Shown: in pieces, positions 1-64,000 of the stretch
How the letters are laid out: every line of letters starts with the position of its first letter
Numbering within the stretch: position 1 is the first letter of the stretch
Origin: Geothrix sp. 21YS21S-2
GTDB taxonomy: Bacteria; Acidobacteriota; Holophagae; Holophagales; Holophagaceae
DNA length: 64,000 nucleotides
NCBI RefSeq assembly: GCF_030846775.1
Contig: NZ_CP132910.1
Location: 5,087,001-5,151,000 of the forward strand
Direction of reading: 5' to 3'
Program-made: the position numbers and the translations under genes
Notes under the pieces: generated by a model
What the model was told of the DNA's origin: nothing
Seen by the model: the letters and a program-made list of their open reading frames with translations, nothing else
The model's database searches: none

Positions 1-36
1 CCTCACGGCCGGAGAGCCTTGTCTAGTGTCGCCGCG

Positions 37-1596
37 ATGGATCCCCTATACTTTGTCCTTCAGGGGGGCCTCGTGCCTGAACGGACGTCCATTTCCATCA
101 GGGACCGGCACGGCTTCGAGCGGGCCGTGCCCGCCCAGAACGTCATGGTGCTCGGCCGCCAGAGCCAGTGCGACGTGGTGCTCTCCGACAGCATGGTCAG
201 CCGCAACCACCTGAAGATCGAGTTCGCCGGCGACGCCTGGTGGGTGGAGGACCTGGGGTCCAGCCACGGCACCTACTTCAAGGACCAGCGGGTCACCCGC
301 ATGGCCTGGGAGCCCGGCAGCACCGTGCGCGTGGCGGACGGAGCCTACTACCTGACCCTTCGCGCGGAATCTGCCTTCGCCTCCGAGGTGAACCTCCAGG
401 CCATCCTCAAGACCGCCGGCCTCCTGGCGGGGGACACGGAACTGGACGACCTGCTGGAGCAGACCCTGGACCGCCTCCTGGCCATCTCGGGCACCGACCG
501 CGGCTTCCTCATGCTGCCCGAGAGCGGGGAGCTGGTGGTGAAGGTCCAGCGGAACCTCGGCGCCGAGATGGAGAAGAACATCCACCTCTCCATGAGCAGC
601 GTGCACAAGGTCTTCGAGCAGGGCGACGCGGTGTGGATCCACAACGTGGCCACGGACGAGGCCCTCATGGCCCAGAAGTCCGTCATCAACCTCCAGCTCA
701 AGACCATCCTCTGCCTGCCCCTGCAGGTGCAGGGCGAGCGCATCGGCGTCGTGTACCTGGACAGCCGGAAGATCGTCAGCGAGCCCGTGGACCGGCCCAC
801 CTTCGAGGCCATCGTGGCGCTGTGCGCCATCGCCATCGAGCGCACCCGGCTGGCCGAGGCGAACCTGCGCAACCAGGTGCTGGCCACCGTGGGCCAGGTG
901 GCGTCGAGCATCGTCCACGATTTCAAGAACGGCCTGTTCGTGGTGGGCGGCCACGCCCAGCTGCTGGGCGCCACCATCAAGGACGACTACTGCCGGCACC
1001 ACCTGGACCAGATCCTTTCCGCCGTGGACCGCCTCAGCCGGCTCAGCGCGGACATCCTGGACTACGCCAAGGTGCGCGAACCCAAGCGCGAGACCGTGGA
1101 GCTGGGGTCCTACCTGGGTGCCATGGTGGAGCCCCTGCAGCCCCGCGCGGCGGAAGCGGGGGCGGCGCTGCGGTGCGAAGGCGAGGCCTGCCCGGTCAGC
1201 ATCGACAAGCACCGGTTCGCCCGGGTGGTGGAGAACCTGGTGGCCAACTCCATCGACGCCCTGGAGGGCCAGGAGGCCGGCGAGGTCCGCCTGCTCTGGA
1301 AGCGGGTGCCGGAGGGCACCCAGATCGTGGTGCGGGACAACGGCAAGGGCATTCCCAGGAAGGTCCTCAAGCGGATCTTCGAGCCCTTCTTCAGCCACGG
1401 CAAGCGCAAGGGCACGGGCCTGGGCATGGCCACGGTGAAGAAGATCGTGGAGGAGCACGGCGGCACGGTGGTGGTGGTCAGCGAGGAGGGCCAGGGCACG
1501 GTCGTGACCATCATCCTGCCCGACGCCTCGGGCAGGCAGCCCCAGGGCGCCGTGGAGGATTCCACGGACGAGTTCCGCATCCGGGAGGGGCTGTGA
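37..1596 (+). CDS. FHA-GAF sensor histidine kinase, cytoplasmic
   Basis: A soluble histidine kinase with no membrane segment. An FHA domain (about residues 25-100, motif LGRQSQCDVVLSD..VSRNHL) would bind phosphothreonine. A GAF domain follows (about 125-275), then a dimerisation helix with the phospho-accepting H294 in SIVHDFKN, then an ATPase domain (N-box near N400, DNGKGIP near 434, GTGLGM). No receiver is present, so the partner regulator lies elsewhere. The ATG at 37 is used; an in-frame TTG at 19 has GGAGAG just upstream, and the frame stays open to the window edge, so the true start could be earlier. The stop overlaps the ispF start, so the two are probably co-transcribed. Confidence 0.85.
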   Translation: MDPLYFVLQGGLVPERTSISIRDRHGFERAVPAQNVMVLGRQSQCDVVLSDSMVSRNHLKIEFAGDAWWVEDLGSSHGTYFKDQRVTRMAWEPGSTVRVADGAYYLTLRAESAFASEVNLQAILKTAGLLAGDTELDDLLEQTLDRLLAISGTDRGFLMLPESGELVVKVQRNLGAEMEKNIHLSMSSVHKVFEQGDAVWIHNVATDEALMAQKSVINLQLKTILCLPLQVQGERIGVVYLDSRKIVSEPVDRPTFEAIVALCAIAIERTRLAEANLRNQVLATVGQVASSIVHDFKNGLFVVGGHAQLLGATIKDDYCRHHLDQILSAVDRLSRLSADILDYAKVREPKRETVELGSYLGAMVEPLQPRAAEAGAALRCEGEACPVSIDKHRFARVVENLVANSIDALEGQEAGEVRLLWKRVPEGTQIVVRDNGKGIPRKVLKRIFEPFFSHGKRKGTGLGMATVKKIVEEHGGTVVVVSEEGQGTVVTIILPDASGRQPQGAVEDSTDEFRIREGL

Positions 1597-2078
1597 TCCG
1601 GGTGGGCCAGGGCTTCGACGTGCACCGCTTCGCGGAGCCCGGGGACGGACGGCCCCTGGTGCTCATGGGCTGCCGGGTGGCCCACGACCGGGGCCTCCTG
1701 GGCCACAGCGACGCGGACGTCATGGTCCACGCCCTCATGGACGCCCTGCTGGGCGCGGCCGGCCTGGGCGACATCGGCCAGCACTTCCCGGATACGGATC
1801 CCGCCTACCGCGGCGCCGATTCCGTCGACCTCCTGGCCGCGGTGATGACCGCCCTGAAGGCCGGCGGATGGAGCGTCGTGAATGCCGACGTGTGCCTGAT
1901 CGGGGAGCGCCCGAAGCTCGCTCCGCACCGGGATGCCATGCGGGCCCGCATCGCGCCCGTCCTGGGGCTCGCGCCCCAGGACCTCAACGTCAAGGCCACC
2001 ACCACCGAGAAGCTGGGCTTCACGGGGCGGGGCGAGGGCCTGGCGGCGCAGGCCGTGGTGCTCATCGGGCGAGACTGA
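1593..2078 (+). CDS. ispF: 2-C-methyl-D-erythritol 2,4-cyclodiphosphate synthase
   Basis: Fifth enzyme of the MEP isoprenoid pathway. It cyclises CDP-ME 2-phosphate to ME-cPP with release of CMP. The 161-residue length is typical. Metal ligands D9 and H11 in GFDVHRF and H46 in ADVMVHALMDALLGA are present, as is the C-terminal KATTTEKLGFTGRGEG motif. The GTG start overlaps the upstream kinase stop by 4 nt (GTGA), implying translational coupling. The 3' end overlaps the convergent Hsp20 gene by 17 nt. ispG, two steps later in the pathway after ME-cPP, lies at 31 kb. Confidence 0.96.
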   Translation: MIRVGQGFDVHRFAEPGDGRPLVLMGCRVAHDRGLLGHSDADVMVHALMDALLGAAGLGDIGQHFPDTDPAYRGADSVDLLAAVMTALKAGGWSVVNADVCLIGERPKLAPHRDAMRARIAPVLGLAPQDLNVKATTTEKLGFTGRGEGLAAQAVVLIGRD

Positions 2079-2529
2079 TCTCGATCTTCTTGGGCTGGAC
2101 CTCGGGCACCTTGGGCAGCGTCAGGGTGAGCACGCCGTCCTTGAGGTCGGCGGCCACCTTGCCGGCGTCCACGCCGTCGGGGAGGTTGAAGCTGCGCGTG
2201 AAGGAGCCGTTGCTGCGCTCGAGCATGAAGACGTTCTCGTGCTCTCCACGCGCGCGCGCCTCACGCTTGCCGGTGACGGTGATGCGGTTGCCGGTGAGGT
2301 TGATCTCCACGTCCTCGCGGCGGATGCCGGGCAGGTCGGCCTCGAACACGTAGGCCCCGGGCGTCTCCCGGATATCGAAGGAAGGCGTGAAGGCGGTCTG
2401 GAGGTCCAGGTTGAAGTCCAGGTCCCGGAAGGGGTCCCACCTCAGGAAGTTCCTCATGAGGCCGAAGGGCTCGAAGGCGGGGGTGAGGGTGGCGGGGGTG
2501 GTTCGGTTGTCGCGGCGATTGAGGTTCAT
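2062..2529 (-). CDS. Hsp20/alpha-crystallin small heat shock protein
   Basis: A 155-residue ATP-independent holdase chaperone. The N-terminus contains RNFLRWDPFRDLD, typical of class A small heat shock proteins. The alpha-crystallin domain spans about residues 45-140, with FEADLPGIRREDVEI and the GVLTLTLPK motif near its end. A C-terminal IEISL segment can act as the I-x-I anchor for oligomer assembly. AGGAGA lies 5 nt before the ATG, and a promoter-like element lies about 75 nt upstream (2604-2632). The gene stands alone; its 3' end overlaps convergent ispF. Confidence 0.95.
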   Translation of the reverse strand: MNLNRRDNRTTPATLTPAFEPFGLMRNFLRWDPFRDLDFNLDLQTAFTPSFDIRETPGAYVFEADLPGIRREDVEINLTGNRITVTGKREARARGEHENVFMLERSNGSFTRSFNLPDGVDAGKVAADLKDGVLTLTLPKVPEVQPKKIEISLAR

Positions 2530-2603
2530 GGAAGTCTCCTTGGGTTGAGGCTGGAAACCACGGCCGGCCCGGGTTCCGGAAGGTGGATTCCAGTGGCGAA
2601 GAA

Positions 2604-2632
2604 AATATGCGTGTTAGCGACTAATGTGTCAA
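2604..2632 (-). promoter_or_regulatory. Candidate hsp20 promoter with spacer inverted repeat
   Basis: Read on the minus strand: TTGACA at 2632-2627, a 17-nt spacer, then CATATT at 2609-2604 as -10. The wider CTTGAC...CATATTT also resembles RpoH-type promoters known from alphaproteobacteria. The spacer holds TTAG-TCG-CTAA, a small inverted repeat where a repressor could bind. It is not a CIRCE element. Confidence 0.5.
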
Positions 2633-2744
2633 GCCCCCTCCGGCAATTTTTCCTTCCTGAAATTGAGGCGCATGTCCGTTTCATGACAAACCGGCCGGAA
2701 GGGTGGGCTAAATTGGGTCAGTGTTCACCTCCCGTGGGGATTTC

Positions 2745-5700
2745 ATGCCGGAAGGCCGTCGATGGTTGGCCAGATGCCTCCTGCTGGTCCTGGCCCTGGC
2801 CGGCTGTCTTGAAGCACAAGTCCAGACTTATCGCCACTTCGATGACCGTGACGGCCTTCCGCAGAGCCAGGTGACCGCGCTCCTGGAGGACCGGGACGGG
2901 TTCCTGTGGGCCGGCACGGCCGAGGGCGTGGCCCGGCTGGGGGCTTCGGGGTTCCAGCCCTTCGGCGCCAAGCAGGGCCTGACCGCCCTGGACGTCACCG
3001 ACATGCTGCAGGACCGTGCCGGGGCCATCTGGGTGGCCGGCCAGGAGGGCGGCGTGGACCGCATCCTGGGCGGGACCATCACCCACTTCGGGGAGGCCCA
3101 GGGTCTGGCGGTCCTCAACGTCAACTGCCTGGTGGAGAACGCCGCCGGCGAGATCCTCGCGGGAACCCGGCTGGGGCTCTACCGGTTGCGGGGCGGCCGG
3201 TTCGAGGCCGTGGACCTGCCCGGCGGGTGGAACCGGCAGCCCATCTTCTCCATGGCCGTGGATGCCCAGGGGCGCGTCTGGCTGGGTTCCCTCAAGGACC
3301 GCATCGCCCGGTGGGACGGCAATACCCTGGCCGACGGGGTGCTGCCCGGACCCATGACCTCGCGCTTCCGCCGCCTGCGCACGGACGCCTCCGGCCACGT
3401 GTGGGCCCTTTGCGCCGATGCCCTCTACCGCCTGGGCCAGGGCCTGACGTGGTTCCAGGATCCCCTGCCCGGACTGGACCGGAAGGTGCGGTTCCGGAAC
3501 GTCCAGGTGACCCCGCAGGGCGAGCTGCTCCTGGCCATGGACGCCGATGGCGCCTACCTGCGCAGCCCCTCCGGAGTGGGCCGCGTGCTTTCCTACCTGG
3601 ACGGCCTGCCCCGGGAAGGGGTGGCCTCCGTCCTCCGGGACAGCCGGGGCGACCTGTGGTTCGGCACGGACGGCGCGGGTCTGGTGGCCGAGGCCGTGCC
3701 GGGCCTGCTGTGCCTGGAGAAGGACGTGCGCACCGGCATCGGCCTGGGCCTGGGCATCGTGCTCTCCTTCGCGGAGCTCGGCCCGGACCGGATGCTCATC
3801 GGCGGCACCACCGGGCTCCACATGTGGGAGCGGGGCCGGGGCGTCACCGGCGCCTGGGACCAGATCTCGGGCCTGCCCAGCAACGTGGTGTGGGGCATCG
3901 CCCCGCGCCGCATGGGCGGCGCCTGGATATGCACCCACAAGGGCCTGGTGATCTGGGAGCGGGGCCGGATCCGCAAGGGTCCCAGGGCCCTGGAGAACGT
4001 GTTCGTATCGTCCGTGCTGGTCCACCGGGGCCGGCTGTGGGCCTGCACTTTCGAGCAGGGGCTCGTGGAGATGGACCTGGACGGGACCTTCATCGCCCGC
4101 CACCCGGCGCCCGTGGAAGTGGGTGAACCCTCCATCCTGGCCATCGTCCCCCGGGGGGAGGGCCTCCTGGCCGCCACCCGGTACGGCGTATACGCCTTCC
4201 AGGACGGCGTCTACCGGCCCGCGCTGCGCGGCACGCCCCTGGGCACCCGATCCATCTCGAGCCTCTACGTGGGCCCCGCGGGCGACCTCTGGGTGGGGAC
4301 CGGCAGCGACGGGGTCTTCAGCTTTCCCCAGGGCGAGGACGGCCCGTGCGACACCTACACCGAGGCCAACGCCCGGATCCACGGGCGCGTGGGCTGGATC
4401 TCCCGCCTGGGCAACGGCGACCTGGTGGTGGGCCACGCCCGGGGCCTCTCCGTCCTGCGCGCGGGCCGCACCGGGCCGAGGGTCATGCAGATCACCCGGA
4501 ACCTCGGGCTGCTCTCCAACGAGACCTCGGATTCCGCGGTGTGCCGGGACCACCTGGGCCGGCTCTGGATCGGCATGGCGGGGGGCCTGTGCATCCTGGA
4601 CCCCGCCGCGGACCTGCCCGAGCCGCGCCTGCCCAAGCCGCGGATCCTGGACGCCACGGTGGGAACCCTGGCCTTCGGGCTGCCCGTGAACATCGTCCTG
4701 CCCCCCACGCCGGGCACCCTCACCCTGCGGTTCGACGCCGCCAAGCCGCTCCCGCCCGAGAACCCCTCCTACCAGGTGTGGATCGACGGCGCCTGGCGCC
4801 AGGTGGAGCAGTCCAGCAACCTCTTCCAGATCGCCCGGCTGGGCCCGGGCGTCCTCTCCGTGCGGGTGCGGGCCAGCGACGGCCTGTCCTGGACGGAGTC
4901 GGACACGGTGCGCATCCGGGTCCGGGCGGCCTGGTACCAGACGGCCTGGGCGCGCACGGCCTTCGTGCTGGCCGGGGTGCTGGCGTTCCTCCTGCTGGTG
5001 GACGTCCGGATCAGGCAGGTCCGGAGGCGATCCCGCATGCTGGAGATCAAGGTGCAGGAACGCACCGAGGAGCTCACCCTGCGCAACCGCTCCCTGGAGC
5101 GGCTCCACCACCAGCTCAAGCGCAGCCTGGAGGGCCGCGTCCAGCTCATGAACACCATCACCCACGACCTGCGGTCGCCCCTGACCAGCATCCTGATCTC
5201 CGTGGAGCGGCTGGAGGAGAACCAGGACCTCGGCGGTTCCGGCAAGTCCGCCCTCAAGGTGGTGGCCCGGGAGGCCCAGCGCGTGGAGCGCCTGCTCAAG
5301 CACCTCCTGGACAGCAGCAGGGCCGAGAGCCTCACCGACGGCCTCAACTTCCGCGTGTGCCACCCGGGCGAGATCATGGAGGGCCTCTCCGAGACGCTGC
5401 GCATGAAGGCCGAGTCCCGGGACCTCACGGCCCGCATCGCCCTGGACCCCATGGGGGACCGCACCTGGATCCTGGCCGACGCCGAGTCCATGCAGCAGGT
5501 TCTCTTCAACCTCATCGAGAACGCCCTGAAGTTCACCTCCGCCCCCGGCGAGATCGGCATCCGCTCGCGCCTTGAGCCCCCATGCTGGGTGCTGGAGGTG
5601 TGGGACACGGGCCGCGGCATCGACCCCGCCCAGGCCGCGGACCTCTTCAAGCCCTTCAGCCAGGCCCGGGAGGCCGACGCGACCCTGGGCTGGGGTCTGG

Positions 5701-5858
5701 GCCTGAGCATCTGCAGGACGCTGGTGGAGGCCCACCAGGGCACCATCGAGGTGGCCAGCGCCATCGGGAAGGGCTCCACGTTCAAGGTGTCGCTGCCGCT
5801 CGTGACGGCGAACCCGGAACAGGCGCAGGCGGCCGAAGGGCCTACCCGCGTTCCCTGA
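2745..5858 (+). CDS. Beta-propeller (Reg_prop/Y_Y_Y) membrane histidine kinase
   Basis: A two-component sensor of about 1037 residues. A signal peptide (LLLVLALAGC) is followed by two-component-propeller repeats of the LWxGTxxGvxRL type to about residue 630. A Y_Y_Y-like beta-sandwich follows (about 640-725), then one membrane helix (about 732-755), a short coiled coil, and a kinase core with H807 in THDLRSPLTS, NLIENALKF, DTGRGID and GLGLS. It lacks the receiver and AraC-type domains often found at the end of Bacteroidetes relatives, so signal output needs a separate regulator. The ATG at 2745 has GTGGGGA just upstream and begins a proper signal peptide; GTG at 2721 is the alternative. The 3' end overlaps cca by 17 nt. 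Confidence 0.9.
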   Translation: MPEGRRWLARCLLLVLALAGCLEAQVQTYRHFDDRDGLPQSQVTALLEDRDGFLWAGTAEGVARLGASGFQPFGAKQGLTALDVTDMLQDRAGAIWVAGQEGGVDRILGGTITHFGEAQGLAVLNVNCLVENAAGEILAGTRLGLYRLRGGRFEAVDLPGGWNRQPIFSMAVDAQGRVWLGSLKDRIARWDGNTLADGVLPGPMTSRFRRLRTDASGHVWALCADALYRLGQGLTWFQDPLPGLDRKVRFRNVQVTPQGELLLAMDADGAYLRSPSGVGRVLSYLDGLPREGVASVLRDSRGDLWFGTDGAGLVAEAVPGLLCLEKDVRTGIGLGLGIVLSFAELGPDRMLIGGTTGLHMWERGRGVTGAWDQISGLPSNVVWGIAPRRMGGAWICTHKGLVIWERGRIRKGPRALENVFVSSVLVHRGRLWACTFEQGLVEMDLDGTFIARHPAPVEVGEPSILAIVPRGEGLLAATRYGVYAFQDGVYRPALRGTPLGTRSISSLYVGPAGDLWVGTGSDGVFSFPQGEDGPCDTYTEANARIHGRVGWISRLGNGDLVVGHARGLSVLRAGRTGPRVMQITRNLGLLSNETSDSAVCRDHLGRLWIGMAGGLCILDPAADLPEPRLPKPRILDATVGTLAFGLPVNIVLPPTPGTLTLRFDAAKPLPPENPSYQVWIDGAWRQVEQSSNLFQIARLGPGVLSVRVRASDGLSWTESDTVRIRVRAAWYQTAWARTAFVLAGVLAFLLLVDVRIRQVRRRSRMLEIKVQERTEELTLRNRSLERLHHQLKRSLEGRVQLMNTITHDLRSPLTSILISVERLEENQDLGGSGKSALKVVAREAQRVERLLKHLLDSSRAESLTDGLNFRVCHPGEIMEGLSETLRMKAESRDLTARIALDPMGDRTWILADAESMQQVLFNLIENALKFTSAPGEIGIRSRLEPPCWVLEVWDTGRGIDPAQAADLFKPFSQAREADATLGWGLGLSICRTLVEAHQGTIEVASAIGKGSTFKVSLPLVTANPEQAQAAEGPTRVP

Positions 5859-7215
5859 GCCAGGCTCCGGCGAGGGCCTCGAGTTTTTCCGGCAGGTTCA
5901 GGGTGGGGTCGTCCATGACCTTTTCCAGGAGGAACCCCTGAAGTTCCCCCAGCCAGGGCCCGCCCTTGCGGTTCGCCCTGGCCATGAGGGCGCGGCCGTC
6001 CAGGGCCAGGGCCTTCACGTGCAGGGGCGGATCGGCCTGGGCCAGGGCCTCCAGGCGCGCCATCACGGCCCGGTGCTCCTCGAAGCACGTCTCGTCCCCG
6101 ACGCCCTTGCCGGACTGGTCCGCCAGGCGGAAGACGCCCCAGCGCTCCAGGGACAGGCCGTCCTCCCGGAGGCGCTTGAGGAACCGGCGGCAGGCGGGAT
6201 CGCCCCAGTCGGGGCCGGGATGGGTGCCATGGTGGGCCACCAGGGCGGTCACGTCCCGGGCGAGGGCGCCCGATGCCCGCAGGCGGGTCAGGATCTCCCC
6301 GGCGATGCGCACCGACACGGGCTCGTGGCCGTAGAAGTGGATGTGGCCCTGGGCGTCCTCGGTCTTGCGCGCGGGCTTGCCGCAGTCGTGGAGGAGCGCG
6401 GCCCATCGCAGGCCCGGGTCGGGGGGGGTGCGGCGCACCACTTCCAGGGTGTGCTCCCAGACGGGATAGGCGTGGTAGCGGTTCTGGGGGCACCCGATCA
6501 TGGGGAGGAGCTCGGCCAGCCACAGGCCCAGGAGGCCCGTGGAGGCCAGGGCCGAGAGGCCCTTGCCGGGCTGCAGGCCGCACAGGAGCTTGGTCAGCTC
6601 GGTCATGGCCCGCTCGACCGAGACCTTTTCCGCCACCTCCAGGCGCCTCGGAATGGCGGCGAGGGTCCCGCGCTCGATGTCGAAGTCCAGCTGGGAAGCG
6701 AAGCGGCAGGCCCGAAGGCACCGGAGTCCGTCCTCCTTGAAGCGGTCCAGGGGGTCGCCCACGGCGCGGATGGTGCCCGAGGCCAGGTCCTCCCGGCCCC
6801 CGAAGGGATCCACCAGGAAGGCCTCCCAGTCGCCGTCGTCCAGGGCGTGGGCGGGCAGGGCCATGGCGTTGATCGTGAAGTCCCGGCGGGCAAGGTCCTC
6901 CTCGAGGGCCACGCCGAGCTTCACGGACTCGGGGCGCCGCCCGTCCACGTAGACCTCGTCGCCCCGGAAGGTGGTGATCTCGAAGCCCCGGGCGCCGACC
7001 ATGACCGTCACGGTGCCGTGCTGCAGCCCGGTGGGGATGACGCGCAGGCCCGCGGCCCGCGCCCGGGCCGTGACCTCCTCCGGGAGGAGCGCGGTGGCCA
7101 GGTCCCAGTCGGGGCTGGGACGGTCCAGCAGGAGGTCCCGCACCGCGCCGCCCACCAGCACGAGCCCGGATTCCGGTCCCAGGGCCTGGTGGAGGGTGCG
7201 AAGGAGGTTCCTCAT
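5842..7215 (-). CDS. cca: CCA tRNA nucleotidyltransferase with HD domain
   Basis: Class II polymerase-beta-type nucleotidyltransferase that adds or repairs the tRNA 3' CCA end. The head has VLVGGAVRDLLL and the catalytic DWD pair, followed by EITTFR and the RRDFTINAMAL motif. The middle holds an RNA-binding neck (RCLRACRFASQL). An HD phosphohydrolase domain follows (HTLEV...LLHDCGKP...FYGHE). At 457 residues it matches the HD-containing bacterial enzymes. It runs towards the preceding kinase and overlaps its end by 17 nt; the HAD gene lies 9 nt upstream on the same strand. Confidence 0.93.
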   Translation of the reverse strand: MRNLLRTLHQALGPESGLVLVGGAVRDLLLDRPSPDWDLATALLPEEVTARARAAGLRVIPTGLQHGTVTVMVGARGFEITTFRGDEVYVDGRRPESVKLGVALEEDLARRDFTINAMALPAHALDDGDWEAFLVDPFGGREDLASGTIRAVGDPLDRFKEDGLRCLRACRFASQLDFDIERGTLAAIPRRLEVAEKVSVERAMTELTKLLCGLQPGKGLSALASTGLLGLWLAELLPMIGCPQNRYHAYPVWEHTLEVVRRTPPDPGLRWAALLHDCGKPARKTEDAQGHIHFYGHEPVSVRIAGEILTRLRASGALARDVTALVAHHGTHPGPDWGDPACRRFLKRLREDGLSLERWGVFRLADQSGKGVGDETCFEEHRAVMARLEALAQADPPLHVKALALDGRALMARANRKGGPWLGELQGFLLEKVMDDPTLNLPEKLEALAGAWLRERG

Positions 7216-7224
7216 GCATCCATC

Positions 7225-8214
7225 CTAGTGCGGAAGGTGGTGGGGCGCTTCACCCACCCGCGCCTTCAGGGCGGATTTGCGCTCCTCGACGATCTGGGCG
7301 GCGATGCGCTCCACCTGCATCATCAGCCAGTCCGAGGTGGGGCTGCCCTCGCGGTAGTCGGCGGGGCCGTAGTGGTCGATGCGCCCGTCCCGGCGAAGGC
7401 GGTCCACCTGCCGCAGGCTCCGGGGGTTGGCCGGGTCGTACACGGCGTAGCCGGTGCCGTGGTTCTGCCGCATCACGGAAAAGGCCGGCACGTCCGAGGG
7501 GCCGTCGGCGATGTAGATCATGTGGTGGAAGGGCACCCGGCGGTCCTCGGGGCGCATGGTGGAGTTCACCTCGATGGTGGCGTTCACGTTGCTGCCCTTG
7601 TTGATCTCGAAGAGGGCGCGGGTCTTGCTGGTGTTGTCGTAGGCCACGGCGATCTGGGAGATGCCCTGGGTCTCGGGCAGGAGCGCCTCGTAGGTGGGCA
7701 GGTCCAGGTCCACGGTGGCGTCGGGGTCGAAGCCCGGCGGGGCCGGGGACTCCAGGAACTCCGAGGCCCAGATGCCCTTCACGAAGGGCTTGATGGCCGA
7801 GCCCTCGATCATGGCCTTGAGGCCCGTGGAAACCACGTAGTGCTCCAGCCGCAGTTCGAACCTGCGGGCCTCGGGGTCGTCCTCGAGGCGCCGCTGGATC
7901 CGCTCGAAGAAGTCCGGCAGCCCCGGGTGGAAGACGATGCCCCCGCCCAGCTCCCGCAGCCGCGCGTTGGTGAGCCCGGGCATGCGGCCGTGGTGGACGT
8001 AGGTCAGCAGGTGGTTCAGGTAGGCCGTGTCCGGGTGGAGGGTCACGTCCAGGCGGGCGAAGAACCCCGGCAGGGCGTTCACCTCCCGCCAGAAGGCCGT
8101 CTCGTCCACGCCGAAGGCCTTGAAGATCGGCTCCTGCATGTAGCCGGGAATCAATGTCTTGTCGAAGTCCCAGACCATGGCGATGACGTTCTGGGGATGG
8201 AGGGGTGTGGACAC
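7225..8214 (-). CDS. HAD superfamily phosphohydrolase
   Basis: A 329-residue protein with the HAD nucleophile motif WDFDKTLI near the N-terminus and a C-terminal IADGPSDVPAF metal-binding motif. A cap insertion lies between them. The substrate is unknown; the size and large helical insert argue against a simple phosphoserine phosphatase. It starts with GTG (GGGAG 4 nt upstream) and runs into cca, so the two are probably one transcript. It is divergent from the cysteine desulfurase gene, with about 65 nt between the starts. Confidence 0.8.
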   Translation of the reverse strand: MSTPLHPQNVIAMVWDFDKTLIPGYMQEPIFKAFGVDETAFWREVNALPGFFARLDVTLHPDTAYLNHLLTYVHHGRMPGLTNARLRELGGGIVFHPGLPDFFERIQRRLEDDPEARRFELRLEHYVVSTGLKAMIEGSAIKPFVKGIWASEFLESPAPPGFDPDATVDLDLPTYEALLPETQGISQIAVAYDNTSKTRALFEINKGSNVNATIEVNSTMRPEDRRVPFHHMIYIADGPSDVPAFSVMRQNHGTGYAVYDPANPRSLRQVDRLRRDGRIDHYGPADYREGSPTSDWLMMQVERIAAQIVEERKSALKARVGEAPHHLPH

Positions 8215-8279
8215 GGTGCTCCCGGGGGCTGTCCCTTCGATACTACCTTCGTTGCCCGCAACCCGGCGACAATGACCGG

Positions 8280-9320
8280 ATGGAACGGTTCTACTTCGAC
8301 GCCAACGCCTCCACGCCCCCCCTGCCCGAGGTGCTCGCCGCCCAGGCCCGGGCCGTGGCCCAGGCCTGGGCCAACCCCACCAGCACGCACCGGGAGGGCC
8401 AGCGGGCCCGGCACCTCCTGGAGGAGGCCCGGCGCGTGGTGGCCGGGGAGCTGGGCGCCGCGCCGGGGGAGCTGGTCTTCTGCGCCAGCGCCACCGAGGC
8501 GCTCCACCTGCTCGTCCGGGGCCTGCAGCCCCGTCTGGGCAACCGCCCCGCCTGCGTCTTCCCGGGCGAGCACAGCGCCTGCCTGAATCCCCTGAAGGAC
8601 TGGACCCAGGTGCGCTGGCTGCCCTGCGACACCGCGGGCGCCGCCACCGTGGTGCAGATGGCCGCCAGCAACGAGACCGGGATCCTCTACGCCATGCCCC
8701 CGGCCCCCGGGGCGGTGCGGATCATGGACGCCGCCCAGGCCTGGGGCAAGGTGCCCGTGGATCTCACGGCCTGCGACGCCGCGGTCTTCTCCGGCCACAA
8801 GATGGGCGGCCCCCGGGGCGCGGCCCTGCTCTGGATGCGCCCGGACCTGCCCTGGACCCCGGTCATGGAGGGCCCGCAGGAGCGCCGCCGCCGGGGAGGA
8901 ACCGAGGACCTGGCGGCCATCCTGGGACTGGCCGAGGCCGCCAGGGCCGTTCCCGGCCGGGTGCAGGCCAACGCGGACCTGGCGCCCCTGCGCGACCTCC
9001 TGGAGGAGGAGGTGCTGGGGTGGTCCACGGACTACGAGGTCCTGGGGCGGGGACGGGCCCGGCTGCCCAACACCAGCGCCCTCCTGCTCCGGGGCCACAA
9101 CGGGGAATCGGTGCAGATCGCCCTGGACCTGGCGGGCTTTGCCGTCAGCACCGGTTCCGCCTGCCACAGCGGCGCCACCCGGCCCAGCCACGCCGTCACC
9201 TCCCTGGGCTACTCCGAGGTCGAGGCGCGCAGCGTGATCCGGGTCTCGATGCTGCCCGGAACGCCCCGGGCCGCCGTGGAGGCCCTCGCCGCGGCCCTGA
9301 AGCGGGTGCTGAAGCGCTAG
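8280..9320 (+). CDS. Cysteine desulfurase (NifS/IscS-type, class V aminotransferase)
   Basis: A PLP enzyme that takes sulfur from cysteine as an enzyme persulfide for Fe-S or thio-nucleoside synthesis. Family motifs: NPTSTHREG, SATEALHL, ASNETG, DAAQAWGKVPVDL, the Schiff-base lysine K174 in FSGHKMGG, and the persulfide cysteine C295 in STGSACHSG. At 346 residues it is shorter than IscS (about 400). No iscU, sufB or nifU lies beside it. Sulfur-using ttcA and a sulfurtransferase lie within 9 kb, which is suggestive only. The ATG at 8280 is preferred because upstream codons are not family-like. Confidence 0.9.
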   Translation: MERFYFDANASTPPLPEVLAAQARAVAQAWANPTSTHREGQRARHLLEEARRVVAGELGAAPGELVFCASATEALHLLVRGLQPRLGNRPACVFPGEHSACLNPLKDWTQVRWLPCDTAGAATVVQMAASNETGILYAMPPAPGAVRIMDAAQAWGKVPVDLTACDAAVFSGHKMGGPRGAALLWMRPDLPWTPVMEGPQERRRRGGTEDLAAILGLAEAARAVPGRVQANADLAPLRDLLEEEVLGWSTDYEVLGRGRARLPNTSALLLRGHNGESVQIALDLAGFAVSTGSACHSGATRPSHAVTSLGYSEVEARSVIRVSMLPGTPRAAVEALAAALKRVLKR

Positions 9321-9349
9321 ACTGGGGCCATCCACCCTCGGAGGCACCA

Positions 9350-10200
9350 TGCATCGCCGGACCCTGGCTCTCGGGCTGCTGCTCCTTTCCACGTTCCTGG
9401 GCGCCCAGCGGCCCGGGAAGGTCATCCTCCTGGCCAGCACCATCGGACCCATCGATTCCGGCATCGTGGGCGCCCTGGAGGACGCCTTCGAGGAGGAGAG
9501 CGGCATCCGGGTGCGCCACGTGGGCGCCGGTACCGGCGCCGCCCTGGAGATCGCCAGGCAGGGCAGCGTGGACATCGTCCTGGCCCACGCCCGGGCCCTG
9601 GAGGAGAAGTTCGTGGCGGACGGGTACGGCATTGGCCGGGTCCCCCTCATGTACAACGACTTCGTGATCGTCGGTCCCGCGGCCGATCCCGCCGGCGTCC
9701 GCGGCATGAAGAACGCCCTGGACGCCCTGCGCACCCTGGCCGCCAAGGGCGCGCCCTTCATCACCCGCGGGGACAACTCCGGCACGCACGTGGCCGAAAG
9801 GGACCTGTGGACCAGGGCGGGCCTGAAGCCCGCCGGCTCCTGGTACCGGCTGTTCCCCAAGGGCTCCGAGGGCAACATCGCCACCCTGGTCTTCACCGAC
9901 GCCCAGAACGCCTACACCCTCATGGACCGCGCCAGCTTCCTGGGCGCCCGCAAGCGCATCAAGCTGGAAGTTCTGGTGGAGGGCGACGAGGTCCTGCTCA
10001 ACCACATCTCCCTCATCCTGGTGAACCCCGCCACGTGCCCGAAGGCGGACCTCGCCGGCGCCACCGCCTTCCAGGCCTGGCTGACGGCGGCGGACAAGGG
10101 CCAGCGGATCATCGCGGACTATGGGAAGGCGACGTACGGGCAGGCGCTGTTCATCCCGGAGTCGAAGGAGTGGAAGGCTAGGGTGCCTTCTCCAAGGTGA
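9350..10200 (+). CDS. Tungstate/molybdate-type ABC substrate-binding protein, solo
   Basis: A periplasmic binding protein with a signal peptide of about 20 residues (LALGLLLLSTFLGAQ). It resembles TupA: ASTIGPIDSGIVGAL, GAGTGAALEIARQGSVDIVLAHA, and GDNSGTHVAERDLW, the segment that lines the oxyanion site in this family. Length (283) is normal. No permease or ATPase gene follows; the next gene is convergent and overlaps its end by 23 nt. It therefore works with a transporter encoded elsewhere or has a sensing role. The exact anion cannot be read from sequence. Confidence 0.82.
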
Positions 10201-12286
10201 CTTCGGGAGCCACCGCCAGCTTCACCAGGTTGAGGTAGTCCTTCAGGGTCTGGTAGGTGATCGCGTGGTTGTAGACGGCCAGCGTGCTCACCTTCATCCG
10301 GGCGTTCAGGTCCCCGGTGCCGGGGTCCTGGCGCACGTCCAGGATCACCGTGCCCCACTGGGTGGAGCGGGTGGAGTTCACCGGCTTGGCCAGGACGTAG
10401 CCCTTGGGCACCTTCACGGTGCTGGTGGCCTCCTGGACGCCCAGCCAGGGCAGGAGGATGGGTTCCATCCGCTCCGCGGGCATCGCCTGGGGCAGGTACA
10501 GCGGGGCATCCATGCCGGGGAAGGGGTTGATCTTCAGCGTGGCGCCGGGGGCCAGGGCCAGGGTGCCCGAGGCGACGAGCCCGAGGGGCTGGGCGGGGTC
10601 CGCGGCGTTGGCCACCTCCACCTTGGTGGCGGTGAAGCCGCCCTTGCCCAGCTTCTCCCTGAACCAGGCCTCCCGGTCCGCGGGGGCCCGGGTGCCCAGG
10701 ACGCTGCGGGCCGCCAGTGCCGGCGCGCCCAGGAAGTTGGCCACCAGGGAGGCCTTGCCCTGGCCGGAAGAGGCGTCCACCTCGAAGGTGAAGATGCGGG
10801 TGTTGCCGGTGGCGGGCTCGATGCGGATGTCCTGCACGCCGGCCTTCCAGGTGGCGGTGTCGATGGTCACGGCCTTGGTGGACTGGTACTCGATGGGCAT
10901 CTGGCCGATGGGCAGGAGGCGGTTGGCGGGGTCGAACCAGAGGGTGGGCTGGCCCGGCTCGTCCACGCCCAGCAGGTTGTGGGTGAACTGGAAGGGCGTG
11001 CGCACCTCGGGGTTCACCATCCAGAGCCTGCGGTCGGAGACGAGGCCGATCTTCGCGGGGATCCCCTCGTCGGCGAGGAGGTTGAACAGGAGCCTGGCGG
11101 CGCCCTTGTTGTCGACGAAGCCCGATCGCGCCATGTAGTTGAGGGACGATACCTTGGCGACGTCCACGTTGTAGGCCCTCGCATCGGTCCAGCCGGAGGC
11201 GCCGACGATGCCGTTCCCGGACGAAACGTTGAAGGTGCTTCCCGACTCCATGAAATGGGCGGAACCTTCCTTGACGGCACCCTCGTCCACCGCCCAACGC
11301 GCGAGGGGATCGGGTTTCTCGCCGAACATCAGCTGGTCGATGTTCACGGTCTTCCGGGCCAGGCGCTCCGCGATGGTCCGGGCCTTCTCCCGGGGCCCTC
11401 CCGTCAGGTCCTTCCGGAGGGCCTCGGAGAAGGTCCGGTAGGCTTCGCCCTTGGCCACGAACTTCGTGTACCAGTCCTTGTAGAAGAACTCCACCACCTT
11501 CTGCCAGTAGTCCATGGCGGGCGCCTTGGTGAGGAGGTTGCCCACGGAGGCGATGGGCTTGAAGACCACCACCTTGGGGACCGGCCGGATCAGCTCGTTG
11601 GAGAAGGGCGCGCGGGGGTGGCCCGGGATCTCGCGGATCGTGTAGGTGGTCCCCATGGACGTGGATCCCTCCACCACGTCGAAGCCCGCGGTGGCCGAGA
11701 AGATGAGGGGCCAGTACATTTCCTTGGCCCGCTGAACCACCGTGACCTTGGTGGGAAAGGGGGAGCCCAGGGTCCAGTACTTGAACGCGCCGAAACGCTC
11801 CGGCAGATGGCCCTTGCCGACCGTGGGCATGCGCCGGAACACCGCCGCGCCCACTTCGGTGAGCTCGCGCCAGCGCAGCTCGACCACGCAGTCGCCGGTA
11901 AGCCCGGGCGGGACCAGCCCGGTGTCGACCGTCGTGCCGTCGTCGGGGGAGACCGCCTTGCAGGGCAGGAAGTCCTCGCGTCGGCCGATGGGCACGACCC
12001 GGCCGTCCGGGAAGGTCACCTGGCCCTCCAGGGAGACGAGGGTGGCGGGCAGGTCCGTGAGCTCGGCGGCGGCGAGCCCCGCCTGACCCAGGATGCGCAC
12101 GCGCAAGGTCTGCTCGAACCAGTCCGGCTGGAAGTCCAGCTTGCGCTCCAGGATCACCGCGCCCTTGGCCACCAGGGCGGGGTCCCCGCTCATGGCCCAC
12201 ACCTCCTTGGGGATCGGCGGCCATTTCGCGCCCTGGAGGGGCGAGACGAGCGCGGGAATAAACAGCAGGAGGGCCGCTGGGCGCAT
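10178..12286 (-). CDS. DUF3857/transglutaminase-like secreted protein, catalytic Cys missing
   Basis: A 702-residue protein with a signal peptide (ALLLFIPALVSPLQGA). The N-terminal half resembles DUF3857; a transglutaminase-like fold occupies about residues 300-450 (GAARLLFNLLADEGIPAKIGLVSD, then FTHNLLGV and FDPANRLLPIG). In active relatives the first motif reads GxCxDKA; here the matching stretch is GFVDNKGA, so the nucleophilic cysteine is gone and a binding or structural role is more likely. AAGGAA lies 6 nt before the ATG. The 3' end overlaps the tupA-like gene by 23 nt. Function unknown. Confidence 0.7.
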   Translation of the reverse strand: MRPAALLLFIPALVSPLQGAKWPPIPKEVWAMSGDPALVAKGAVILERKLDFQPDWFEQTLRVRILGQAGLAAAELTDLPATLVSLEGQVTFPDGRVVPIGRREDFLPCKAVSPDDGTTVDTGLVPPGLTGDCVVELRWRELTEVGAAVFRRMPTVGKGHLPERFGAFKYWTLGSPFPTKVTVVQRAKEMYWPLIFSATAGFDVVEGSTSMGTTYTIREIPGHPRAPFSNELIRPVPKVVVFKPIASVGNLLTKAPAMDYWQKVVEFFYKDWYTKFVAKGEAYRTFSEALRKDLTGGPREKARTIAERLARKTVNIDQLMFGEKPDPLARWAVDEGAVKEGSAHFMESGSTFNVSSGNGIVGASGWTDARAYNVDVAKVSSLNYMARSGFVDNKGAARLLFNLLADEGIPAKIGLVSDRRLWMVNPEVRTPFQFTHNLLGVDEPGQPTLWFDPANRLLPIGQMPIEYQSTKAVTIDTATWKAGVQDIRIEPATGNTRIFTFEVDASSGQGKASLVANFLGAPALAARSVLGTRAPADREAWFREKLGKGGFTATKVEVANAADPAQPLGLVASGTLALAPGATLKINPFPGMDAPLYLPQAMPAERMEPILLPWLGVQEATSTVKVPKGYVLAKPVNSTRSTQWGTVILDVRQDPGTGDLNARMKVSTLAVYNHAITYQTLKDYLNLVKLAVAPEVTLEKAP

Positions 12287-12373
12287 GTATTTTCCTTGGG
12301 TTGGGGTGAACGCCCCAGCTTCTCATGATTCCTGGGCGCCTGCAAAACCTCCCGGGGGAAGTAAGCTGGTGCA

Positions 12374-13552
12374 ATGGAAAAATATTCCCTCCTCCGTCTG
12401 AAGCCCGGCAAGGAAGCCCTCCTGTCCAAGCTGCACCCCTGGGTGTACTCCGGCGCCCTGGCCGAACCGCCCGCCTCACCCCTGGTGCGCCTGGCGGACG
12501 CCTCGGGCAACGTGCTGGCCGTGGGCACCGCCTCCGCGACGAATCCCCTGGCCGTGCGCATCTTCCGTTTCGATGACGGGCCCCTGGACGCGGCCTTCTT
12601 CCGCGAGCGCCTGGGCCGGGCCCTGGAGGGGCGGCGGCTGCTGGGCCTGGACGGCCCCGAGGCCGGGTGCCGGTGGGTGTTCGGGGAAGGGGACCTCCTG
12701 CCCGGGCTCGTGGTCGACCGCTATGCCCACGCCCTGGTCATCCAGGTGGGCACCGCCGGCCTGGAGGCCCTGCGCGACATCTGGTGGCCCGTCCTGGTGG
12801 AGCTGGCCAAGGCCGAAGGCATCACCGTCTTCGTGGAGCGCAGCCAGGGCGGCCGCAAGGAGGAGGGCCTGGCCCCCGTGAACCGCCTGCTCAAGGGCTC
12901 CCTGGCGGGCCCCGTCACGGTCCGCGAAGGCCCGGCCCGCCTCGCCGTGGACCTGCTCAAGGGCCAGAAGACCGGCTTCTTCCTGGACCAGCGGGAGCAC
13001 CGCCTGTTCCTGGGGCGGATCTCCAGGGGCGCCACCGTGCTCAACGCCTTCGGCTACACCGGCGGCTTCTCCATCCACGCCGGGCTGGGCGGGGCCGCGC
13101 GCGTGGCCACCCTGGACATCTCCGCCCAGGCCCTGGACCAGGCCGAGCGGGACTGGGCCGCCAACGGCCTTCCCCCCGAAGCCCACGAACGGATGGAAGG
13201 GGACGCCTTCGAGCTGATGCGCGCCCTTCCGCCCGCGGGCTTCGACCGGGTGGTGGTGGATCCCCCCGCCTTCGCCAAGCAGCGCAAGGACGTGGACAAG
13301 GCCTTCAAGGCCTACAAGGACGTCTTCCGGCTGGGGGCCCGCGCCACCGCCCCCGGAGGGGTGCTCGGGGTCTTCTCCTGCTCCCAGCACCTGGAGCGGG
13401 GACGCTTCCAGGAGGCGGCGTGGACCGCGCTGCTGGAGGCCGGCCGCGAGGCCCAGGTGCTGGCCCATCTCGGGCAGCCGATGGATCACCCCTACGCGCT
13501 GAACCATCCCGAGGGGTTCTATCTGAAGGGCCTCTGGCTGCGGGTCTTCTAG
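12374..13552 (+). CDS. rlmI: 23S rRNA m5C methyltransferase family, RlmI-like
   Basis: A class I SAM methyltransferase with an N-terminal PUA domain (about residues 1-75) and EEHD-type middle region, matching RlmI, which makes m5C1962 in E. coli 23S rRNA. Evidence: KLHPWVYSGA at the start, GLVVDRYAH, FFLDQREHR, the SAM loop VLNAFGYTGGFSIHA, and the catalytic-region VVVDPPAFAK. At 392 residues it is the usual length. It stands alone between divergent and convergent neighbours; its TAG shares 4 nt (CTAG) with the end of ttcA. Confidence 0.9.
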   Translation: MEKYSLLRLKPGKEALLSKLHPWVYSGALAEPPASPLVRLADASGNVLAVGTASATNPLAVRIFRFDDGPLDAAFFRERLGRALEGRRLLGLDGPEAGCRWVFGEGDLLPGLVVDRYAHALVIQVGTAGLEALRDIWWPVLVELAKAEGITVFVERSQGGRKEEGLAPVNRLLKGSLAGPVTVREGPARLAVDLLKGQKTGFFLDQREHRLFLGRISRGATVLNAFGYTGGFSIHAGLGGAARVATLDISAQALDQAERDWAANGLPPEAHERMEGDAFELMRALPPAGFDRVVVDPPAFAKQRKDVDKAFKAYKDVFRLGARATAPGGVLGVFSCSQHLERGRFQEAAWTALLEAGREAQVLAHLGQPMDHPYALNHPEGFYLKGLWLRVF

Positions 13553-14364
13553 ACCTCCGGAGGCAGCCGCGCGTCCAGGAGGTGCGAGGGCTTGACGTTC
13601 TTCATGGCCTTGAGCATCGAGAACTTCAGGTCCGGGATGCTCTCCTTGAGCGTTGCCACCAGGTCCTTGATCTGGGCCCTCCTGGATTCCAGCACGGACG
13701 CCCCGCACAGGGGGCAGCCGCAGGGCACGAAGGGGTAGCCCTTCAGCCACGCGAAGCGGCGCAGGTCCTCCTCCTCGCAGGTGCCCAGGGGACGGATGAC
13801 GGTGTTGCCGCCGTCGTCGCTCACCAGCTTCAGGGGCATGGTGGACAGGCGCCCCTCGAAGAACTGGTTGATGAGCAGCGTCTCGATGAGGTCGTCCAGG
13901 TGGTGGCCCAGGGCCAGCTTGTTGAAGCGGTGCTCCTTGGCGTAGGAGTAGAGCACGCCCCGGCGCAGCCTGGAGCAGATGGCGCAGGGGGTGATGTCGG
14001 GCTTGCGGCGCACCAGCGTGTCGATGGGCGCGCCCAGGATCACGTGGGGGATGCCCTTGGCCTCGCACACCTCCGCGATGCGGTCGGGGTTGTAGCCGGG
14101 AAAGCCGGGGTCGATGGTGGCGCCGTGCACCTCGAACCGGATGGGGGCGCGCCTGCGCAGGGACTCCAGCACGTCCAGCAGGGCCCAGGAGTCCTTGCCG
14201 CCGCTGAGGCCAACCAGGATGCGGTCACCTTCCTGGATGAGGCCGAATTCGTGGATGGCCATGCCCACGCGCCGGCGGATGCGCTCCTCCAGCTTGGGGA
14301 GGGTCTTGAGGTCCGCTTCGGTGGGGGGCAGGGCGATGCTGGGGAGGGCGCAGGGATTGCTCAA
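13549..14364 (-). CDS. ttcA: tRNA 2-thiocytidine(32) synthetase TtcA
   Basis: An Fe-S dependent tRNA thiolase that converts C32 to 2-thiocytidine. The PP-loop SGGKDS (residues 54-59) binds ATP. TPCAICSRLRRG supplies the two central cysteines and FVPCGCPLCG the C-terminal one(s), as in E. coli TtcA. GHHLDDLIETLLIN and MKNVKPSHL are also family motifs. The start is a TTG only 6 nt after the Rrf2 stop, so translation is probably coupled to the upstream regulator gene. Sulfur could come from the cysteine desulfurase at 8.3 kb (inference). Confidence 0.93.
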   Translation of the reverse strand: MSNPCALPSIALPPTEADLKTLPKLEERIRRRVGMAIHEFGLIQEGDRILVGLSGGKDSWALLDVLESLRRRAPIRFEVHGATIDPGFPGYNPDRIAEVCEAKGIPHVILGAPIDTLVRRKPDITPCAICSRLRRGVLYSYAKEHRFNKLALGHHLDDLIETLLINQFFEGRLSTMPLKLVSDDGGNTVIRPLGTCEEEDLRRFAWLKGYPFVPCGCPLCGASVLESRRAQIKDLVATLKESIPDLKFSMLKAMKNVKPSHLLDARLPPEV

Positions 14365-14370
14365 TTCGGA

Positions 14371-14889
14371 TCAGCCCAGGGCGGCGCACCGGGGCCGGGC
14401 CCCGCTGTCCAGCTGGTCCTGCACGCCCTTGGTGTAGGCGGGGCAGGTGCAGTCGGGGCAGGTGTTGCTGTGGCTTTCGACGCAGAGGTCGGCCAGCGAG
14501 ATGGTGTCCATGAAGTTGGTGATCTGGCTGGAGAGCTGCTTCCACAGCAGCTCGTTCATCTTCACGTCGGCGCGAAGGGCGGACTTCGCCGTGACGGGGT
14601 CCTCCTTGGCGGAGGCGTAGAAGCTGGTGTCCGTGAGGCGCAGCACATCGCCCACCGTCACCATGTTGCAGGGGCGCGTGATGATGTAGCCGCCCTTGGG
14701 GCCGCGCACGCTGGCGACGATCCCCGCCTTCTTCAGGCGGTTGAAGATCTGCTCCAGGAAGGGCAGACTGAGTTCCTGCCTCTGGGCGATGAGGTGGAGG
14801 GGAACCGGCTGTCCGTGGCTGTGGTGGGCCAGGTCGAACAGCGCTTGCATGGAATACCTGCCGCGGGCTGAGATCTTCAAAGGGGCCAT
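14371..14889 (-). CDS. Rrf2-family transcriptional regulator with C-terminal cysteine cluster
   Basis: A 172-residue winged-helix regulator: SARGRYSMQALFDLA, LSLPFLEQIFNRLKKAGIV (recognition helix), and the wing SVRGPKGGYIITRP, all as in IscR/RsrR/NsrR. In IscR three cysteines lie between the wing and the dimerisation helix; here that region (residues about 85-110) has none. Instead there is LCVESHSNTCPDCTCPAY near residues 135-155, followed by RPRCA. If it binds an Fe-S cluster, the ligand arrangement is unusual. It is the first gene before ttcA, whose product is an Fe-S enzyme. Confidence 0.88.
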   Translation of the reverse strand: MAPLKISARGRYSMQALFDLAHHSHGQPVPLHLIAQRQELSLPFLEQIFNRLKKAGIVASVRGPKGGYIITRPCNMVTVGDVLRLTDTSFYASAKEDPVTAKSALRADVKMNELLWKQLSSQITNFMDTISLADLCVESHSNTCPDCTCPAYTKGVQDQLDSGARPRCAALG

Positions 14890-14906
14890 CCTGTCCAGAC
14901 CGACCT

Positions 14907-14935
14907 AATATACTGTTCCTGATTGATTTGGTCAA
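14907..14935 (-). promoter_or_regulatory. Promoter of the Rrf2-ttcA pair
   Basis: On the minus strand: TTGACC (14935-14930), exactly 17 nt, then TATATT (14912-14907). This is the best sigma-70 match I saw in the window. Transcription would start near 14900, leaving a leader of only about 11 nt before the ATG at 14889, with no separated Shine-Dalgarno. Overlap of -35/-10 with an Rrf2 autoregulatory site is plausible but I see no clear palindrome. Confidence 0.7.
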
Positions 14936-15047
14936 GTTTTTCGACAAGTGGCCGAATGTCACGAAGAAGGAAATTCGTCAGAGGGTGTAAACCCTGGGCG
15001 TCCTGGACGCACTCATGGTGCAGAACACCTTCGAAAAGGGGGCACCG

Positions 15048-15467
15048 ATGCCCAGAGGCGACTCACGACATATGGGAATCATGCAGCGTTCACTGGGGAT
15101 GGCCTTCCCGCCTGTCGGGCTGAACGCTTCCGAGGATCCGTCTCCGGCCATCCGCCGGGCCGTGCAGGAGTTCGCCCAGGCCTGGTATTGGGGGGACACC
15201 GACGAGATGCTTCGGACCCTGCACCCCGACTACGTCAACCGCCTCGTGACCCTGGGCACGCAGTCGCGTCCCCTGGGCGTGCAGGGCAGCCTGGGCAGCC
15301 AGACCCCCCCGGACCGCCGCACGGTGGAGGTGCGGATCCTGGAGGTGCGCAAGGCCTCCGCAAGCGCGGTGGCCGAGCTGTGCGGATGGGTCATCCACCT
15401 GCACCTGGCCCGGTCCGCGGGACCCTGGAAGATCGTGAACGCGATGTGGGAGTCCCGGACCGCCTGA
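15048..15467 (+). CDS. NTF2-like/lumazine-binding-like small protein
   Basis: About 139 residues. The pattern AIRRAVQEFAQAWYWGDTDEMLRTLHPDYVNRLV followed by a four-strand C-terminal half ending GPWKIVNAMWE is typical of NTF2-fold proteins, closest in style to putative lumazine-binding domains. No catalytic residues can be assigned. The ATG at 15048 is chosen because AAAAGGGGG lies 6 nt upstream; an ATG at 15015 in the same frame is the alternative. It ends 1 nt before the convergent secreted-protein gene. Confidence 0.6.
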   Translation: MPRGDSRHMGIMQRSLGMAFPPVGLNASEDPSPAIRRAVQEFAQAWYWGDTDEMLRTLHPDYVNRLVTLGTQSRPLGVQGSLGSQTPPDRRTVEVRILEVRKASASAVAELCGWVIHLHLARSAGPWKIVNAMWESRTA

Positions 15468-15468
15468 G

Positions 15469-16638
15469 CTACTGGAGGGTGGGCGAGAACAGCTTCAGGT
15501 CCTTGCGGCCCGTCTCCACCTTGATGGCGGCGGGGCGGGAGATGCCGGCGGGGACGGCGACCTTGAGTTCGTACCGGGTGGCCCAGAGGTTGAGGGCCTG
15601 GGTGAGGCGGGCGGGAAGCTCGTTCTCGAGGCGGAACGTGTTGCCGCCCGAGGCGGTGGCGGCCTCCCCGAAGGGGCCGGTATTGGATTCGCCGATGCCG
15701 CCCACGCTGTGGAGGGTGAGGCCGAGGCCGGCGAAGGTGTTCTTCACGGCCGTCCTGGCCAGGGTGACGTCCCGGATCATCAGCTCGGTCTGCAGGCGGC
15801 TGTTCATGACGTCGCGTCCGCCCAGGACCTCGTTGCGCCCCAGGGCCTTCATGCCCCCCGCGCTCATGCGGGCGACCTTCTGGGCCCAGATGGGGTTGGC
15901 CAGGTCGTCGATCTCGTTGCGGCTGACGACCACCACCTGCGTGCCGGGGGCGTCCTTCGCCAGGGTCCGGGCCATCTTCTCCATTTCCTCCATGGCGGCC
16001 GTCACGGTCTTGGTCATGCTCCCCAGCTCCTCGGCGGCATAGTCGCCGATCACGCTCTTGCGGCGGGAGTTGGAGTCCTGGGCCTCGCGGGCCATGGCCC
16101 GGCCCAGGCCGCCGGCGAGGAGCGCGTTGACGGCCTCCATGCCTTCCTGGGGCTCGTTGGCGGGGGTCGGCGGGAGGCTGAAGTCGGCGTTCGGGTTCCC
16201 CTCGAGCTTGCCGGACCAGGTGCCGGCGGCCAGCGTCAGCGCCTTGCCCCACAGGGAGGGGCGCGTGGTGAAGCCGGGGGTGAGGCACTCCAGGCCCTTG
16301 GCGGTGCGCATGACCACCAGCGCGGAATCGGAGGGGGGCAGGGAGGCCATGAAGGTGGCGATGGACTGGAGCACCACCTGGCGGAAGTCCGGGTCGCGCA
16401 CGGGCAGGAGGACGATGGCCCACCTCTGGCCTTCCTTGCCCACGTCCGCGGGGGTTCGCAGGCTGACGACGTCCGCGCCCTTGCCGGCGATCTGGACCTT
16501 CCAGTCGGCGGGCTTCAGGCCCTCGGCGATGCCCCGGGCGTCCAGGGGCAGAACCTTGAGGGTGAGCGTCTCCGCGCCGGCGAGGCCGAGGCAGAGGAGG
16601 GGCGTGGCGAGGCAAAAGCACAGCTTGGAGATGCGCAT
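15469..16638 (-). CDS. Secreted protein, possibly VWA-fold, without MIDAS motif
   Basis: A 389-residue exported protein with signal peptide CFCLATPLLCLGLAGAE. The order of predicted strands and helices (WAIVLLPVRDPDF..VLQSIATFMASLPPSDSALVVM) and the TLKVLPLDARG start resemble acidobacterial VWA-related proteins, but the D-x-S-x-S metal site is absent, so the assignment is tentative. A glutamate- and lysine-rich helical stretch (MTKTVTAAMEEMEKMARTL) lies in the middle. The start ATG at 16638 has AGAGGAAA upstream. Function unknown. Confidence 0.55.
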   Translation of the reverse strand: MRISKLCFCLATPLLCLGLAGAETLTLKVLPLDARGIAEGLKPADWKVQIAGKGADVVSLRTPADVGKEGQRWAIVLLPVRDPDFRQVVLQSIATFMASLPPSDSALVVMRTAKGLECLTPGFTTRPSLWGKALTLAAGTWSGKLEGNPNADFSLPPTPANEPQEGMEAVNALLAGGLGRAMAREAQDSNSRRKSVIGDYAAEELGSMTKTVTAAMEEMEKMARTLAKDAPGTQVVVVSRNEIDDLANPIWAQKVARMSAGGMKALGRNEVLGGRDVMNSRLQTELMIRDVTLARTAVKNTFAGLGLTLHSVGGIGESNTGPFGEAATASGGNTFRLENELPARLTQALNLWATRYELKVAVPAGISRPAAIKVETGRKDLKLFSPTLQ

Positions 16639-16723
16639 CGGATTTTCCTCTGGGTTCACCGATGAGGATAGCAAGGGGGTCCAGACCCCGGCAAGCGTCC
16701 AAATCCGGACGCCCGCCGTTTTT

Positions 16724-17554
16724 TTACCGGGCGGCCCCCGTGGCGACCGGCAACGGATTTCTGCACCACTCGCTCCAGGAGCCGACATAGAGCGCCGCGC
16801 CGCCCAGTCCCGCGGCCTCCATGGCCAGGAGGGTGTGGCAGGCCGTGACGCCGCTGCCGCAGTGCACGACCAGGCGGCCCCGGGGCGTCTCCCCGAGCAG
16901 CTCCGCGTACATGCGCCGGAGCTCCTGGGCGGGTTTCATGCGTCCCCTGCCGTCGAGGTTCTCCTGCCAGGGCAGGTTCACCGCGCCGGGGATGTGGCCG
17001 GCGACAGGGTCGAAGGGCTCGCTCTCGCCCCGGTATCGCGGGGCGGCGCGCACGTCCAGCACCTTCCAGTCCGGGTCGGAGCGGAGCCGGTCCACCATGG
17101 GGAGGTCCGCCATGGGCAGGAGCCACCGGTCCTCGGGATACGGCCTGGCCGGAACGGGCATCGCGCCCGGGGCGGGAAGGCCCTCCTCGCGGCCGGCCTG
17201 GATCCCGCCGTCCAGCACCGCGACCCGCTCGTGCCCGAAGGCGCGGAGCATCCACCAGAGCCTGGCGGCGCCGGAGCCCCCGCAGGCGTCGTCGTAGGCC
17301 ACCACGCTCGTTTCCGGCGTGACGCCCCAGTCGCCCAGCTGGCGCGCCCACGCCTCGGGGGTGGGCAGGGGGTGGCGGCCCCCGCGGGCCGGATCGAACC
17401 CCGGGGCGTTCCGGGCGCTGAGGAACGCGTCCAGGTCCGCGTGGACGGCCCCGGGCAGGTGCTCCCTGGCGAAGGCCTCGGCCCCGGGCCGGGCATCCAG
17501 GAGGAGATAGGGCGGAACGAGATCGGCGGGCGCCACCACGGGGACTGCGGGCAT
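16724..17554 (-). CDS. sseA: 3-mercaptopyruvate/thiosulfate sulfurtransferase
   Basis: A two-rhodanese-domain enzyme of 276 residues. Domain 1 (about 1-140) is inactive-type with YLLLDARPG and VVAYDDACGGSGAARLWW. Domain 2 carries the active loop CGSGVTAC, which matches 3-mercaptopyruvate sulfurtransferase (CGSGVT) rather than thiosulfate sulfurtransferase (CRKGVT). HIPGAVNLPW is also typical. The start ATG at 17554 has CCAGGAG 8 nt upstream; the open frame further 5' is not rhodanese-like. The enzyme moves sulfur from 3-mercaptopyruvate to an acceptor. Confidence 0.88.
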   Translation of the reverse strand: MPAVPVVAPADLVPPYLLLDARPGAEAFAREHLPGAVHADLDAFLSARNAPGFDPARGGRHPLPTPEAWARQLGDWGVTPETSVVAYDDACGGSGAARLWWMLRAFGHERVAVLDGGIQAGREEGLPAPGAMPVPARPYPEDRWLLPMADLPMVDRLRSDPDWKVLDVRAAPRYRGESEPFDPVAGHIPGAVNLPWQENLDGRGRMKPAQELRRMYAELLGETPRGRLVVHCGSGVTACHTLLAMEAAGLGGAALYVGSWSEWCRNPLPVATGAAR

Positions 17555-17627
17555 CTGGGACTCCTGGAGGGCTCTGAATTTTACCTTTGCTGAAATAGGG
17601 CTCCCGCGGGGGAGGCACCTGGGGGAA

Positions 17628-17633
17628 TATAAT
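17628..17633 (+). promoter_or_regulatory. Isolated perfect -10 hexamer upstream of hybrid kinase
   Basis: TATAAT lies 43 nt before the ATG of the kinase at 17677, in otherwise GC-rich intergenic DNA. No -35 match is found 15-19 nt upstream, so any promoter here would need an activator or be weak. Confidence 0.35.
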
Positions 17634-17676
17634 AACCGCCGCCCTCCCTCCCGCCCCCATTCCCGCGAGACGATCC

Positions 17677-19434
17677 ATGACCGCACCTTCGATGCGCAAG
17701 CTTGTGACGCCGCCGGCCATGCTGGGGCTGTTCTTCCTGCTCTTCGCTGCGGCCGCGGTGAGCCTGGTCTTCACGGCCGGCACCCACTCGCCGGTCCTGG
17801 CGCTGTCCCTGACGGGCATGGCCATCGTGGGCACCATGGGGATCCGCTCCACGGCGGTGCGCGCCCGGGAGGCCGAACTGGCCCTGGGCGAGGGTGAGCG
17901 CTACATCGAGAAGGTGGCCGAGCTCAGCCAGGACATCCACGCCATCATGGACGCCGAATCGGGCGCCTTCCTGTACCTGAATCCCGCGGTGGAAGACCTG
18001 CTGGGCTACCCCACCGAGACCTTCATGAAGGGCGGGCGGGACTACTTCTACTCGCTGGTCCATCCCGACGACCTGCCCATCCTCCGCAAGCACCGGGAGG
18101 CCCCCGCGCCGCCCCCGCCGGAGGGCGGGGAGGAGCCCATCCTGGAGGAGATCTACCGCATCCGCAACCACCACGGGGCCTGGCGCTGGTTCAAGAGCCG
18201 CCGGACGGTCTTCGTCCGCTACGGCGACGGCCGCCCCGCCGAGACCCTGGCGGTGATCCAGGACATCACCCAGCAGCGCTCCTTCGAGTCCGCCCTGGTG
18301 CAGGCCCACAAGGTGGAGAGCCTGGGCGCGCTGGTGAGGGGCACCGTCAACGACCTGAACAACACCCTCATGGGAATCCAGGGCTACGCCGAGATCGCCC
18401 TCGAAGGCGAGCAGGGCCCGGCGATCCTGCGCGCCAGCCTCGAGAGCGTGCAGGCAAGCATCGGGCGCGCCACGGGCCTCTGCAAGCAGATCCTCTCCTA
18501 CACCGGGCAGGGCCGCATCCAGATCTCGCCCCACCAGCTCAACGACGCGGTGCGGGAGAGCCTTTCCGCCATCGAGACCCTCGTGCCCGACGGCGCCCAC
18601 CTGGTTTTGGACCTCCAGAACGACCTGCCCCTGGCCAGCGTGGACCTGACCCAGGCCCGCCACGCCCTGCTCAACCTGGTCTTCAACGCCTGCGAGTCCC
18701 TTGGGATCCGGGGCGGCGAGATCACCATCCGCACCTTCATGCGCAGCCTGGGCGGCACCGAGACCGGGGGCCAGGGCCTCCGCGGCGACTTCGTCTGCCT
18801 GGAGGTGGCCGACACCGGTCCCGGCACGCCTCCCGAGATCCTGGGCAAGGTCTTCGACCCCCTCTTCAGCACCCTGCACCCGGGCCACGGCCTGGGCCTG
18901 TCCACCGTGGAGGACATCCTCAGGGAGCACCAGGGCGCCGTGCACGCCAAGGGCGAGCCCGGCCTGGGCGACTCCACCGTGCTCTACTTCCACCTGGCCG
19001 AGAAGAACCCCGAGATCGACGAGGGCGACGAGGGAACCCCCCTGGTGGGCGCCTCCGGCGTGCTCCTGCTGGTGGACGACGAGCCCACCATCCGCGCCAT
19101 CCTCCGCCAGGGCTTCGAGAACGCCGGCTTCAAGGTCATCGAGGGCGTGGACGGGGTGGACGGCTTCGCCTCCTTCGTCCGCCACCGGTCCTCCATCAAC
19201 GCCGTGCTCCTGGACCTCACCATGCCCCGCATGGGCGGCGACGAGGTGTTCGAGGAGATCCACAAGCTGGCCCCGGAAGTGCCCGTCGTGCTCATGAGCG
19301 GCTACAGCCAGGAGGAGGCCACGACCGCCCTCGCCGGCCGAGGCCTCGCGGGCTTCCTGTCCAAGCCCTGCAGCATCAAGGAGGCCCTGGCGGTGGTGAG
19401 CCGGGCCCTGGCCGCGGCCCGCGCCGGGGCCTGA
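17677..19434 (+). CDS. PAS hybrid histidine kinase-receiver with H-box His replaced by Asn
   Basis: 585 residues. Two N-terminal membrane helices (about 15-60), a PAS domain (about 85-205, ending AVIQDITQQRSFE), a dimerisation domain, an ATPase domain (LLNLVFNACESLG, DTGPGTP, HGLGLS) and a receiver (D513 in LLDLTMP, SGYS, SKPCS). The phospho-accepting histidine of the family motif AHDLNN is N225 here (GTVNDLNNTLMG). ATP binding looks intact, but autophosphorylation on histidine should not occur. The receiver may be driven by another kinase, for example the close relative at 57.2 kb, whose H467 is present. Confidence 0.88.
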   Translation: MTAPSMRKLVTPPAMLGLFFLLFAAAAVSLVFTAGTHSPVLALSLTGMAIVGTMGIRSTAVRAREAELALGEGERYIEKVAELSQDIHAIMDAESGAFLYLNPAVEDLLGYPTETFMKGGRDYFYSLVHPDDLPILRKHREAPAPPPPEGGEEPILEEIYRIRNHHGAWRWFKSRRTVFVRYGDGRPAETLAVIQDITQQRSFESALVQAHKVESLGALVRGTVNDLNNTLMGIQGYAEIALEGEQGPAILRASLESVQASIGRATGLCKQILSYTGQGRIQISPHQLNDAVRESLSAIETLVPDGAHLVLDLQNDLPLASVDLTQARHALLNLVFNACESLGIRGGEITIRTFMRSLGGTETGGQGLRGDFVCLEVADTGPGTPPEILGKVFDPLFSTLHPGHGLGLSTVEDILREHQGAVHAKGEPGLGDSTVLYFHLAEKNPEIDEGDEGTPLVGASGVLLLVDDEPTIRAILRQGFENAGFKVIEGVDGVDGFASFVRHRSSINAVLLDLTMPRMGGDEVFEEIHKLAPEVPVVLMSGYSQEEATTALAGRGLAGFLSKPCSIKEALAVVSRALAAARAGA

Positions 19435-19435
19435 T

Positions 19436-20578
19436 TTGGACACCTTCCGCCTCACGGGCCGGATGACCCGGCTCTGCTCCCGCCACTGGCTCCTGCACCG
19501 GTTCCTGGATCCCCTCTACCGGCACGCGGAGCGCCGCGGCTACGAGCCCCTGGTGCGGGAGAACGCCCTGCGCCTCCTGGAACGGGCCCACGTCGAGCGC
19601 CTCACGGGAGGCGGAGAGGCCCCGGAGGCGGCCGTGGAGGCCCTGGACCGCTTCGCGGTCCTCGCGGACCGGGGCGACCCGGACGCCGCCTACCAGGTGG
19701 CCGAGGCCCACAGGACCGGCTTCGGCCGGCCCCGGAACCACTGGAAGGCCCTCGAGCACTACCGGATGGCCGCGGACCTGGGCCACCCGGAGGCCGCGGC
19801 GCGGCTCCGCAAGCTCCAGGACGGGGAGCCGGTGGAGGACGCGTCCTTCGAGGCTTTCGGCCGCCAGGCCCTGCTCAAGGCCACCTACGCCCCGGACCGG
19901 GGCCGGCGGCGCGCCCGGTCCCTGACGGAAGGCGCCCGGGAGCTGCGCCGGGAAGGGGTGGGGCACCGCGGCGCGGTGGCCGTGCTGGGCATCGCCCTGG
20001 CCCTCCTCGGCTACCTCGCCCTGGACATCTACTTCTTCGGCATGGGCGCCTGGAGGCCGGATCCCGGCCGCGTGGTGTGGGGCCTCTTCGGCAAGATCCA
20101 CCCGCCCAGGAGCAGCGGCGTGGGCCGGGTGCTGCCGGGCTGGCTCCGGCCCGACGCGCGCAGCGTCACCTTCGACGTGGCCGACGTCATCCACGAGCGG
20201 TCCGGCTCCTACCGGCTGGGCGACTTCCGGGGCAAGGTCGTGTACCTCCACGTGGTGGACGGCCACCACCCCACGGTGCACGAGGCCGTGCCCTGCCTGC
20301 GCGCGCTGGACGGGCGCCGCAGTCCCGATTTCGAGTCCTTCATCCTCTACATCCCCGCCCTGGAGCGGGTCAAGGATGTCCACTTCGCCATCCAGTGGGC
20401 CCTGGAGATCGCCCCCGCCGTGGCCCCCAACGCCAAGGCGGTGCGGCCCCTGGGCACGGTGTCGACCTTCCCGGCCAACTTCGTCATCGACCGCCAGGGG
20501 CGGATCCGCCAGCGCTGGACGGGCTTCAGCGAAGCCATCACGGAGGAGGCCATCAAGGGGGCCCTGGCTGAAAAATGA
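19436..20578 (+). CDS. Sel1-like repeat protein with membrane helix and degenerate thioredoxin fold
   Basis: 380 residues. The N-terminal half has Sel1/TPR-like helices (PDAAYQVAEAHRTGFGRPRNHWKALEHYRMAADLGHPEAAARL is split across two repeats). One membrane helix (about 185-205) follows. The C-terminal 170 residues follow a TlpA/thioredoxin pattern (GDFRGKVVYLHVV ... VSTFPANFVIDRQGRI), but the CxxC redox pair is absent: the position holds DGHHPTVHEAVP. So it is probably a binding or scaffold domain on the outer face. It starts with TTG 1 nt after the kinase stop (ATG at 19463 also possible) and is probably co-translated with it. Confidence 0.65.
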   Translation: MDTFRLTGRMTRLCSRHWLLHRFLDPLYRHAERRGYEPLVRENALRLLERAHVERLTGGGEAPEAAVEALDRFAVLADRGDPDAAYQVAEAHRTGFGRPRNHWKALEHYRMAADLGHPEAAARLRKLQDGEPVEDASFEAFGRQALLKATYAPDRGRRRARSLTEGARELRREGVGHRGAVAVLGIALALLGYLALDIYFFGMGAWRPDPGRVVWGLFGKIHPPRSSGVGRVLPGWLRPDARSVTFDVADVIHERSGSYRLGDFRGKVVYLHVVDGHHPTVHEAVPCLRALDGRRSPDFESFILYIPALERVKDVHFAIQWALEIAPAVAPNAKAVRPLGTVSTFPANFVIDRQGRIRQRWTGFSEAITEEAIKGALAEK

Positions 20579-20599
20579 AAGGCAGGGTAGCGTCTTCCC

Positions 20600-22045
20600 A
20601 TGACCTTCACCTTCGACCCTGAATCCGCGGACTGCTCGGGCGCCCTGGCGCGGCTGGGCGCCATCGGGTTCACCGAGGCCGCCGTGGCGGAGCGGCTCGG
20701 CCTGGAGGACCTGAACGACCTCCAGTGGAAGGCGGCGCCCATCTATCGGCAGGCGCGCCTGGCGGAGCGGGATCCCCTGGCCTCGGCCATCGACCTCTTC
20801 GTCCTCCAGGGCGCCCTGGAGGCCCGGGAACTGGGCCGGCTCTTCGACCCGGAGGCGCAGGGCGCCCTGGTGCGCGCGGGGCTCCTGGCGCGCGCCGGAG
20901 CCCAGGTGCGGGCCCGGGCCTCCGTGTACCCCGTGGGGTCCCGCCTCGTCGTCTCGGACCACGCGTGGGTCGACGGCGGCGCCGTCCCCCGCGACCAGGT
21001 CATGTACGTGGGCACCGACAGCCGCTGGCTGGCGCGCGCCACGGTGCGCCGGCCCGTGGCGGCGTCCCTGGACCTCTGCTGCGGGTCGGGCATCCACGCC
21101 CTCCTGGCGGCCTCCCACGCCGGGACCGCCACCGCGGTGGACATCAACGCCCGAGCCGTGGCCTGCACCGCCTTCAACGCCCGGGCCCTGCGCCTGGCCA
21201 ACCTGGAGGCCCTCCAGGGCGACCTGTACGCCCCGGTGGGGGACCGGCGCTTCGGGCTGATCACCGCCAACCCCCCCTTCGTGCCCGCCCCCGCCCAGGA
21301 GGTGGACTACCGGGACGGCGGGCCCAGCGGCGAGGACGTCCAGCGGCGCATCGTCGAAGGGCTGCCCCGCCACCTGGCCCCGGGCGGCCTGGCCCAGATC
21401 GTGACGGAGCTCGGAGAGCGGGAGGGTGAGCCCCTGGAGGACAGGCTGCGCCTCTGGCTCGGCGGCGCCCCCATGGACGTCCACATCCTCCGCCTGCGCG
21501 TCCACCCCGCCCAGGTGTACGCGATCGGCCACGCCGTGGGCGACGACAACGCCGCCTTCCTCGCCTCCGTGGGCCGCTGGCACGCGAACCTGCAGGCCCA
21601 GGGGTACGACCGGGTGGTCTCCGTGCTGCTGGCCTTCCAGTGGAGCGACGACCCGTGGACCCGGGTGGACGAGGCCGTGGCCCCCTCGCGCGACGCCGGC
21701 GCGGAGGTGGAGGCCCTGTTCTCGGCCGAGCGCCTCGCCCGGGACCCCTCCCTCCGGGACCGCCTGCAGCGGGGGCGCGTCGTCCTGGCGGGTCCCGTGG
21801 CCCTCCTGGAGGCCCGGGCCCTGGGCATGCGGGTGCCCCCCACCACCCAGGCCCGCCTCGCCGCCCAGGCCATGCCCGTGGAGCACATCCTGGCGCCCCT
21901 GGAGCGGGACCTGCTGGAGCGCCTGGACCCCGGCGCCTCCGTGGCGGACCTCCTGGCCGCGGCCGCCTCCGCCGGCATCCCCGCCCAGGCCGTGATGGAC
22001 GCCCTGGTGGCCCTGGTGCACAAGGGCCTGGCCCGCCCCGCATGA
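20600..22045 (+). CDS. SAM-dependent methyltransferase with NPPF motif
   Basis: 481 residues. A winged N-terminal region (about 1-135) precedes a Rossmann methyltransferase domain (about 140-270): LDLCCGSGIHALLA (SAM loop), AVDINARAV, and the catalytic NPPF that in PrmC/RlmG-type enzymes methylates an amide or exocyclic amine. The C-terminal 180 residues are helical and unassigned. The substrate could be a glutamine, adenine or guanine; sequence alone does not decide. Its stop overlaps the GIY-YIG gene start by 4 nt. Confidence 0.75.
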   Translation: MTFTFDPESADCSGALARLGAIGFTEAAVAERLGLEDLNDLQWKAAPIYRQARLAERDPLASAIDLFVLQGALEARELGRLFDPEAQGALVRAGLLARAGAQVRARASVYPVGSRLVVSDHAWVDGGAVPRDQVMYVGTDSRWLARATVRRPVAASLDLCCGSGIHALLAASHAGTATAVDINARAVACTAFNARALRLANLEALQGDLYAPVGDRRFGLITANPPFVPAPAQEVDYRDGGPSGEDVQRRIVEGLPRHLAPGGLAQIVTELGEREGEPLEDRLRLWLGGAPMDVHILRLRVHPAQVYAIGHAVGDDNAAFLASVGRWHANLQAQGYDRVVSVLLAFQWSDDPWTRVDEAVAPSRDAGAEVEALFSAERLARDPSLRDRLQRGRVVLAGPVALLEARALGMRVPPTTQARLAAQAMPVEHILAPLERDLLERLDPGASVADLLAAAASAGIPAQAVMDALVALVHKGLARPA

Positions 22046-22308
22046 CCACCTGGCACCTCTACCTCCTCCAGTGCGGCCGGTCCATCTACACCGGCATCAC
22101 CACCGACGTGGAGGCCCGGTGCGCGGCCCACGCCGCCGGCAAGGGCGCCAAGTTCACCCGGGGCCGGGCGGGCCAGAAGCTCCTCTTCCAGGCCCCCGTC
22201 GGCACCCGCAGCCAGGCCACGCGCATGGAGCGGGCCGTCAAGCGCCTCTCCCACCAGGGGAAGCTGGACCTGGCCGAAGGCCGGGAGCCCCTGCCCGAGG
22301 TGGAGTGA
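22042..22308 (+). CDS. GIY-YIG nuclease-fold small protein (UPF0213/YhbQ type)
   Basis: 88 residues covering one GIY-YIG domain: LYLLQCGRSIYTGITTDVEAR holds the LY...YTG core, followed by the conserved Arg, H and KGAKFTRGR, and an AxRMERAVKRL helix with the family glutamate. YhbQ-like proteins are stand-alone domains of this length. ATGA overlap with the methyltransferase implies coupled translation. It is the last gene before the 745-nt gene-poor stretch. Confidence 0.88.
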   Translation: MTTWHLYLLQCGRSIYTGITTDVEARCAAHAAGKGAKFTRGRAGQKLLFQAPVGTRSQATRMERAVKRLSHQGKLDLAEGREPLPEVE

Positions 22309-23053
22309 GGGGACGGGTCATCGAGGAAACTGGAAAAGATGGGATGTCTGGTTCTGGACCATATTCCAGGATGTCCACCGGATGCAGCATTACCCGGATA
22401 TTCACCGGATTGGGCTCCGGGGCGGCTGGAAGGGCGGCGGGAAAGGCGGCCGTGGAACCGGCCAGGGACGGAGCACCGGTGGCGGGCAGGGGCGGGGAGG
22501 GAAGGGGTCCAGATGGGGGAATTCCCGGATGGGGCCGGGGGAGCCGCCGGTGATCGAGAGGGCTTCGGATTCGCGGAGGGGACGCATGGGGCCTCCATGG
22601 AGGGCTCTGGACCTCAGGATGGGCCGGGCCGCTTTCCAGGCCAGGGCGGCGGCGACTTCCGTCCGGGTTCCGCCGGGTTTCAGCACGGACCTCAGCCTGA
22701 GATCCACTGAGACGGATTTGTCCGCGGTTTCCATTTTGGGTTCTGCACGGAGTACTTGTTCTCGACGAACCCAAGATGCCACGAGTTCACGGGTGCCGAC
22801 CTGTTTCCCGATGAATCCGGAGAACCCCAACGAAGAGCCTATCGCCGAGTCGCCGAGGCAGCCGAGGATCGCCGAAGAATAAAAAAAGATCTTTTCCCGG
22901 CGAACCTCGCCCCTCGGCGATGGGCTTTTCGTTTCAAGTAGTCTGAATGAAGGGGGTCAGGACGGCCTTCCTTCCGCGGATGCCGAGACCCGGCAGGTGC
23001 TCTGGGGCGGACGCACCCAAACCTCGGGCCACACGGGCAGGAGGCCAGGCGCG
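22309..23053. other. Gene-poor 745-nt stretch
   Basis: No reading frame here looks like a known protein. A minus-strand frame runs through about 22402-22950 without stops (its TTG-initiated part begins at 22830), but its translation is rich in Pro/Arg and its 5' part overlaps the hairpin element. Base composition is less GC-rich than the flanking genes. The right third holds strong stem-loops (see 22732-22933). Short direct repeats with the core CCGGAT occur around 22375-22415. It could be a decayed gene plus an inserted repeat. Confidence 0.5.
22732..22933 (+). ncRNA. Candidate structured RNA or dispersed hairpin element
   Basis: Three nested or adjacent stems. (1) 22732-22743 pairs with 22767-22778, 12 bp, one mismatch being G-U on plus-strand RNA. 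(2) 22829-22849 pairs with 22913-22933, 21 bp, both non-Watson-Crick positions being G-U on plus-strand RNA. (3) Inside it, 22863-22874 pairs with 22898-22909 (CGAGG/CCTCG and CGCCG/CGGCG around a 2x2 internal loop), capped by an A-rich loop that includes the palindrome AAAAGATCTTTT (22884-22895). The left side also has near-tandem TCGCCGAG units (22842-22876). All wobble positions favour plus-strand RNA. Confidence 0.45.
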
Positions 23054-23704
23054 TCAGTTCCCCTTCCCGGTGCCCAGCAGCTTCCCCACCGCGCTCACCA
23101 GGTGCTCCGCCTCGGCTTCCGGCGGCAGGACCGGATGATCGCCCGGCACCAGGTCCCCGACCCCCAGGAACGGGATGCCCGCCAGTTCGGCGGCATGGCG
23201 GTCATGGGGACGGTCGCCCACGTAGAGGTGCGGGCCCTTGCAGCCGGCCATGGCCATGCGGATGAGGCCGGCGCGGTCCAGCCGGGGCAGGCTCCCCAGG
23301 CGGGGGATGCGCGGATCCACGCCCAGGAGGCCGGCCTTGAAGGCGAGGACCCTCGGGACGTTCCCGGAAACCAGCCAGACGGCGCGGCCGGCGTCCACCA
23401 GGCGGGCCATGCCGTCGATGAGCCCCCGGAAGGCGGTGGGGGCGTGGCCCTGGGGGTGGAAGGCGTCCTCGAACCGGGCGAGGCACGCGGCCTCGTAGGC
23501 GGCGTAGTGGGCCTCGGACATGGGGACTCCGAAGCGCATGGCGTGGAGCTCGCCCATGATCTCCCAGTCGGTGGAGCCGGTGCAGCGGCGCAGCTGCTCC
23601 ACGGTGGGTTCGGCGCCCCAGAGGTCGCCCAGGGCCTTCCTGAGCAGCACGTAGCCGCCGCCGAACTGTCCGAGTGTGCCGTCGAGGTCGAAGCAGAGTG
23701 GCAT
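23054..23704 (-). CDS. HAD-family phosphatase (haloacid dehalogenase-like)
   Basis: 216 residues. Motif I CFDLDGTLGQF at the N-terminus, motif II VWLVSGN, a lysine in LAFKAG, and motif IV YVGDRPHDRHAAELAGI. The helical cap lies after motif I (C1 type), as in phosphoglycolate phosphatase-like enzymes, but the substrate is unknown. The ATG at 23704 is chosen because it starts 5 residues before motif I, although its GGAGG is only 1 nt away; a TTG at 23722 would add six residues. The gene is divergent from the one at 23765. Confidence 0.85.
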   Translation of the reverse strand: MPLCFDLDGTLGQFGGGYVLLRKALGDLWGAEPTVEQLRRCTGSTDWEIMGELHAMRFGVPMSEAHYAAYEAACLARFEDAFHPQGHAPTAFRGLIDGMARLVDAGRAVWLVSGNVPRVLAFKAGLLGVDPRIPRLGSLPRLDRAGLIRMAMAGCKGPHLYVGDRPHDRHAAELAGIPFLGVGDLVPGDHPVLPPEAEAEHLVSAVGKLLGTGKGN

Positions 23705-23764
23705 GCCTCCATTCTGGGGCAAAAAGGCGTGGCTGGGCGGGGATCCGGAGGCTACCCTGAATTC

Positions 23765-24376
23765 ATGCGGTATTTCTCAGTGATCCTGGCGTCGGCCCTC
23801 ATGGCCCTTTCTGTCGATGCGGCCGGATCCGGGGGGACCGTCCTGGACTACAAGGTCGTGGTGCGCATGCGGGACGGAGGCGCCCCCCTCGAGAGCCGCC
23901 TGCAGGTGGTCACCACGGCGCCCGTGGCCACGCACAACAGGGTCAAGCGCCCCCGGTTCGTGGGCTGGAGGATCCGGGCCTTCCCGGGCAAGGGGGGGCT
24001 GCCCCCCGCGTCGGTGCTGACCCGGGTGGAGAGCCTCCTGTACCTTGAAGGCCCCACGTCGGGGGTGGTGCCCAGGGAGGGGGGGATGCGTTTCGGCAAA
24101 CGGTTCTGCCGGCTCTGGCAGGCCCTGACGCCCTCCTCCGTGGGGGCGTTCGTGTACCTGGCCGAGGTCTCCCCGAACCTCCTGGCCCTCTCCTACCTGA
24201 GCGCCAGCCTTCCGGAAGGGGACCTGGCCTCCATCGAACTCCACCTGGAAGGGGTCAGCCTGGGACCCGCCCCGGCCCCGGCCGAGGACGGGACGGTGCT
24301 CCTGCGCACCCTGCGCAAGTGGGGCGCCCTGCTGGACGACGATCAGCAAGTAATGGTTACAGAGCAGATACAGTGA
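23765..24376 (+). CDS. Exported protein of unknown function
   Basis: 203 residues with a signal peptide (FSVILASALMALSVDAAG). The mature part is rich in beta-type segments (VLDYKVVVRMRD, RLQVVTT, FVYLAEVSPNLLALSYLSAS) and basic residues. I do not recognise the family. It stands alone between the divergent HAD gene and purF, with a GC hairpin overlapping its stop codon. Confidence 0.6.
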   Translation: MRYFSVILASALMALSVDAAGSGGTVLDYKVVVRMRDGGAPLESRLQVVTTAPVATHNRVKRPRFVGWRIRAFPGKGGLPPASVLTRVESLLYLEGPTSGVVPREGGMRFGKRFCRLWQALTPSSVGAFVYLAEVSPNLLALSYLSASLPEGDLASIELHLEGVSLGPAPAPAEDGTVLLRTLRKWGALLDDDQQVMVTEQIQ

Positions 24377-24389
24377 CCCCTCCGGGGTC
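24375..24389 (+). terminator. Short GC hairpin at gene end
   Basis: GACCCC-TCC-GGGGTC forms a 6-bp stem with a 3-nt loop that begins in the stop codon of the preceding gene. No T-run follows, so it is a weak terminator at best or an mRNA 3' stabiliser. Confidence 0.3.
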
Positions 24390-24415
24390 GGTTATCCTGA
24401 TGGACCGGGGGGATC

Positions 24416-25795
24416 ATGGCTTTCAAGGACGAGTGCGGCGTATTCGGGATCTGGCCTGAGCTGGAAGCCTCGCGCCAGACCTACCTGGGGCTCTATGCCC
24501 TGCAGCACCGTGGCCAGGAGGCCGCGGGCATCTGCTCGCGCGACCAGGGCCGGCTCCACCTGCACAAGGGCCAGGGCTACGTGGCCGACGTCTTCACGGA
24601 GGCCACCCTGGACCGCCTCCCCGGGGACGGCGCCATCGGGCACACCCGGTATTCCACCACGGGCGGCAACGTGGCCTCGGCGGCCCACCCCTTCCTGGTG
24701 GAGGGCCGGTTCGGGCAGATCGCCCTGTGCCACAACGGCAACCTGACCAACACCGAGGAGCTGCGGAACCGCCTCATCCAGGAGGGCCAGGTCTTCTCCA
24801 GCCCCTCGGATTCCGAAGTGATCCTCGCCCTCATCAACCGGGCCCGGGCCGCCAGCGTCGTGGACGCGGTGGTGGAGGCGCTCCGGCAGGTGGAGGGGGC
24901 GTTCTCGGTGCTGATCATCACCAAGGACAAGTTCATGGCGGCCCGGGACCCCCGGGGCTTCCGGCCCCTGTCCATCGGGCGTCTGGGGGAGGCCACGGCC
25001 TTTTCCAGCGAGACCTGCGCCTTCGACCTGCTGGGGGCCGAGTACGTGCGCGAGGTGGAGGCCGGCGAGCTGGTGGTGCTGGACCGGGAAGGGCTCACGT
25101 CCGTGTTCCCCAGGGAGCGGATCCAGGCCCGGCCCTGCGTGTTCGAGCACGTGTACTTCGCCCGGCCCGACTCCTTCGTGTACGGCCTCTCCGTCATGGC
25201 CACCCGCCGGGAGATGGGGCGCCTCCTGGCCAGGCGCCACGGCGTCGCGGCCGACCTGGTGGTGCCCGTGCCCGACTCGGGCGTCTCGGCGGCCCTGGGC
25301 TACTCCGAGGAATCCGGGATCCCCTTCGACTTCGGCCTCATCCGCAACCACTACGTGGGACGCACCTTCATCGAGCCCAAGCAGAGCATCCGCTCCTTCG
25401 GGGTGAAGGTGAAGCTCAACCCCGTGCGCGAACTCCTCCGGGGCAAGCGCGTGGTGCTGGTGGACGACAGCGTGGTGCGGGGCACCACCAGCCGCAAGAT
25501 CGTCTCCATGGTGCGCGCCGCGGGGGCCGCGGAGGTGCACATGCGCATCTCCAGCCCGCCCACCACCCACCCCTGCTTCTACGGCATCGACACGCCGGAC
25601 CGGGAGCACCTGCTCGCGGCCACCCGGAACCTGGAGGAGATCCGGACCTTCATCGGCGCGGACACCATCGGCTACCTGACCCTGGAGGACCTCCAGTCCA
25701 CCGTCCAGGACCTCGACGGGGGCCACTTCTGCTACGCGTGCTTCACGGGGGACTACCCCGTGCTCCCCCTGGGCGCCGCGAGCCGCTGCGGATGA
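24416..25795 (+). CDS. purF: Amidophosphoribosyltransferase (purine synthesis step 1)
   Basis: Makes 5-phosphoribosylamine from PRPP and glutamine. MAFKDE is a short propeptide before the catalytic C7 (CGVFGI) that is exposed by cleavage in the Bacillus-type enzymes. The Ntn glutaminase domain (about 7-235) has LQHRGQEAAGI and GHTRYSTTGG. The phosphoribosyltransferase domain has the PRPP loop VVLVDDSVVRGTTS. Cysteines near CFYGID and CYACFTGDYP resemble ligands of the oxygen-sensitive Fe-S cluster of the Bacillus enzyme. 459 residues, normal. It overlaps the next gene by 4 nt. Confidence 0.95.
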   Translation: MAFKDECGVFGIWPELEASRQTYLGLYALQHRGQEAAGICSRDQGRLHLHKGQGYVADVFTEATLDRLPGDGAIGHTRYSTTGGNVASAAHPFLVEGRFGQIALCHNGNLTNTEELRNRLIQEGQVFSSPSDSEVILALINRARAASVVDAVVEALRQVEGAFSVLIITKDKFMAARDPRGFRPLSIGRLGEATAFSSETCAFDLLGAEYVREVEAGELVVLDREGLTSVFPRERIQARPCVFEHVYFARPDSFVYGLSVMATRREMGRLLARRHGVAADLVVPVPDSGVSAALGYSEESGIPFDFGLIRNHYVGRTFIEPKQSIRSFGVKVKLNPVRELLRGKRVVLVDDSVVRGTTSRKIVSMVRAAGAAEVHMRISSPPTTHPCFYGIDTPDREHLLAATRNLEEIRTFIGADTIGYLTLEDLQSTVQDLDGGHFCYACFTGDYPVLPLGAASRCG

Positions 25796-26139
25796 CCGGC
25801 CCGGCCGGGCCGGGCGGGCCCCTCCCATCCCAGTTCGAGGACGGCCTGCGCCTTCTGGCCGCGGCCCTGGCCCTCAAGGGCGACAGCCGCAGCGCCCCCG
25901 CCGCCACCACCGCCGCGTGCTCGGCCATCCAGCGCTTCCTGAAGATCCTCGAGGCCGGCGCCGCGCGCCGCCTCCCGGACCCCGGCGGCAACGTCGAGCG
26001 GCTCAGGGCCCAGTGCGGCGCCCTCCTCACCCTGCGCCAGGACCCCGCCTCCGCGCTGGACCACACCCTGGAGGCCGCGCGGCTCGCCCGGGACGAGGCG
26101 GCCCGCGTCATCGCGCTGCTGGCGGTGAGCCATGACTAG
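25792..26139 (+). CDS. Small helical protein of unknown function between purF and miaA
   Basis: 115 residues, starting at an ATG that overlaps the purF stop (ATGA) and ending 8 nt inside miaA. Predicted all-helical: FEDGLRLLAAALALKG, AACSAIQRFLKILEAG, ALDHTLEAARLARDEAARVIALL. No motif recognised. The tight overlaps on both sides and lack of frame interruption make it likely to be real and co-translated. Confidence 0.6.
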   Translation: MTGPAGPGGPLPSQFEDGLRLLAAALALKGDSRSAPAATTAACSAIQRFLKILEAGAARRLPDPGGNVERLRAQCGALLTLRQDPASALDHTLEAARLARDEAARVIALLAVSHD

Positions 26140-27007
26140 GATCGCGGTGCTCGGCCCCACGGCCTCGGGCAAGTCGGCCCTGGCCATCGCCCTGGCCCGG
26201 CGCATCGGCGGCGAGGTGGTCAACGGCGACCCCTTCCAGGCCTACCGGGACCTGCCCGTGGGCACGGGCCAGCCCAGCGAGGCCGAGCGGGAGGGCATCC
26301 CCCACCACGGCTACGGCGTCCTGCCCCTGGAGACCGCCGTGAATCCGGCCTCCTTCGGGGAGCTGGCCCGGGGCTGGATCGGCGCCTGCGCCAACCCGGT
26401 GCTCGTCACCGGGTCCGGCCTCTACCTCCGGGGCGTCTGGGACCAGCTCACGCAGCTGCCCGACGTGCCCGAGGCGATCACCGCCAAGCTGCGCCGGTGG
26501 GTGGACCTGCTGGGCTCCCCGGCCCTGCACCGCTACCTGGCCGCGGTGGACCCCGCGCGCGCCGCCCAGCTCCATCCCAACGACCGCTCCCGGGTGCAGC
26601 GGGCCCTGGGCCTCCACCTGGCCACCGGGAGCCGCGCCTCGCTCTTCCTGGACGGCGTGGACCGGGGCGTGCCCGAGGGCTGGCTGGCCATCCTCGTGCT
26701 GCCTTCCCGGGAGCGCCAGCGGGAACGGGTGGCCGCCCGGGTTCGCCAGATGATCCGCGCCGGCTGGCAGAAGGAGGTGGCCGCCCTCCAGGGCACCCCG
26801 GCGGAGGCCGCGCTGCGCCGCCTGCGCCCCCTGGGCTACGACGTCTGGATGGACGAGCCCCGGGGCGCGGGCGCCCGCATCATCCTGGACACCCGCGCCT
26901 ACGCCAAGCGGCAGGGGACCTACTTCCGCAACCAGTGGCCGGACGTGCCGGTCTGGGATCCCGACGCCGAACCGGTGGAGGCCGCGTTCGCCAAGCTGGG
27001 CCTCTGA
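26132..27007 (+). CDS. miaA: tRNA dimethylallyltransferase
   Basis: Transfers dimethylallyl to A37 of tRNAs reading UNN codons. P-loop GPTASGKS (residues 8-15), GDPFQAYRDLPVGTGQPS (the family usually has DS-x-Q-x-Y here, so the Asp-Ser is replaced by Asp-Pro), GSGLYLRG, RVQRAL and TRAYAKRQGTYFRNQ (family TRxxAKRQxTWxR). At 291 residues it is slightly short. Its DMAPP substrate would come from the MEP pathway whose ispF and ispG are in this window. Confidence 0.93.
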   Translation: MTRIAVLGPTASGKSALAIALARRIGGEVVNGDPFQAYRDLPVGTGQPSEAEREGIPHHGYGVLPLETAVNPASFGELARGWIGACANPVLVTGSGLYLRGVWDQLTQLPDVPEAITAKLRRWVDLLGSPALHRYLAAVDPARAAQLHPNDRSRVQRALGLHLATGSRASLFLDGVDRGVPEGWLAILVLPSRERQRERVAARVRQMIRAGWQKEVAALQGTPAEAALRRLRPLGYDVWMDEPRGAGARIILDTRAYAKRQGTYFRNQWPDVPVWDPDAEPVEAAFAKLGL

Positions 27008-27044
27008 GCCCGGGCCTTCCGGAGCTCCGGGTCAGCATTAAATT

Positions 27045-27074
27045 ATTCCAGGCGCCTCCTGGCGTCGCTGGAAT
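27045..27074 (+). terminator. Interrupted hairpin between miaA and chemoreceptor gene
   Basis: ATTCCAG (27045-27051) pairs with CTGGAAT (27068-27074), with an inner CGCC-TCCT-GGCG stem. It follows miaA by 37 nt. There is no T-run on the plus side, so it may be a terminator, a boundary hairpin or an operator for the chemoreceptor gene. Confidence 0.35.
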
Positions 27075-27132
27075 CCATGGCTATAGTTCCTGAGGTATTG
27101 TGCCATCGGAACCCTTTGCGCCTGGAGGCCCC

Positions 27133-29037
27133 ATGACGTGGTTCAAGTCCCTCCGGCTGGCCACCCAGCTCATCACGGCCTTCGTGGCCGTGGCCCTCAT
27201 CACCGTCGTCGTGGGGATCTTCGGCATCCGCGCGTCCTTCGACCTCCACCGGATGATGGAGGACGCCTACTCCAACTGCACCCTGGCGGTGATCAACACC
27301 AGCAACGCCACCTTGGCCCTGGCCAACTGCCAGAGGGCCCTGGGCAACATCGTCCTGGCCCAGGACACCGCCTACCGCACGGGCCAGATCGATCACATGG
27401 GCAAGTACCGCTCCTCCGTCGCCGACTGGGTCGCCCGGGAGCGGAAGACCATGATGGGCGAGGCCGAGGTGGCCCAGTGGAAGCTCTACGACCAGTTGTG
27501 GGAGCCCTACGTCACATCCACCCGCAAGCTCGTCGCCCTGGCCGAGGCCGGCAAGCGCGCCGAGGCGGAGAAGTGGCTGGTCGGGGACGTGCGCCCCACG
27601 TACGGCGCCGTGGAGAAGCTCCTGGCCGAGGTGGTGGAGATCAACCGGCTGAACGCCGAGGCCGCCAACAAGGCCGGCCAGGCCGTGTACGAAAAGGTCC
27701 GCTGGCAGGCCGGGACGCTCGTCGCCGCCTGCTTCGTGCTCTCCATCCTGCTGGGGGGCCTGGTGACCCGGATTATCAAGGGCCAGGTGGGGGGCGAACC
27801 CGCCCTTGCCGCCTCCATCGCCCAGCGCGTGGCCCAGGGCGACATCACCATGGAGGTCCCGGTCGCCGAGGGCGACGCCACCAGCATGATGGCCGCCATG
27901 AGGACCATGGTCGCCACCCTCTCGCGGGTCCTGGCCGAGACCCAGAAGGTCGTGGAGGCCGCGGGCCGGGGCGACTTCCACCAGCGCATCGCCGTGGAGG
28001 GAAGCCGGGGCTACATCCTGGCCCTGGGCACGTCCCTCAACACGCTCTCCGAGACCTGCCAGAAGGGGCTCAGCGACGTGCGGCGGGTCATGGAGGCCGC
28101 GGCCAAGGGCGACCTGTCGGAGCGGATCACGGTGGCCTACGAGGGGGAGTTCCTGCGCCTCAAGGATGCCTCCAACGCCACCGTCGAGAAGCTGTCCGAG
28201 ACCATCGGCGGCGTGCTGGAAGCCTGCAGCAGCCTCGTGGAGGCGTCCGAACAGCTCAGCTCCACGGCCCAGGCCCTGAGCCAGGGCGCCTCGGAACAGG
28301 CCGCCAGCGTGGAGGAGACCAGCGCGTCCATGGAGGAGATGAGCGCCTCCATCGCCCAGAACAACGAGAACGCCAAGGTCACCGGGGACCTCGCCATCAA
28401 GACCGCCCGCGAGACCGTGGAGGGCGGCGCGGCCGTGCGGGAGACCGTGGACGCCATGAAGCAGATCGCCCGGAAGATCGCCATCATCGACGACATCGCC
28501 TACCAGACCAACCTGCTGGCACTGAACGCCGCCATCGAGGCGGGGCGGGCCGGGGAGCACGGCAAAGGCTTCGCCGTGGTGGCCGCCGAGGTGCGCAAGC
28601 TGGCCGAGCGCAGCCAGATCGCGGCCGAGGAGATCAGCGCCCTGGCCTCGGGCAGCGTGGAGCTGGCCGGGAAGGCCGGGAACCTCCTGGAGACCATCGT
28701 GCCCTCCATCCAGAAGACCGCCGACCTGGTGCAGGAGATCGCCGCGGCATCCAGCGAACAGAACTCAGGCGTGGGCCAGATCAACGCCGCCATCGGCCAG
28801 ATCAGCCAGGCCGTGGCCCAGAACGCCGCAGCCTCCGAGGAACTGGCCTCCACCTCGGAGGAGGTCAACGCCCAGGCCCTGGAACTCCAGGCCGCCATGG
28901 ACTTCTTCAGCCTGGGCGAAGAGGCCCGTCCCTCCCGGGGGCGCCGCGGGGTGCGGCCCCCGCCCAGGAAGGGCGGCGCGCCGGCGCGGATGGGCTCCAA
29001 GGAGGCCCACGCCGAGCAGGACTTCACGAGGTTCTGA
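27133..29037 (+). CDS. Methyl-accepting chemotaxis protein
   Basis: 634 residues. Membrane helix 1 (about 12-32), a 4-helix-bundle ligand domain with [21 protein letters not shown] (about 35-190), membrane helix 2 (about 195-215), two HAMP-like stretches (about 215-350), then a signalling hairpin with tip [20 protein letters not shown] and GRGFAVV-like [18 protein letters not shown]. There are glutamine/glutamate methylation-type sites on both flanks, and a basic C-terminal tail rather than a CheR-binding pentapeptide. GGAGG lies 4 nt before the ATG. It should couple through CheW/CheA to the flagella encoded at 33-44 kb. Confidence 0.94.
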
Positions 29038-29070
29038 CCCGGGCCGTACGGCCGTATCCGCCGCCCCGTC

Positions 29071-29856
29071 TCACCCTTCCCTGGCGGGAGCAGGCGATGC
29101 CGCGGGGACCTTGGCCCGTTCCCTCAGGTCCACGATGCGGGCCCGCACCTCGGCCATGAGGTCCTCCTTCGTCTCGAAGTCCCTGGGGTGGATGGGCTGG
29201 CCCACGGTGATGACGTACTTCCACGGCCGCACCAGGAGCTTGCCGGGGGGCAGCATGTGGTAGGCGCCGCCGATGCCCAGGGGGAGGATGGGGGTGTCGG
29301 CGTCCACGGCCAGGGCGAAGCCGCCCTTCTTGAAGGGGAGCAGCTCCCCGGTGCGGGTGCGGGTGCCCTCGGGGAAGAGGACGACGCTCTTGCCGCCCCG
29401 TATCTGGCGGGCGGCCTCGGCGATGCTGGCCACGGCCTTCTCGCGGTTGCTGCGGTCGATGAAGATGGTGCCGGCCATCATGGCGGCCCAGCCCACCGGG
29501 ACCATCCACTTCAGCTCCTTCTTGGCCAGGTACACGGCCGGGATGGGCAGGGTGCCCATGAGCACGGGCGGGTCCAGGAGGCTCTCGTGGTTGGCCATGA
29601 AGATCACCGGCTGGCGGCGCTCCCGGATGTCCTCGGGCAGGTCCTCCCACCCGATGAGCTCGTTGTGCATGCCGAAGAACCGGAAGATGGACCGGCTCCA
29701 CAGCGGCCCAAAGGTCCAGAAGCTCCGCTTGGGCCCCAGGAAGGGCGCCCCCAGGATGATGGTGACGGCCGTGAGCGGAAGGCTCACCAGCCCCCAGGCG
29801 GTGACCGTCGCCCTCCACGGCCAGGTGCTCTTCCAACCTCCCACGATGGGCTCCAT
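29071..29856 (-). CDS. plsC: 1-acyl-sn-glycerol-3-phosphate acyltransferase
   Basis: Makes phosphatidic acid from lysophosphatidate. Motif I is NHESLLDPPVL (NHxxxxD), motif II is FIDRSNR, motif III FPEGTRT with the substrate-binding Glu, and motif IV PILPLGIGG. A hydrophobic N-terminal helix (about 20-40) anchors it in the inner membrane. 261 residues. It starts 2 nt after the RIC-like gene stop on the same strand, so the two are coupled, although no functional link is obvious. Confidence 0.92.
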   Translation of the reverse strand: MEPIVGGWKSTWPWRATVTAWGLVSLPLTAVTIILGAPFLGPKRSFWTFGPLWSRSIFRFFGMHNELIGWEDLPEDIRERRQPVIFMANHESLLDPPVLMGTLPIPAVYLAKKELKWMVPVGWAAMMAGTIFIDRSNREKAVASIAEAARQIRGGKSVVLFPEGTRTRTGELLPFKKGGFALAVDADTPILPLGIGGAYHMLPPGKLLVRPWKYVITVGQPIHPRDFETKEDLMAEVRARIVDLRERAKVPAASPAPAREG

Positions 29857-29858
29857 GA

Positions 29859-30542
29859 TCAGGCCGGGAGGGCCCTGGGGAAGAGGATGTGGTTCTCGAG
29901 GAAGAGGTGGAGGTGCAGGTCGTCCTCCAGATTCCGCAGGCCCAGGTAGATGGCTCTCAGGTGCGCCGGGGAGTCCGGGGTGATCTCGTAGTCGGAGGTG
30001 ATGAGCCGGATGTTGTGGAGGAGCTCCTCGGCGGCCTGGTGCTCGGCGGAGATGGTGCGGGCCTGCTCCGAGGGGGTGCTGAGCGAGATGGGCGTCACGC
30101 CTCCGTTTTCGGCGGCGCAGATGGCCGGGAAGAGGTTGCGCTCCTCCATCTGGAAGTGGGCCACCAGGTCCCTGGCGAGGCTGGCGAAGTGGACCTTGAT
30201 GCGGATGAGGACGGCCTGGGCGGGGCCGGGGATGGCCAGGCCCGCGTCCAGGAGCTTCTGGATGCGCACCAGCTCCTCCCGGGTGAAGGCGTGGTGATGG
30301 TGCACGATGTGGTGGACCAGTTCGGGGATGGTCGCCATCATCCAGTCGCGCGGCGCCTGGGGCTTGAGGGCGTCCAGCTCCTGGGCGACCTTGTCCGGCG
30401 CCAGGCCCTGGACCTTGCAGGCCTCGGCGAGGGTCAGGCCCCCCTGGCCGTGCACGTCGATGCCGAGGCGGCAGAGGTGGCGGGTCACGGCCTGGCTGGA
30501 GGCGGCCAGCTGTTCGATGGGGCTGGAGGTGTCGATGGGCAT
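29859..30542 (-). CDS. Hemerythrin-like di-iron protein, RIC/YtfE-type
   Basis: 227 residues. The C-terminal hemerythrin four-helix bundle carries the expected ligands: HHIVHHHH, VHFASLARDLVAHFQMEERNLFP, EHQAAEELLHNIR and LHLHLFLENHILFP. These are as in YtfE/ScdA, which repairs or protects Fe-S centres under nitric-oxide stress. The N-terminal ScdA-like domain is present (residues 8-60), but the family's CCGG is replaced by VHGQGG, removing the cysteine pair thought to matter for iron transfer. The start ATG at 30542 has AGGA upstream. Confidence 0.85.
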   Translation of the reverse strand: MPIDTSSPIEQLAASSQAVTRHLCRLGIDVHGQGGLTLAEACKVQGLAPDKVAQELDALKPQAPRDWMMATIPELVHHIVHHHHAFTREELVRIQKLLDAGLAIPGPAQAVLIRIKVHFASLARDLVAHFQMEERNLFPAICAAENGGVTPISLSTPSEQARTISAEHQAAEELLHNIRLITSDYEITPDSPAHLRAIYLGLRNLEDDLHLHLFLENHILFPRALPA

Positions 30543-30577
30543 GCGGGAGTCCTGGATTGACGCGAGCTAGTACCTTA

Positions 30578-30892
30578 TCACGGCACCGGGTCGTGGCCGC
30601 CGTGGCCGAAGGGGTTGCATCGGAGGATCCGCCAGGTGGTGAGGGCCCCTCCCCGGAGGGTCCCGTACTTCCGCACGCAGCCCAGGCCGTAGTGGCTGCA
30701 GGTGGGGGTGAACTTGCACTGGGAGGGCAGGGCGGGGCCCAGGGTGGCCTGGTAGGCCCGGATGGCCCCCCGGGCCACCCAGGCCGTGGGCTGGAAGGGC
30801 ACGGGCAGGAAGGCCTCCAGGATCAGGTAGATCCCGCAGGCCAGCAGGGGATGGGCAAACAGCGCGTCGATCACCCGCCGGACTCCCGTCAC
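30578..30892 (-). CDS. yidD: Membrane protein insertion efficiency factor YidD
   Basis: 104 residues. Family core CKFTPTCSHYGLGCVRKYG (three cysteines), then TWRILRCNPFGHGGHDPVP at the C-terminus. It helps YidC-dependent insertion at the inner membrane. The N-terminal hydrophobic helix is longer than usual. Start is GTG at 30892, overlapping the ispG stop (GTGA). In most genomes yidD lies between rnpA and yidC; here it is detached from that cluster. Confidence 0.92.
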   Translation of the reverse strand: MTGVRRVIDALFAHPLLACGIYLILEAFLPVPFQPTAWVARGAIRAYQATLGPALPSQCKFTPTCSHYGLGCVRKYGTLRGGALTTWRILRCNPFGHGGHDPVP

Positions 30893-31989
30893 GCGTCCTT
30901 CTCTGCCTTGAACCGGCGCGCCTCCTCCAGGAAGGCGGGGACCAGGTCGGCCTCCTTGACCTTGCGGATGAGGATGCCCTTGCGGTAGATGAGGCCCTCG
31001 CCGGCGCCGCCGGCCACGCCCAGGTCCGCGTCCCGGGCCTCGCCGGGACCGTTGACCACGCAGCCCATGACGGCGTACGTGACGTCCTCGTGGTTGATCT
31101 CGCGCAGGCCCTCCTCGATCTGGTGGGCGACGGTGTTCAGGTCGATCTGCACCCGGCCGCAGGAAGGGCAGCTGACCATGTGGAAGCCCCCCGTGCGCAG
31201 CTCCAGGGCCCGGAGCAGCTCGTGGCCGATCTTGCACTCCTCCTCGCCGTCGCCGGTGAGCGAGACCCGGATGGTGTCGCCCAGGCCTTCGGCCAGGAGG
31301 ATGCCCAGGCCGGCGCTGCTGCGGATGGTGGCGCCCCAGGGGGTGCCGGCCTCGGTGATGCCCAGGTGGAAGGGGTAGTCCACCTGCTTGGCCAGCAGCC
31401 GGTAGGCCTGCACGGTGCGCACCACGTCCGAGGCCTTGAGGCTGATCTTGGTGTTGAAGAACTGTTCCTTCTCCAGCATCTCCAGGTGCCGCAGGGCGCT
31501 CTCCACCATGGCCTCGGGGGTGGCCGTGCCGCCGAACTTCTCCACCAGGTCCTTCTCCAGGCTGCCGGCGTTGACGCCGATGCGGATGGGGATGCCCAGG
31601 CCGCCGGCCTTCTCCACCACGGCCCGCACCCGGTCCTGCCCCCCGATGTTGCCCGGGTTGATGCGCAGGCAGGCGGCGCCGCCGTCGGCGGCCACCAGGG
31701 CCAGGCGGTAGTCGAAGTGGATGTCGGCCACCACGGGGATGGGACTGCGGGCGGTGATCTCGTGGAACACCTCCCCGGCCTTCTTGGTGGGCACCGAGAC
31801 CCGCACGATCTCGCAGCCGGCGGCCGCGTACGCGTAGATCTGCTTGACGGTGGCCTCCACGTCCCGGGTGTCGGTCTTGGTCATGCTCTGCACGGTGATC
31901 GGGGCATCCCCTCCCACGGGCACGCCACCCACCAGGATCTGGCGGGTCTTGCGCCGGGGCGCGAGGGATCGGGAAGCAAGTTCGGACAT
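30889..31989 (-). CDS. ispG: 4-hydroxy-3-methylbut-2-en-1-yl diphosphate synthase
   Basis: Reduces ME-cPP to HMBPP in the MEP pathway using a [4Fe-4S] cluster. A TIM-barrel N-terminus has TDTRDVEATVKQI, VPTKKAGE, VADIHFDYRLA and RINPGNIGG. The C-terminal cluster domain has CPSCGR and GCVVNGPGEARDAD, giving the three cysteines and one glutamate ligand. 366 residues, the usual bacterial length. It overlaps yidD by 4 nt. Confidence 0.96.
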   Translation of the reverse strand: MSELASRSLAPRRKTRQILVGGVPVGGDAPITVQSMTKTDTRDVEATVKQIYAYAAAGCEIVRVSVPTKKAGEVFHEITARSPIPVVADIHFDYRLALVAADGGAACLRINPGNIGGQDRVRAVVEKAGGLGIPIRIGVNAGSLEKDLVEKFGGTATPEAMVESALRHLEMLEKEQFFNTKISLKASDVVRTVQAYRLLAKQVDYPFHLGITEAGTPWGATIRSSAGLGILLAEGLGDTIRVSLTGDGEEECKIGHELLRALELRTGGFHMVSCPSCGRVQIDLNTVAHQIEEGLREINHEDVTYAVMGCVVNGPGEARDADLGVAGGAGEGLIYRKGILIRKVKEADLVPAFLEEARRFKAEKDA

Positions 31990-32028
31990 AGGTGGACCTC
32001 GGCCAGCTCCGCGCTGGATCTCCCCAGT

Positions 32029-32754
32029 CTAATCCTGATCCGCCGGGTCGGTAATGGGGGACTGGAACGGTTGCCGGCTGCTGAGGGCCAGATCCAGGAT
32101 CCGCCCCGATGCGTAAGGCTTTGTGATGTACGTGTGCAGGTTCTGGATCTGGTTCAGCACCTTGTTGGTGCTTTCGAGGCAGTCCCTCAGGTCCCGGAGC
32201 TCGGAGGGGGTGGGGGGCGTGCTGGACTTGATGAAGCGGTCCAGCAGGATCTGGGCGGAAGCCAGGGGCTGGGCCAGCTCGTGGGCCGTGCCGCCGGCGA
32301 CCTCCAGGAGGGCCCGGTTGCGCTCCCCGGCCAGGGCCGCGTCCCGCTGGCGGGAAAGGCGCACCATCATGCGCAGCTTCACCAGGAGTTCGCTGAACAC
32401 GTAGGGCTTGACCAGGTAGTCGATGCCCCCGGAATCGATGCCCTCCTTCACCCAGTCCTCCCCGATGCGCACCGCGCTGATGAAGATGAGCGGGGTGGTG
32501 GCGTTGAGCTGGGACCTGCGGATCTGCCGGCAGGCCTCGATGCCGTCCATGCCGGGCAGGCTGACGTCCATGAGGATGCCCTCGAACACCAGCCGGGAGC
32601 AGACCTCCAGGGCCTCGTCCCCGCTCTGCACCAGGGTCAGGTTGAAGGGGAGGTTGCGCAGCTCCCGTTCGTGGACTTTGAGGTTCCCGATGAGGTCGTC
32701 GACGATGAGGATGCGTCCGGGGTTCGCAGGCGTCGGAATATAGGAATCGATCAT
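32029..32754 (-). CDS. Receiver-DHp protein without ATPase domain
   Basis: 241 residues. Receiver domain (about 12-130) with VDD at 18-20, phospho-acceptor D63 (LMDVSLPG), a FISA stretch and K116 (LVKPY). Then a histidine-kinase dimerisation helix with H158 in GGTAHELAQPLASAQ and a second helix to about 205. No N-box, G1 or G2 motif follows, so it cannot phosphorylate itself. It may serve as a phosphotransfer node or a response regulator that dimerises through a DHp. It lies between ispG and flgE. Confidence 0.82.
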   Translation of the reverse strand: MIDSYIPTPANPGRILIVDDLIGNLKVHERELRNLPFNLTLVQSGDEALEVCSRLVFEGILMDVSLPGMDGIEACRQIRRSQLNATTPLIFISAVRIGEDWVKEGIDSGGIDYLVKPYVFSELLVKLRMMVRLSRQRDAALAGERNRALLEVAGGTAHELAQPLASAQILLDRFIKSSTPPTPSELRDLRDCLESTNKVLNQIQNLHTYITKPYASGRILDLALSSRQPFQSPITDPADQD

Positions 32755-32810
32755 GGGGCTCCCGGATAGCAGATTAACTCCGGAAGCCCCATGTTGTCAG
32801 AGGTAAAAAA

Positions 32811-34106
32811 TCAGCGCACGAGGTTGAGGACTTCCTGGAGCAGGTTGTTGGCGGTGGTGACGACCCGGCTGTTCGCCTGATATCCGTTCTGGTTGATGAT
32901 CATCCGGGTGAGCTCGGTGGCCACGTCCACGTTGGACAGCTCGAGGTTGGAACCCAGCACGCCGCCCCGGCCGCCCTGGTTCGCCGCGCCCACCGCGGCC
33001 GAGCCGCTGGCCACCGTGGCGATGTAATTGTTGCCGCCCTGCTTGGAGAGGCCGTTCTCGTTGAGGAAGGTGCTGATGGCCACCTGGCCCATGGCGATGG
33101 TCTGGCCGTTGGTGTAGTTGCCGATGATCATGCCGTCCTGGTCCACGGTCAGGCTGCTCACGGTGCCGGCCCCGAAGCCGTCCTGGCTGCTGCCGGAGGT
33201 GGTCGACGCCGCCGCGTAGCTGGTGAGGAACTTGGTGAGGCCGCCGGAACTGGTGGGCGTGGTGAGGAGCCAGTTGGTGGTGTTGGCCGCGGCGCCGTTG
33301 GTCCAGCCGCTGATGGTCAGCACCGGGTTGTTGGGGGCGGCCGCCGTGGGCGTGATGACGACGCCGCCCAGCGTGTAGCTGGTGAGGACGCCGCTGCTGT
33401 TGAACTGGACGGAAGTGGGCATGCCGGCGACGGTGCCGCCGTCGGTGGCCGTGGCGGCCACGTTCCACTGGCCGACCGTGGCGGTGGGCGTGAACGTGAA
33501 GGTCACGCTGTGGGTGGCGCCCAGGCTGTCGTAGACCTGCACGGTGGAGGTGAAGGGCGTGGAGCCCACCGCCGCCGTGGAATCCAGGTTGGCGATGATC
33601 TCCAGGTTGGAGGTGGGCACGCCGCCCGACGTGCCGGCCATGTTCAGCAGGATGGGCGCGGGCAGGCCGCCCGGGTTCACCACGCCGGCGTTGGCGTTCC
33701 AGCCCATGACCTTGTCGCCCTGGGAATCGACCAGGTAGCCGGTCTTGTCGATGGTGAAGTTGCCGTTGCGGGTGTAGACCGCGCTGCCGGTCTTGTTCTG
33801 CAGGGTGAAGAAGCCGTTGCCCTGCATGGCCATGTCGGTGACGCTGCCGGTCTGCTGGAAGGAGCCCTGGGCGAAGTCCTGGGCCACCGAGCCCAGCGAG
33901 GCGCCGAGGCCCACCTGCATCGGGTTGCCGTTGCCCTGGGTGCCCTGGTTGGCGATGGCGGCGTTGAAGAGGTCCTGGAACTGGGAGCTGGACCCCTTGA
34001 ACCCGGCCGTGTTGAGGTTGGCCAGGTTGTTGCCGATCACGCTCAAGGCGGAGGCGTTGGTGGAGAGCCCGGAGAGGCTGGCGTAGAAGGAAGAGTAGAG
34101 GCCCAT
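32811..34106 (-). CDS. flgE: Flagellar hook protein FlgE
   Basis: 431 residues. N-terminal rod/hook signature SLSGLSTNASALSVIGNNLANLNTAGFKG, FlgE-type DLFNA segment, MQGNGFFTLQN, and central TSTVQVYDSLGATHSVTFTF, the hook-specific beta domain. The C-terminal helix ends with VDVATELTRMIINQNGYQANSRVV. It polymerises outside the cell into the hook. It lies 9 nt after flgD on the same strand. Confidence 0.94.
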   Translation of the reverse strand: MGLYSSFYASLSGLSTNASALSVIGNNLANLNTAGFKGSSSQFQDLFNAAIANQGTQGNGNPMQVGLGASLGSVAQDFAQGSFQQTGSVTDMAMQGNGFFTLQNKTGSAVYTRNGNFTIDKTGYLVDSQGDKVMGWNANAGVVNPGGLPAPILLNMAGTSGGVPTSNLEIIANLDSTAAVGSTPFTSTVQVYDSLGATHSVTFTFTPTATVGQWNVAATATDGGTVAGMPTSVQFNSSGVLTSYTLGGVVITPTAAAPNNPVLTISGWTNGAAANTTNWLLTTPTSSGGLTKFLTSYAAASTTSGSSQDGFGAGTVSSLTVDQDGMIIGNYTNGQTIAMGQVAISTFLNENGLSKQGGNNYIATVASGSAAVGAANQGGRGGVLGSNLELSNVDVATELTRMIINQNGYQANSRVVTTANNLLQEVLNLVR

Positions 34107-34115
34107 GGTTCGCTC

Positions 34116-34775
34116 CTAGCTGGAAATCCGGGTGATGTTGGACAGGGAATACTGGCTGCCGCCGGCGGTGACCTTCACTTCGTTGTTCACGAAGGAGACC
34201 GCGGAGACCACGGCGCTGGTGGTGGTGGAGGCGGTGACGGGGGCCCCGTTGGCGGTCTTGGCGGAGACGGCGACCGTGTAGTTCCCGTCGGGCAGCTGGA
34301 CGCCGTTGTCGTCCTTGCCGTTCCAGTTCAGGGTGCTGTCGCCCGCGCCCAGGGCGCCGGGGCCCAGGGTCCTGACGATCTTGCCGTTGGCGTCCTTGAT
34401 GGTCAGCGTGGCGTTGCCGTCGGCGCCCATGCTCACCCCGATCGCGGCGGCGCCGCCCGAGAGGGCGACGTTGCTCGAGGTGATCTGGATCTTCTTGCCG
34501 ATGAGGTCGGCGCTCTGGGCCTGGTACAGCGCGGCGTTCTGGGTCTGGATGCTGGCCAGCAGGGTGTTGGTGTTCTGCTGGGCCTCCAGCGAGGAGAACG
34601 TGGCCATCTGGGCCACCATCTGGTTGGGGTCCTGGGTGTTGGTGGGGTCCTGGTGCTGGAGCTGGGCGACCAGGAGCTTCAGGAACGCATCCTTGGACAG
34701 GGTGTTCGAGGCCTTGGTCGTGGCGGCGGTGTTGGCCGTCGTGGAGCTGGTCGTGGAGACGGTCGGGGATTGCAT
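34116..34775 (-). CDS. flgD: Flagellar hook assembly (capping) protein FlgD
   Basis: 219 residues. A Ser/Thr-rich start is followed by KDAFLKLLVAQLQHQDPTNTQDP, the family hallmark, and FSSLEAQQNTN. The C-terminal half has the FlgD Ig-like and tudor-like domain (GDSTLNWNGKDDNGVQLPDGNYTVAVSA is in this region). It caps the growing hook and is lost in the mature flagellum. It sits between fliK and flgE. Confidence 0.93.
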   Translation of the reverse strand: MQSPTVSTTSSTTANTAATTKASNTLSKDAFLKLLVAQLQHQDPTNTQDPNQMVAQMATFSSLEAQQNTNTLLASIQTQNAALYQAQSADLIGKKIQITSSNVALSGGAAAIGVSMGADGNATLTIKDANGKIVRTLGPGALGAGDSTLNWNGKDDNGVQLPDGNYTVAVSAKTANGAPVTASTTTSAVVSAVSFVNNEVKVTAGGSQYSLSNITRISS

Positions 34776-34815
34776 GCTGGATTCCTCCGGGAGGCTATAG
34801 GCAGGAGTCGTGCCG

Positions 34816-36540
34816 TCAGGCGACGATCTCGATCCGGTGCGGGTTCAGGGGGACTGGGCCCGCGGGAATGGGCGTTTCCTGCCCGATTTCCGGGCCGCCC
34901 CGGAAGGCGGCGGCGGCCTGGGAGGGCTCGGTGGGCAAAGGCGTCTCACCGCCCTGCCGGCCCTGGTGGAGATCGAAGCTGCCGAGGTTGAGGCCCTGCT
35001 CGCGCAGGGAGGCTTCCAGGAAGGCGCGGTGCTCCTGGAGGACGGGCAGGGCCGAGGCGTCCGAGGCCCAGACGCGGGCGTGGACGTCGGTGCCCTCGAC
35101 GCGGAGCTTGATCTGCACCGTGCCCAGCGACTCGGGGTGGAGCTGGAGCTCGGCGCCGGTCTCATGGTTCTTCAGGAGCCAGCGGATGCTGCCGTCCACC
35201 TGGGTCACGAGGCTGGGATGGGCCGCCGGCAGGGGCGTCTCCGCCGCGGCCGTGGTGGCCGCGACCCGCACCGCGGCCGTGGCTCCGGGCGCGAGGGCCG
35301 CCAGGGCCGCCTCGGGCCCCGGGGTCGCGGCCGCGCGCGGCGCGGCAGGCGCCGGCTGGGCCAGCTGGGCCACCTGGGTCGGGGCCACCGCCGGGGCCGC
35401 GGGGTCCGGCTGCGCGGCCTGGCCCAGGATGGCGGGCGTCTCCACCGCCGGCCTGGGCTGGTGGAGCAGCTCGGTGAGGGCGGGCTTGGCGGCGGCGGGC
35501 GCCTCGGCGGGGGCCGCCGCCTTCACCTGGAGCTTTACGCCGGGGACCGCCAGGTCGAGGGCCGCCTTGGCCTGGGGCAGGGAGAGCGCGGGGGCGGCGG
35601 CCTGGGGGTCGGCAACCGGCCGGGCAGGGGCGGGTTCGACGCCGGGATCCGCCTGGAGGTGCTCGGTTCCAGGCTTGGGCGCCGGGTCCTGGGCGGTCTG
35701 CGGATTCTCCACGGGGACCGGGGGGGGCGCAACCCCCGCCCCGGCCCCCGTCCCATCCGGGGATACGGGTGGCTGGGTGCTGGACGAGGGGGCCACCGGC
35801 GCGGCGGGGGCAGCGGCGGTTGCGGTCCCCGCGGCGCTCGCAGGGGCCACCGGGGCTGAAGGGGCCGCGGGGACTGAAGGGGCCACAGGGACCGAAGGGT
35901 CCACAGGGACCGAAGGGGCTGGGGCGGGAACCGCTTGCCCGGCAGGCTTGGCCCCTGCCAGGGAGGACCCGGACGCTGCCCCGACGGCCGGGGCCTCCAC
36001 CGCCAGGGGAGCCGAATCGGCCGGCACCGGCGCCAGGGGCGCTGCGGCCTTCGGATCCGGTGCGGGCTGGGCCATGGCCGCCAGGAGGGCCGCCATGGCC
36101 GCCCCCGGATCGGGGATGACCACGGGCGCATCGGCGGGTTTCGTGGCGGCATCCGTTGCCTGGGGGTCGAGGGTGGCTGCCGGGCTGGTTCCGGCCGTTT
36201 TGGGGTCCGGTCCGCCCTCGGGGGCGGCGGGATTGGCCGGGGCGGCATCCGCCGCAGGTGCGGCGGCCGGCTTCGGGGCGGGATCCGCGGCCGGCTTGGG
36301 GGCGGGATCCTGGCGCTTGACGGGCGCCCGCGGAGCCGCGTCCTGGCGCCTGTTCACGGCCGCCTGGGCGGATTCCGGGCCCTCGGGAGCCTGCTCCGGC
36401 CGGGGAGCGGGGGCTGCGTCCCGGGTGTCGGACACCAGATTATTGATGATGCCCGAGAACCGGGAGCCGGAACCCTGGGCGGGTTCCTTCCCCTGGACTC
36501 CCGCGGCGGACTCCCCGTGGCTGGTGACGGCTTGAAGCAT
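34816..36540 (-). CDS. fliK: Flagellar hook-length control protein FliK
   Basis: 574 residues. The long middle region (about 20-430) is Pro/Ala-rich and low in complexity, the expected disordered ruler. The C-terminal Flg_hook domain has IRWLLKNHETGAELQLHPE, LGTVQIKLRVEG and LREQGLNLGSFDLHQG. The ATG at 36540 follows GGAGG; the reading frame further upstream is not protein-like. A sigma-54-type site lies about 45 nt upstream. It appears to lead the fliK-flgD-flgE unit. Confidence 0.9.
   Translation of the reverse strand: MLQAVTSHGESAAGVQGKEPAQGSGSRFSGIINNLVSDTRDAAPAPRPEQAPEGPESAQAAVNRRQDAAPRAPVKRQDPAPKPAADPAPKPAAAPAADAAPANPAAPEGGPDPKTAGTSPAATLDPQATDAATKPADAPVVIPDPGAAMAALLAAMAQPAPDPKAAAPLAPVPADSAPLAVEAPAVGAASGSSLAGAKPAGQAVPAPAPSVPVDPSVPVAPSVPAAPSAPVAPASAAGTATAAAPAAPVAPSSSTQPPVSPDGTGAGAGVAPPPVPVENPQTAQDPAPKPGTEHLQADPGVEPAPARPVADPQAAAPALSLPQAKAALDLAVPGVKLQVKAAAPAEAPAAAKPALTELLHQPRPAVETPAILGQAAQPDPAAPAVAPTQVAQLAQPAPAAPRAAATPGPEAALAALAPGATAAVRVAATTAAAETPLPAAHPSLVTQVDGSIRWLLKNHETGAELQLHPESLGTVQIKLRVEGTDVHARVWASDASALPVLQEHRAFLEASLREQGLNLGSFDLHQGRQGGETPLPTEPSQAAAAFRGGPEIGQETPIPAGPVPLNPHRIEIVA
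35844..35915. repeat. Four 18-bp tandem units inside fliK
   Basis: Four units with core GGGCCACAGGGACCGAAG (35844-35861, 35862-35879, 35880-35897, 35898-35915), encoding a six-residue Ser-Val-Pro-Val-Ala-Pro type repeat. The unit is in frame, so copy number changes would lengthen or shorten the FliK ruler. Confidence 0.8.
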
Positions 36541-36580
36541 CGGACCTCCACCCGGGAGACTGGACCGGGTGACCTTCCAT

Positions 36581-36596
36581 CGCACAGGCCGTGCCG
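36581..36596 (-). promoter_or_regulatory. Sigma-54-type -24/-12 site upstream of fliK
   Basis: Minus strand CGGCACGGCCTGTGCG: GG, 10 nt, GC spacing and 13 of 16 positions of the TGGCACG-N4-TTGCW consensus. Transcription would start near 36570, leaving about 30 nt to the fliK ATG. The hairpin at 36600-36624 lies directly upstream. Confidence 0.6.
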
Positions 36597-36599
36597 GAA

Positions 36600-36624
36600 C
36601 CACCCGGCGGATTTCGCCGGGTGG
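36600..36624 (-). terminator. Strong hairpin after the KGG gene
   Basis: A perfect 10-bp GC-rich stem (CCACCCGGCG / CGCCGGGTGG) with a 5-nt loop, starting 6 nt after the KGG gene stop on the minus strand. It lacks a T-run, so it may act as a Rho-assisted or partial terminator that separates the KGG gene from the fliK promoter. Confidence 0.5.
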
Positions 36625-36630
36625 CCCGGC

Positions 36631-37083
36631 TCATTCCTGGGGCTTCCGGGTGCGGGAGGCTTCCCCGCCCTTGCGGCCGATCTCCTCCATGTGGGACCGG
36701 TCCTGGCTCACGGCCTCGCCGCCCTTGCGGCCGATCTGGGCCATGTGGCTCCGGTCCTGGCTCACGGAGGTGCCGCCCTTGCGGCCGATCTCCTCCATGT
36801 GGGACCGGTCCTGGCTCACGGCCTCGCCGCCCTTGCGGCCGATCTGGGACATGTGGGACCGGTCCTGGCTCACGGCCTCGCCGCCCTTTCGGCCGATTTC
36901 GGCCATGTGGGCCCGGTTCTGGCTCACGGACTGGCCGCCCTTGCGGCCGATCTCCGCCATGTGGGCGCGGTTCTGGCTCACGGACTGGCCACCCTTGCGG
37001 CCGATCTCGGCCATGTGGTCCCGGGTGGCAGGTGCGGCTTCCTGCGCGTTCATTTGGATATTTTCATCGTTGTTGGCTGCCAT
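36631..37083 (-). CDS. KGG-repeat stress-type protein
   Basis: 150 residues: a 22-residue acidic start, then seven 18-residue repeats of the form HMAEIGRKGGQSVSQNRA, the last diverging into a basic tail. KGG-repeat hydrophilic proteins (GsiB-like) are general-stress proteins in Bacillus and other bacteria. Very hydrophilic, no membrane or signal segment. GGAGG lies 5 nt before the ATG at 37083. It sits between motE-like and fliK in the flagellar cluster but is not a known flagellar part. Upstream DNA is strikingly AT-rich. Confidence 0.85.
   Translation of the reverse strand: MAANNDENIQMNAQEAAPATRDHMAEIGRKGGQSVSQNRAHMAEIGRKGGQSVSQNRAHMAEIGRKGGEAVSQDRSHMSQIGRKGGEAVSQDRSHMEEIGRKGGTSVSQDRSHMAQIGRKGGEAVSQDRSHMEEIGRKGGEASRTRKPQE
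36646..37017. repeat. 54-bp tandem repeats encoding KGG units
   Basis: Six full and one partial copy of a 54-bp unit, in frame, differing mainly at the codons after GRKGG (QSV, EAV or TSV) and at N/D-R-A/S. It is a coding repeat, not CRISPR: there are no variable spacers. Confidence 0.9.
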
Positions 37084-37243
37084 GATGTCCTCCACTTCTC
37101 CATTGTTCTGGGGCCGGACGGGAAAAAGTTTCCTCGACGGCTTTGATAAGATCTAAAAAATATTTATTAAAAGTGTTCATATGGCAATTAATTGTTTTTA
37201 TCCGTTCATAAACTCCTTCACAAAAAAACTAAGAGGTACCTTA
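37084..37243. other. AT-rich intergenic island upstream of KGG gene
   Basis: Bases 37141-37200 contain only 11 G or C in 60. It probably carries the KGG gene promoter (minus-strand TTGCCA near 37185 with TATTTT about 19 nt on is one weak option). A T7 run on the minus strand (37222-37228) shortly after the motE-like stop could help end that transcript. Both are tentative. Confidence 0.45.
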
Positions 37244-37762
37244 TCACTCCTTGGGGCGTGTCAACCCTACTTTTTCAGACAGCAGCGCCGCAAGTTTAGC
37301 GTCCCTGGGAGCCAGCTGATCGAGGATGTGGGCGGCCTTCTTGGCCTGCATTCCGCCCAGCAGGCTCACGCACACCTCCTGGTTCAGGCCGGCCAGCTCC
37401 TTCACCGCCGGCGCCGCGGCGACGGGGTCCATGTTCTCGTAGGTGCGGATGATCTGGATGTCGATGGGCGGGCGGGTCTTCAGGGCCGTGAGCTTCAGGT
37501 TGGCCTCCTGGAGGGCCTTCTCCCGGTTCTGGAGGTCGGCGCGGTCCTTCTCCAGGGAGCCCTGGAGGGTGGTCAGGCGCTCCTCCATCTGGCGCAGCTC
37601 GGCCTCCTTCTGGTTCACGGCCTTCTCCCGGGCCTGGACCTTCTCGGCCAGCTCGCCCATCTTCACGCCCTCGGTGGTCTGGGGGGCCTGGGCGGAGAGC
37701 CAGATGACCCCGGCGGACAGTGCGAGGGGGGCGACGACCCATGCGAGGTTCTTGACGTTCAT
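37244..37762 (-). CDS. MotE-like flagellar protein (MgtE N-domain family)
   Basis: 172 residues. An N-terminal membrane helix (WVVAPLALSAGVIWLSA), a long coiled coil (about 35-105, KMGELAEKVQAREKAVNQKE onward), then a small helical domain with NMDPVAAAPAVKEL and LLGGMQAKKAAHILDQLAPRDAKLAALLSEK, the MgtE-N-like motif of MotE-type proteins. MotE is reported to chaperone the stator protein MotC in Sinorhizobium. The position right after fliJ fits a flagellar role. Start ATG 37762 with GAGG upstream. Confidence 0.75.
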   Translation of the reverse strand: MNVKNLAWVVAPLALSAGVIWLSAQAPQTTEGVKMGELAEKVQAREKAVNQKEAELRQMEERLTTLQGSLEKDRADLQNREKALQEANLKLTALKTRPPIDIQIIRTYENMDPVAAAPAVKELAGLNQEVCVSLLGGMQAKKAAHILDQLAPRDAKLAALLSEKVGLTRPKE

Positions 37763-37769
37763 GGCTGCC

Positions 37770-38234
37770 TCACCGATTGGATGCCTGCGAATGCGTAAAG
37801 TGGTACCGGAGAACGGCGATTTCATCCATTTCCCGGGTTTCCTCGTGGAGGAGCTCCAGGGCGTGCTGTTCCTGGCGGCGCTCCTTGAGGCGCTGGAGGA
37901 CCAGCTGGTCCTGGTGGGCCTTGAGCAGGGCCTGCCGGGCCTCGGCGACCCGGGCCTCGGCCTGGGCCACGGCCTCCTCGGCCTCCGCGATGCGCCGTTC
38001 CACCACGAGGAGGAAGCGCTCCGTGGCCCGCCACCGGTCCAGGTCGACGGCCTCGTTCAGGCCGGTGCGCCGGCTCTCCAGGGCCACCCGCTGGGCCTCC
38101 CGGAGCTCGGCGACCCGGGCCGCGGCCCGGTCCCGGGCGAGGACAGCCACCGCCAGGCGGCGCTTGGCCTCCTCCTCCAGGGCGACGCGCACCCGCAGGA
38201 GGGACTCGAGGCGGAACCGGAACCGGGCCGGCAT
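37770..38234 (-). CDS. fliJ: Flagellar export protein FliJ
   Basis: 154 residues, almost entirely coiled coil, starting MPARFRFRLESLLRVR, which matches the family N-terminus (FxxxLxxLLxxR). It is the central stalk that couples FliI ATPase to the export gate, like the gamma subunit of F1. It begins 1 nt after the fliI stop and precedes the motE-like gene by 7 nt. Confidence 0.88.
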   Translation of the reverse strand: MPARFRFRLESLLRVRVALEEEAKRRLAVAVLARDRAAARVAELREAQRVALESRRTGLNEAVDLDRWRATERFLLVVERRIAEAEEAVAQAEARVAEARQALLKAHQDQLVLQRLKERRQEQHALELLHEETREMDEIAVLRYHFTHSQASNR

Positions 38235-38235
38235 G

Positions 38236-39573
38236 TCACACCGCCGGCTTCAGGAAGGGGGCCAGGTCGATACCGAATATCTGGCCCATGGCCAGGAGGG
38301 TGGACCGGTAGTCCGAACCCTCCGCCACCGCCTGGCGCAGGAAGGCCTGGATGACCGGCTGGAACTGGATGGCCTGGTCGATGTTGGGGCTGGCGCCCTT
38401 GGTGTAGGCGCCGATCTGGATGAGGTCCTCGGCGTCGGCGTAGGTGGCCATGAGGTCCCGCATCTTGGCGCAGAGCTGCTTCTGCTCCGGGACGGCCAGG
38501 GCCGAGAACAGGCGCGAGATGCTCGGGAGCACGTCGATGGCGGGGAAGTGGTTCTTGGAGGCCAGTTTGCGGGAGAGGATCACGTGGCCGTCCAGGATGC
38601 CGCGCACGGCGTCCGAGATGGGCTCGTTCATGTCGTCGCCTTCCACGAGCACCGTGAAGATTCCGGTGATGGACCCCTGGCCCTCGAAGGTGCCGGCCCG
38701 CTCCATGAGCCGGGGCAGCAGGGCGAAGACCGACGGCGTGTAGCCCCGGGAGGAGGGCGGCTCCCCCGCCGACAGCCCCACTTCCCGCTGGGCCATGGCG
38801 AAGCGGGTGACGCTGTCCATCATCATGAGGACGTCCTTGCCCTGGCGCATGAAGTACTCGGACACGGCCATGCCCGCCAGGGCGCAGCGCAGGCGCAGGA
38901 GGGGGGTCTGGTCGCTGGTGGCCACCACCACCACGCTGCGGGCCAGGCCCTCGGGGCCCAGGTCGTTCTCGATGAATTCCTTCAGCTCGCGGCCCCGCTC
39001 CCCCACCAGGGCGATGACGTTCACCTGGGCCGAGGTGTTCCGGGCGATCATGCCCATGAGGGTGGACTTGCCCACCCCCGAGCCCGAGAAGATGCCGATG
39101 CGCTGGCCCTTGCCCAGGGTGAGGAGCCCGTCGATGGCGCGCACGCCGGTGGCCAGGACCTCCTTGATCATGCGGCGCTGCATGGGATTGGGGGGGCGCC
39201 CGTGGATGGGGACCCGGTCCTGGGCGTCGAGCGGGGGGCCGCCGTCCAGGGGCCGGCCCAGGGGGTCGATGACCCGGCCCAGCAGGGCGTTGGACACGGG
39301 CAGCTCGGGCTGGTGCCCCCGGGCCTCCACCATGAGGCCGGGGCGGATGCCCTCGATGTTCTCCACGGGCATGAGGAGCACCTGCTGGCCCTGGAAGCCC
39401 ACCACCTCGGCGATGACCTGGCGCCCGTCCTGCATGTGGATGATCATCTGCTCGCCCACGGAGCCCTCGGGACCCCGGGACTCTACCACCAGGCCCACGA
39501 CCTTGCTCACCCGTCCCAGCACGTCGCCGGGGGGCAGCAGCTTGACCTCGCGGGTCAGGGCGGCGAAGTCCAT
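38236..39573 (-). CDS. fliI: Flagellum-specific ATP synthase FliI
   Basis: 445 residues. Type III export ATPase with Walker A GSGVGKST, ALVGERGRELKEF, Walker B LMMMDSVTRFAMAQREVG and SSRGYTPSVFALLPRLMERAG, all F1-beta-like family motifs. It drives delivery of rod, hook and filament subunits at the inner membrane. Its start overlaps the fliH stop by 1 nt (TGATG). Confidence 0.97.
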   Translation of the reverse strand: MDFAALTREVKLLPPGDVLGRVSKVVGLVVESRGPEGSVGEQMIIHMQDGRQVIAEVVGFQGQQVLLMPVENIEGIRPGLMVEARGHQPELPVSNALLGRVIDPLGRPLDGGPPLDAQDRVPIHGRPPNPMQRRMIKEVLATGVRAIDGLLTLGKGQRIGIFSGSGVGKSTLMGMIARNTSAQVNVIALVGERGRELKEFIENDLGPEGLARSVVVVATSDQTPLLRLRCALAGMAVSEYFMRQGKDVLMMMDSVTRFAMAQREVGLSAGEPPSSRGYTPSVFALLPRLMERAGTFEGQGSITGIFTVLVEGDDMNEPISDAVRGILDGHVILSRKLASKNHFPAIDVLPSISRLFSALAVPEQKQLCAKMRDLMATYADAEDLIQIGAYTKGASPNIDQAIQFQPVIQAFLRQAVAEGSDYRSTLLAMGQIFGIDLAPFLKPAV

Positions 39574-40313
39574 CAGCCCTCCTGCTCCCGGGTCCTCTGC
39601 AGGAGCTCCAGGAGACGGACCCGGCGGCGCTCGAGGGTGGCGTCCAGCACGCCCGCGACGCTTTCCACCCGCAGGCTGCCGCGGCTGAGGGCATCGTCCT
39701 CCCGCACGCCCACGCCGGGGTGGTTCCGGGCGGAAGGCCCCAGCAGGTCCAGGTCGCGGGGGTTCATGAGCACGGTGAGGCCGGGGCGGCCCTGGAGATC
39801 GGCGTCGCCCTCGGGGAAGGGGTGGGACTCCAGCACCCGGGCCAGGAGGGGCGCGATGGTCGAGGCGCCCTCCTGCACTTCGCGGGCCGCCAGGTACTCG
39901 GCCATGGCCAGGGTGAGGGCCAGGAGCTCCTCCTGGGTGACCTTGGCGTTGAGGTCGAGGGAGGCGGAAAGGTCGCCCAGCGCGGCGTCCAGGCGCTGGA
40001 TCTGGGCCTTGTACTGGCTCTCGCCGAAGGTGCGGCCCTCGGCCTCGCCGGCCTGGAACCCCTCCTCGTAGGCCTTGCGGGCCACGTCGTGGGCGTCCCG
40101 CTCGGCCTGCTGGAGCTTCTCGTAGATGATCTGGTCCACCGAGGCCAGGCGCCGGGCGTCCTCCTCGGGCGTGGTGAGCTCCGAGGACAGGGGCTCGTCG
40201 TCCAGGCTCTCCCCGCCCTCCATGGGCCCGGAGAAGTCCGCGGCGAAGTAGGGGAAGGCCTCGATGGCGTCCAGGTCCACGTGCCGGGCGGGAATGACCC
40301 GTTCAGCTGACAT
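39573..40313 (-). CDS. fliH: Flagellar assembly protein FliH
   Basis: 246 residues. Acidic N-terminal region, then a helical section with AYEEGFQAGEAEGRTFGESQY (family GxxxG-type helix) and a C-terminal domain resembling the delta subunit of ATP synthase (LTVLMNPRDLDLL...GVLDATLERRRVRLLELL). It holds FliI at the export gate. Overlaps fliG by 11 nt and fliI by 1 nt. Confidence 0.88.
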   Translation of the reverse strand: MSAERVIPARHVDLDAIEAFPYFAADFSGPMEGGESLDDEPLSSELTTPEEDARRLASVDQIIYEKLQQAERDAHDVARKAYEEGFQAGEAEGRTFGESQYKAQIQRLDAALGDLSASLDLNAKVTQEELLALTLAMAEYLAAREVQEGASTIAPLLARVLESHPFPEGDADLQGRPGLTVLMNPRDLDLLGPSARNHPGVGVREDDALSRGSLRVESVAGVLDATLERRRVRLLELLQRTREQEG

Positions 40314-41307
40314 AGTCGTCCCCGCCGCCGCCGCCGATGCTGATGACGCCTTCCTCCTCCAGCTGGCGCACGATCTCCACGATCTCGTGCTGGGCCTTCT
40401 CCACGTCCTTGAGCTTGACCGGGCCCATGAACTCCATCTCCTCCTTCATGAGCTCAACGGCCCGGGAGGACATGTTGCGGAAGAACTGGTTGCGCAGCTC
40501 CTCGGAGGTGCCCTTGAGGGCCGTGGTGAGGGACTTCTTGTCCACGCGCTTGAGGATCTCGGCGATGCCCAGGTCGTCGATGAGCAGGATGTCGTCGAAG
40601 ACGAACATGAGGTCGCGGATGCTCGCGGCCAGCTGCGGGTTCTCGTTCTCGATCTTCTCCAGCACCACGCGGCCCGTGGTGCGGTCCATGCGGTTGAAGA
40701 GCTCGGCCACGGCGCGCACCCCGCCGTAGGCCTCGGTGGCGAACGATCCCAGGGCCTCCAGCTTCTGTTCGAGGATGAGCGAGATGCGGCGCACCACCTC
40801 GGGGCTGATCTCCTGGAGGTTGGCCATGCGCATGGCCACGTCGGCCCGCAGGGCCTCGGGGAGGCTGGCGATGAGGTCCCCGGCCTGGGAGGCGTTGAGG
40901 TGGGCCAGGATCAGGGCGATGGTCTGGGGGTGCTCGTTCTGGATGAACTTCGAGAGCTGCTGGGGATTGGCCCGCTCGATGCTGGAGAAGCCCGCGGAGG
41001 ATTCCAGGGCCTTGGTGAGCCGGTCGATGATCTTGCGCGCGGCCTCGGGGCCCACGGACTTGATGAGCAGCTTCTTGGCATACTCGATGCCGCCCTGGGC
41101 GATGTAGGTCTTGGCCAGGGTCATGGTGTGGAACTCTTCCAGCACCTCGTCGGCGGTCTCGGGCTGCACGTGCTTGGTGAGGGCGATCTCCTTGGAGATG
41201 TTCTGGATCTCGTCTTCTTCCAGGAACTTGAAGATGCTGGAGGCGGTCTCGTCGCCCAGGGCGACCATGAGGACCGCGGCTTTTTGCGCGCCGGAAAGCT
41301 TGGCCAT
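40303..41307 (-). CDS. fliG: Flagellar motor switch protein FliG
   Basis: 334 residues, three armadillo-like domains. KAAVLMVALGDETASSIFKFL, EHPQTIALILAHLNASQAGDLI, and the torque-generating C-terminal FVFDDILLIDDLGIAEILKRVD with charged residues and MEFMGPVKLKDVE. It binds FliF and FliM and interacts with the stator. The C-terminus ends with a glycine-rich tail. Starts 1 nt after the fliF stop. Confidence 0.97.
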   Translation of the reverse strand: MAKLSGAQKAAVLMVALGDETASSIFKFLEEDEIQNISKEIALTKHVQPETADEVLEEFHTMTLAKTYIAQGGIEYAKKLLIKSVGPEAARKIIDRLTKALESSAGFSSIERANPQQLSKFIQNEHPQTIALILAHLNASQAGDLIASLPEALRADVAMRMANLQEISPEVVRRISLILEQKLEALGSFATEAYGGVRAVAELFNRMDRTTGRVVLEKIENENPQLAASIRDLMFVFDDILLIDDLGIAEILKRVDKKSLTTALKGTSEELRNQFFRNMSSRAVELMKEEMEFMGPVKLKDVEKAQHEIVEIVRQLEEEGVISIGGGGGDDYVS

Positions 41308-41308
41308 G

Positions 41309-42988
41309 CTATCTCCCGTCCTCGATCATCCAGGATCTCACCAGGGAGGCAACGGTCTCGGCGTCGCTGAGCGTGCTCTCCTGGATGCGCTTCTTGATCA
41401 GGGAGCGGCGCTGGGCTTCGGGCGCCGAGGAGGCCCCCTCGGCGTTGAGCTCGGCCTCGATCTCGGATTCCATCTCGGCCATGGATTTGAGCGGCGTGAA
41501 CTTCCGGGGGGCCCCGGGTTCGCCCGGCGCTCCGCCTTCGGCGCCCACGCGCACCCGGAGGGGGGCGGGACGGTTGAGGGCTGAGGAGAGGCGCTTGAGC
41601 ATGGGCAGGATGATCAGGAAGAAGACGACCAACCCAAGGATGATCCACAGGACCTTGGGCGCCAGTTCCCAGCCGAGATTGATCCACCTCTGCTGCCTGG
41701 CCTCCTGCTCCTCCTTGGGGTTGCTGGTGGGGGCGAAGGCCATGTTTTCCACTGTCAATTCATCACCGCGCTTCTGCTGGAAGCCGATGGCCGAGGCCAC
41801 CTGCTCCCGGATCTTCTTCAGCTCGTCGGCGGTGCGGGGCGTGACCTTCTCCACGGGATTGCCCTTGGCGTCCTTCTCCCACTTGCTGCCGTCGTCCACG
41901 ATGACGGCCAGGGACAGGCGCCGCACGTTGCCGGGGGCCTGCTCCACGGACTTGAGGGTCTTGGAGATCTCGTAGTGGGTGGTGGTCTCCTCCTTCTTGT
42001 GGCTGTCGGTGCCCGGCGTGCCGGGAGCGGGCTGGTTGATGGGGGGCACGTTGGAGGGGGTGCCGGGCACGCCGGCCACGCCGTCGCGCTTCTGGCCCTC
42101 CTCCTTCAGGACCTTGAGGTCCCGCTCCACCTGGCCGGCGGGGTCGAAGGTCTCGGAATTGACCTTCACCTTGTCGAAGTCCAGGTCCACCCGCGCGGTG
42201 GCCCGCACCTTGCCGATGCCCACCACCGGCTCCAGCAGCTCGGTGACCATCCTCACCAGGTGGTCCTCCTCCTCTCGCTGGGCCTTCTTCTGCACGTCCG
42301 AGGCCCCCACCGCGGGGTCGCGCCCGGTGCGGCTGAGGATCCGGCTGAACTGGTCGATGACCACCACCTGGTCGGGCTTGAGGCCCTCCACGCTGGCGGC
42401 CACCAGGTTCACGATGGCCTGGGTGTTCTCGTCGGGCAGGGCCCGGCCGCCCTTGAGCTTGAGGAGCACGGACGCCTTGGCCTCCTCCTTCTCCGTGGCG
42501 AAGGGGCTGTCGTTCTGGGGGGTGATGTGCACCGTGGCGCCCGCCACCTGCTGGAGCGCCATGATGGTCTTGGCCAGGTTGGCCTCCAGGGCCCGGCGGT
42601 ACATGATCTTCTGGGTGAAGTCGGTGGTGGTGAGGCCGGGGTTCTCCAGCTTGTCGAAGCCGATGCCCTCGCCCTGGGGCAGGCCGTCCCCGGCGAACTT
42701 CAGGCGCAGGTCGCCCACGCGCTTCTCGGGCACGGACACCGTGCGCTGGTCCGTGCTCAATTCGTATTTTATATTCTGCTTCTTCAGCTCTTCGACGATG
42801 CGGTTGGCGTCCAGGGGGGGCAGGTTGCTGAAGAGCACCCCCATGTTCTCCTGCCCGGCCCACAGGCCGAAGCCGATGAGGACCAGGAGCACCGTCAAGG
42901 TCATGGCGGCGACCATCCCCTTCTGGGTGGCCGTCATGTTCTCCAGTGCCTGGGTGAATTGCTTGGTGACGCTGTTCTCGTCGGCCAT
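41309..42988 (-). CDS. fliF: Flagellar MS-ring protein FliF
   Basis: 559 residues. Membrane helix 1 (about 25-45), ring-building motifs (LPPLDANRIVEELKKQNIKYEL, the first RBM; LEANLAKTIMAL...GATVHI; VLLKL; AIVNLVAASVEGL), a periplasmic loop, membrane helix 2 (about 445-470, VLWIILGLVVFFLIILPML) and a cytoplasmic tail that binds FliG (AETVASLVRSWM). Slightly long family length but complete. Confidence 0.95.
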   Translation of the reverse strand: MADENSVTKQFTQALENMTATQKGMVAAMTLTVLLVLIGFGLWAGQENMGVLFSNLPPLDANRIVEELKKQNIKYELSTDQRTVSVPEKRVGDLRLKFAGDGLPQGEGIGFDKLENPGLTTTDFTQKIMYRRALEANLAKTIMALQQVAGATVHITPQNDSPFATEKEEAKASVLLKLKGGRALPDENTQAIVNLVAASVEGLKPDQVVVIDQFSRILSRTGRDPAVGASDVQKKAQREEEDHLVRMVTELLEPVVGIGKVRATARVDLDFDKVKVNSETFDPAGQVERDLKVLKEEGQKRDGVAGVPGTPSNVPPINQPAPGTPGTDSHKKEETTTHYEISKTLKSVEQAPGNVRRLSLAVIVDDGSKWEKDAKGNPVEKVTPRTADELKKIREQVASAIGFQQKRGDELTVENMAFAPTSNPKEEQEARQQRWINLGWELAPKVLWIILGLVVFFLIILPMLKRLSSALNRPAPLRVRVGAEGGAPGEPGAPRKFTPLKSMAEMESEIEAELNAEGASSAPEAQRRSLIKKRIQESTLSDAETVASLVRSWMIEDGR

Positions 42989-43019
42989 TGGGTCCTTTCG
43001 ATGGCCGGAAAGCTATGCG

Positions 43020-43334
43020 TCACATCTGCATTCGCATCACTTCGCGGTATGCGTCCACCAGCTTGGAACGGACGGCCATCATCATCTGGAAGCTGACATC
43101 GGCCTTCTGGACCGCCAGAATCGCCGTGTGCATGTCAGTGGAGTTTCCACTTATCAAGTTCCGTGCCTCTTGCTCGGCGTTGGCGTGGGAGTCGTTCACT
43201 TCGGCCAGGGCCTGCTTCAGGATGTCGGCGAACGGCGTGGCTTCCGACCCGGCCTGGCCGCTGGCGGCAGGCTTCTGGGCGGCCTGGGCGAGGGCGTCGA
43301 GGGAGGGGAGCTGGCTGGGGAGAATGGGGTTCAT
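43020..43334 (-). CDS. fliE: Flagellar hook-basal body protein FliE
   Basis: 104 residues. The C-terminal helices carry the family pattern FADILKQALAEVNDSHANAEQEARNLISG and LAVQKADVSFQMMMAVRSKLVDAYREVMRMQM. It joins the MS ring to the proximal rod. It follows flgC by 88 nt and precedes fliF by 31 nt. Confidence 0.93.
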   Translation of the reverse strand: MNPILPSQLPSLDALAQAAQKPAASGQAGSEATPFADILKQALAEVNDSHANAEQEARNLISGNSTDMHTAILAVQKADVSFQMMMAVRSKLVDAYREVMRMQM

Positions 43335-43406
43335 GGCGAACCTTGCGATGGAACTGCTTCAGGATGGGGTGTTCCTGGCCGGGGGGCCAGTCAGAAATCC
43401 GTCACC

Positions 43407-43421
43407 GGGCGAAATCCGCCC
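43407..43421 (-). terminator. Small hairpin at the flgC end
   Basis: GGGCG-5 nt-CGCCC stem-loop right after the flgC stop on the minus strand. No T-run. It could stabilise the upstream message or mark a processing point between flgBC and fliE. Confidence 0.3.
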
Positions 43422-43422
43422 A

Positions 43423-43848
43423 TCAGGTAACCCGGAGCAAATCCTGGGCCGAAAGTGTCATGGTCCGCACCGCCCGCACCACCGAGGCGTTGGCGTCGAA
43501 GCCCCGGCTGGCCTCGGTGAGGTTGACCATTTCCTCCACGGGGTTGACGTTGGGGTACTGCACGATCCCCGAGGCGTCGGCGTCCGGATGGCCCGGGTCG
43601 TACTTGGTGAGGAAGGGGTCCTGGGAGGCGCGGATCTCGGCCACCTTGACGCCGGTCACGGGCACGCCGTTGGGGCCCATGTCCAGGGTGTCCACCGAGA
43701 ACACGGCGTCCTTGCGGCGGAAGGGGCCCCCCTGGGGGGTCCGCGTGGTCTCGGCGTTGGCGATGTTGGAGGCCACCAGCTGGGCCCGGAGGCGCTGGGC
43801 GGCCATGCCGGAGGCGGCGATGTTGTTGATGGCGTCGAAGGTGCTCAT
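43423..43848 (-). CDS. flgC: Flagellar basal-body rod protein FlgC
   Basis: 141 residues. Rod signature AINNIAASGMAAQRLRAQLVASNIANAETTR at the start, YPNVNPVEEMVNLTEASRGFDANASVVRAVRTM at the end. It is secreted by the export apparatus into the proximal rod. Its ATG overlaps the flgB stop by 1 nt (TAATG). Confidence 0.95.
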   Translation of the reverse strand: MSTFDAINNIAASGMAAQRLRAQLVASNIANAETTRTPQGGPFRRKDAVFSVDTLDMGPNGVPVTGVKVAEIRASQDPFLTKYDPGHPDADASGIVQYPNVNPVEEMVNLTEASRGFDANASVVRAVRTMTLSAQDLLRVT

Positions 43849-44258
43849 TATTTGGCCGCATCCCGGATGGCGCCCAGCACGAGCTTGAGCTCGCCCTGGG
43901 CCAGGTTGGAACTCATGGTGAAGATGGTCTGGGTCTGGTTGAGCAGCATGTTCTCCCGGTCCAGGTGCACGTCGTTGCCGTCGTTGCGTTCCGAGGTGAT
44001 GTCGACCGGGTGGATGATGGCCGGGGGCGTGATCCCCTTGTCGAAGGAGGATGGGGCGCCCGGGGTGGGCGAGAACTGCCTATCCAGCTTCTCCATCTCG
44101 GTCTTGAAGGCCGCCGCGAAGTCGAAGTCCTTGGTGCGGTAGCCGGGCGTATCGATGTTGGCCAGATTCGAGGCGATGAGGGAGATGCGCTGGGTGGCCA
44201 GGGACATGCCCTTGTCGGCGAGCGCGATCATGGGGTTCTGGGAAACCAGGTCGAACAT
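43848..44258 (-). CDS. flgB: Flagellar basal-body rod protein FlgB
   Basis: 136 residues. MSLATQRISLIASNLANIDTPGYRTKDFDF is the rod-family N-terminus; VHLDRENMLLNQTQTIF and the helical C-terminus match FlgB. First gene of the flagellar cluster. The ATG at 44258 has AGGTG upstream and the longer frame 5' of it is not protein-like. A sigma-54-type site lies about 52 nt upstream. Confidence 0.94.
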   Translation of the reverse strand: MFDLVSQNPMIALADKGMSLATQRISLIASNLANIDTPGYRTKDFDFAAAFKTEMEKLDRQFSPTPGAPSSFDKGITPPAIIHPVDITSERNDGNDVHLDRENMLLNQTQTIFTMSSNLAQGELKLVLGAIRDAAK

Positions 44259-44309
44259 GGGGACACCTAGGTGAAGGTGTCCGGAAAGCCATCCGGACCC
44301 CCCCCTCAT

Positions 44310-44325
44310 TGCATGGTTCATGCCG
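44310..44325 (-). promoter_or_regulatory. Sigma-54-type -24/-12 site upstream of flgB
   Basis: Minus strand CGGCATGAACCATGCA: GG, 10 nt, GC spacing; 14 of 16 positions of the TGGCAYR-N4-TTGCW consensus. A transcript would start near 44298, about 40 nt before the flgB ATG, and could run through the whole fli block. Confidence 0.65.
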
Positions 44326-44403
44326 CATCGCCCCGCACCGCAATCGTGGGTTGGGTTTGGCCACCCGCCTTGGTAGACTCCTGGAATACCGTGAGGAATG
44401 CAT

Positions 44404-44739
44404 ATGAAGATCACCCAACGCGACCACCAGGGCATCACCATCCTCTACCCCGAGGGCAAGATCACGCTGGGGGACGGGGACCAGGAACTCGGCGAGGCCG
44501 TGCGCACCGTCCTGGAGGCCGGCAGCCGCCGCATCATTCTTAACCTGAGCAAAGTCAGCTACCTCGATTCCTCGGGCGTGGGCGAGCTGGTGGGCTGCTA
44601 CACCTCCATCAAGAACAAGGGCGGAGAGCTGCGCATCTGCGGCATGAACTCCCGCATCTTCAATCTGATCACCATGACCAGCCTCCACTCCGTCTTCGAC
44701 GTGAAGGAAACCGAGGAAGAGTCCCTCGCCGGCTTCTAA
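44404..44739 (+). CDS. STAS-domain anti-sigma factor antagonist-like protein
   Basis: 111 residues, a single STAS domain like SpoIIAA/RsbV: LYPEGKITLGDGDQEL, IILNLSKVSYLDSSGVGELV with the phosphorylatable serine at 56/57, and GGELRICGMN. No anti-sigma kinase or sigma gene is adjacent. It is divergent from flgB, with about 145 nt between the starts, so the two share an upstream region. ATG 44404 has GAGGA 6 nt upstream. Confidence 0.88.
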   Translation: MKITQRDHQGITILYPEGKITLGDGDQELGEAVRTVLEAGSRRIILNLSKVSYLDSSGVGELVGCYTSIKNKGGELRICGMNSRIFNLITMTSLHSVFDVKETEEESLAGF

Positions 44740-44748
44740 CCCAAGCCG

Positions 44749-47700
44749 ATGAACCGCTTCGGCCCGCCCCTGCTCCTCCTGGCAGTTCCTGCCCTGGGCC
44801 TGGGGCAGGCGCCGGCGGACCGGCTGGAGTTCGTGGGCGGAAGCGTGGACGATCAGGCGTTCGCACGGGCGGCAGCCGGGGTCCGCCCTGGCCACGCCCT
44901 GTCGGGGCCGGAGTTCCAGCTTGCCCTCGAGGCCATCCGGGCCACGGACCGCTTCCGGGCCGTGGAGGGCGGCCAGGGCGTGGTGCGCCTGGATCCCTGG
45001 CCCCGGGTGGCCGCCATCCAGGTGCGGGGCGATGCGCCCTCCTCCCTGCGCAGGAACCTCTTCCCGGGCCTCCGGAAGGGCGACCGGGTCGGCGCCACCC
45101 GCCTGGAGGCCCAGCGGGCCCAGGCCCAGGAGCACCTGGTCGCCGCGGGCTACCCCGCCGCCCGGGTCGCCGTGTCCAGGGCCGAAGGGGACACCCGGAT
45201 CGTGATGGACCTGGCCCTTGGCAGGCCCAACCTCATCCGGGGCGTGGAGGTGGTGGGCAAGGTCGGCCCGTTTTCAACGGCGTCCCTCGTCCGGGAGACC
45301 AAGGTGGTGCCGGGCGTCACCCTGTGGAACCGGGAGGTGGAGCTGGAGTGCCTGCGGCGCCTGCGGAAGAAGCTGGTGGGCGCCAAGCGCTTCGAGAGCC
45401 ACGTCGACCTCGACTGGGATACCGGCGGCCTGCTGCGCATCACCCTGGACGTGGGGCCGAAGGTGATCCTCACGTCCGACGGCGCCGGGCTGGGCTGGAC
45501 CACCACCCTGAAGGACCTGGTCCCCCTCGCCCGGGCGGACCATTACACCCCGGAGCTCCTGGACGAGGGGGAGCGGCGCATCGTGCGCCTGTTCCGGTCC
45601 CGCGGGCACCTGGACCCCCAGGTGACCTACAGCCGGACCGTGACGAAGACCGGCCCCGAGGGGCCGGAAGAGGTGGTCGTGACCTACCACCTGGCTCCCG
45701 GCCCCGTCTCGAAGCTGGGCGCCTTCACGTTCGAAGGCAACCAGGCCGTGAGCGAGAAGGACCTGCGCAAGGCCGCCGACGTGGGGGGCTTCCTGGGCGC
45801 CAAGGCCCGGCCCGAGCTCCTGGACGCCGCCGAGAACCACATCCAGGCGCTGTACGAGAGCCGCGGGTTCACCGACGCCAAGGTCCGGCGCTCCGTGGAG
45901 CTCAGGAACGGCAAGGCCGACCTGGTGTTCCGCATCCGCGAAGGGCGCCAGCGGCTCGTGAACTGGGCGCGGCTGGACCTGCCCCCCGAGGGCTTCGGCG
46001 ATCCCTGGGGCCTGGGGTCCGGCCTGGCCCTGCTGTTCGCCGACAAGCCGGTGTTCGTCGCCGACCGGGACGGGGCGCGGATCTACCGCAGCGACCGCCG
46101 CGAGATGGCGGGCTGCGAAGCCGCCCTGGCCCTCCACCCCGTGGAGGGGAGGCTGCAGGTCACGCTCACCTTCTCCAGGCCCATCCCGCTCCTCAAGGCG
46201 GACCTCTTCCGGGCCTACACCTCGGTCCGCCAGCAGCATCTGGTCGCGCTGGGCGTCCTGCGCCCCACCGTGCGCTCCCAGGTGGTGGTGGAGGAGAGCG
46301 GCGCCTGCGGCATCCTCTTCGAGGTGCCCGACCAGCCCATGGAGAAGGTGGACCGCGTGGTGGTGCGGGGCGCCGGGAGGACCCGCGCCAGGGCTGTGCT
46401 GCGCGAGATCAACCTGAACCCCGGCGATCCCCTCGACCAGGACAAGCTGGGCCGGGCCCAGGGGCGCCTGGGCGGCCTCGGGGCCTTCCAGCGGGTGGAG
46501 GTGTCCAACCTCGCCGAAGGCGCCGAGGCGGGCCCGCCCTCCCCGTGGAAGGCCGGCGACCTGCTGTTCCGCGCCGAGGAGCGCTCCCCCTGGGTGATCA
46601 CCAACTCCTTCGGCTACGACCGCACCCAGGGCTACTACCTGGGCACGGGCGTCCAGCGCCTGAACGTCGGAGGCATGGGCCGCACCGTGGACTTCAACGC
46701 CCGCGCCGGCGACGGGTTCCTGAACAACCGCACCCTGCGCGAGACGTTCCCCACGGGCCAGTACACGAGGTCCCTGAACTCCGTCTCCCTGGGCTACACC
46801 GACCCCTGGTTCGAACACGGCAAACTGGGCGAGGCGCTGCCGGACCGCACCACCTTCCGCACGGAGGGGGCGTACATCCAGGAGCAGCGCTACATCTACC
46901 AGGTGCGCCGGCGCCGGTTCCTCGCCTCGCTGCGGTGGGCGCTGCCTTCCCGGGTGGCCGTGGAGGCCGGGTACCGGTTCGAGCGGGTCGAGGTGGCGGC
47001 CAGCAACGACAACATCAACAGCGACGACCTGACCAAGATCGCCAAGTACCCCGACCGGGCCATCATCTCCTCCCCCTACGTGCAGGTGGTGCGGGACACC
47101 CGCGACAGCGCCTTCGACCCCACCACCGGAACCTACTCCCTGGCCCGATTCGAGGCCGCCAGCCAGTTCTTCCTCACCAGCAAGAACAGCAGCTTCATGA
47201 AGCTGGACCTGCGCAACCAGTGGACCTGGCCCGTGGGCTACAAGGCCTCGGCCGGCGTGGTGGCCTTCGGGGTCCGCCTGGGCCTGGCCGTTCCCACCGC
47301 CAAGACCGCCGAGGACCTGCCGCTTTCGGAGCGGTTCTTCGCGGGCGGTTCGGGCACCATGCGCGGCGTGGAGCCCGACTTCCTGGGCCCCCTGGGCCGC
47401 ATCCCCATCTTGAACGCCGACGGCAAAATCAAGATGATCACCGGCCCCGACGGCCTTCCGGTGGAAGCCACCGAGCAGATCCCCCTGGGCGGCCAGGCCC
47501 TCTTCATCGCGAACCTGGAGTACCGCTTCCCCATCCTCGGCCCGACCCTGTGGGGCGAGGTCTTCGTGGACACCGGCCAGGTCTACCAGAAGCCCGGCCG
47601 CGCCTGGTCCGAGGACGCCAAGGGCAACCGCACCAACCTGCCCCTGCGCACCGCGCTGGGCCTGGGCATCATCGTGAAGCTGGGCATCCCCCTGAAGCTG

Positions 47701-47805
47701 GAGTACGCCGCGGACGTGGACAGGATCCTCGGCCGGCCCCGGTCCGCCGGGGACCGGAGCACGCAGCTGAGGAACGTCACGATCTCGGCGGGCTTCCAGT
47801 TCTAG
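44749..47805 (+). CDS. Omp85-family outer membrane protein (BamA/TamA-like)
   Basis: 1018 residues. Signal peptide (LLLLAVPALGLGQ), then several POTRA-type modules to about 620 (for example VAAIQVRGDAPSS, RGVEVVGKVGPFSTASLV, LGAFTFEGNQAVSEKDLRKA, VDRVVVRGAGRTRARAVLREINLNPGDPL), then a 16-strand-type barrel with NSFGYDRTQGYYLG, VVRDTRDSAFDPTTGTY, the loop-6 motif FFAGGSGTMRG and a final SAGFQF strand ending in Phe. It inserts or exports proteins at the outer membrane. No bam, skp or lpx genes are adjacent, so it may be a paralogue of the main BamA. Confidence 0.88.
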   Translation: MNRFGPPLLLLAVPALGLGQAPADRLEFVGGSVDDQAFARAAAGVRPGHALSGPEFQLALEAIRATDRFRAVEGGQGVVRLDPWPRVAAIQVRGDAPSSLRRNLFPGLRKGDRVGATRLEAQRAQAQEHLVAAGYPAARVAVSRAEGDTRIVMDLALGRPNLIRGVEVVGKVGPFSTASLVRETKVVPGVTLWNREVELECLRRLRKKLVGAKRFESHVDLDWDTGGLLRITLDVGPKVILTSDGAGLGWTTTLKDLVPLARADHYTPELLDEGERRIVRLFRSRGHLDPQVTYSRTVTKTGPEGPEEVVVTYHLAPGPVSKLGAFTFEGNQAVSEKDLRKAADVGGFLGAKARPELLDAAENHIQALYESRGFTDAKVRRSVELRNGKADLVFRIREGRQRLVNWARLDLPPEGFGDPWGLGSGLALLFADKPVFVADRDGARIYRSDRREMAGCEAALALHPVEGRLQVTLTFSRPIPLLKADLFRAYTSVRQQHLVALGVLRPTVRSQVVVEESGACGILFEVPDQPMEKVDRVVVRGAGRTRARAVLREINLNPGDPLDQDKLGRAQGRLGGLGAFQRVEVSNLAEGAEAGPPSPWKAGDLLFRAEERSPWVITNSFGYDRTQGYYLGTGVQRLNVGGMGRTVDFNARAGDGFLNNRTLRETFPTGQYTRSLNSVSLGYTDPWFEHGKLGEALPDRTTFRTEGAYIQEQRYIYQVRRRRFLASLRWALPSRVAVEAGYRFERVEVAASNDNINSDDLTKIAKYPDRAIISSPYVQVVRDTRDSAFDPTTGTYSLARFEAASQFFLTSKNSSFMKLDLRNQWTWPVGYKASAGVVAFGVRLGLAVPTAKTAEDLPLSERFFAGGSGTMRGVEPDFLGPLGRIPILNADGKIKMITGPDGLPVEATEQIPLGGQALFIANLEYRFPILGPTLWGEVFVDTGQVYQKPGRAWSEDAKGNRTNLPLRTALGLGIIVKLGIPLKLEYAADVDRILGRPRSAGDRSTQLRNVTISAGFQF

Positions 47806-48272
47806 CGGAAGTCGATCAGCTCCACGTCGAAGATCAGGTCCGCGTTGGGGGGGATCACGCCGCCCGCGCCGCGGGAGCCGTAGCCCAGGGCGGCGGGGAT
47901 GTGGAGGGTGCGCTTGCCGCCCTTCTTCATGGTGATCACGCCCTCGTCCCAGCCCTTGATGACCTGGCCGACGCCCACGCTGAAGGAGAAGGGCTGGCCC
48001 CGGTCCACGGAGCTGTCGAACTTCTTGCCGGGCTTGCCGCCGTCGGAGAGCCAGCCGGTGTAGTGCATGACGCACGTCTGGCCCTTCTTCGGGGACTCGC
48101 CCGTTCCTTCGTTGGTTTCGAGGTAGCTGAGGCCGCTGGGGGTGGTGATCATGACGGGTCCTTTTTTCGTGACGGGCGCCGGGGTCTTCTTCTTGGCGCG
48201 GGTGGGGGGTTGCGCGGCTGCCGAGGAGGCCAGCAGGGCGAGCGGGAGGCAAAGGAGGAAAGCGCGGTTCAA
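47802..48272 (-). CDS. Periplasmic FKBP-type peptidyl-prolyl isomerase
   Basis: 156 residues. A signal peptide (LLCLPLALLASSAAAQ) and a Lys-rich linker, then one FKBP domain: MHYTGWLSDGGKPGKKFDSS, VGQVIKGWDEGV, LHIPAALGYGSRGAGGVIPPNADLIFDVELI. It catalyses proline isomerisation of exported proteins. The TTG start has GGGGGA 3 nt upstream. It converges on the Omp85 gene with 4 shared nt, fitting an envelope-folding neighbourhood. Confidence 0.92.
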   Translation of the reverse strand: MNRAFLLCLPLALLASSAAAQPPTRAKKKTPAPVTKKGPVMITTPSGLSYLETNEGTGESPKKGQTCVMHYTGWLSDGGKPGKKFDSSVDRGQPFSFSVGVGQVIKGWDEGVITMKKGGKRTLHIPAALGYGSRGAGGVIPPNADLIFDVELIDFR

Positions 48273-48350
48273 GGGTCCCCCAAAGGGAAGAGTGTAGCGT
48301 CCCCGGTGCCGGGTGGAACCCCCGGGTGCGCGTCGTCCTGGATCGCCCGC

Positions 48351-49382
48351 CTAGTCCAGCGGCAGCCGCGTCCCGTCGGCCAGCCCCCGCCACCGCTTGC
48401 CGTCCGTCTGGAGCCAGAGCTCGCCAGGCCGCCCCTCGCTCAGGCCGGCGTCGATGAGGTAGACCTGCCCGGGACGGATGGCCGTCACCTGCTTGACGGT
48501 CGTGTGGCCCACCACCACGGTCCGGGCCTGGTAGGGGCGGAGGCTGGCCTCCACCACCGCCGCCGAGTCCAGGGGATCCATGACCATGCCGCGGTACCAC
48601 AAGGGGCCGGCGCCTCCCAGGAGGGTCTTCTTGATGGCCGGAAGGGCGTCCCTGGCCGCGGCGTTCACGGCTTCCAGGGTCGGGAAGGCCTCCGCCAGGT
48701 GGGGCGACACGCCGCCGTGCACGAAGAGCACGTCGCCCAGGCGCACCATGACCGGGTGGGAGCGCACCCAGCGGCCGGCCTCGGTGTCCGGGCCCAGGAG
48801 GTAGGGGGCGGTCAGGGGCAGGGCGCGGTACTTGGCGTTCAGGTACCGGATATCCCCTTTCATGTTCATCACCTCATGGTTGCCCAGGAGCATGTGGACC
48901 CTGCCGCCGGCGTCCCGGGCCTGCCGCTCCAGGGAGCGCAGGAGCCAGAAGATCTCGGTCACCTGGGCACCCCGGTCCACGGTGTCGCCCAGGACCAGCA
49001 GGTGGCCCTTGCCGAAGGCCCAGGTGAGGTCCTTGGCGAGGATGCCCTGGTTCACCAGGAGGGTGGTCATGGCGGCGTAGTTGCCGTGGATGTCGCTGAT
49101 GGCGGCGATCTTCGCGGGCAGGGGGAAGACGGCGGGCTGCTGGGGGGCCGGTTCCGGATCCAGCTGGAGGGGCGGCAGGCCGTCCAGGGCCAGCAGGCGG
49201 CTCGCGGGGAGGGGGGTCTCCTCGGGCTTGCCCTGGCGCCACCGGAGCACCCGGGCCTTGCGGCCCTCCCACACGACGTGCGGGCCGTCGTCCACCTGGG
49301 CCGAGGCCGCCAGGAGCGGCGGGGCCTGGGCCTGGAGCGGGGCCAGGAGGAGGATGGCGAGGAACGGGGCGAAAAGGCGCAT
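48351..49382 (-). CDS. Secreted calcineurin-type metallophosphatase
   Basis: 343 residues with a signal peptide (LFAPFLAILLLAPLQAQ). All metallophosphatase blocks are present: AISDIHGN, VLGDTVDRG, LLGNHEVMNM, FVHGGVSP and VVGHTTV. It resembles the periplasmic Shewanella-like protein phosphatases; substrate unknown. It starts 3 nt after the helicase stop on the same strand, so they are co-transcribed, although one acts outside the membrane and the other on DNA. Confidence 0.88.
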   Translation of the reverse strand: MRLFAPFLAILLLAPLQAQAPPLLAASAQVDDGPHVVWEGRKARVLRWRQGKPEETPLPASRLLALDGLPPLQLDPEPAPQQPAVFPLPAKIAAISDIHGNYAAMTTLLVNQGILAKDLTWAFGKGHLLVLGDTVDRGAQVTEIFWLLRSLERQARDAGGRVHMLLGNHEVMNMKGDIRYLNAKYRALPLTAPYLLGPDTEAGRWVRSHPVMVRLGDVLFVHGGVSPHLAEAFPTLEAVNAAARDALPAIKKTLLGGAGPLWYRGMVMDPLDSAAVVEASLRPYQARTVVVGHTTVKQVTAIRPGQVYLIDAGLSEGRPGELWLQTDGKRWRGLADGTRLPLD

Positions 49383-49385
49383 ACC

Positions 49386-51731
49386 TCAGGATGGCACAGT
49401 CCAGAAGTCCGCGATGTCCCCCAGGATCGATGCGGACACCAGCTCGGCGGGGGACTCCCGGAACCAGCCCTCGGGGAAGCAGGCGGCATAGTCGGCCTCC
49501 AGGAACCGGCCGTCCAGGAACACCAGGAGGCCGCGGTCCTCGGGAGTGCGGATCACCCGCCCCGCGGCCTGCACGGCCTTGGCGGCCGCGGGGTAGGTGT
49601 AGGCGTAGGCCTGGCCGCAGCCGTAGGCCGCCTGGAAGTAGGCCCGCACGCGGTCCCGCTCCAGGTCGAAGGGGGGCAGGGGGGGGCCGGCCACCACGCA
49701 CCCGATCAGGGCCTCCCCGGGCAGGTCGATGCCCTCGGAGAGGGAGCCGCCCTGCACGGCCAGCACCACGGTGCCGGTGCCGGCGCGCAGGGCCTGGACC
49801 AGTTCGGCGATGCGGGCGGCGCCGGCCCTGCGGGGCTGGGCGAGCACCTGGAAGCCGGGCAGGTCCAGGTGGGGCAGGGTCTTCTCCAGCATCTCGAAGC
49901 TCGGGAAGAAGACGAAGTAGTTGCCGGGGCGCAGGGGCAGGACGCGGCCCAGGAAGTGGGCGATGCGGGGCACCTCCCGGTCCCGCAGCCGGTACAGGGT
50001 GGAGATCTGCGGCACCACGAGGATCTTGCGGTTCGCGGGCGGGAAGGGCGAGGGGATCTCGGCCTCCACGACGTCCAGGGAGGCCAGGCCCGCCAGGCGC
50101 CGGTGGTAGAGGAAGGGCTTGAGGGTGGCCGAGAAGAGCACGGCGGAATGGAACCCGGCCATGCGCTCCTGCAGGTGGGCCGAGGCGTCGGCGCAGGTGA
50201 TCTGGAGGCGCCCGGGGGGGACCCAGGTGACGATGTGGGGCGCGGCCAGGATGCGCAGCACGGCGCAGAAGGCCCCCCAGGCCCGCTGCAGCTCCACCAG
50301 CGGATGGGAGGGGCGCAGCTCCACGCCCCGCGCCGCGGTCTCGGCGACGAGCCGGGTGATGCGGAACTCCTCCCCCAGGAAGGGCTGGGGATCCAGCTCC
50401 ACGACGCGGTGGTCGCCCTCCTGGGCCTGCAGGAGCGCCACGCAGCGCCTGATCTGGGCGGTGAGCCGGGTGCGCAGCGCGCGGTCCCTGGGCACGGTGC
50501 GCCGCTTGCGCAGCTCCTCCAGGAAGGCGATCTCCAGGGCGGGGCTGAACCAGTCCGCGGCGCGCACCGGCAGGTTGTGGGCCTCGTCCACCAGCACGAC
50601 GTTGCGCGCGGCCTCCTCGGGGGAACCGAAGAACCGCACCAGGGTGGCGTTGGGAGCGAAGGCGTAGTTGTAGTCCCCGATGACCACGTCGGCGCTCCGC
50701 GCGGCGTCCAGGGAGAGTTCGAAGGGGCAGAGCAGGTGCTCGTCCGCGGCGGCCTTCACGGCCGCGGCGTCGGCGCAGCCCGAGGCCATGAGCGCGTCCA
50801 CGGCGCCCGAGGCCTTGAGGCGGTCGAAGTAGAGGTCCGCCCGGGGGCACACCTCGGGCCGGCAGTCCACCTCGGCCTGGGGGCAGACCTTCTCCTTGGC
50901 CTTGATGGTCACCGAGCGCACCGGGTGGCCGCTGGCGCGGATGCGCCGCACGCAGTCCTCGGCCACCTCGTGCTGGCTGTTGCGGGGCGTGCAGTAGAAG
51001 ACCCGCAGATCGTCGGCCAGGGCCCGGGCCAGGGCGGGGAAGAGCACCGCGGCGGTCTTGCCCAGGCCCGTGGGGGCCTGCAGGAGCATGCGCCGGCCCG
51101 AGGCCAGGGAGGAGGCCACCAGCTCCACCAGCCGGGCCTGCCCGGGCCGGGGTTCCGGGAAGGGGAAGGCGAGGCTCCCGGCCAGCTCCCGGCGCTCCGC
51201 GCGCCGGGCCTGGGCCCGGTCCCAGGCCGCGTGCAGGTCCCGGAGCCGCGTCTCCACCCAGGCCGAGAAGGCCCCGGGGTCGAAGGGCAGCTCCACCAGG
51301 GTCTCGCTCTCGTCCAGGAGGCTGATGACCCGGATGCGGCAGAGGGGGACCTCCCCCGCGTCCTTCCAGACGATCCATGCGTACATGAGCGCCTGAAGGG
51401 CGAAGGGGTGCTCCGCGTCCAGCTCCGCGAGAACGGCCCCGGGGCGGAAGCTGGTCTTGATCTCCTCCACCACCGGCGGGCTGGAGCCCAAAAGCACGTC
51501 CACCCGGCCCCGCACCAGCACCTCGAAGCCCTCGTGGGCCAGCGCGGCCTGCACGGCCACCTCCGGCCGGGTCCGGGCGTCCTCCTGGACCAGGCGCTTC
51601 TGCACCCGCGCGTGGAGCCGCGCCCCCAGGGCCATGGGGTCCTCCTCGGCGGCCAGGGAGCGCCTGGCGTCCAGGCTTCCCGAAGGCTCCAGGGGGGCGA
51701 CGAACTCGCGAACGGAAAGACCCAGGCTCAT
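49386..51731 (-). CDS. PD-(D/E)XK nuclease-XPD/DinG-type Fe-S helicase fusion
   Basis: 781 residues. Residues 35-120 look like a RecB/Cas4-type nuclease: GARLH (H40), RVDVLL (D78), VVEEIK (E90, K92) and QALMYAW (Q113, Y117). A superfamily 2 XPD-type helicase follows: Walker A APTGLGKTAA (about 219-228), cysteines C283, C290, C295, C319 and C335 that can supply a 4Fe-4S cluster, DEAH at 382-385, GGSLSEGIDLPGE and QAAGRVIRTPEDRG. It could unwind and cut branched or damaged DNA. The E. coli DinG lacks the nuclease part. Confidence 0.87.
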   Translation of the reverse strand: MSLGLSVREFVAPLEPSGSLDARRSLAAEEDPMALGARLHARVQKRLVQEDARTRPEVAVQAALAHEGFEVLVRGRVDVLLGSSPPVVEEIKTSFRPGAVLAELDAEHPFALQALMYAWIVWKDAGEVPLCRIRVISLLDESETLVELPFDPGAFSAWVETRLRDLHAAWDRAQARRAERRELAGSLAFPFPEPRPGQARLVELVASSLASGRRMLLQAPTGLGKTAAVLFPALARALADDLRVFYCTPRNSQHEVAEDCVRRIRASGHPVRSVTIKAKEKVCPQAEVDCRPEVCPRADLYFDRLKASGAVDALMASGCADAAAVKAAADEHLLCPFELSLDAARSADVVIGDYNYAFAPNATLVRFFGSPEEAARNVVLVDEAHNLPVRAADWFSPALEIAFLEELRKRRTVPRDRALRTRLTAQIRRCVALLQAQEGDHRVVELDPQPFLGEEFRITRLVAETAARGVELRPSHPLVELQRAWGAFCAVLRILAAPHIVTWVPPGRLQITCADASAHLQERMAGFHSAVLFSATLKPFLYHRRLAGLASLDVVEAEIPSPFPPANRKILVVPQISTLYRLRDREVPRIAHFLGRVLPLRPGNYFVFFPSFEMLEKTLPHLDLPGFQVLAQPRRAGAARIAELVQALRAGTGTVVLAVQGGSLSEGIDLPGEALIGCVVAGPPLPPFDLERDRVRAYFQAAYGCGQAYAYTYPAAAKAVQAAGRVIRTPEDRGLLVFLDGRFLEADYAACFPEGWFRESPAELVSASILGDIADFWTVPS

Positions 51732-51833
51732 CGTTCGATTCTAGAAGGTGTCAAAAAGGAAAGCCCTCATGATTTCCGGGCCTGGGTCCGGGACAGGAGC
51801 CGAGGTTCGCCGGGAAAGGATTCCTGATTCCCC

Positions 51834-52802
51834 TCAGGCCGGCGGCAGCCCCAGGTTGCGGGAGGGGAAGCAGTAGCCGCCCCTGCCGTCGGCCTTGACC
51901 TTGTAGAGCGCGCTGTCGGCCGCCGACAGCAGGGGGTCCGTGTCCAGGCCGTCCAGGGGGTAGATGGCCACGCCGATGGAGATGCCCACGCTGCACTCCC
52001 CGGCCCCGATGGTGAAGGGGTTCGAGATCGCCTTGAGGATCATGCCCACGATGCGCTCCACGTCCGCCATGTCGTGGATGTCCGCCAGGAGGATGGTGAA
52101 CTCGTCCCCGCCCATGCGGCTGACGGTGTCGGTCTCCCGCACGCAGCCCATGAGGCGCTGGGCCACCGCGGTCAGGAGGCTGTCGCCGGCGGCGTGGCCC
52201 CGGGTGTCGTTGACGGCCTTGAAGTCGTCCAGGTCCAGGTAGAGCACGGCGAAGGTGGTGTCCCGGCGCTTGGCCTGGGCGAGCATCTGGCCCAGGCGGT
52301 CCAGGAAGAGGAACCGGTTGGGCAGGCCCGTGAGCTGGTCGTGGTGCGCCATGTGGGCCATCTGGTCCTGGAGGCGCTTGAGTTCGGTGATGTCCTCCTT
52401 CACCCCCACGAAGTGGGTGATGGTCCCGAAGTCGTCCCGGATCGGCGAGATGGAGGCCAGCTCCCACACAAGGTCGCCGCCCTTGGTGCGGTTGTGGAAG
52501 AGCCCGTGCCACTCGCGGCCTTCCTGGATCGTGTCCCACATGTTCTTGTAGAAGTCCCGGGTGAGGAACCCGCCCTTGAGGATGCGGGGGGTCTGGCCCA
52601 CCGCCTCCTCCAGCGAGAAGCCCATGAGTTGCGTGAACTTGGGGTTCACGTACTGGATGACGCCCTTGGGGTCCGTGATGATGACGGAGACCGGGCTCTG
52701 CTCGATGGCCTTGATGAGGACTTTAAGTCGTTTGGCAACTTCCCGGGGTTCCTTCCAGTTGAGGAAGGGTGAGGGGGCAGCCGCTGGGTTGATAGGATCC
52801 AT
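51834..52802 (-). CDS. PAS-GGDEF diguanylate cyclase
   Basis: 322 residues. PAS domain (about 30-150: IEQSPVSVIITDPKGVIQYVNPKF, ISPIRDDFGTITHFVGVKEDIT) and GGDEF domain with HDQLTGLPNR, YLDLDDFKAVNDTRGH and the active MGGDEF. RETD lies five residues before GGDEF, giving an intact inhibitory c-di-GMP site, so product feedback is expected. No membrane segment. It is divergent from the MinD-like gene. Confidence 0.94.
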   Translation of the reverse strand: MDPINPAAAPSPFLNWKEPREVAKRLKVLIKAIEQSPVSVIITDPKGVIQYVNPKFTQLMGFSLEEAVGQTPRILKGGFLTRDFYKNMWDTIQEGREWHGLFHNRTKGGDLVWELASISPIRDDFGTITHFVGVKEDITELKRLQDQMAHMAHHDQLTGLPNRFLFLDRLGQMLAQAKRRDTTFAVLYLDLDDFKAVNDTRGHAAGDSLLTAVAQRLMGCVRETDTVSRMGGDEFTILLADIHDMADVERIVGMILKAISNPFTIGAGECSVGISIGVAIYPLDGLDTDPLLSAADSALYKVKADGRGGYCFPSRNLGLPPA

Positions 52803-52958
52803 GAGCCTTCCAGTGTTATTTCCTAGAATATGTCAACAAACCCAACCCACTATATAAAAATCTCAATACGATCCGTTCTGGCAATAGGGTCATTCGCCCG
52901 CCTAACCTTACTGGTCCGATTCTGTTAGGGTGGACTCGGATGTTTCTATAGGGCTTTC
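52803..52958. promoter_or_regulatory. AT-rich divergent promoter region
   Basis: 156 nt between the GGDEF gene and the MinD-like gene, clearly less GC-rich than its flanks around 52811-52875. TATATAA at 52851-52857 and TGTCAA at 52831-52836 are AT-box candidates, but I cannot pair either with a matching partner at the right distance, so no promoter is called. Confidence 0.35.
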
Positions 52959-53867
52959 ATGCTGATTTGGGCAGTGGGGGGAGGCAAGGGCGGCACGGGC
53001 AAGAGCCTCGTGTCCAACGGCCTCGCCATCCGGCTCGCGGAGCGCTCCCGGCGGGTGGTCCTGGTGGACGCCGACTTCGGCGGCGCCAACCAGCACACCT
53101 ACTGCGGCCTGCGGAACCCCCCGGCGAACCTGGGCCGGTTCCTGGACGGCAAGGCCACCCTGGAGGAGCTGGCCCTGGACACCCGGGTCCCCGGCCTCCA
53201 GCTGGTGCCGGGCAACCTCAACTCCGCCAACACCGATGGCATGAATTCGGCCCAGAAGCAGAAGTTCTTCCGGCACCTCCGGCGCCTGGAGGCGGACCAC
53301 GTGATCCTGGACCTGGGGGCGGGCACCCAGTACGACACCCTGGATGCCTTCCTCCTGGCCGACGTGAAGGTGGCCGTCATCACCCCCGAGCCGCTCTCCA
53401 TCGAGAACTTCTACCTCTTCGTGAAGAACCTCCAGTTCCGGCTGCTCAGCGGGGTCCTGACCGAAGCCCGCCTGCGCGACCCCGCCCGGGCCATCTGGAA
53501 GGATCGCGCAGCCCACGGCATCGTCACCGTCCAGGATCTGGCCCGGCACCTCTCGGGCCTCTCGGAGACCTTCAAGGAGGCCTACGGACGCGAGCACGCG
53601 AGGCTGGCGCTCCACCTGGTGCTCAACGAGGTGCGCGAGTTCCGGCAGGTGGACAAGGGGCGCGCCGCCCGCAGCGCCGTGGTCAAGTTCTTCCAGGTGC
53701 CCACGGAGCTCGCGGGATTCATCCACCACGACAAGGACCTGTGGAACCAGTTCGGACAGGGATCCACCCTGGTGCTCAAGGGCGCCTCCTTCGCCCTGCG
53801 CAACGACCTGGAATCGATCCTGGACGGGATCCTGAAGACCCGGGCCCGCGGGGAGGCGACGCCATGA
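52959..53867 (+). CDS. MinD/FlhG-like P-loop ATPase
   Basis: 302 residues. Deviant Walker A GGKGGTGKSLVSN (residues 8-20), VVLVDADFGGANQHTYCG, HVILDLGAGTQYDTLDAFLLAD, the features of the MinD/ParA/FlhG group. Such proteins position flagella, pili or other complexes. The C-terminal segment (LVLNEVREFRQVDKGRA) fits the group. Its stop overlaps the next gene by 4 nt (ATGA). Confidence 0.88.
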   Translation: MLIWAVGGGKGGTGKSLVSNGLAIRLAERSRRVVLVDADFGGANQHTYCGLRNPPANLGRFLDGKATLEELALDTRVPGLQLVPGNLNSANTDGMNSAQKQKFFRHLRRLEADHVILDLGAGTQYDTLDAFLLADVKVAVITPEPLSIENFYLFVKNLQFRLLSGVLTEARLRDPARAIWKDRAAHGIVTVQDLARHLSGLSETFKEAYGREHARLALHLVLNEVREFRQVDKGRAARSAVVKFFQVPTELAGFIHHDKDLWNQFGQGSTLVLKGASFALRNDLESILDGILKTRARGEATP

Positions 53868-54388
53868 CCGGATCCGGGGCCATGGGGGAGGCGCGCTGCC
53901 GCGAGCTCCTGGAAGTGGACGCCGGCGCCGGCCTGGACGAGATCCGCCGCGCCCACACGTTCCTCAAGGGGCTCTATTCCGGCTCGGGGCTGCCCTCCAT
54001 GGACGAGTTCGGCCCGGCGGCCCAGGCCCGGGTCCTGGCCGAGGTGGAGGCCGCCTACGCCGAGCTCTGCGGCATCCTGGACGCGCCCCATCCCCCGCCG
54101 CGGCCGCTGCCCGCCCCGGCGCGGGAGCCGGACCGGATCCTGGACGGTCCCGCCCTGAAGCGCACCCGCGAGGCCGCGGGCGTCACCCTGGACCGCATGG
54201 CGGCCGAGACCAACGTCCGCCTCGCCTACCTGGAGGCCCTGGAGGAGGAGCGGTTCCGGGACCTGCCCTCGGCCGCGGTGATCGTGCGGGGCTACCTCAC
54301 CGCCTACCTCGCCGCCCTGGGCCTGGGCGCCGGGGCCACGGTCGCCGACTACGCCCTTCGCTTCCAGCGCTGGCAGGGCAAGGCATAG
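53864..54388 (+). CDS. J-like plus RodZ-type HTH protein
   Basis: 174 residues. Residues about 12-70 (CRELLEVDAGAGLDEIRRAHTFLKGLYS...VEAAYAEL) resemble a J-domain helix order but lack HPD. After a proline linker, residues about 95-170 form an HTH_25/RodZ-like domain (LKRTREAAGVTLDRMAAETNVRLAYLEALEEERFRDLP...VRGYLTAYLAALGL). No membrane helix. Translation is coupled to the MinD-like gene. Possibly a partner or adaptor of that ATPase. Confidence 0.72.
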   Translation: MTGSGAMGEARCRELLEVDAGAGLDEIRRAHTFLKGLYSGSGLPSMDEFGPAAQARVLAEVEAAYAELCGILDAPHPPPRPLPAPAREPDRILDGPALKRTREAAGVTLDRMAAETNVRLAYLEALEEERFRDLPSAAVIVRGYLTAYLAALGLGAGATVADYALRFQRWQGKA

Positions 54389-54412
54389 TAAGCTGATCGG
54401 CAGGAGCCCCGA

Positions 54413-57151
54413 ATGACCCTGGAAGCCGGCGCCCTCCTCGGGCCCTACGTGATCCTGTCCCAGATCGGCATGGGCGGCATGGGCGTCGTGTACAAGGCGA
54501 AGGACTCCAAGCTGGACCGCCTCGTGGCCATCAAGGTCCTGCCGCCCTCCATGGCCGACGATCCGGTCCGGGTGGCGCGGTTCGAGCGGGAGGCCAAGGC
54601 CGTCGCGGCCCTCTCCCACCCCAACGTCATGGGCATCTTCGATTTCGGCCGCCAGGACGGCATCTGCTATGCGGCGATGGAGCTGCTGGAGGGCGAGAAC
54701 CTGCGGGAGCGCCTGAGGCCCGGGGCCCTGGCGCCCCGCAAGGCCCTGGACATCGCCTCCCAGGTGGCCCTGGGGCTGGCGGCGGCCCACGACAAGGGGA
54801 TCCTCCACCGGGACATCAAGCCCGAGAACATCTTCCTGTGCAAGGACGGGCAGGTGAAGCTCCTGGACTTCGGGCTGGCCAAGCCCATGCCCCGCTGGAC
54901 CCCGGCCCCGGGGCCGCTGGACGAGACCCTCACCGCCTCGGCTCCGCCCTCCGCCACCGCGGTGGCCCAGGCGCCCTTTCCGGCCCCGGAACCCTCCGGC
55001 CCGGGCACCCAGGCCGGCATGGTGGTGGGCACCCTGGGCTACATGAGCCCCGAGCAGGTGCGGGGCGAGGACCTGGACGCCCGCAGCGACATCTTCAGCT
55101 TCGGGGTCCTGCTCTACGAGCTTCTCAGCGGCCAGCGCGCCTTCCGGCGGGACACGGCGGCCCTGACCTTCGAGGCCATCCTCAACCAGGACCCCCCCGA
55201 CCTCAAGGGCTCCCGGGGCCCCTTCTCCCCCGTCCTGGAGAGCATCGTGGCCCACTGCCTGGAAAAGCGCCCCGAGGCGCGGTTCCAGTCCATGCGTGAC
55301 ATCGCCTTCGCCCTCCAGCACCTGGACACCATCTCGCTGGGCGGTCCCATGGCGCCCCACAAGCCCCGCCGGAAGGTGCCCGCCTGGGCCTTCGGGGCCG
55401 TGGCGGCCCTGGCCCTGGCGGCGGCCGTCCTGCGCCCGGCGCCCGCCGCGCCCGCGCCGGTCTTCCACCGGGTGAACACCGCCCCGGGCACCCTGGAATC
55501 GGCCTTCTTCGGGCCCGACGGCACGACCATCTTCTACTCCGCCCGCGTCCAGGGCGGCGCGCCCGGCCTCTTCGCGCTCTATCCCGGCACCGAGGGCCCC
55601 AAGGCCCTGGGCATCTCCGACGCCCTGCTCCTGGGCGTCTCGAGCCAGGGCGAGCTGGCCCTCCTGCGCAACCCGGTGCGCCGTTTCGGGGGCCGCTTCA
55701 GCGGGCTCCTGGCCCAGGCCCCGGGCGGGGGCGGCAGCGTCAAGGACATCCTGGAGGACGTCAGCGACGCCGCCTGGGACGGCCAGAGCATGGCCCTCCT
55801 GGCCATGGACGACAAGGGCGTCATCCGCGTGGAGTTCCCCTCGGGGCGCACGGTCTTCACGGAGGACGGAGGCGCCACGGGCATCAAGTGCCTGCGCCTG
55901 GCCCCCGGCGGTGGACGCCTGGCCGTCATCCACAGCGACAGCAACCGCGGCGTGTCCGAGATCGGCGTGTTCGACCGCAAGGGGGGCCTGAAGGTGCTCT
56001 TCACCAAGGCCGGGGACTCCCTGGCCCAGACCCTGACGGGGATGGCCTGGGGCCCGTCGGGGGAGCTGTGGTTCACGGAATGGGAAGGGGACCAGACCTC
56101 CCTGTGGGCCCTCTCCTCCCGCGGCGCCAGGCGCCTGGTCTGGCGCGGCGAGGGGGCCAAGCAGCTCATGGACGTCTCGCCCCAGGGGCGGGCCCTCCTC
56201 GCCAGCCAGCGGGTGCGCCGGGGCGTCTTCGTGCAGCAGGGCGGCGCCACCCGGGAGATCTCCATCCTGGAGGGCACCCAGGCCGCGGGCCTGAGCGCCG
56301 ACGGGCGCACCCTGCTGCTGCTGGAGTCCCCCGCGCTGGACGGCGGAACCTCCCGGGACCAGGCCTACGTGTACCGCCTGGACGAGGCCTCCCCCGTGAA
56401 GCTGGCCCGGGGCAACCCCATGACCCTGGCCCCCGACGGCTCCTCGCTGCAGCTCTCCATCGACTTCCTGGGGGCCGGGGACCTGGACCGCGGGGCCGCC
56501 GCGGCCTTCCAGCAGGCCGGCCTCACCCCCGGGGCCGTCAAGGACGCCCAGGGCAACCCGGTGGGCTACTTCTTCTTCATGCCCACGGGCGCCGGGAGGT
56601 CCCAGGTGCTGCCCATGCCCAAGCGGTTCCAGGGCCTGGGCACCGCCTACCAGCGCGGGGCCGAGCTGGTCTTCCAGGGGCAGGAGAAGGACCGGATGGG
56701 CTGGTACAGCTGGGTCCCCGGCAAGGGGGAGCCGCGGCTCTTCACTCCCGAGGGGCTGGGCGCCATGGTGGCCGGCCTCACGCCGCTCTCCCCCGACGGC
56801 AGCCGCTTCATCGCCACGGGCAACGCGAAAGAATGGTTCATCGTGCCCGTGCACGGGGACGCGGCGCCCCAGCCCATCCGGGGACTGGCCAAGGGCGAGC
56901 GGGTCGTGGGCTGGACGGGCGACGGCCGGGGCATCCACGTCCGCAGCGAACTGGCCGCCCTGCCCGTGGTCCTGCGGCGCCTGGACCCCGTCACCGGCGC
57001 CGGCACGGTGGTGCGCAGCTTCTCGCCGCCGGACCCCGCCGGCCACCTGCAGATCCGGAGCGTGTTCATGACGCCGGACGCCCGGACGGTTGCCTACACC
57101 TATGACCGCAAGCTCAGCGAACTGTTCGAGGTGGATGGCCTTTCCCGGTAG
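54413..57151 (+). CDS. Ser/Thr protein kinase with membrane helix and C-terminal beta-propeller
   Basis: 912 residues. Kinase domain (1-300) with the Gly loop IGMGGMGVVYKAK, K41, HRDIKPEN (catalytic D134), LDFGLAKP, GTLGYMSPEQV and SDIFSFGVLLYEL; an Ala/Pro insertion precedes the activation segment. A membrane helix lies at about 325-342. The outer part is a PD40/TolB-like beta-propeller (VFHRVNTAPGTLESAFFGPDGTTI...). This architecture is common in Acidobacteria. It starts 24 nt after the HTH gene. Confidence 0.92.
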   Translation: MTLEAGALLGPYVILSQIGMGGMGVVYKAKDSKLDRLVAIKVLPPSMADDPVRVARFEREAKAVAALSHPNVMGIFDFGRQDGICYAAMELLEGENLRERLRPGALAPRKALDIASQVALGLAAAHDKGILHRDIKPENIFLCKDGQVKLLDFGLAKPMPRWTPAPGPLDETLTASAPPSATAVAQAPFPAPEPSGPGTQAGMVVGTLGYMSPEQVRGEDLDARSDIFSFGVLLYELLSGQRAFRRDTAALTFEAILNQDPPDLKGSRGPFSPVLESIVAHCLEKRPEARFQSMRDIAFALQHLDTISLGGPMAPHKPRRKVPAWAFGAVAALALAAAVLRPAPAAPAPVFHRVNTAPGTLESAFFGPDGTTIFYSARVQGGAPGLFALYPGTEGPKALGISDALLLGVSSQGELALLRNPVRRFGGRFSGLLAQAPGGGGSVKDILEDVSDAAWDGQSMALLAMDDKGVIRVEFPSGRTVFTEDGGATGIKCLRLAPGGGRLAVIHSDSNRGVSEIGVFDRKGGLKVLFTKAGDSLAQTLTGMAWGPSGELWFTEWEGDQTSLWALSSRGARRLVWRGEGAKQLMDVSPQGRALLASQRVRRGVFVQQGGATREISILEGTQAAGLSADGRTLLLLESPALDGGTSRDQAYVYRLDEASPVKLARGNPMTLAPDGSSLQLSIDFLGAGDLDRGAAAAFQQAGLTPGAVKDAQGNPVGYFFFMPTGAGRSQVLPMPKRFQGLGTAYQRGAELVFQGQEKDRMGWYSWVPGKGEPRLFTPEGLGAMVAGLTPLSPDGSRFIATGNAKEWFIVPVHGDAAPQPIRGLAKGERVVGWTGDGRGIHVRSELAALPVVLRRLDPVTGAGTVVRSFSPPDPAGHLQIRSVFMTPDARTVAYTYDRKLSELFEVDGLSR

Positions 57152-57209
57152 GGCATAATGAGTCACCCAACCGCCCGTCGATCCTGAAGCGCCCCAGGCG
57201 AGGAGACCC

Positions 57210-59621
57210 ATGTATCCCATTGGGCCACAAGCATTGGTATCCGGCCCCGGGAGCCCGCCCCTCGACTATTCGCTCATCCTGGATGCCCTGCCCGACGCCG
57301 TCTTCGTCCACGACGCGGTCACCGGCCAGATCCTGGAAGTGAACCGGGCCGGCCTGGAGATGTTCGGGTACACCGCCGAGGCCCTGGCACGGCTGGACCT
57401 GGAACTGCTCAGCGCCAGCGCCGAGGGCTATACCCTGGCGGTGGCCCAGGTCCGGATCCGGGAATCCAGCGCCCGGGGAAGCGTGGAGTTCCCCTGGCGC
57501 TCCCGCCGGGCCGACGGCTCCCTCTTCTGGAGCGAAGTGCGCCTCACCCGGGCCGGCGGCCGCGTGATCGCCGTGGTGCGGGACGTCACCTCCGCGGCCC
57601 AGGCCGAGGAGGCCCTGAAGCTGGCCGAAGACAAGTTCGAGCGGATCTTCCGGTCGAACCCCTCCAGCATCATCCTGGCGAGGTACCCCGGCGGCGAAGT
57701 GGAGGAGGTCAACGACACCATGCTCCGGCTCACGGGCTACACCCGGGACGAGTTGGCCGGGCGCTCGGCTGCGGACTTCTGGGTGTCCCCGGAGGCCCGG
57801 AAGACGTACCTCGAGCAGCTGCGGGCCGCGGGCCGGGTGGAGGGCATGGAGGCCCTCTTCCGCACCAAGGCCGGGGTCGTGATGGTGGGCCGGGTCTCGG
57901 GCGACCTCCTCGAGCTGGACGGCGGCCTCCGGATCCTCACCGTGATCGAGGACATCACCGCCCGGAAGGCCGACGAGGAGGCCCTGACCCGGGCTTCGCG
58001 GCTCTACGCGGCCCTGAGCCAGGTGAACCAGTCCATCGTCCGGGTCCAGTCCCCGGAGGAGCTCTTCCGGTGCATCTGCCGGGACCTGGTGGTGGGCGGC
58101 GGCTTCTGGGGCGCGTGGATCGCGGCGCCCGAGCCGGAGACCGGCCGGTTCAAGCCCCTGGCCTTCCACGGGGGCCCCGAGGGCTGGGTGGAGTCCCTGG
58201 TGGTCTACGCCACCGACGACCGGCCCGAGGGCCGGGGCACCATGGGCCGGGCCTTCCGGGAGGGGAGCCCCGTCCTCGCCTACGACTTCACCGAGGACCC
58301 GCGCACCGCGCCCTGGCGGGACACCGGAAGATCCCTGGGCTTCAAGGCCGCGGGTTCCTTCCCCCTGCGCAGGGGCGACGGGACGGTCTTCGGCGTCCTG
58401 GCCATCTACGCGGAGGAGGCGGGGTTCTTCGGCCCCCAGGAGATCGCCCTCCTCGAGGAGGTCTGCCTGGACCTCACGTACGCCCTGGAGGACATGGACA
58501 AGGAGGAGCGCCGCAAGCGCGCCGAAGCCGAGCAGCGCGACCTCGAGCTGCGCCTTCAGCAATCCCAGAAGCTTGAGAGCCTGGGCAATCTCGCCGGCGG
58601 CGTCGCCCACGACCTGAACAACGTCCTGGGCGCCATCCTGGGCCTGGCCTCGCTCGAGATGGAGCGGGACCCGGGGAACCGGTCCATGGAGACCATCCGC
58701 CAGGCCTGCGTGCGCGGGCGCGGAGTGGTCCAGGGCCTGCTGTGCTTCGCCCGGCGGGACCTGGGGGAGATCCTGCCGGTGGATCTCAACCGGCAGGTGG
58801 AGGAGGTCGTCGGCCTCCTGAGCCGGACCACGCTCCAGAGGGTCCGGTTCGTCACCGAGCTCGCCCCGGACCTGCGCGCCGTGGAAGGCGATCCCGGCGC
58901 CCTGAACCACGCCGTCATGAACATCTGCGTCAACAGCGTGGACGCGATGCCCCAGGGCGGGACCATCACCCTGCGCACCGCCAACGGCCCCGGCGGCGAG
59001 GTGCTGCTGGACGTGGAGGACACCGGCGCGGGCATGACCGAGGAGGTCGTCCTGCGCGCCACGGAGCCGTTCTTCTCCACCAAGCCCGCCGGCAAGGGCA
59101 CGGGCCTGGGCCTGGCCATGGTCTACGGCACCGTGCAGGCCCACAGGGGCACCCTCTCCATCGCCAGCCGCCCCGGGGAGGGCACGCAGGTGCGCCTGGC
59201 CTTCCCGGGTTCCGAGGACCGGCCCGTGGAGCCCGCGCCGGTGCGCGAGGGTCCCGCGGTGCGCGGCCTGGAGATCCTGGTGGTGGACGACGACGAACTC
59301 CTGCGCGAGTCCGTGACCGACGTGCTGCACTGGCAGGGCCACCAGGTGACGTGCGCGGACAGCGGCGCGGGGGCCCTGGAGGCGCTGGCCGGCCCCGCGG
59401 CCTTCGACCTGGTGATCCTCGACCTGAACATGCCCGGCATGACCGGCAACGAGGCCCTGCCGCGGATCCTGGAGCTCAGGCCCGGCCAGAAGGTCCTGGT
59501 GTCCTCGGGCTACGTGGACGCCGCCGCCCGGGCCATGGTGGAGGGCCGGCCCTCGGTGGGGCTCCTGCACAAGCCCTTCTCCGTCCAGGAACTGGCCCGG
59601 AAGATCCGCGAACTGGCCTAG
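57210..59621 (+). CDS. PAS-PAS-GAF hybrid histidine kinase-receiver
   Basis: 803 residues, cytoplasmic. Two PAS domains (about 20-130 and 145-255), a GAF domain (about 265-425), coiled-coil linker, kinase core with H467 (GGVAHDLNNVLGAI), N-box, EDTGAGM and GTGLGLAM, then receiver (about 690-803) with D738 (VILDLNMPGM) and K (LHKPFS). It has the same NtrB-like class as the kinase at 17.7 kb but with an intact histidine. AGGAGA precedes the ATG. Confidence 0.93.
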   Translation: MYPIGPQALVSGPGSPPLDYSLILDALPDAVFVHDAVTGQILEVNRAGLEMFGYTAEALARLDLELLSASAEGYTLAVAQVRIRESSARGSVEFPWRSRRADGSLFWSEVRLTRAGGRVIAVVRDVTSAAQAEEALKLAEDKFERIFRSNPSSIILARYPGGEVEEVNDTMLRLTGYTRDELAGRSAADFWVSPEARKTYLEQLRAAGRVEGMEALFRTKAGVVMVGRVSGDLLELDGGLRILTVIEDITARKADEEALTRASRLYAALSQVNQSIVRVQSPEELFRCICRDLVVGGGFWGAWIAAPEPETGRFKPLAFHGGPEGWVESLVVYATDDRPEGRGTMGRAFREGSPVLAYDFTEDPRTAPWRDTGRSLGFKAAGSFPLRRGDGTVFGVLAIYAEEAGFFGPQEIALLEEVCLDLTYALEDMDKEERRKRAEAEQRDLELRLQQSQKLESLGNLAGGVAHDLNNVLGAILGLASLEMERDPGNRSMETIRQACVRGRGVVQGLLCFARRDLGEILPVDLNRQVEEVVGLLSRTTLQRVRFVTELAPDLRAVEGDPGALNHAVMNICVNSVDAMPQGGTITLRTANGPGGEVLLDVEDTGAGMTEEVVLRATEPFFSTKPAGKGTGLGLAMVYGTVQAHRGTLSIASRPGEGTQVRLAFPGSEDRPVEPAPVREGPAVRGLEILVVDDDELLRESVTDVLHWQGHQVTCADSGAGALEALAGPAAFDLVILDLNMPGMTGNEALPRILELRPGQKVLVSSGYVDAAARAMVEGRPSVGLLHKPFSVQELARKIRELA

Positions 59622-59640
59622 AATTGGCGTGGAGGACCGC

Positions 59641-60207
59641 ATGCTGACGCGCGAAGAGGCCTGGACCCTGGTTTGCGAGTGGACGCCCTCGGAGCGCCTG
59701 CGCATCCACGCGCGGGGCGTGGAGCTGGTGATGGAGGACCTGGCCCGGCGCCTGGGGCGGGACCCGCGGCCCTTCGCCCTGGCCGGCCTGCTCCACGACG
59801 CCGACTACGACCGCTGGCCCGGGGAGCACCCCGCGCGCGTGGTCGCGTGGCTGGAGGAGCGTTCCGAACCCGCCCTGGCCCGGGCCGTGGCCGCCCACGC
59901 CTGGGAGCGCACCGGCATCCGCCCCGAGGACCTCCTGGAGCGCGCCCTGGTGGCCTCGGACGAGGTCACCGGCTTCGTCACCGCCTGCGCCCTGGTGCGT
60001 CCCCAGCGCACGGAGGGCCTCGAGCCCAAAAGCATCCGCAAGAAGATGAAGACCCCCGCCTTCGCGGCGGGGGTGAACCGGGAGGAGATGATCGAAGGGT
60101 TCCGGAAGCTGTCCGAACTCGTCGGAGGGACCGAGGACGAGCACTTCCAGCGCGTGGTGGACGTCCTGCACGCCAACGCGGAGGAGCTGGGGCTGCTGCC
60201 CCAGTGA
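59641..60207 (+). CDS. HD-domain hydrolase
   Basis: 188 residues. HARGVELVMEDLARRLG, LAGLLHDADYDRW and ARAVAAHAWERTG form the HD fold with metal ligands H...HD...H. Related small HD proteins are predicted phosphohydrolases; the substrate is unknown. GGAGGA is 4 nt before the ATG at 59641; a GTG at 59629 is possible. Placed 19 nt after the hybrid kinase. Confidence 0.8.
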   Translation: MLTREEAWTLVCEWTPSERLRIHARGVELVMEDLARRLGRDPRPFALAGLLHDADYDRWPGEHPARVVAWLEERSEPALARAVAAHAWERTGIRPEDLLERALVASDEVTGFVTACALVRPQRTEGLEPKSIRKKMKTPAFAAGVNREEMIEGFRKLSELVGGTEDEHFQRVVDVLHANAEELGLLPQ

Positions 60208-60275
60208 ACGCTGCGGCCGGGAGCCCTTCCGGGGTATAAAGGAACAAAGCATCCCTTCAACCCCGGCGGCCACCC

Positions 60276-63200
60276 ATGAAGCCCCACTGGCACTTCCCTT
60301 GGAAACGCCTTCCCGTCCGCCACCTGGCGGGCCTCGCGGCGGCCTATTTCGTCCTGGCCGCCCTCGGGCTCGCCCTGGCCGTGCCGGGCTCCAACGCCAC
60401 GGCCGTGTGGATTCCCACGGGCCTGGCCATCGCCGCCTGCCTGCGGTACGGCCCAGGCATCTGGTCGGCCGTCCTCCTCGGGGCCTTCCTGGCCAACGCG
60501 CTGGTCCTCGCCCGCCTCGGCCTGCCTCCCGTCAACCTGGTGGCCGCCTCCCTGGCCACGGCCCTGGGCAACGCCGCGGAGGCCCTCCTGGCCGGGTATC
60601 TCATTGAGCGGTTCACGGGCACCCGCCATCCCTTCAACCGGGTGGCCCACGTCCTCCAGTTCATCCTGGGCGGGGCGGTCGTGGCGACCTTCGCCAGCGC
60701 CCTGGTGGGGACCCTGGCGTTCTGCTCGGCGACGGGCCGCTGGCACCTCTTCCAGGCCGTGGGCGCCTCGTGGTGGCTGGGCGATGCCGCCGGCGCCCTG
60801 GTCCTGACGCCCATGCTGCTGACGTTCCGGAGGCGGCAGCTGGCCGCCCTGCCCCGGAAGGTCCACCGGGATGCGCTGCTGGCCGCCGGTTTGATCCTCG
60901 TCTTCTGGTTCGGGGTCTGCCCCTTCCTTCCGCCCCTCGCCTTCTTCTTCTTTCCGCTGCTGGTCCTGAGCACCTCCCGGCTCGGTCCCTTCCATGCGTC
61001 GGCCCTGGTCGCCCTGCTGGCCCTCCTCGCCACCACGTCCACCGTGCTCGGCGCGGGCCCCTTCCTGCTTCCCGGCCCCTTGAACGGGTCCCTCCTCCTG
61101 CAGCAGGGCTTCATCTGCACCCTGGCCATCACCACCCTCGTGCTGGGTTCCGCGCTGCAGGAACGGGAGCGCCTCGAGGACCGGCTGCGCCTCCAGAACC
61201 GGCTCTACCGGACCCTGTCCGAGGTGAACCAGGCGATCGTCCATTCCGAGGACCGCCCCACGCTGCTGCGGGAAGCCAGCCGCCTCCTGGTGGAAATGGG
61301 CGGCTTCCAGATGGCCTGGCTGGGGTTCAAGGACGAAGCCACGGGGTGCCTGGTCCCGGGGGCCTCCTTCGGCCACCTGGGCGGCCTCGCCCTCCCGGAC
61401 AACGAAACCCTCGCCGGCCAGGCCGTGGTCTTTCCGGCCTGCCTGAACGATCCGGCCTTCGCCCCCTGGCGGGCCCGGGCCCTGACCCTGGGCTACCAGG
61501 CCCAGTGCGCCTTTCCGATCCTCCAGGCCGGGAAGGCGGTGGGCGCCCTCATGGCCTGCTACGGGGAGCCGGACCTCCTCGGCACCGAAGAAGGCCGGCT
61601 CCTGGGCGAGCTGGCGGGGGACATGGGCTACGCGCTGGCGGCCATGGAGACCCGCATGGACCTGGCCGAATCCGAGCGCCGGTTCCGGGCGACCCTGGAA
61701 ACGGTGAAGCTCGTGGCCGTGTCCCTGGACGCCCAGGCCACCATCACCTTCTGCAACGACCACCTGCTCCAGCTGACGGGCCGGTCCCGGGAGGAGGTCC
61801 TGGGCCGCAACTGGTTCGACATGTTCGTGCCCCCGGAGGACCGCCCGCGGGTCGAGGCGGCCCTCGACGCATCCATGAACAAGGGGGAGATCCAGGTCCA
61901 CAACGAGAACGAGATCCTCACCCGCGGCGGCGGGCGCCGGCTCATCCGGTGGAACAACACGGTCCTCCGGGACCGGGCCGGAGCCATCATCGGCACCATC
62001 GGCCTGGGCGAGGACATCACGGACCAGAAGCTGGCGGAGGCGGCCCTCCTGAGGCGGGCCGCCCAGCTTGCGGCCATGAACGAGCTGGGCAACCGCCTCA
62101 CGATGACCCTGGACGTTGCCGCCTGCTCCCAGGCCGCCCTGCTGGGAACCCTTTCCGCCACGGGATCGGACCTTGCGGCGCTCTACCTCCAGGAGGGCGC
62201 GGAGCTCCGGCTCCTGGACAGCGTCCGGGCACCTGCCGGGGCCGCGCGGGACGAGGAGGGGGACCTGCGCGTCGACGCCCTGGGTCCCATGGACGGCCGG
62301 GCCGTCTATGTTGAGGATGCGGCGGCGGACCCGCGCTTCGGGGCCCCCGGCGTGGTGTCCTTCGCGATCCTCCCCCTCAGGAAGGCGGGCCAGGACATCG
62401 GACGGCTCGTGCTGGGTTCGGGCCGGCCGCGGGCGTACGGGGCGGAGGCCACGTTCCTGGAGACCCTGGCGGGCCAGGTCTCCACGGGCCTCCAGAACGC
62501 CCTCCTCCACGAGCGCCTGAAGGCCCATGCCGCCGGACTGGAACGCAGCGTCGAGGAACGCACGGCCCTCCTGAGGGAGGCGAACGAGGACCTGGCCCTG
62601 GCCGTGGAACGGGCCCAGGCCGCCGACCGCGCCAAATCCGCCTTCCTGTCGGCCATGTCCCATGAACTGCGCACGCCGCTCAATTCGGTCATCGGATTCA
62701 CGGGCGTCCTGCTGGGCGGCATGGCCGGCCCCCTGCAGGCCCAGCAGGAGGAGCCCCTGCGGATCGTGCAGCGGAACGGCCGCCACCTGCTGGACCTGAT
62801 CAACGACGTCCTGGATCTCTCCAAGATCGAGGCCTCGGAAATGCGGCTGGCCGCCCAGCCCTACGACCTGGTGCAGACGCTACGGGAGTCCATGGAGACC
62901 CTGGCGCCCGCCGCGGCGTCCAAGGGCCTGGACCTGCTCCGGGACGCCTTCCCGGAGGCGCTCCCCATGACCGGCGACCGCCGGCGGGTGTCCCAGATCT
63001 TCCTGAACCTCCTTTCGAACGCGGTGAAATTCACGGACACCGGGCGCGTCACGGTCCGCATCCGCCTCCGGGAGGCCCGGGTGGATGTGGAGGTGCAGGA
63101 CACCGGGCCCGGCATCGCCGCCCAGGACCTTCACCGGCTGTTCCGGGAATTCGAGCAGCTGGACGAGGGACTCGCCCGCCGCAACGAGGGCACCGGCCTG

Positions 63201-63305
63201 GGCCTGGCGCTCAGCAGGCGACTGGCCCGTCTCATGAACGGCGATATCCTGGCCGAAAGCGAGGCGGGCAGGGGCGCCACCTTCACGCTGTCGCTGCCGC
63301 TCTAG
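60276..63305 (+). CDS. MASE1-GAF-PAS-GAF membrane histidine kinase
   Basis: 1009 residues. MASE1 membrane sensor (about 15-300, eight or so helices; VWIPTGLAIAACLRYGPGIW is its signature), GAF (about 315-455), PAS (about 465-585), a second GAF (about 595-745), coiled coil, then H796 in MSHELRTPLNSVIGF, NLLSNAVKF, DTGPGIA and GTGLGLAL. No receiver; the two receiver genes that follow at 63315 and 63698 are the likely partners. Confidence 0.93.
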   Translation: MKPHWHFPWKRLPVRHLAGLAAAYFVLAALGLALAVPGSNATAVWIPTGLAIAACLRYGPGIWSAVLLGAFLANALVLARLGLPPVNLVAASLATALGNAAEALLAGYLIERFTGTRHPFNRVAHVLQFILGGAVVATFASALVGTLAFCSATGRWHLFQAVGASWWLGDAAGALVLTPMLLTFRRRQLAALPRKVHRDALLAAGLILVFWFGVCPFLPPLAFFFFPLLVLSTSRLGPFHASALVALLALLATTSTVLGAGPFLLPGPLNGSLLLQQGFICTLAITTLVLGSALQERERLEDRLRLQNRLYRTLSEVNQAIVHSEDRPTLLREASRLLVEMGGFQMAWLGFKDEATGCLVPGASFGHLGGLALPDNETLAGQAVVFPACLNDPAFAPWRARALTLGYQAQCAFPILQAGKAVGALMACYGEPDLLGTEEGRLLGELAGDMGYALAAMETRMDLAESERRFRATLETVKLVAVSLDAQATITFCNDHLLQLTGRSREEVLGRNWFDMFVPPEDRPRVEAALDASMNKGEIQVHNENEILTRGGGRRLIRWNNTVLRDRAGAIIGTIGLGEDITDQKLAEAALLRRAAQLAAMNELGNRLTMTLDVAACSQAALLGTLSATGSDLAALYLQEGAELRLLDSVRAPAGAARDEEGDLRVDALGPMDGRAVYVEDAAADPRFGAPGVVSFAILPLRKAGQDIGRLVLGSGRPRAYGAEATFLETLAGQVSTGLQNALLHERLKAHAAGLERSVEERTALLREANEDLALAVERAQAADRAKSAFLSAMSHELRTPLNSVIGFTGVLLGGMAGPLQAQQEEPLRIVQRNGRHLLDLINDVLDLSKIEASEMRLAAQPYDLVQTLRESMETLAPAAASKGLDLLRDAFPEALPMTGDRRRVSQIFLNLLSNAVKFTDTGRVTVRIRLREARVDVEVQDTGPGIAAQDLHRLFREFEQLDEGLARRNEGTGLGLALSRRLARLMNGDILAESEAGRGATFTLSLPL

Positions 63306-63314
63306 AGGAGAACC

Positions 63315-63674
63315 ATGAAACGCATCCTGGTCATCGAAGACAACCCGGACAACCTCCTTCTCGTGCGGATGCTCCTGAGCCCCCTGAAGGTGCACCTGGT
63401 CGAGGCGACCGACGGGCCTTCGGGCATCGCCATCGCCCAGGCGGAGCCCTTCGATCTCATCCTCCTGGACATCCAGCTCCCGGGCATGGACGGGTACCAG
63501 GTCGTCAAGGCCCTGCGGGCCCTGCCCGGGACGGCCGGGACCCCCATCATGGCCATCACCAGCTACGCCATGGCCGGGGACCGCGAGCGGGCCCTGCTGG
63601 AAGGCTTCACGGAATACATCGAGAAGCCCATCAACCCCGAGACCTTCACGGGCACCGTCGCCTCGTTCATTTGA
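63315..63674 (+). CDS. Single-domain response regulator
   Basis: 119 residues, CheY-like: VIEDNPDN, phospho-acceptor D52 (ILLDIQLPGMDGYQV), AITSYAM and K (IEKPI). It has no output domain, so it acts by protein contact or as a phospho-relay step. It starts 9 nt after the MASE1 kinase. Confidence 0.93.
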   Translation: MKRILVIEDNPDNLLLVRMLLSPLKVHLVEATDGPSGIAIAQAEPFDLILLDIQLPGMDGYQVVKALRALPGTAGTPIMAITSYAMAGDRERALLEGFTEYIEKPINPETFTGTVASFI

Positions 63675-63697
63675 CCCGCCATCCGGGGGAGCCGAGC

Positions 63698-64000
63698 ATG
63701 AAGATCCTGCTGGTCGATGACATCCCTACCAACCTCAAGCTCCTGGACCTGCTCCTGGGGAGCCAGGGCCATGCCATCCGGGAGGCCGTGAACGGCCGGG
63801 AGGCGCTGGAGACGGCCCGCCGGGAACCGCCGGACCTCATCATCTCCGACATCCTGATGCCCGTGATGGACGGCTACTCCCTGTGCCGCGCCTGGATGGA
63901 GGACGCGGTCCTGGCCCGGATCCCCTTCATCTTCTACACCGCCACCTACCAGTCCGACGAGGACGAAGCCTTCGCCCTTTCCCTGGGGGCCGCCGCCTTC
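63698..64000 (+). CDS. Response regulator, partial (truncated by window end)
   Basis: 101 codons visible from ATG 63698, no stop before the edge. Receiver motifs VDDIPTNLKLL and LIISDILMPVMDGY with the expected Asp, then FYTATY. It begins 23 nt after the preceding receiver. Whether an output or kinase domain follows cannot be seen. Confidence 0.9.
   Translation, partial: MKILLVDDIPTNLKLLDLLLGSQGHAIREAVNGREALETARREPPDLIISDILMPVMDGYSLCRAWMEDAVLARIPFIFYTATYQSDEDEAFALSLGAAAF

Follow-up and report, generated by a model that had tools for sequence, protein, structure and literature searches.

A gene-less palindrome of tandem units in an insertion-sequence relic of Geothrix sp. 21YS21S-2 and its probable kinship with GxxExxY nuclease genes bracketed by inverted arrays

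The palindrome of short tandem units at positions 22829-22933 of a 64-kb stretch of Geothrix sp. 21YS21S-2 DNA (the window, meaning the whole stretch that was analysed) is best read, with a probability of about 0.6, as a gene-less and now inert representative of a mobile family that consists of a nuclease gene and inverted unit arrays. Comparison across loci shows that it is built like the paired, inverted arrays (units of 8-10 bp) which bracket GxxExxY genes in many phyla, and alignments of the surrounding DNA show a decayed gene-less palindrome that entered the leader of an ISL3-family insertion sequence (IS) and spread with it. The features on which this reading depends are the following.

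22591-23072, no strand: lineage-specific stretch containing the element; 66 bp stand in its place in the nearest relative, G002
22732-22778, minus strand: remnant of a transposase-leader hairpin, CATCTTGGGTTC ... GAACCCAAAATG on the minus strand, from leader alignments
22759-22967, minus strand: ISL3-homologous stretch, from the transposase start to the right inverted repeat, 80% (BLASTN)
22829-22879, plus strand: left palindrome arm, made of CGCCGAGG-type units in tandem: TCGCCGAG TCGCCGAGG CAGCCGAGG ATCGCCGAA
22880-22894, no strand: short A/T-rich centre, TAAAAAAAGATCTTT; the site of the GxxExxY gene in autonomous-looking relatives
22895-22933, plus strand: right palindrome arm, CCCGGCGAACCTCGCCCCTCGGCGATGGGCTTTTCGTT; its counterparts in the IS-borne copies are about 9 bp longer

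A reading made from the sequence alone (hereafter the sequence-only reading) had placed here a 21-bp stem (22829-22849 with 22913-22933) and a 12-bp hairpin (22732-22743 with 22767-22778), and both proved to be correctly located, the former with 19 of 21 Watson-Crick pairs plus two G-U on the plus strand and the latter with 11 of 12 and one T-G. An inverted repeat of the quality of the 21-bp stem (arms of 21, at most two mismatches, loop of 20-149) is unique in the 64-kb window and was found in none of six dinucleotide shuffles. The near-tandem CGCCGAG units described earlier are also present, and it is because the units are tandem that two pairing registers exist; the switch that had been proposed from these registers left no sign. 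In this regard, units of the CRCNRAGR kind, 8-10 bp long, form two inverted arrays, forward first, at 22842-22878 and 22895-22921, in the same order as the upstream and downstream arrays at GxxExxY genes, with 15 bp and no GxxExxY gene between the two arms of the palindrome; no further array of CRCNRA(G/T)-kind units with three units occurs in the 64-kb window. A T-rich tract follows the right arm, and a simple scan found neither an intrinsic terminator nor a sigma-70 promoter at the feature.

The sequence-only reading had linked such sequences with GxxExxY-family genes, and the link was correct: similar arrays accompany GxxExxY genes in this genome and in many phyla. The accompanying remark that no such gene is present holds for the window locus, the genome itself having ten matches to TIGR04256. 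Seven of the ten lie in near-identical 1.87-kb elements with an IS630-like DDE transposase (PF13358), where a palindrome of CGCCGAGG-type units is found between the transposase and the GxxExxY gene, and this IS630-like element could itself move most of the ten. In the congener G001, where 28 GxxExxY matches were counted and several are fragmentary, the family has thus both expanded and decayed.

GxxExxY genes stand between inverted arrays in other Acidobacteriota and, beyond these, at 80 loci taken from named genomes across many phyla, among them Bacteroidota, Chloroflexota, Planctomycetes, Verrucomicrobia, Proteobacteria, Omnitrophota and methanogenic archaea. When the 300 bp before and the 300 bp after each GxxExxY gene were aligned in inverted orientation, the arm score had a median of 42; mispaired arms (taken from different loci) had a median of 19 and far flanks one of 20. 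The 95% level of these far flanks was exceeded at 90 of 117 loci, and the 99.9% level of random window positions at 82 of 135. Tandem units in forward orientation were present upstream of the gene at 82 of 129 loci, and units in reverse were present downstream of it at 72 of 129, as against one of 129 in the far flanks, and about a quarter to a third of the GxxExxY loci are without clear arms. The unit sequence is specific to each locus and the arms within one locus match, as illustrated within a single genus by CGCAGATGA, ACACCGATGA, GCGGAGG, CACCAAGA, CACGAAGGA, ACAGGATTA, CGCGAATGA and others, each occurring in both arms. The agreement between arms extends from the unit to its mirror order: identity reached 0.88 in register, compared with 0.63 for the best alternative register, a comparison tilted towards the former because the alignment itself chose the register. 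Moreover, the similarity of arms and units correlated with that of the proteins (rho 0.36, and 0.31 for pairs below 60% identity), the observed value being reached in none of 300 permutations, and common descent of gene and arms alone can give such a correlation. Matched inverted arrays were also observed around TIGR02436 four-helix-bundle (S23/IVS-type) genes of Acidobacteriota (L245-L274), 18 of 20 scoring above control, with units of another grammar (GGGACCT, GGCAGATG, GGATAGA, TTAGGCA, GTGAATC and others).

The GxxExxY protein belongs to PF13366 (PDDEXK_3) in the PD-(D/E)XK nuclease superfamily (E 6.7e-45), and its residues D65, E75 and K77 are invariant in an alignment of 12 sequences. 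A search by sequence found no solved homologue. A predicted model (pLDDT 89, pTM 0.81) gave as best PDB matches in Foldseek three PD-(D/E)XK nucleases, namely lambda exonuclease, SSO0001 and an archaeal Holliday-junction resolvase, with probabilities of up to 0.99 and E-values that are modest (0.006 at best). Such a predicted fold would fit a nuclease, resolvase-like or hairpin-processing, with the inverted arrays of its own locus as substrate.

Filled, empty and gene-less states of one and the same site can be compared in the interval that separates a thiolase gene from the following gene in genomes described here as Geothrix-like. Among the 30 loci examined, nine carry arms and gene, 14 are short and empty and six contain gene-less palindromes, these last with yet other units. 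Both arms switch unit together at this site, CGCAGATG being found at three loci and CACAGATT at six, and at a second site, with about a dozen empty alleles, CACCAAG in both arms alternates with CGCCAAG in both. This paired change may reflect either repeated insertion or a change of unit in place. Neither a target-site duplication nor an exact element end could be defined at the compared sites, duplications being unreadable because the flanks have diverged, and no transposition event was seen among the copies and alleles compared.

A search of the Geothrix sp. 21YS21S-2 genome with the feature located 59 matching stretches (those found by the search, not an exhaustive count), which bears out the earlier guess of a dispersed repeat; a single genomic copy, named in the sequence-only reading as a refutation, is thus not what is found. 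Dozens of gene-less palindromes are dispersed in the genome. Those at many places outside the ISL3 copies often adjoin stop codons and show two topologies, with the arms in one order or the other, besides occurring as single arms; the Form A copies of this genome have the arm order opposite to the GxxExxY arrangement, and some gene-less palindromes sit in remnants of an IS630-like element. Two gene-less copies were checked for an empty orthologous site, and for each a congener has one: that of L104 is empty in G005, and the palindrome of L111 is absent from G002. The gene-less palindromes of L095 and L096 (G000:C1:776000 and 1605000 regions) are flanked by TAGGCCG(C/T)CAGAA, which resembles the end of the GxxExxY-carrying IS630-like element, so that both look like miniature derivatives.

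As for the carrier, the ISL3-homologous stretch of the window (BLASTN against L062, L063, L064 and L065) corresponds at about 80% to the leader of an IS of which the genome has five full copies, near-identical, 1.57 kb long and with equal scores. These encode an ISL3-type DDE transposase (PF01610, E 6.5e-64; NF033550, E 6.7e-97) and end in the terminal inverted repeats GGTTCTTCACGGATTT ... AAATCCGTGAAGAACC. The window copy has neither the transposase nor the right IS end, and instead of terminal inverted repeats at both ends it contains at most one such stretch, at 22739-22751. That stretch, GGTTCTGCACGGA, resembles an ISL3 inverted repeat at the left end, yet the same bases also align as transposase leader, and it may be either. 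Other reduced copies exist, L066 being a deletion derivative with the left 90 bp fused to the right end, and L067-L070 having no transposase match adjoining the shared region. Taken together with the full copies, the alignments show the window copy to be a deletion relic of an ISL3-family IS, most likely inert today. Since G002 has only its 66 bp at the orthologous spot, the element is either recent in this lineage or was lost in G002. A second small lineage-specific insertion lies at 22340-22440, where some 80-100 bp after a GIY-YIG-like gene are missing from the G002 orthologue. Two of the five full ISL3 copies, those of L062 and L065 (G000:C1:3668000-3675500 and 1224000-1231500), are interrupted by one element of about 2.4 kb, inserted at different positions in the two, and 2,021 bp of L063 (4350-6370) and L066 (1405-3425) are 99.95% identical, as a recently copied element adjoining ISL3 copies.

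The 12-bp hairpin has its counterpart just before the transposase start of the ISL3 elements, whose message corresponds to the minus strand of the window. It was aligned among the ISL3 copies of this genome and the relatives in G007, G010, G013 and G019, and it is also present in ISL3 homologues of other genera. In the window, the hairpin contains a loop insertion of 18-19 nt peculiar to this copy, which has moreover lost the outer leader stem and the ribosome-binding region. The consensus leader fold on the transposase strand comprises 20 pairs, and at six of these one sequence or more has both partners changed; covariation in this hairpin is suggestive only, given the relatedness of the sequences and a small covariation term.

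Several other explanations have to be weighed against a gene-less member of a mobile family. The palindrome might simply serve regulation within the ISL3 element, for instance as a terminator or an insulator upstream of the transposase, and have spread only with the IS; its presence in all five full copies, where it separates the right inverted repeat from the transposase leader, and the T-rich tract after its right arm agree with such a role. However, in the ISL3 relatives of G007, G010, G013 and G019 the leader adjoins the inverted repeat directly and the array insertion of roughly 240 bp is lacking, which indicates that the palindrome was inserted into the IS leader in Geothrix sp. 21YS21S-2; with many copies of this genome lying outside ISL3 and a negative terminator scan at the window copy, we regard this explanation as quite improbable. 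A structured RNA or switch on the plus strand, with folding of the transcript keeping the stems, is what the sequence-only reading had drawn from three non-Watson-Crick positions, all of them G-U on the plus strand. The positions are indeed as described, and the plus strand folds strongly (z = -5.75 relative to shuffles), but that all three should favour the same strand has a two-sided probability of 0.25, so the argument is weak taken alone. Selection on RNA predicts an excess of G-U over A-C, and mismatches scored between matched arms in the sense orientation amounted to 119 G-T versus 135 A-C over 102 GxxExxY loci (p = 0.35), 31 versus 40 when counted per locus, and 7 versus 8 in six ISL3-linked copies of Geothrix sp. 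21YS21S-2. As there is no such excess, the arms look maintained as DNA, through selection for a DNA hairpin or cruciform, recombination or template switching, and this is the chief reason for departing from the sequence-only reading. The minus strand outfolds every shuffle as well (z = -3.39), the locus is absent from the nearest relative, the 12-bp hairpin is the minus-strand IS leader, and an Rfam scan gave no significant family in the window (the best sub-threshold match had 14 bits against a gathering score of 50). With no strand bias in the arms and no Rfam match, the RNA switch was rejected, and a plus-strand RNA of any kind now seems very hard to sustain.

It is less simple to dispose of purely passive palindromes, in which template switching during replication would correct quasi-palindromes and GxxExxY would be a cargo irrelevant to mobility. 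The arms match without strand preference and in mirror order, as templated correction gives, tandem units slip easily, and the four-helix-bundle genes of TIGR02436, which are not nucleases, are bracketed too. What this account leaves unexplained is why units of one grammar stand at GxxExxY genes and hardly ever in their far flanks, why the D, E and K residues are conserved and why units and protein covary, and we hold it to be unlikely. The reading as a member of a mobile family would proceed as follows. An array, a GxxExxY nuclease gene and an inverted array would form one mobile unit, whose two arms would adopt a DNA hairpin or cruciform; the element's own nuclease would recognise and process this arm structure and could thereby mobilise the unit, in a way that may be likened to the dependence of REP palindromes on the RAYT protein, and the gene-less palindromes would be non-autonomous derivatives. 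Extended to the whole family, the proposal is that GxxExxY proteins are nucleases of widespread mobile elements with locus-variable inverted arrays as ends, that arms and protein co-evolve, and that gene-less palindromes, that of the window among them, descend from such elements as non-autonomous forms which are resolved or copied in the shape of DNA hairpins or cruciforms; we advance this general form tentatively, as an idea with somewhat less than even odds.

GxxExxY proteins are common without an assigned role, and array-type palindromes are scattered in environmental genomes. Linking the two via filled, empty and gene-less alleles provides one testable mobile-element hypothesis, and the paired change of units in the arms, along with the correlation with the protein, raises the question of whether each nuclease recognises its own repeat. 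The four-helix-bundle parallel hints that small genes enclosed by inverted arrays make up a general class. No description of elements made of GxxExxY and inverted arrays was found in a search of the open journal literature, and as far as that literature goes this appears to be an undescribed and widespread class of small mobile elements.

Among known systems, the MITEs of insertion sequences offer a first likeness, as the window copy and L066-L070 consist of IS ends and leader without transposase; they differ in that the palindrome is foreign to the ancestral ISL3 element and occurs alone as well. REP/BIME palindromes with their RAYT transposases (PMC2817692, PMC3116915) are likewise dispersed and intergenic, depend on a single protein family for their association and include copies with and without the gene. 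GxxExxY is, however, a homologue of PD-(D/E)XK nucleases whereas RAYT is a Y1/HUH transposase, and the GxxExxY arms consist of arrayed 8-10 bp units with a sequence that varies by locus; in this line, no RAYT (TnpA-REP, HUH Y1) was found beside the arrays at the loci examined, the adjoining protein being PF13366. The intervening sequences of 23S rRNA with an S23/four-helix-bundle gene (PMC4990558) differ in that GxxExxY is another protein and in that the copies examined here occupy ordinary intergenic spaces, with arms lacking RNA-strand bias. Both have in common a small gene inside a complementary stem and the behaviour of a selfish insert, and the TIGR02436 genes located outside rRNA are themselves found between matched unit arrays.
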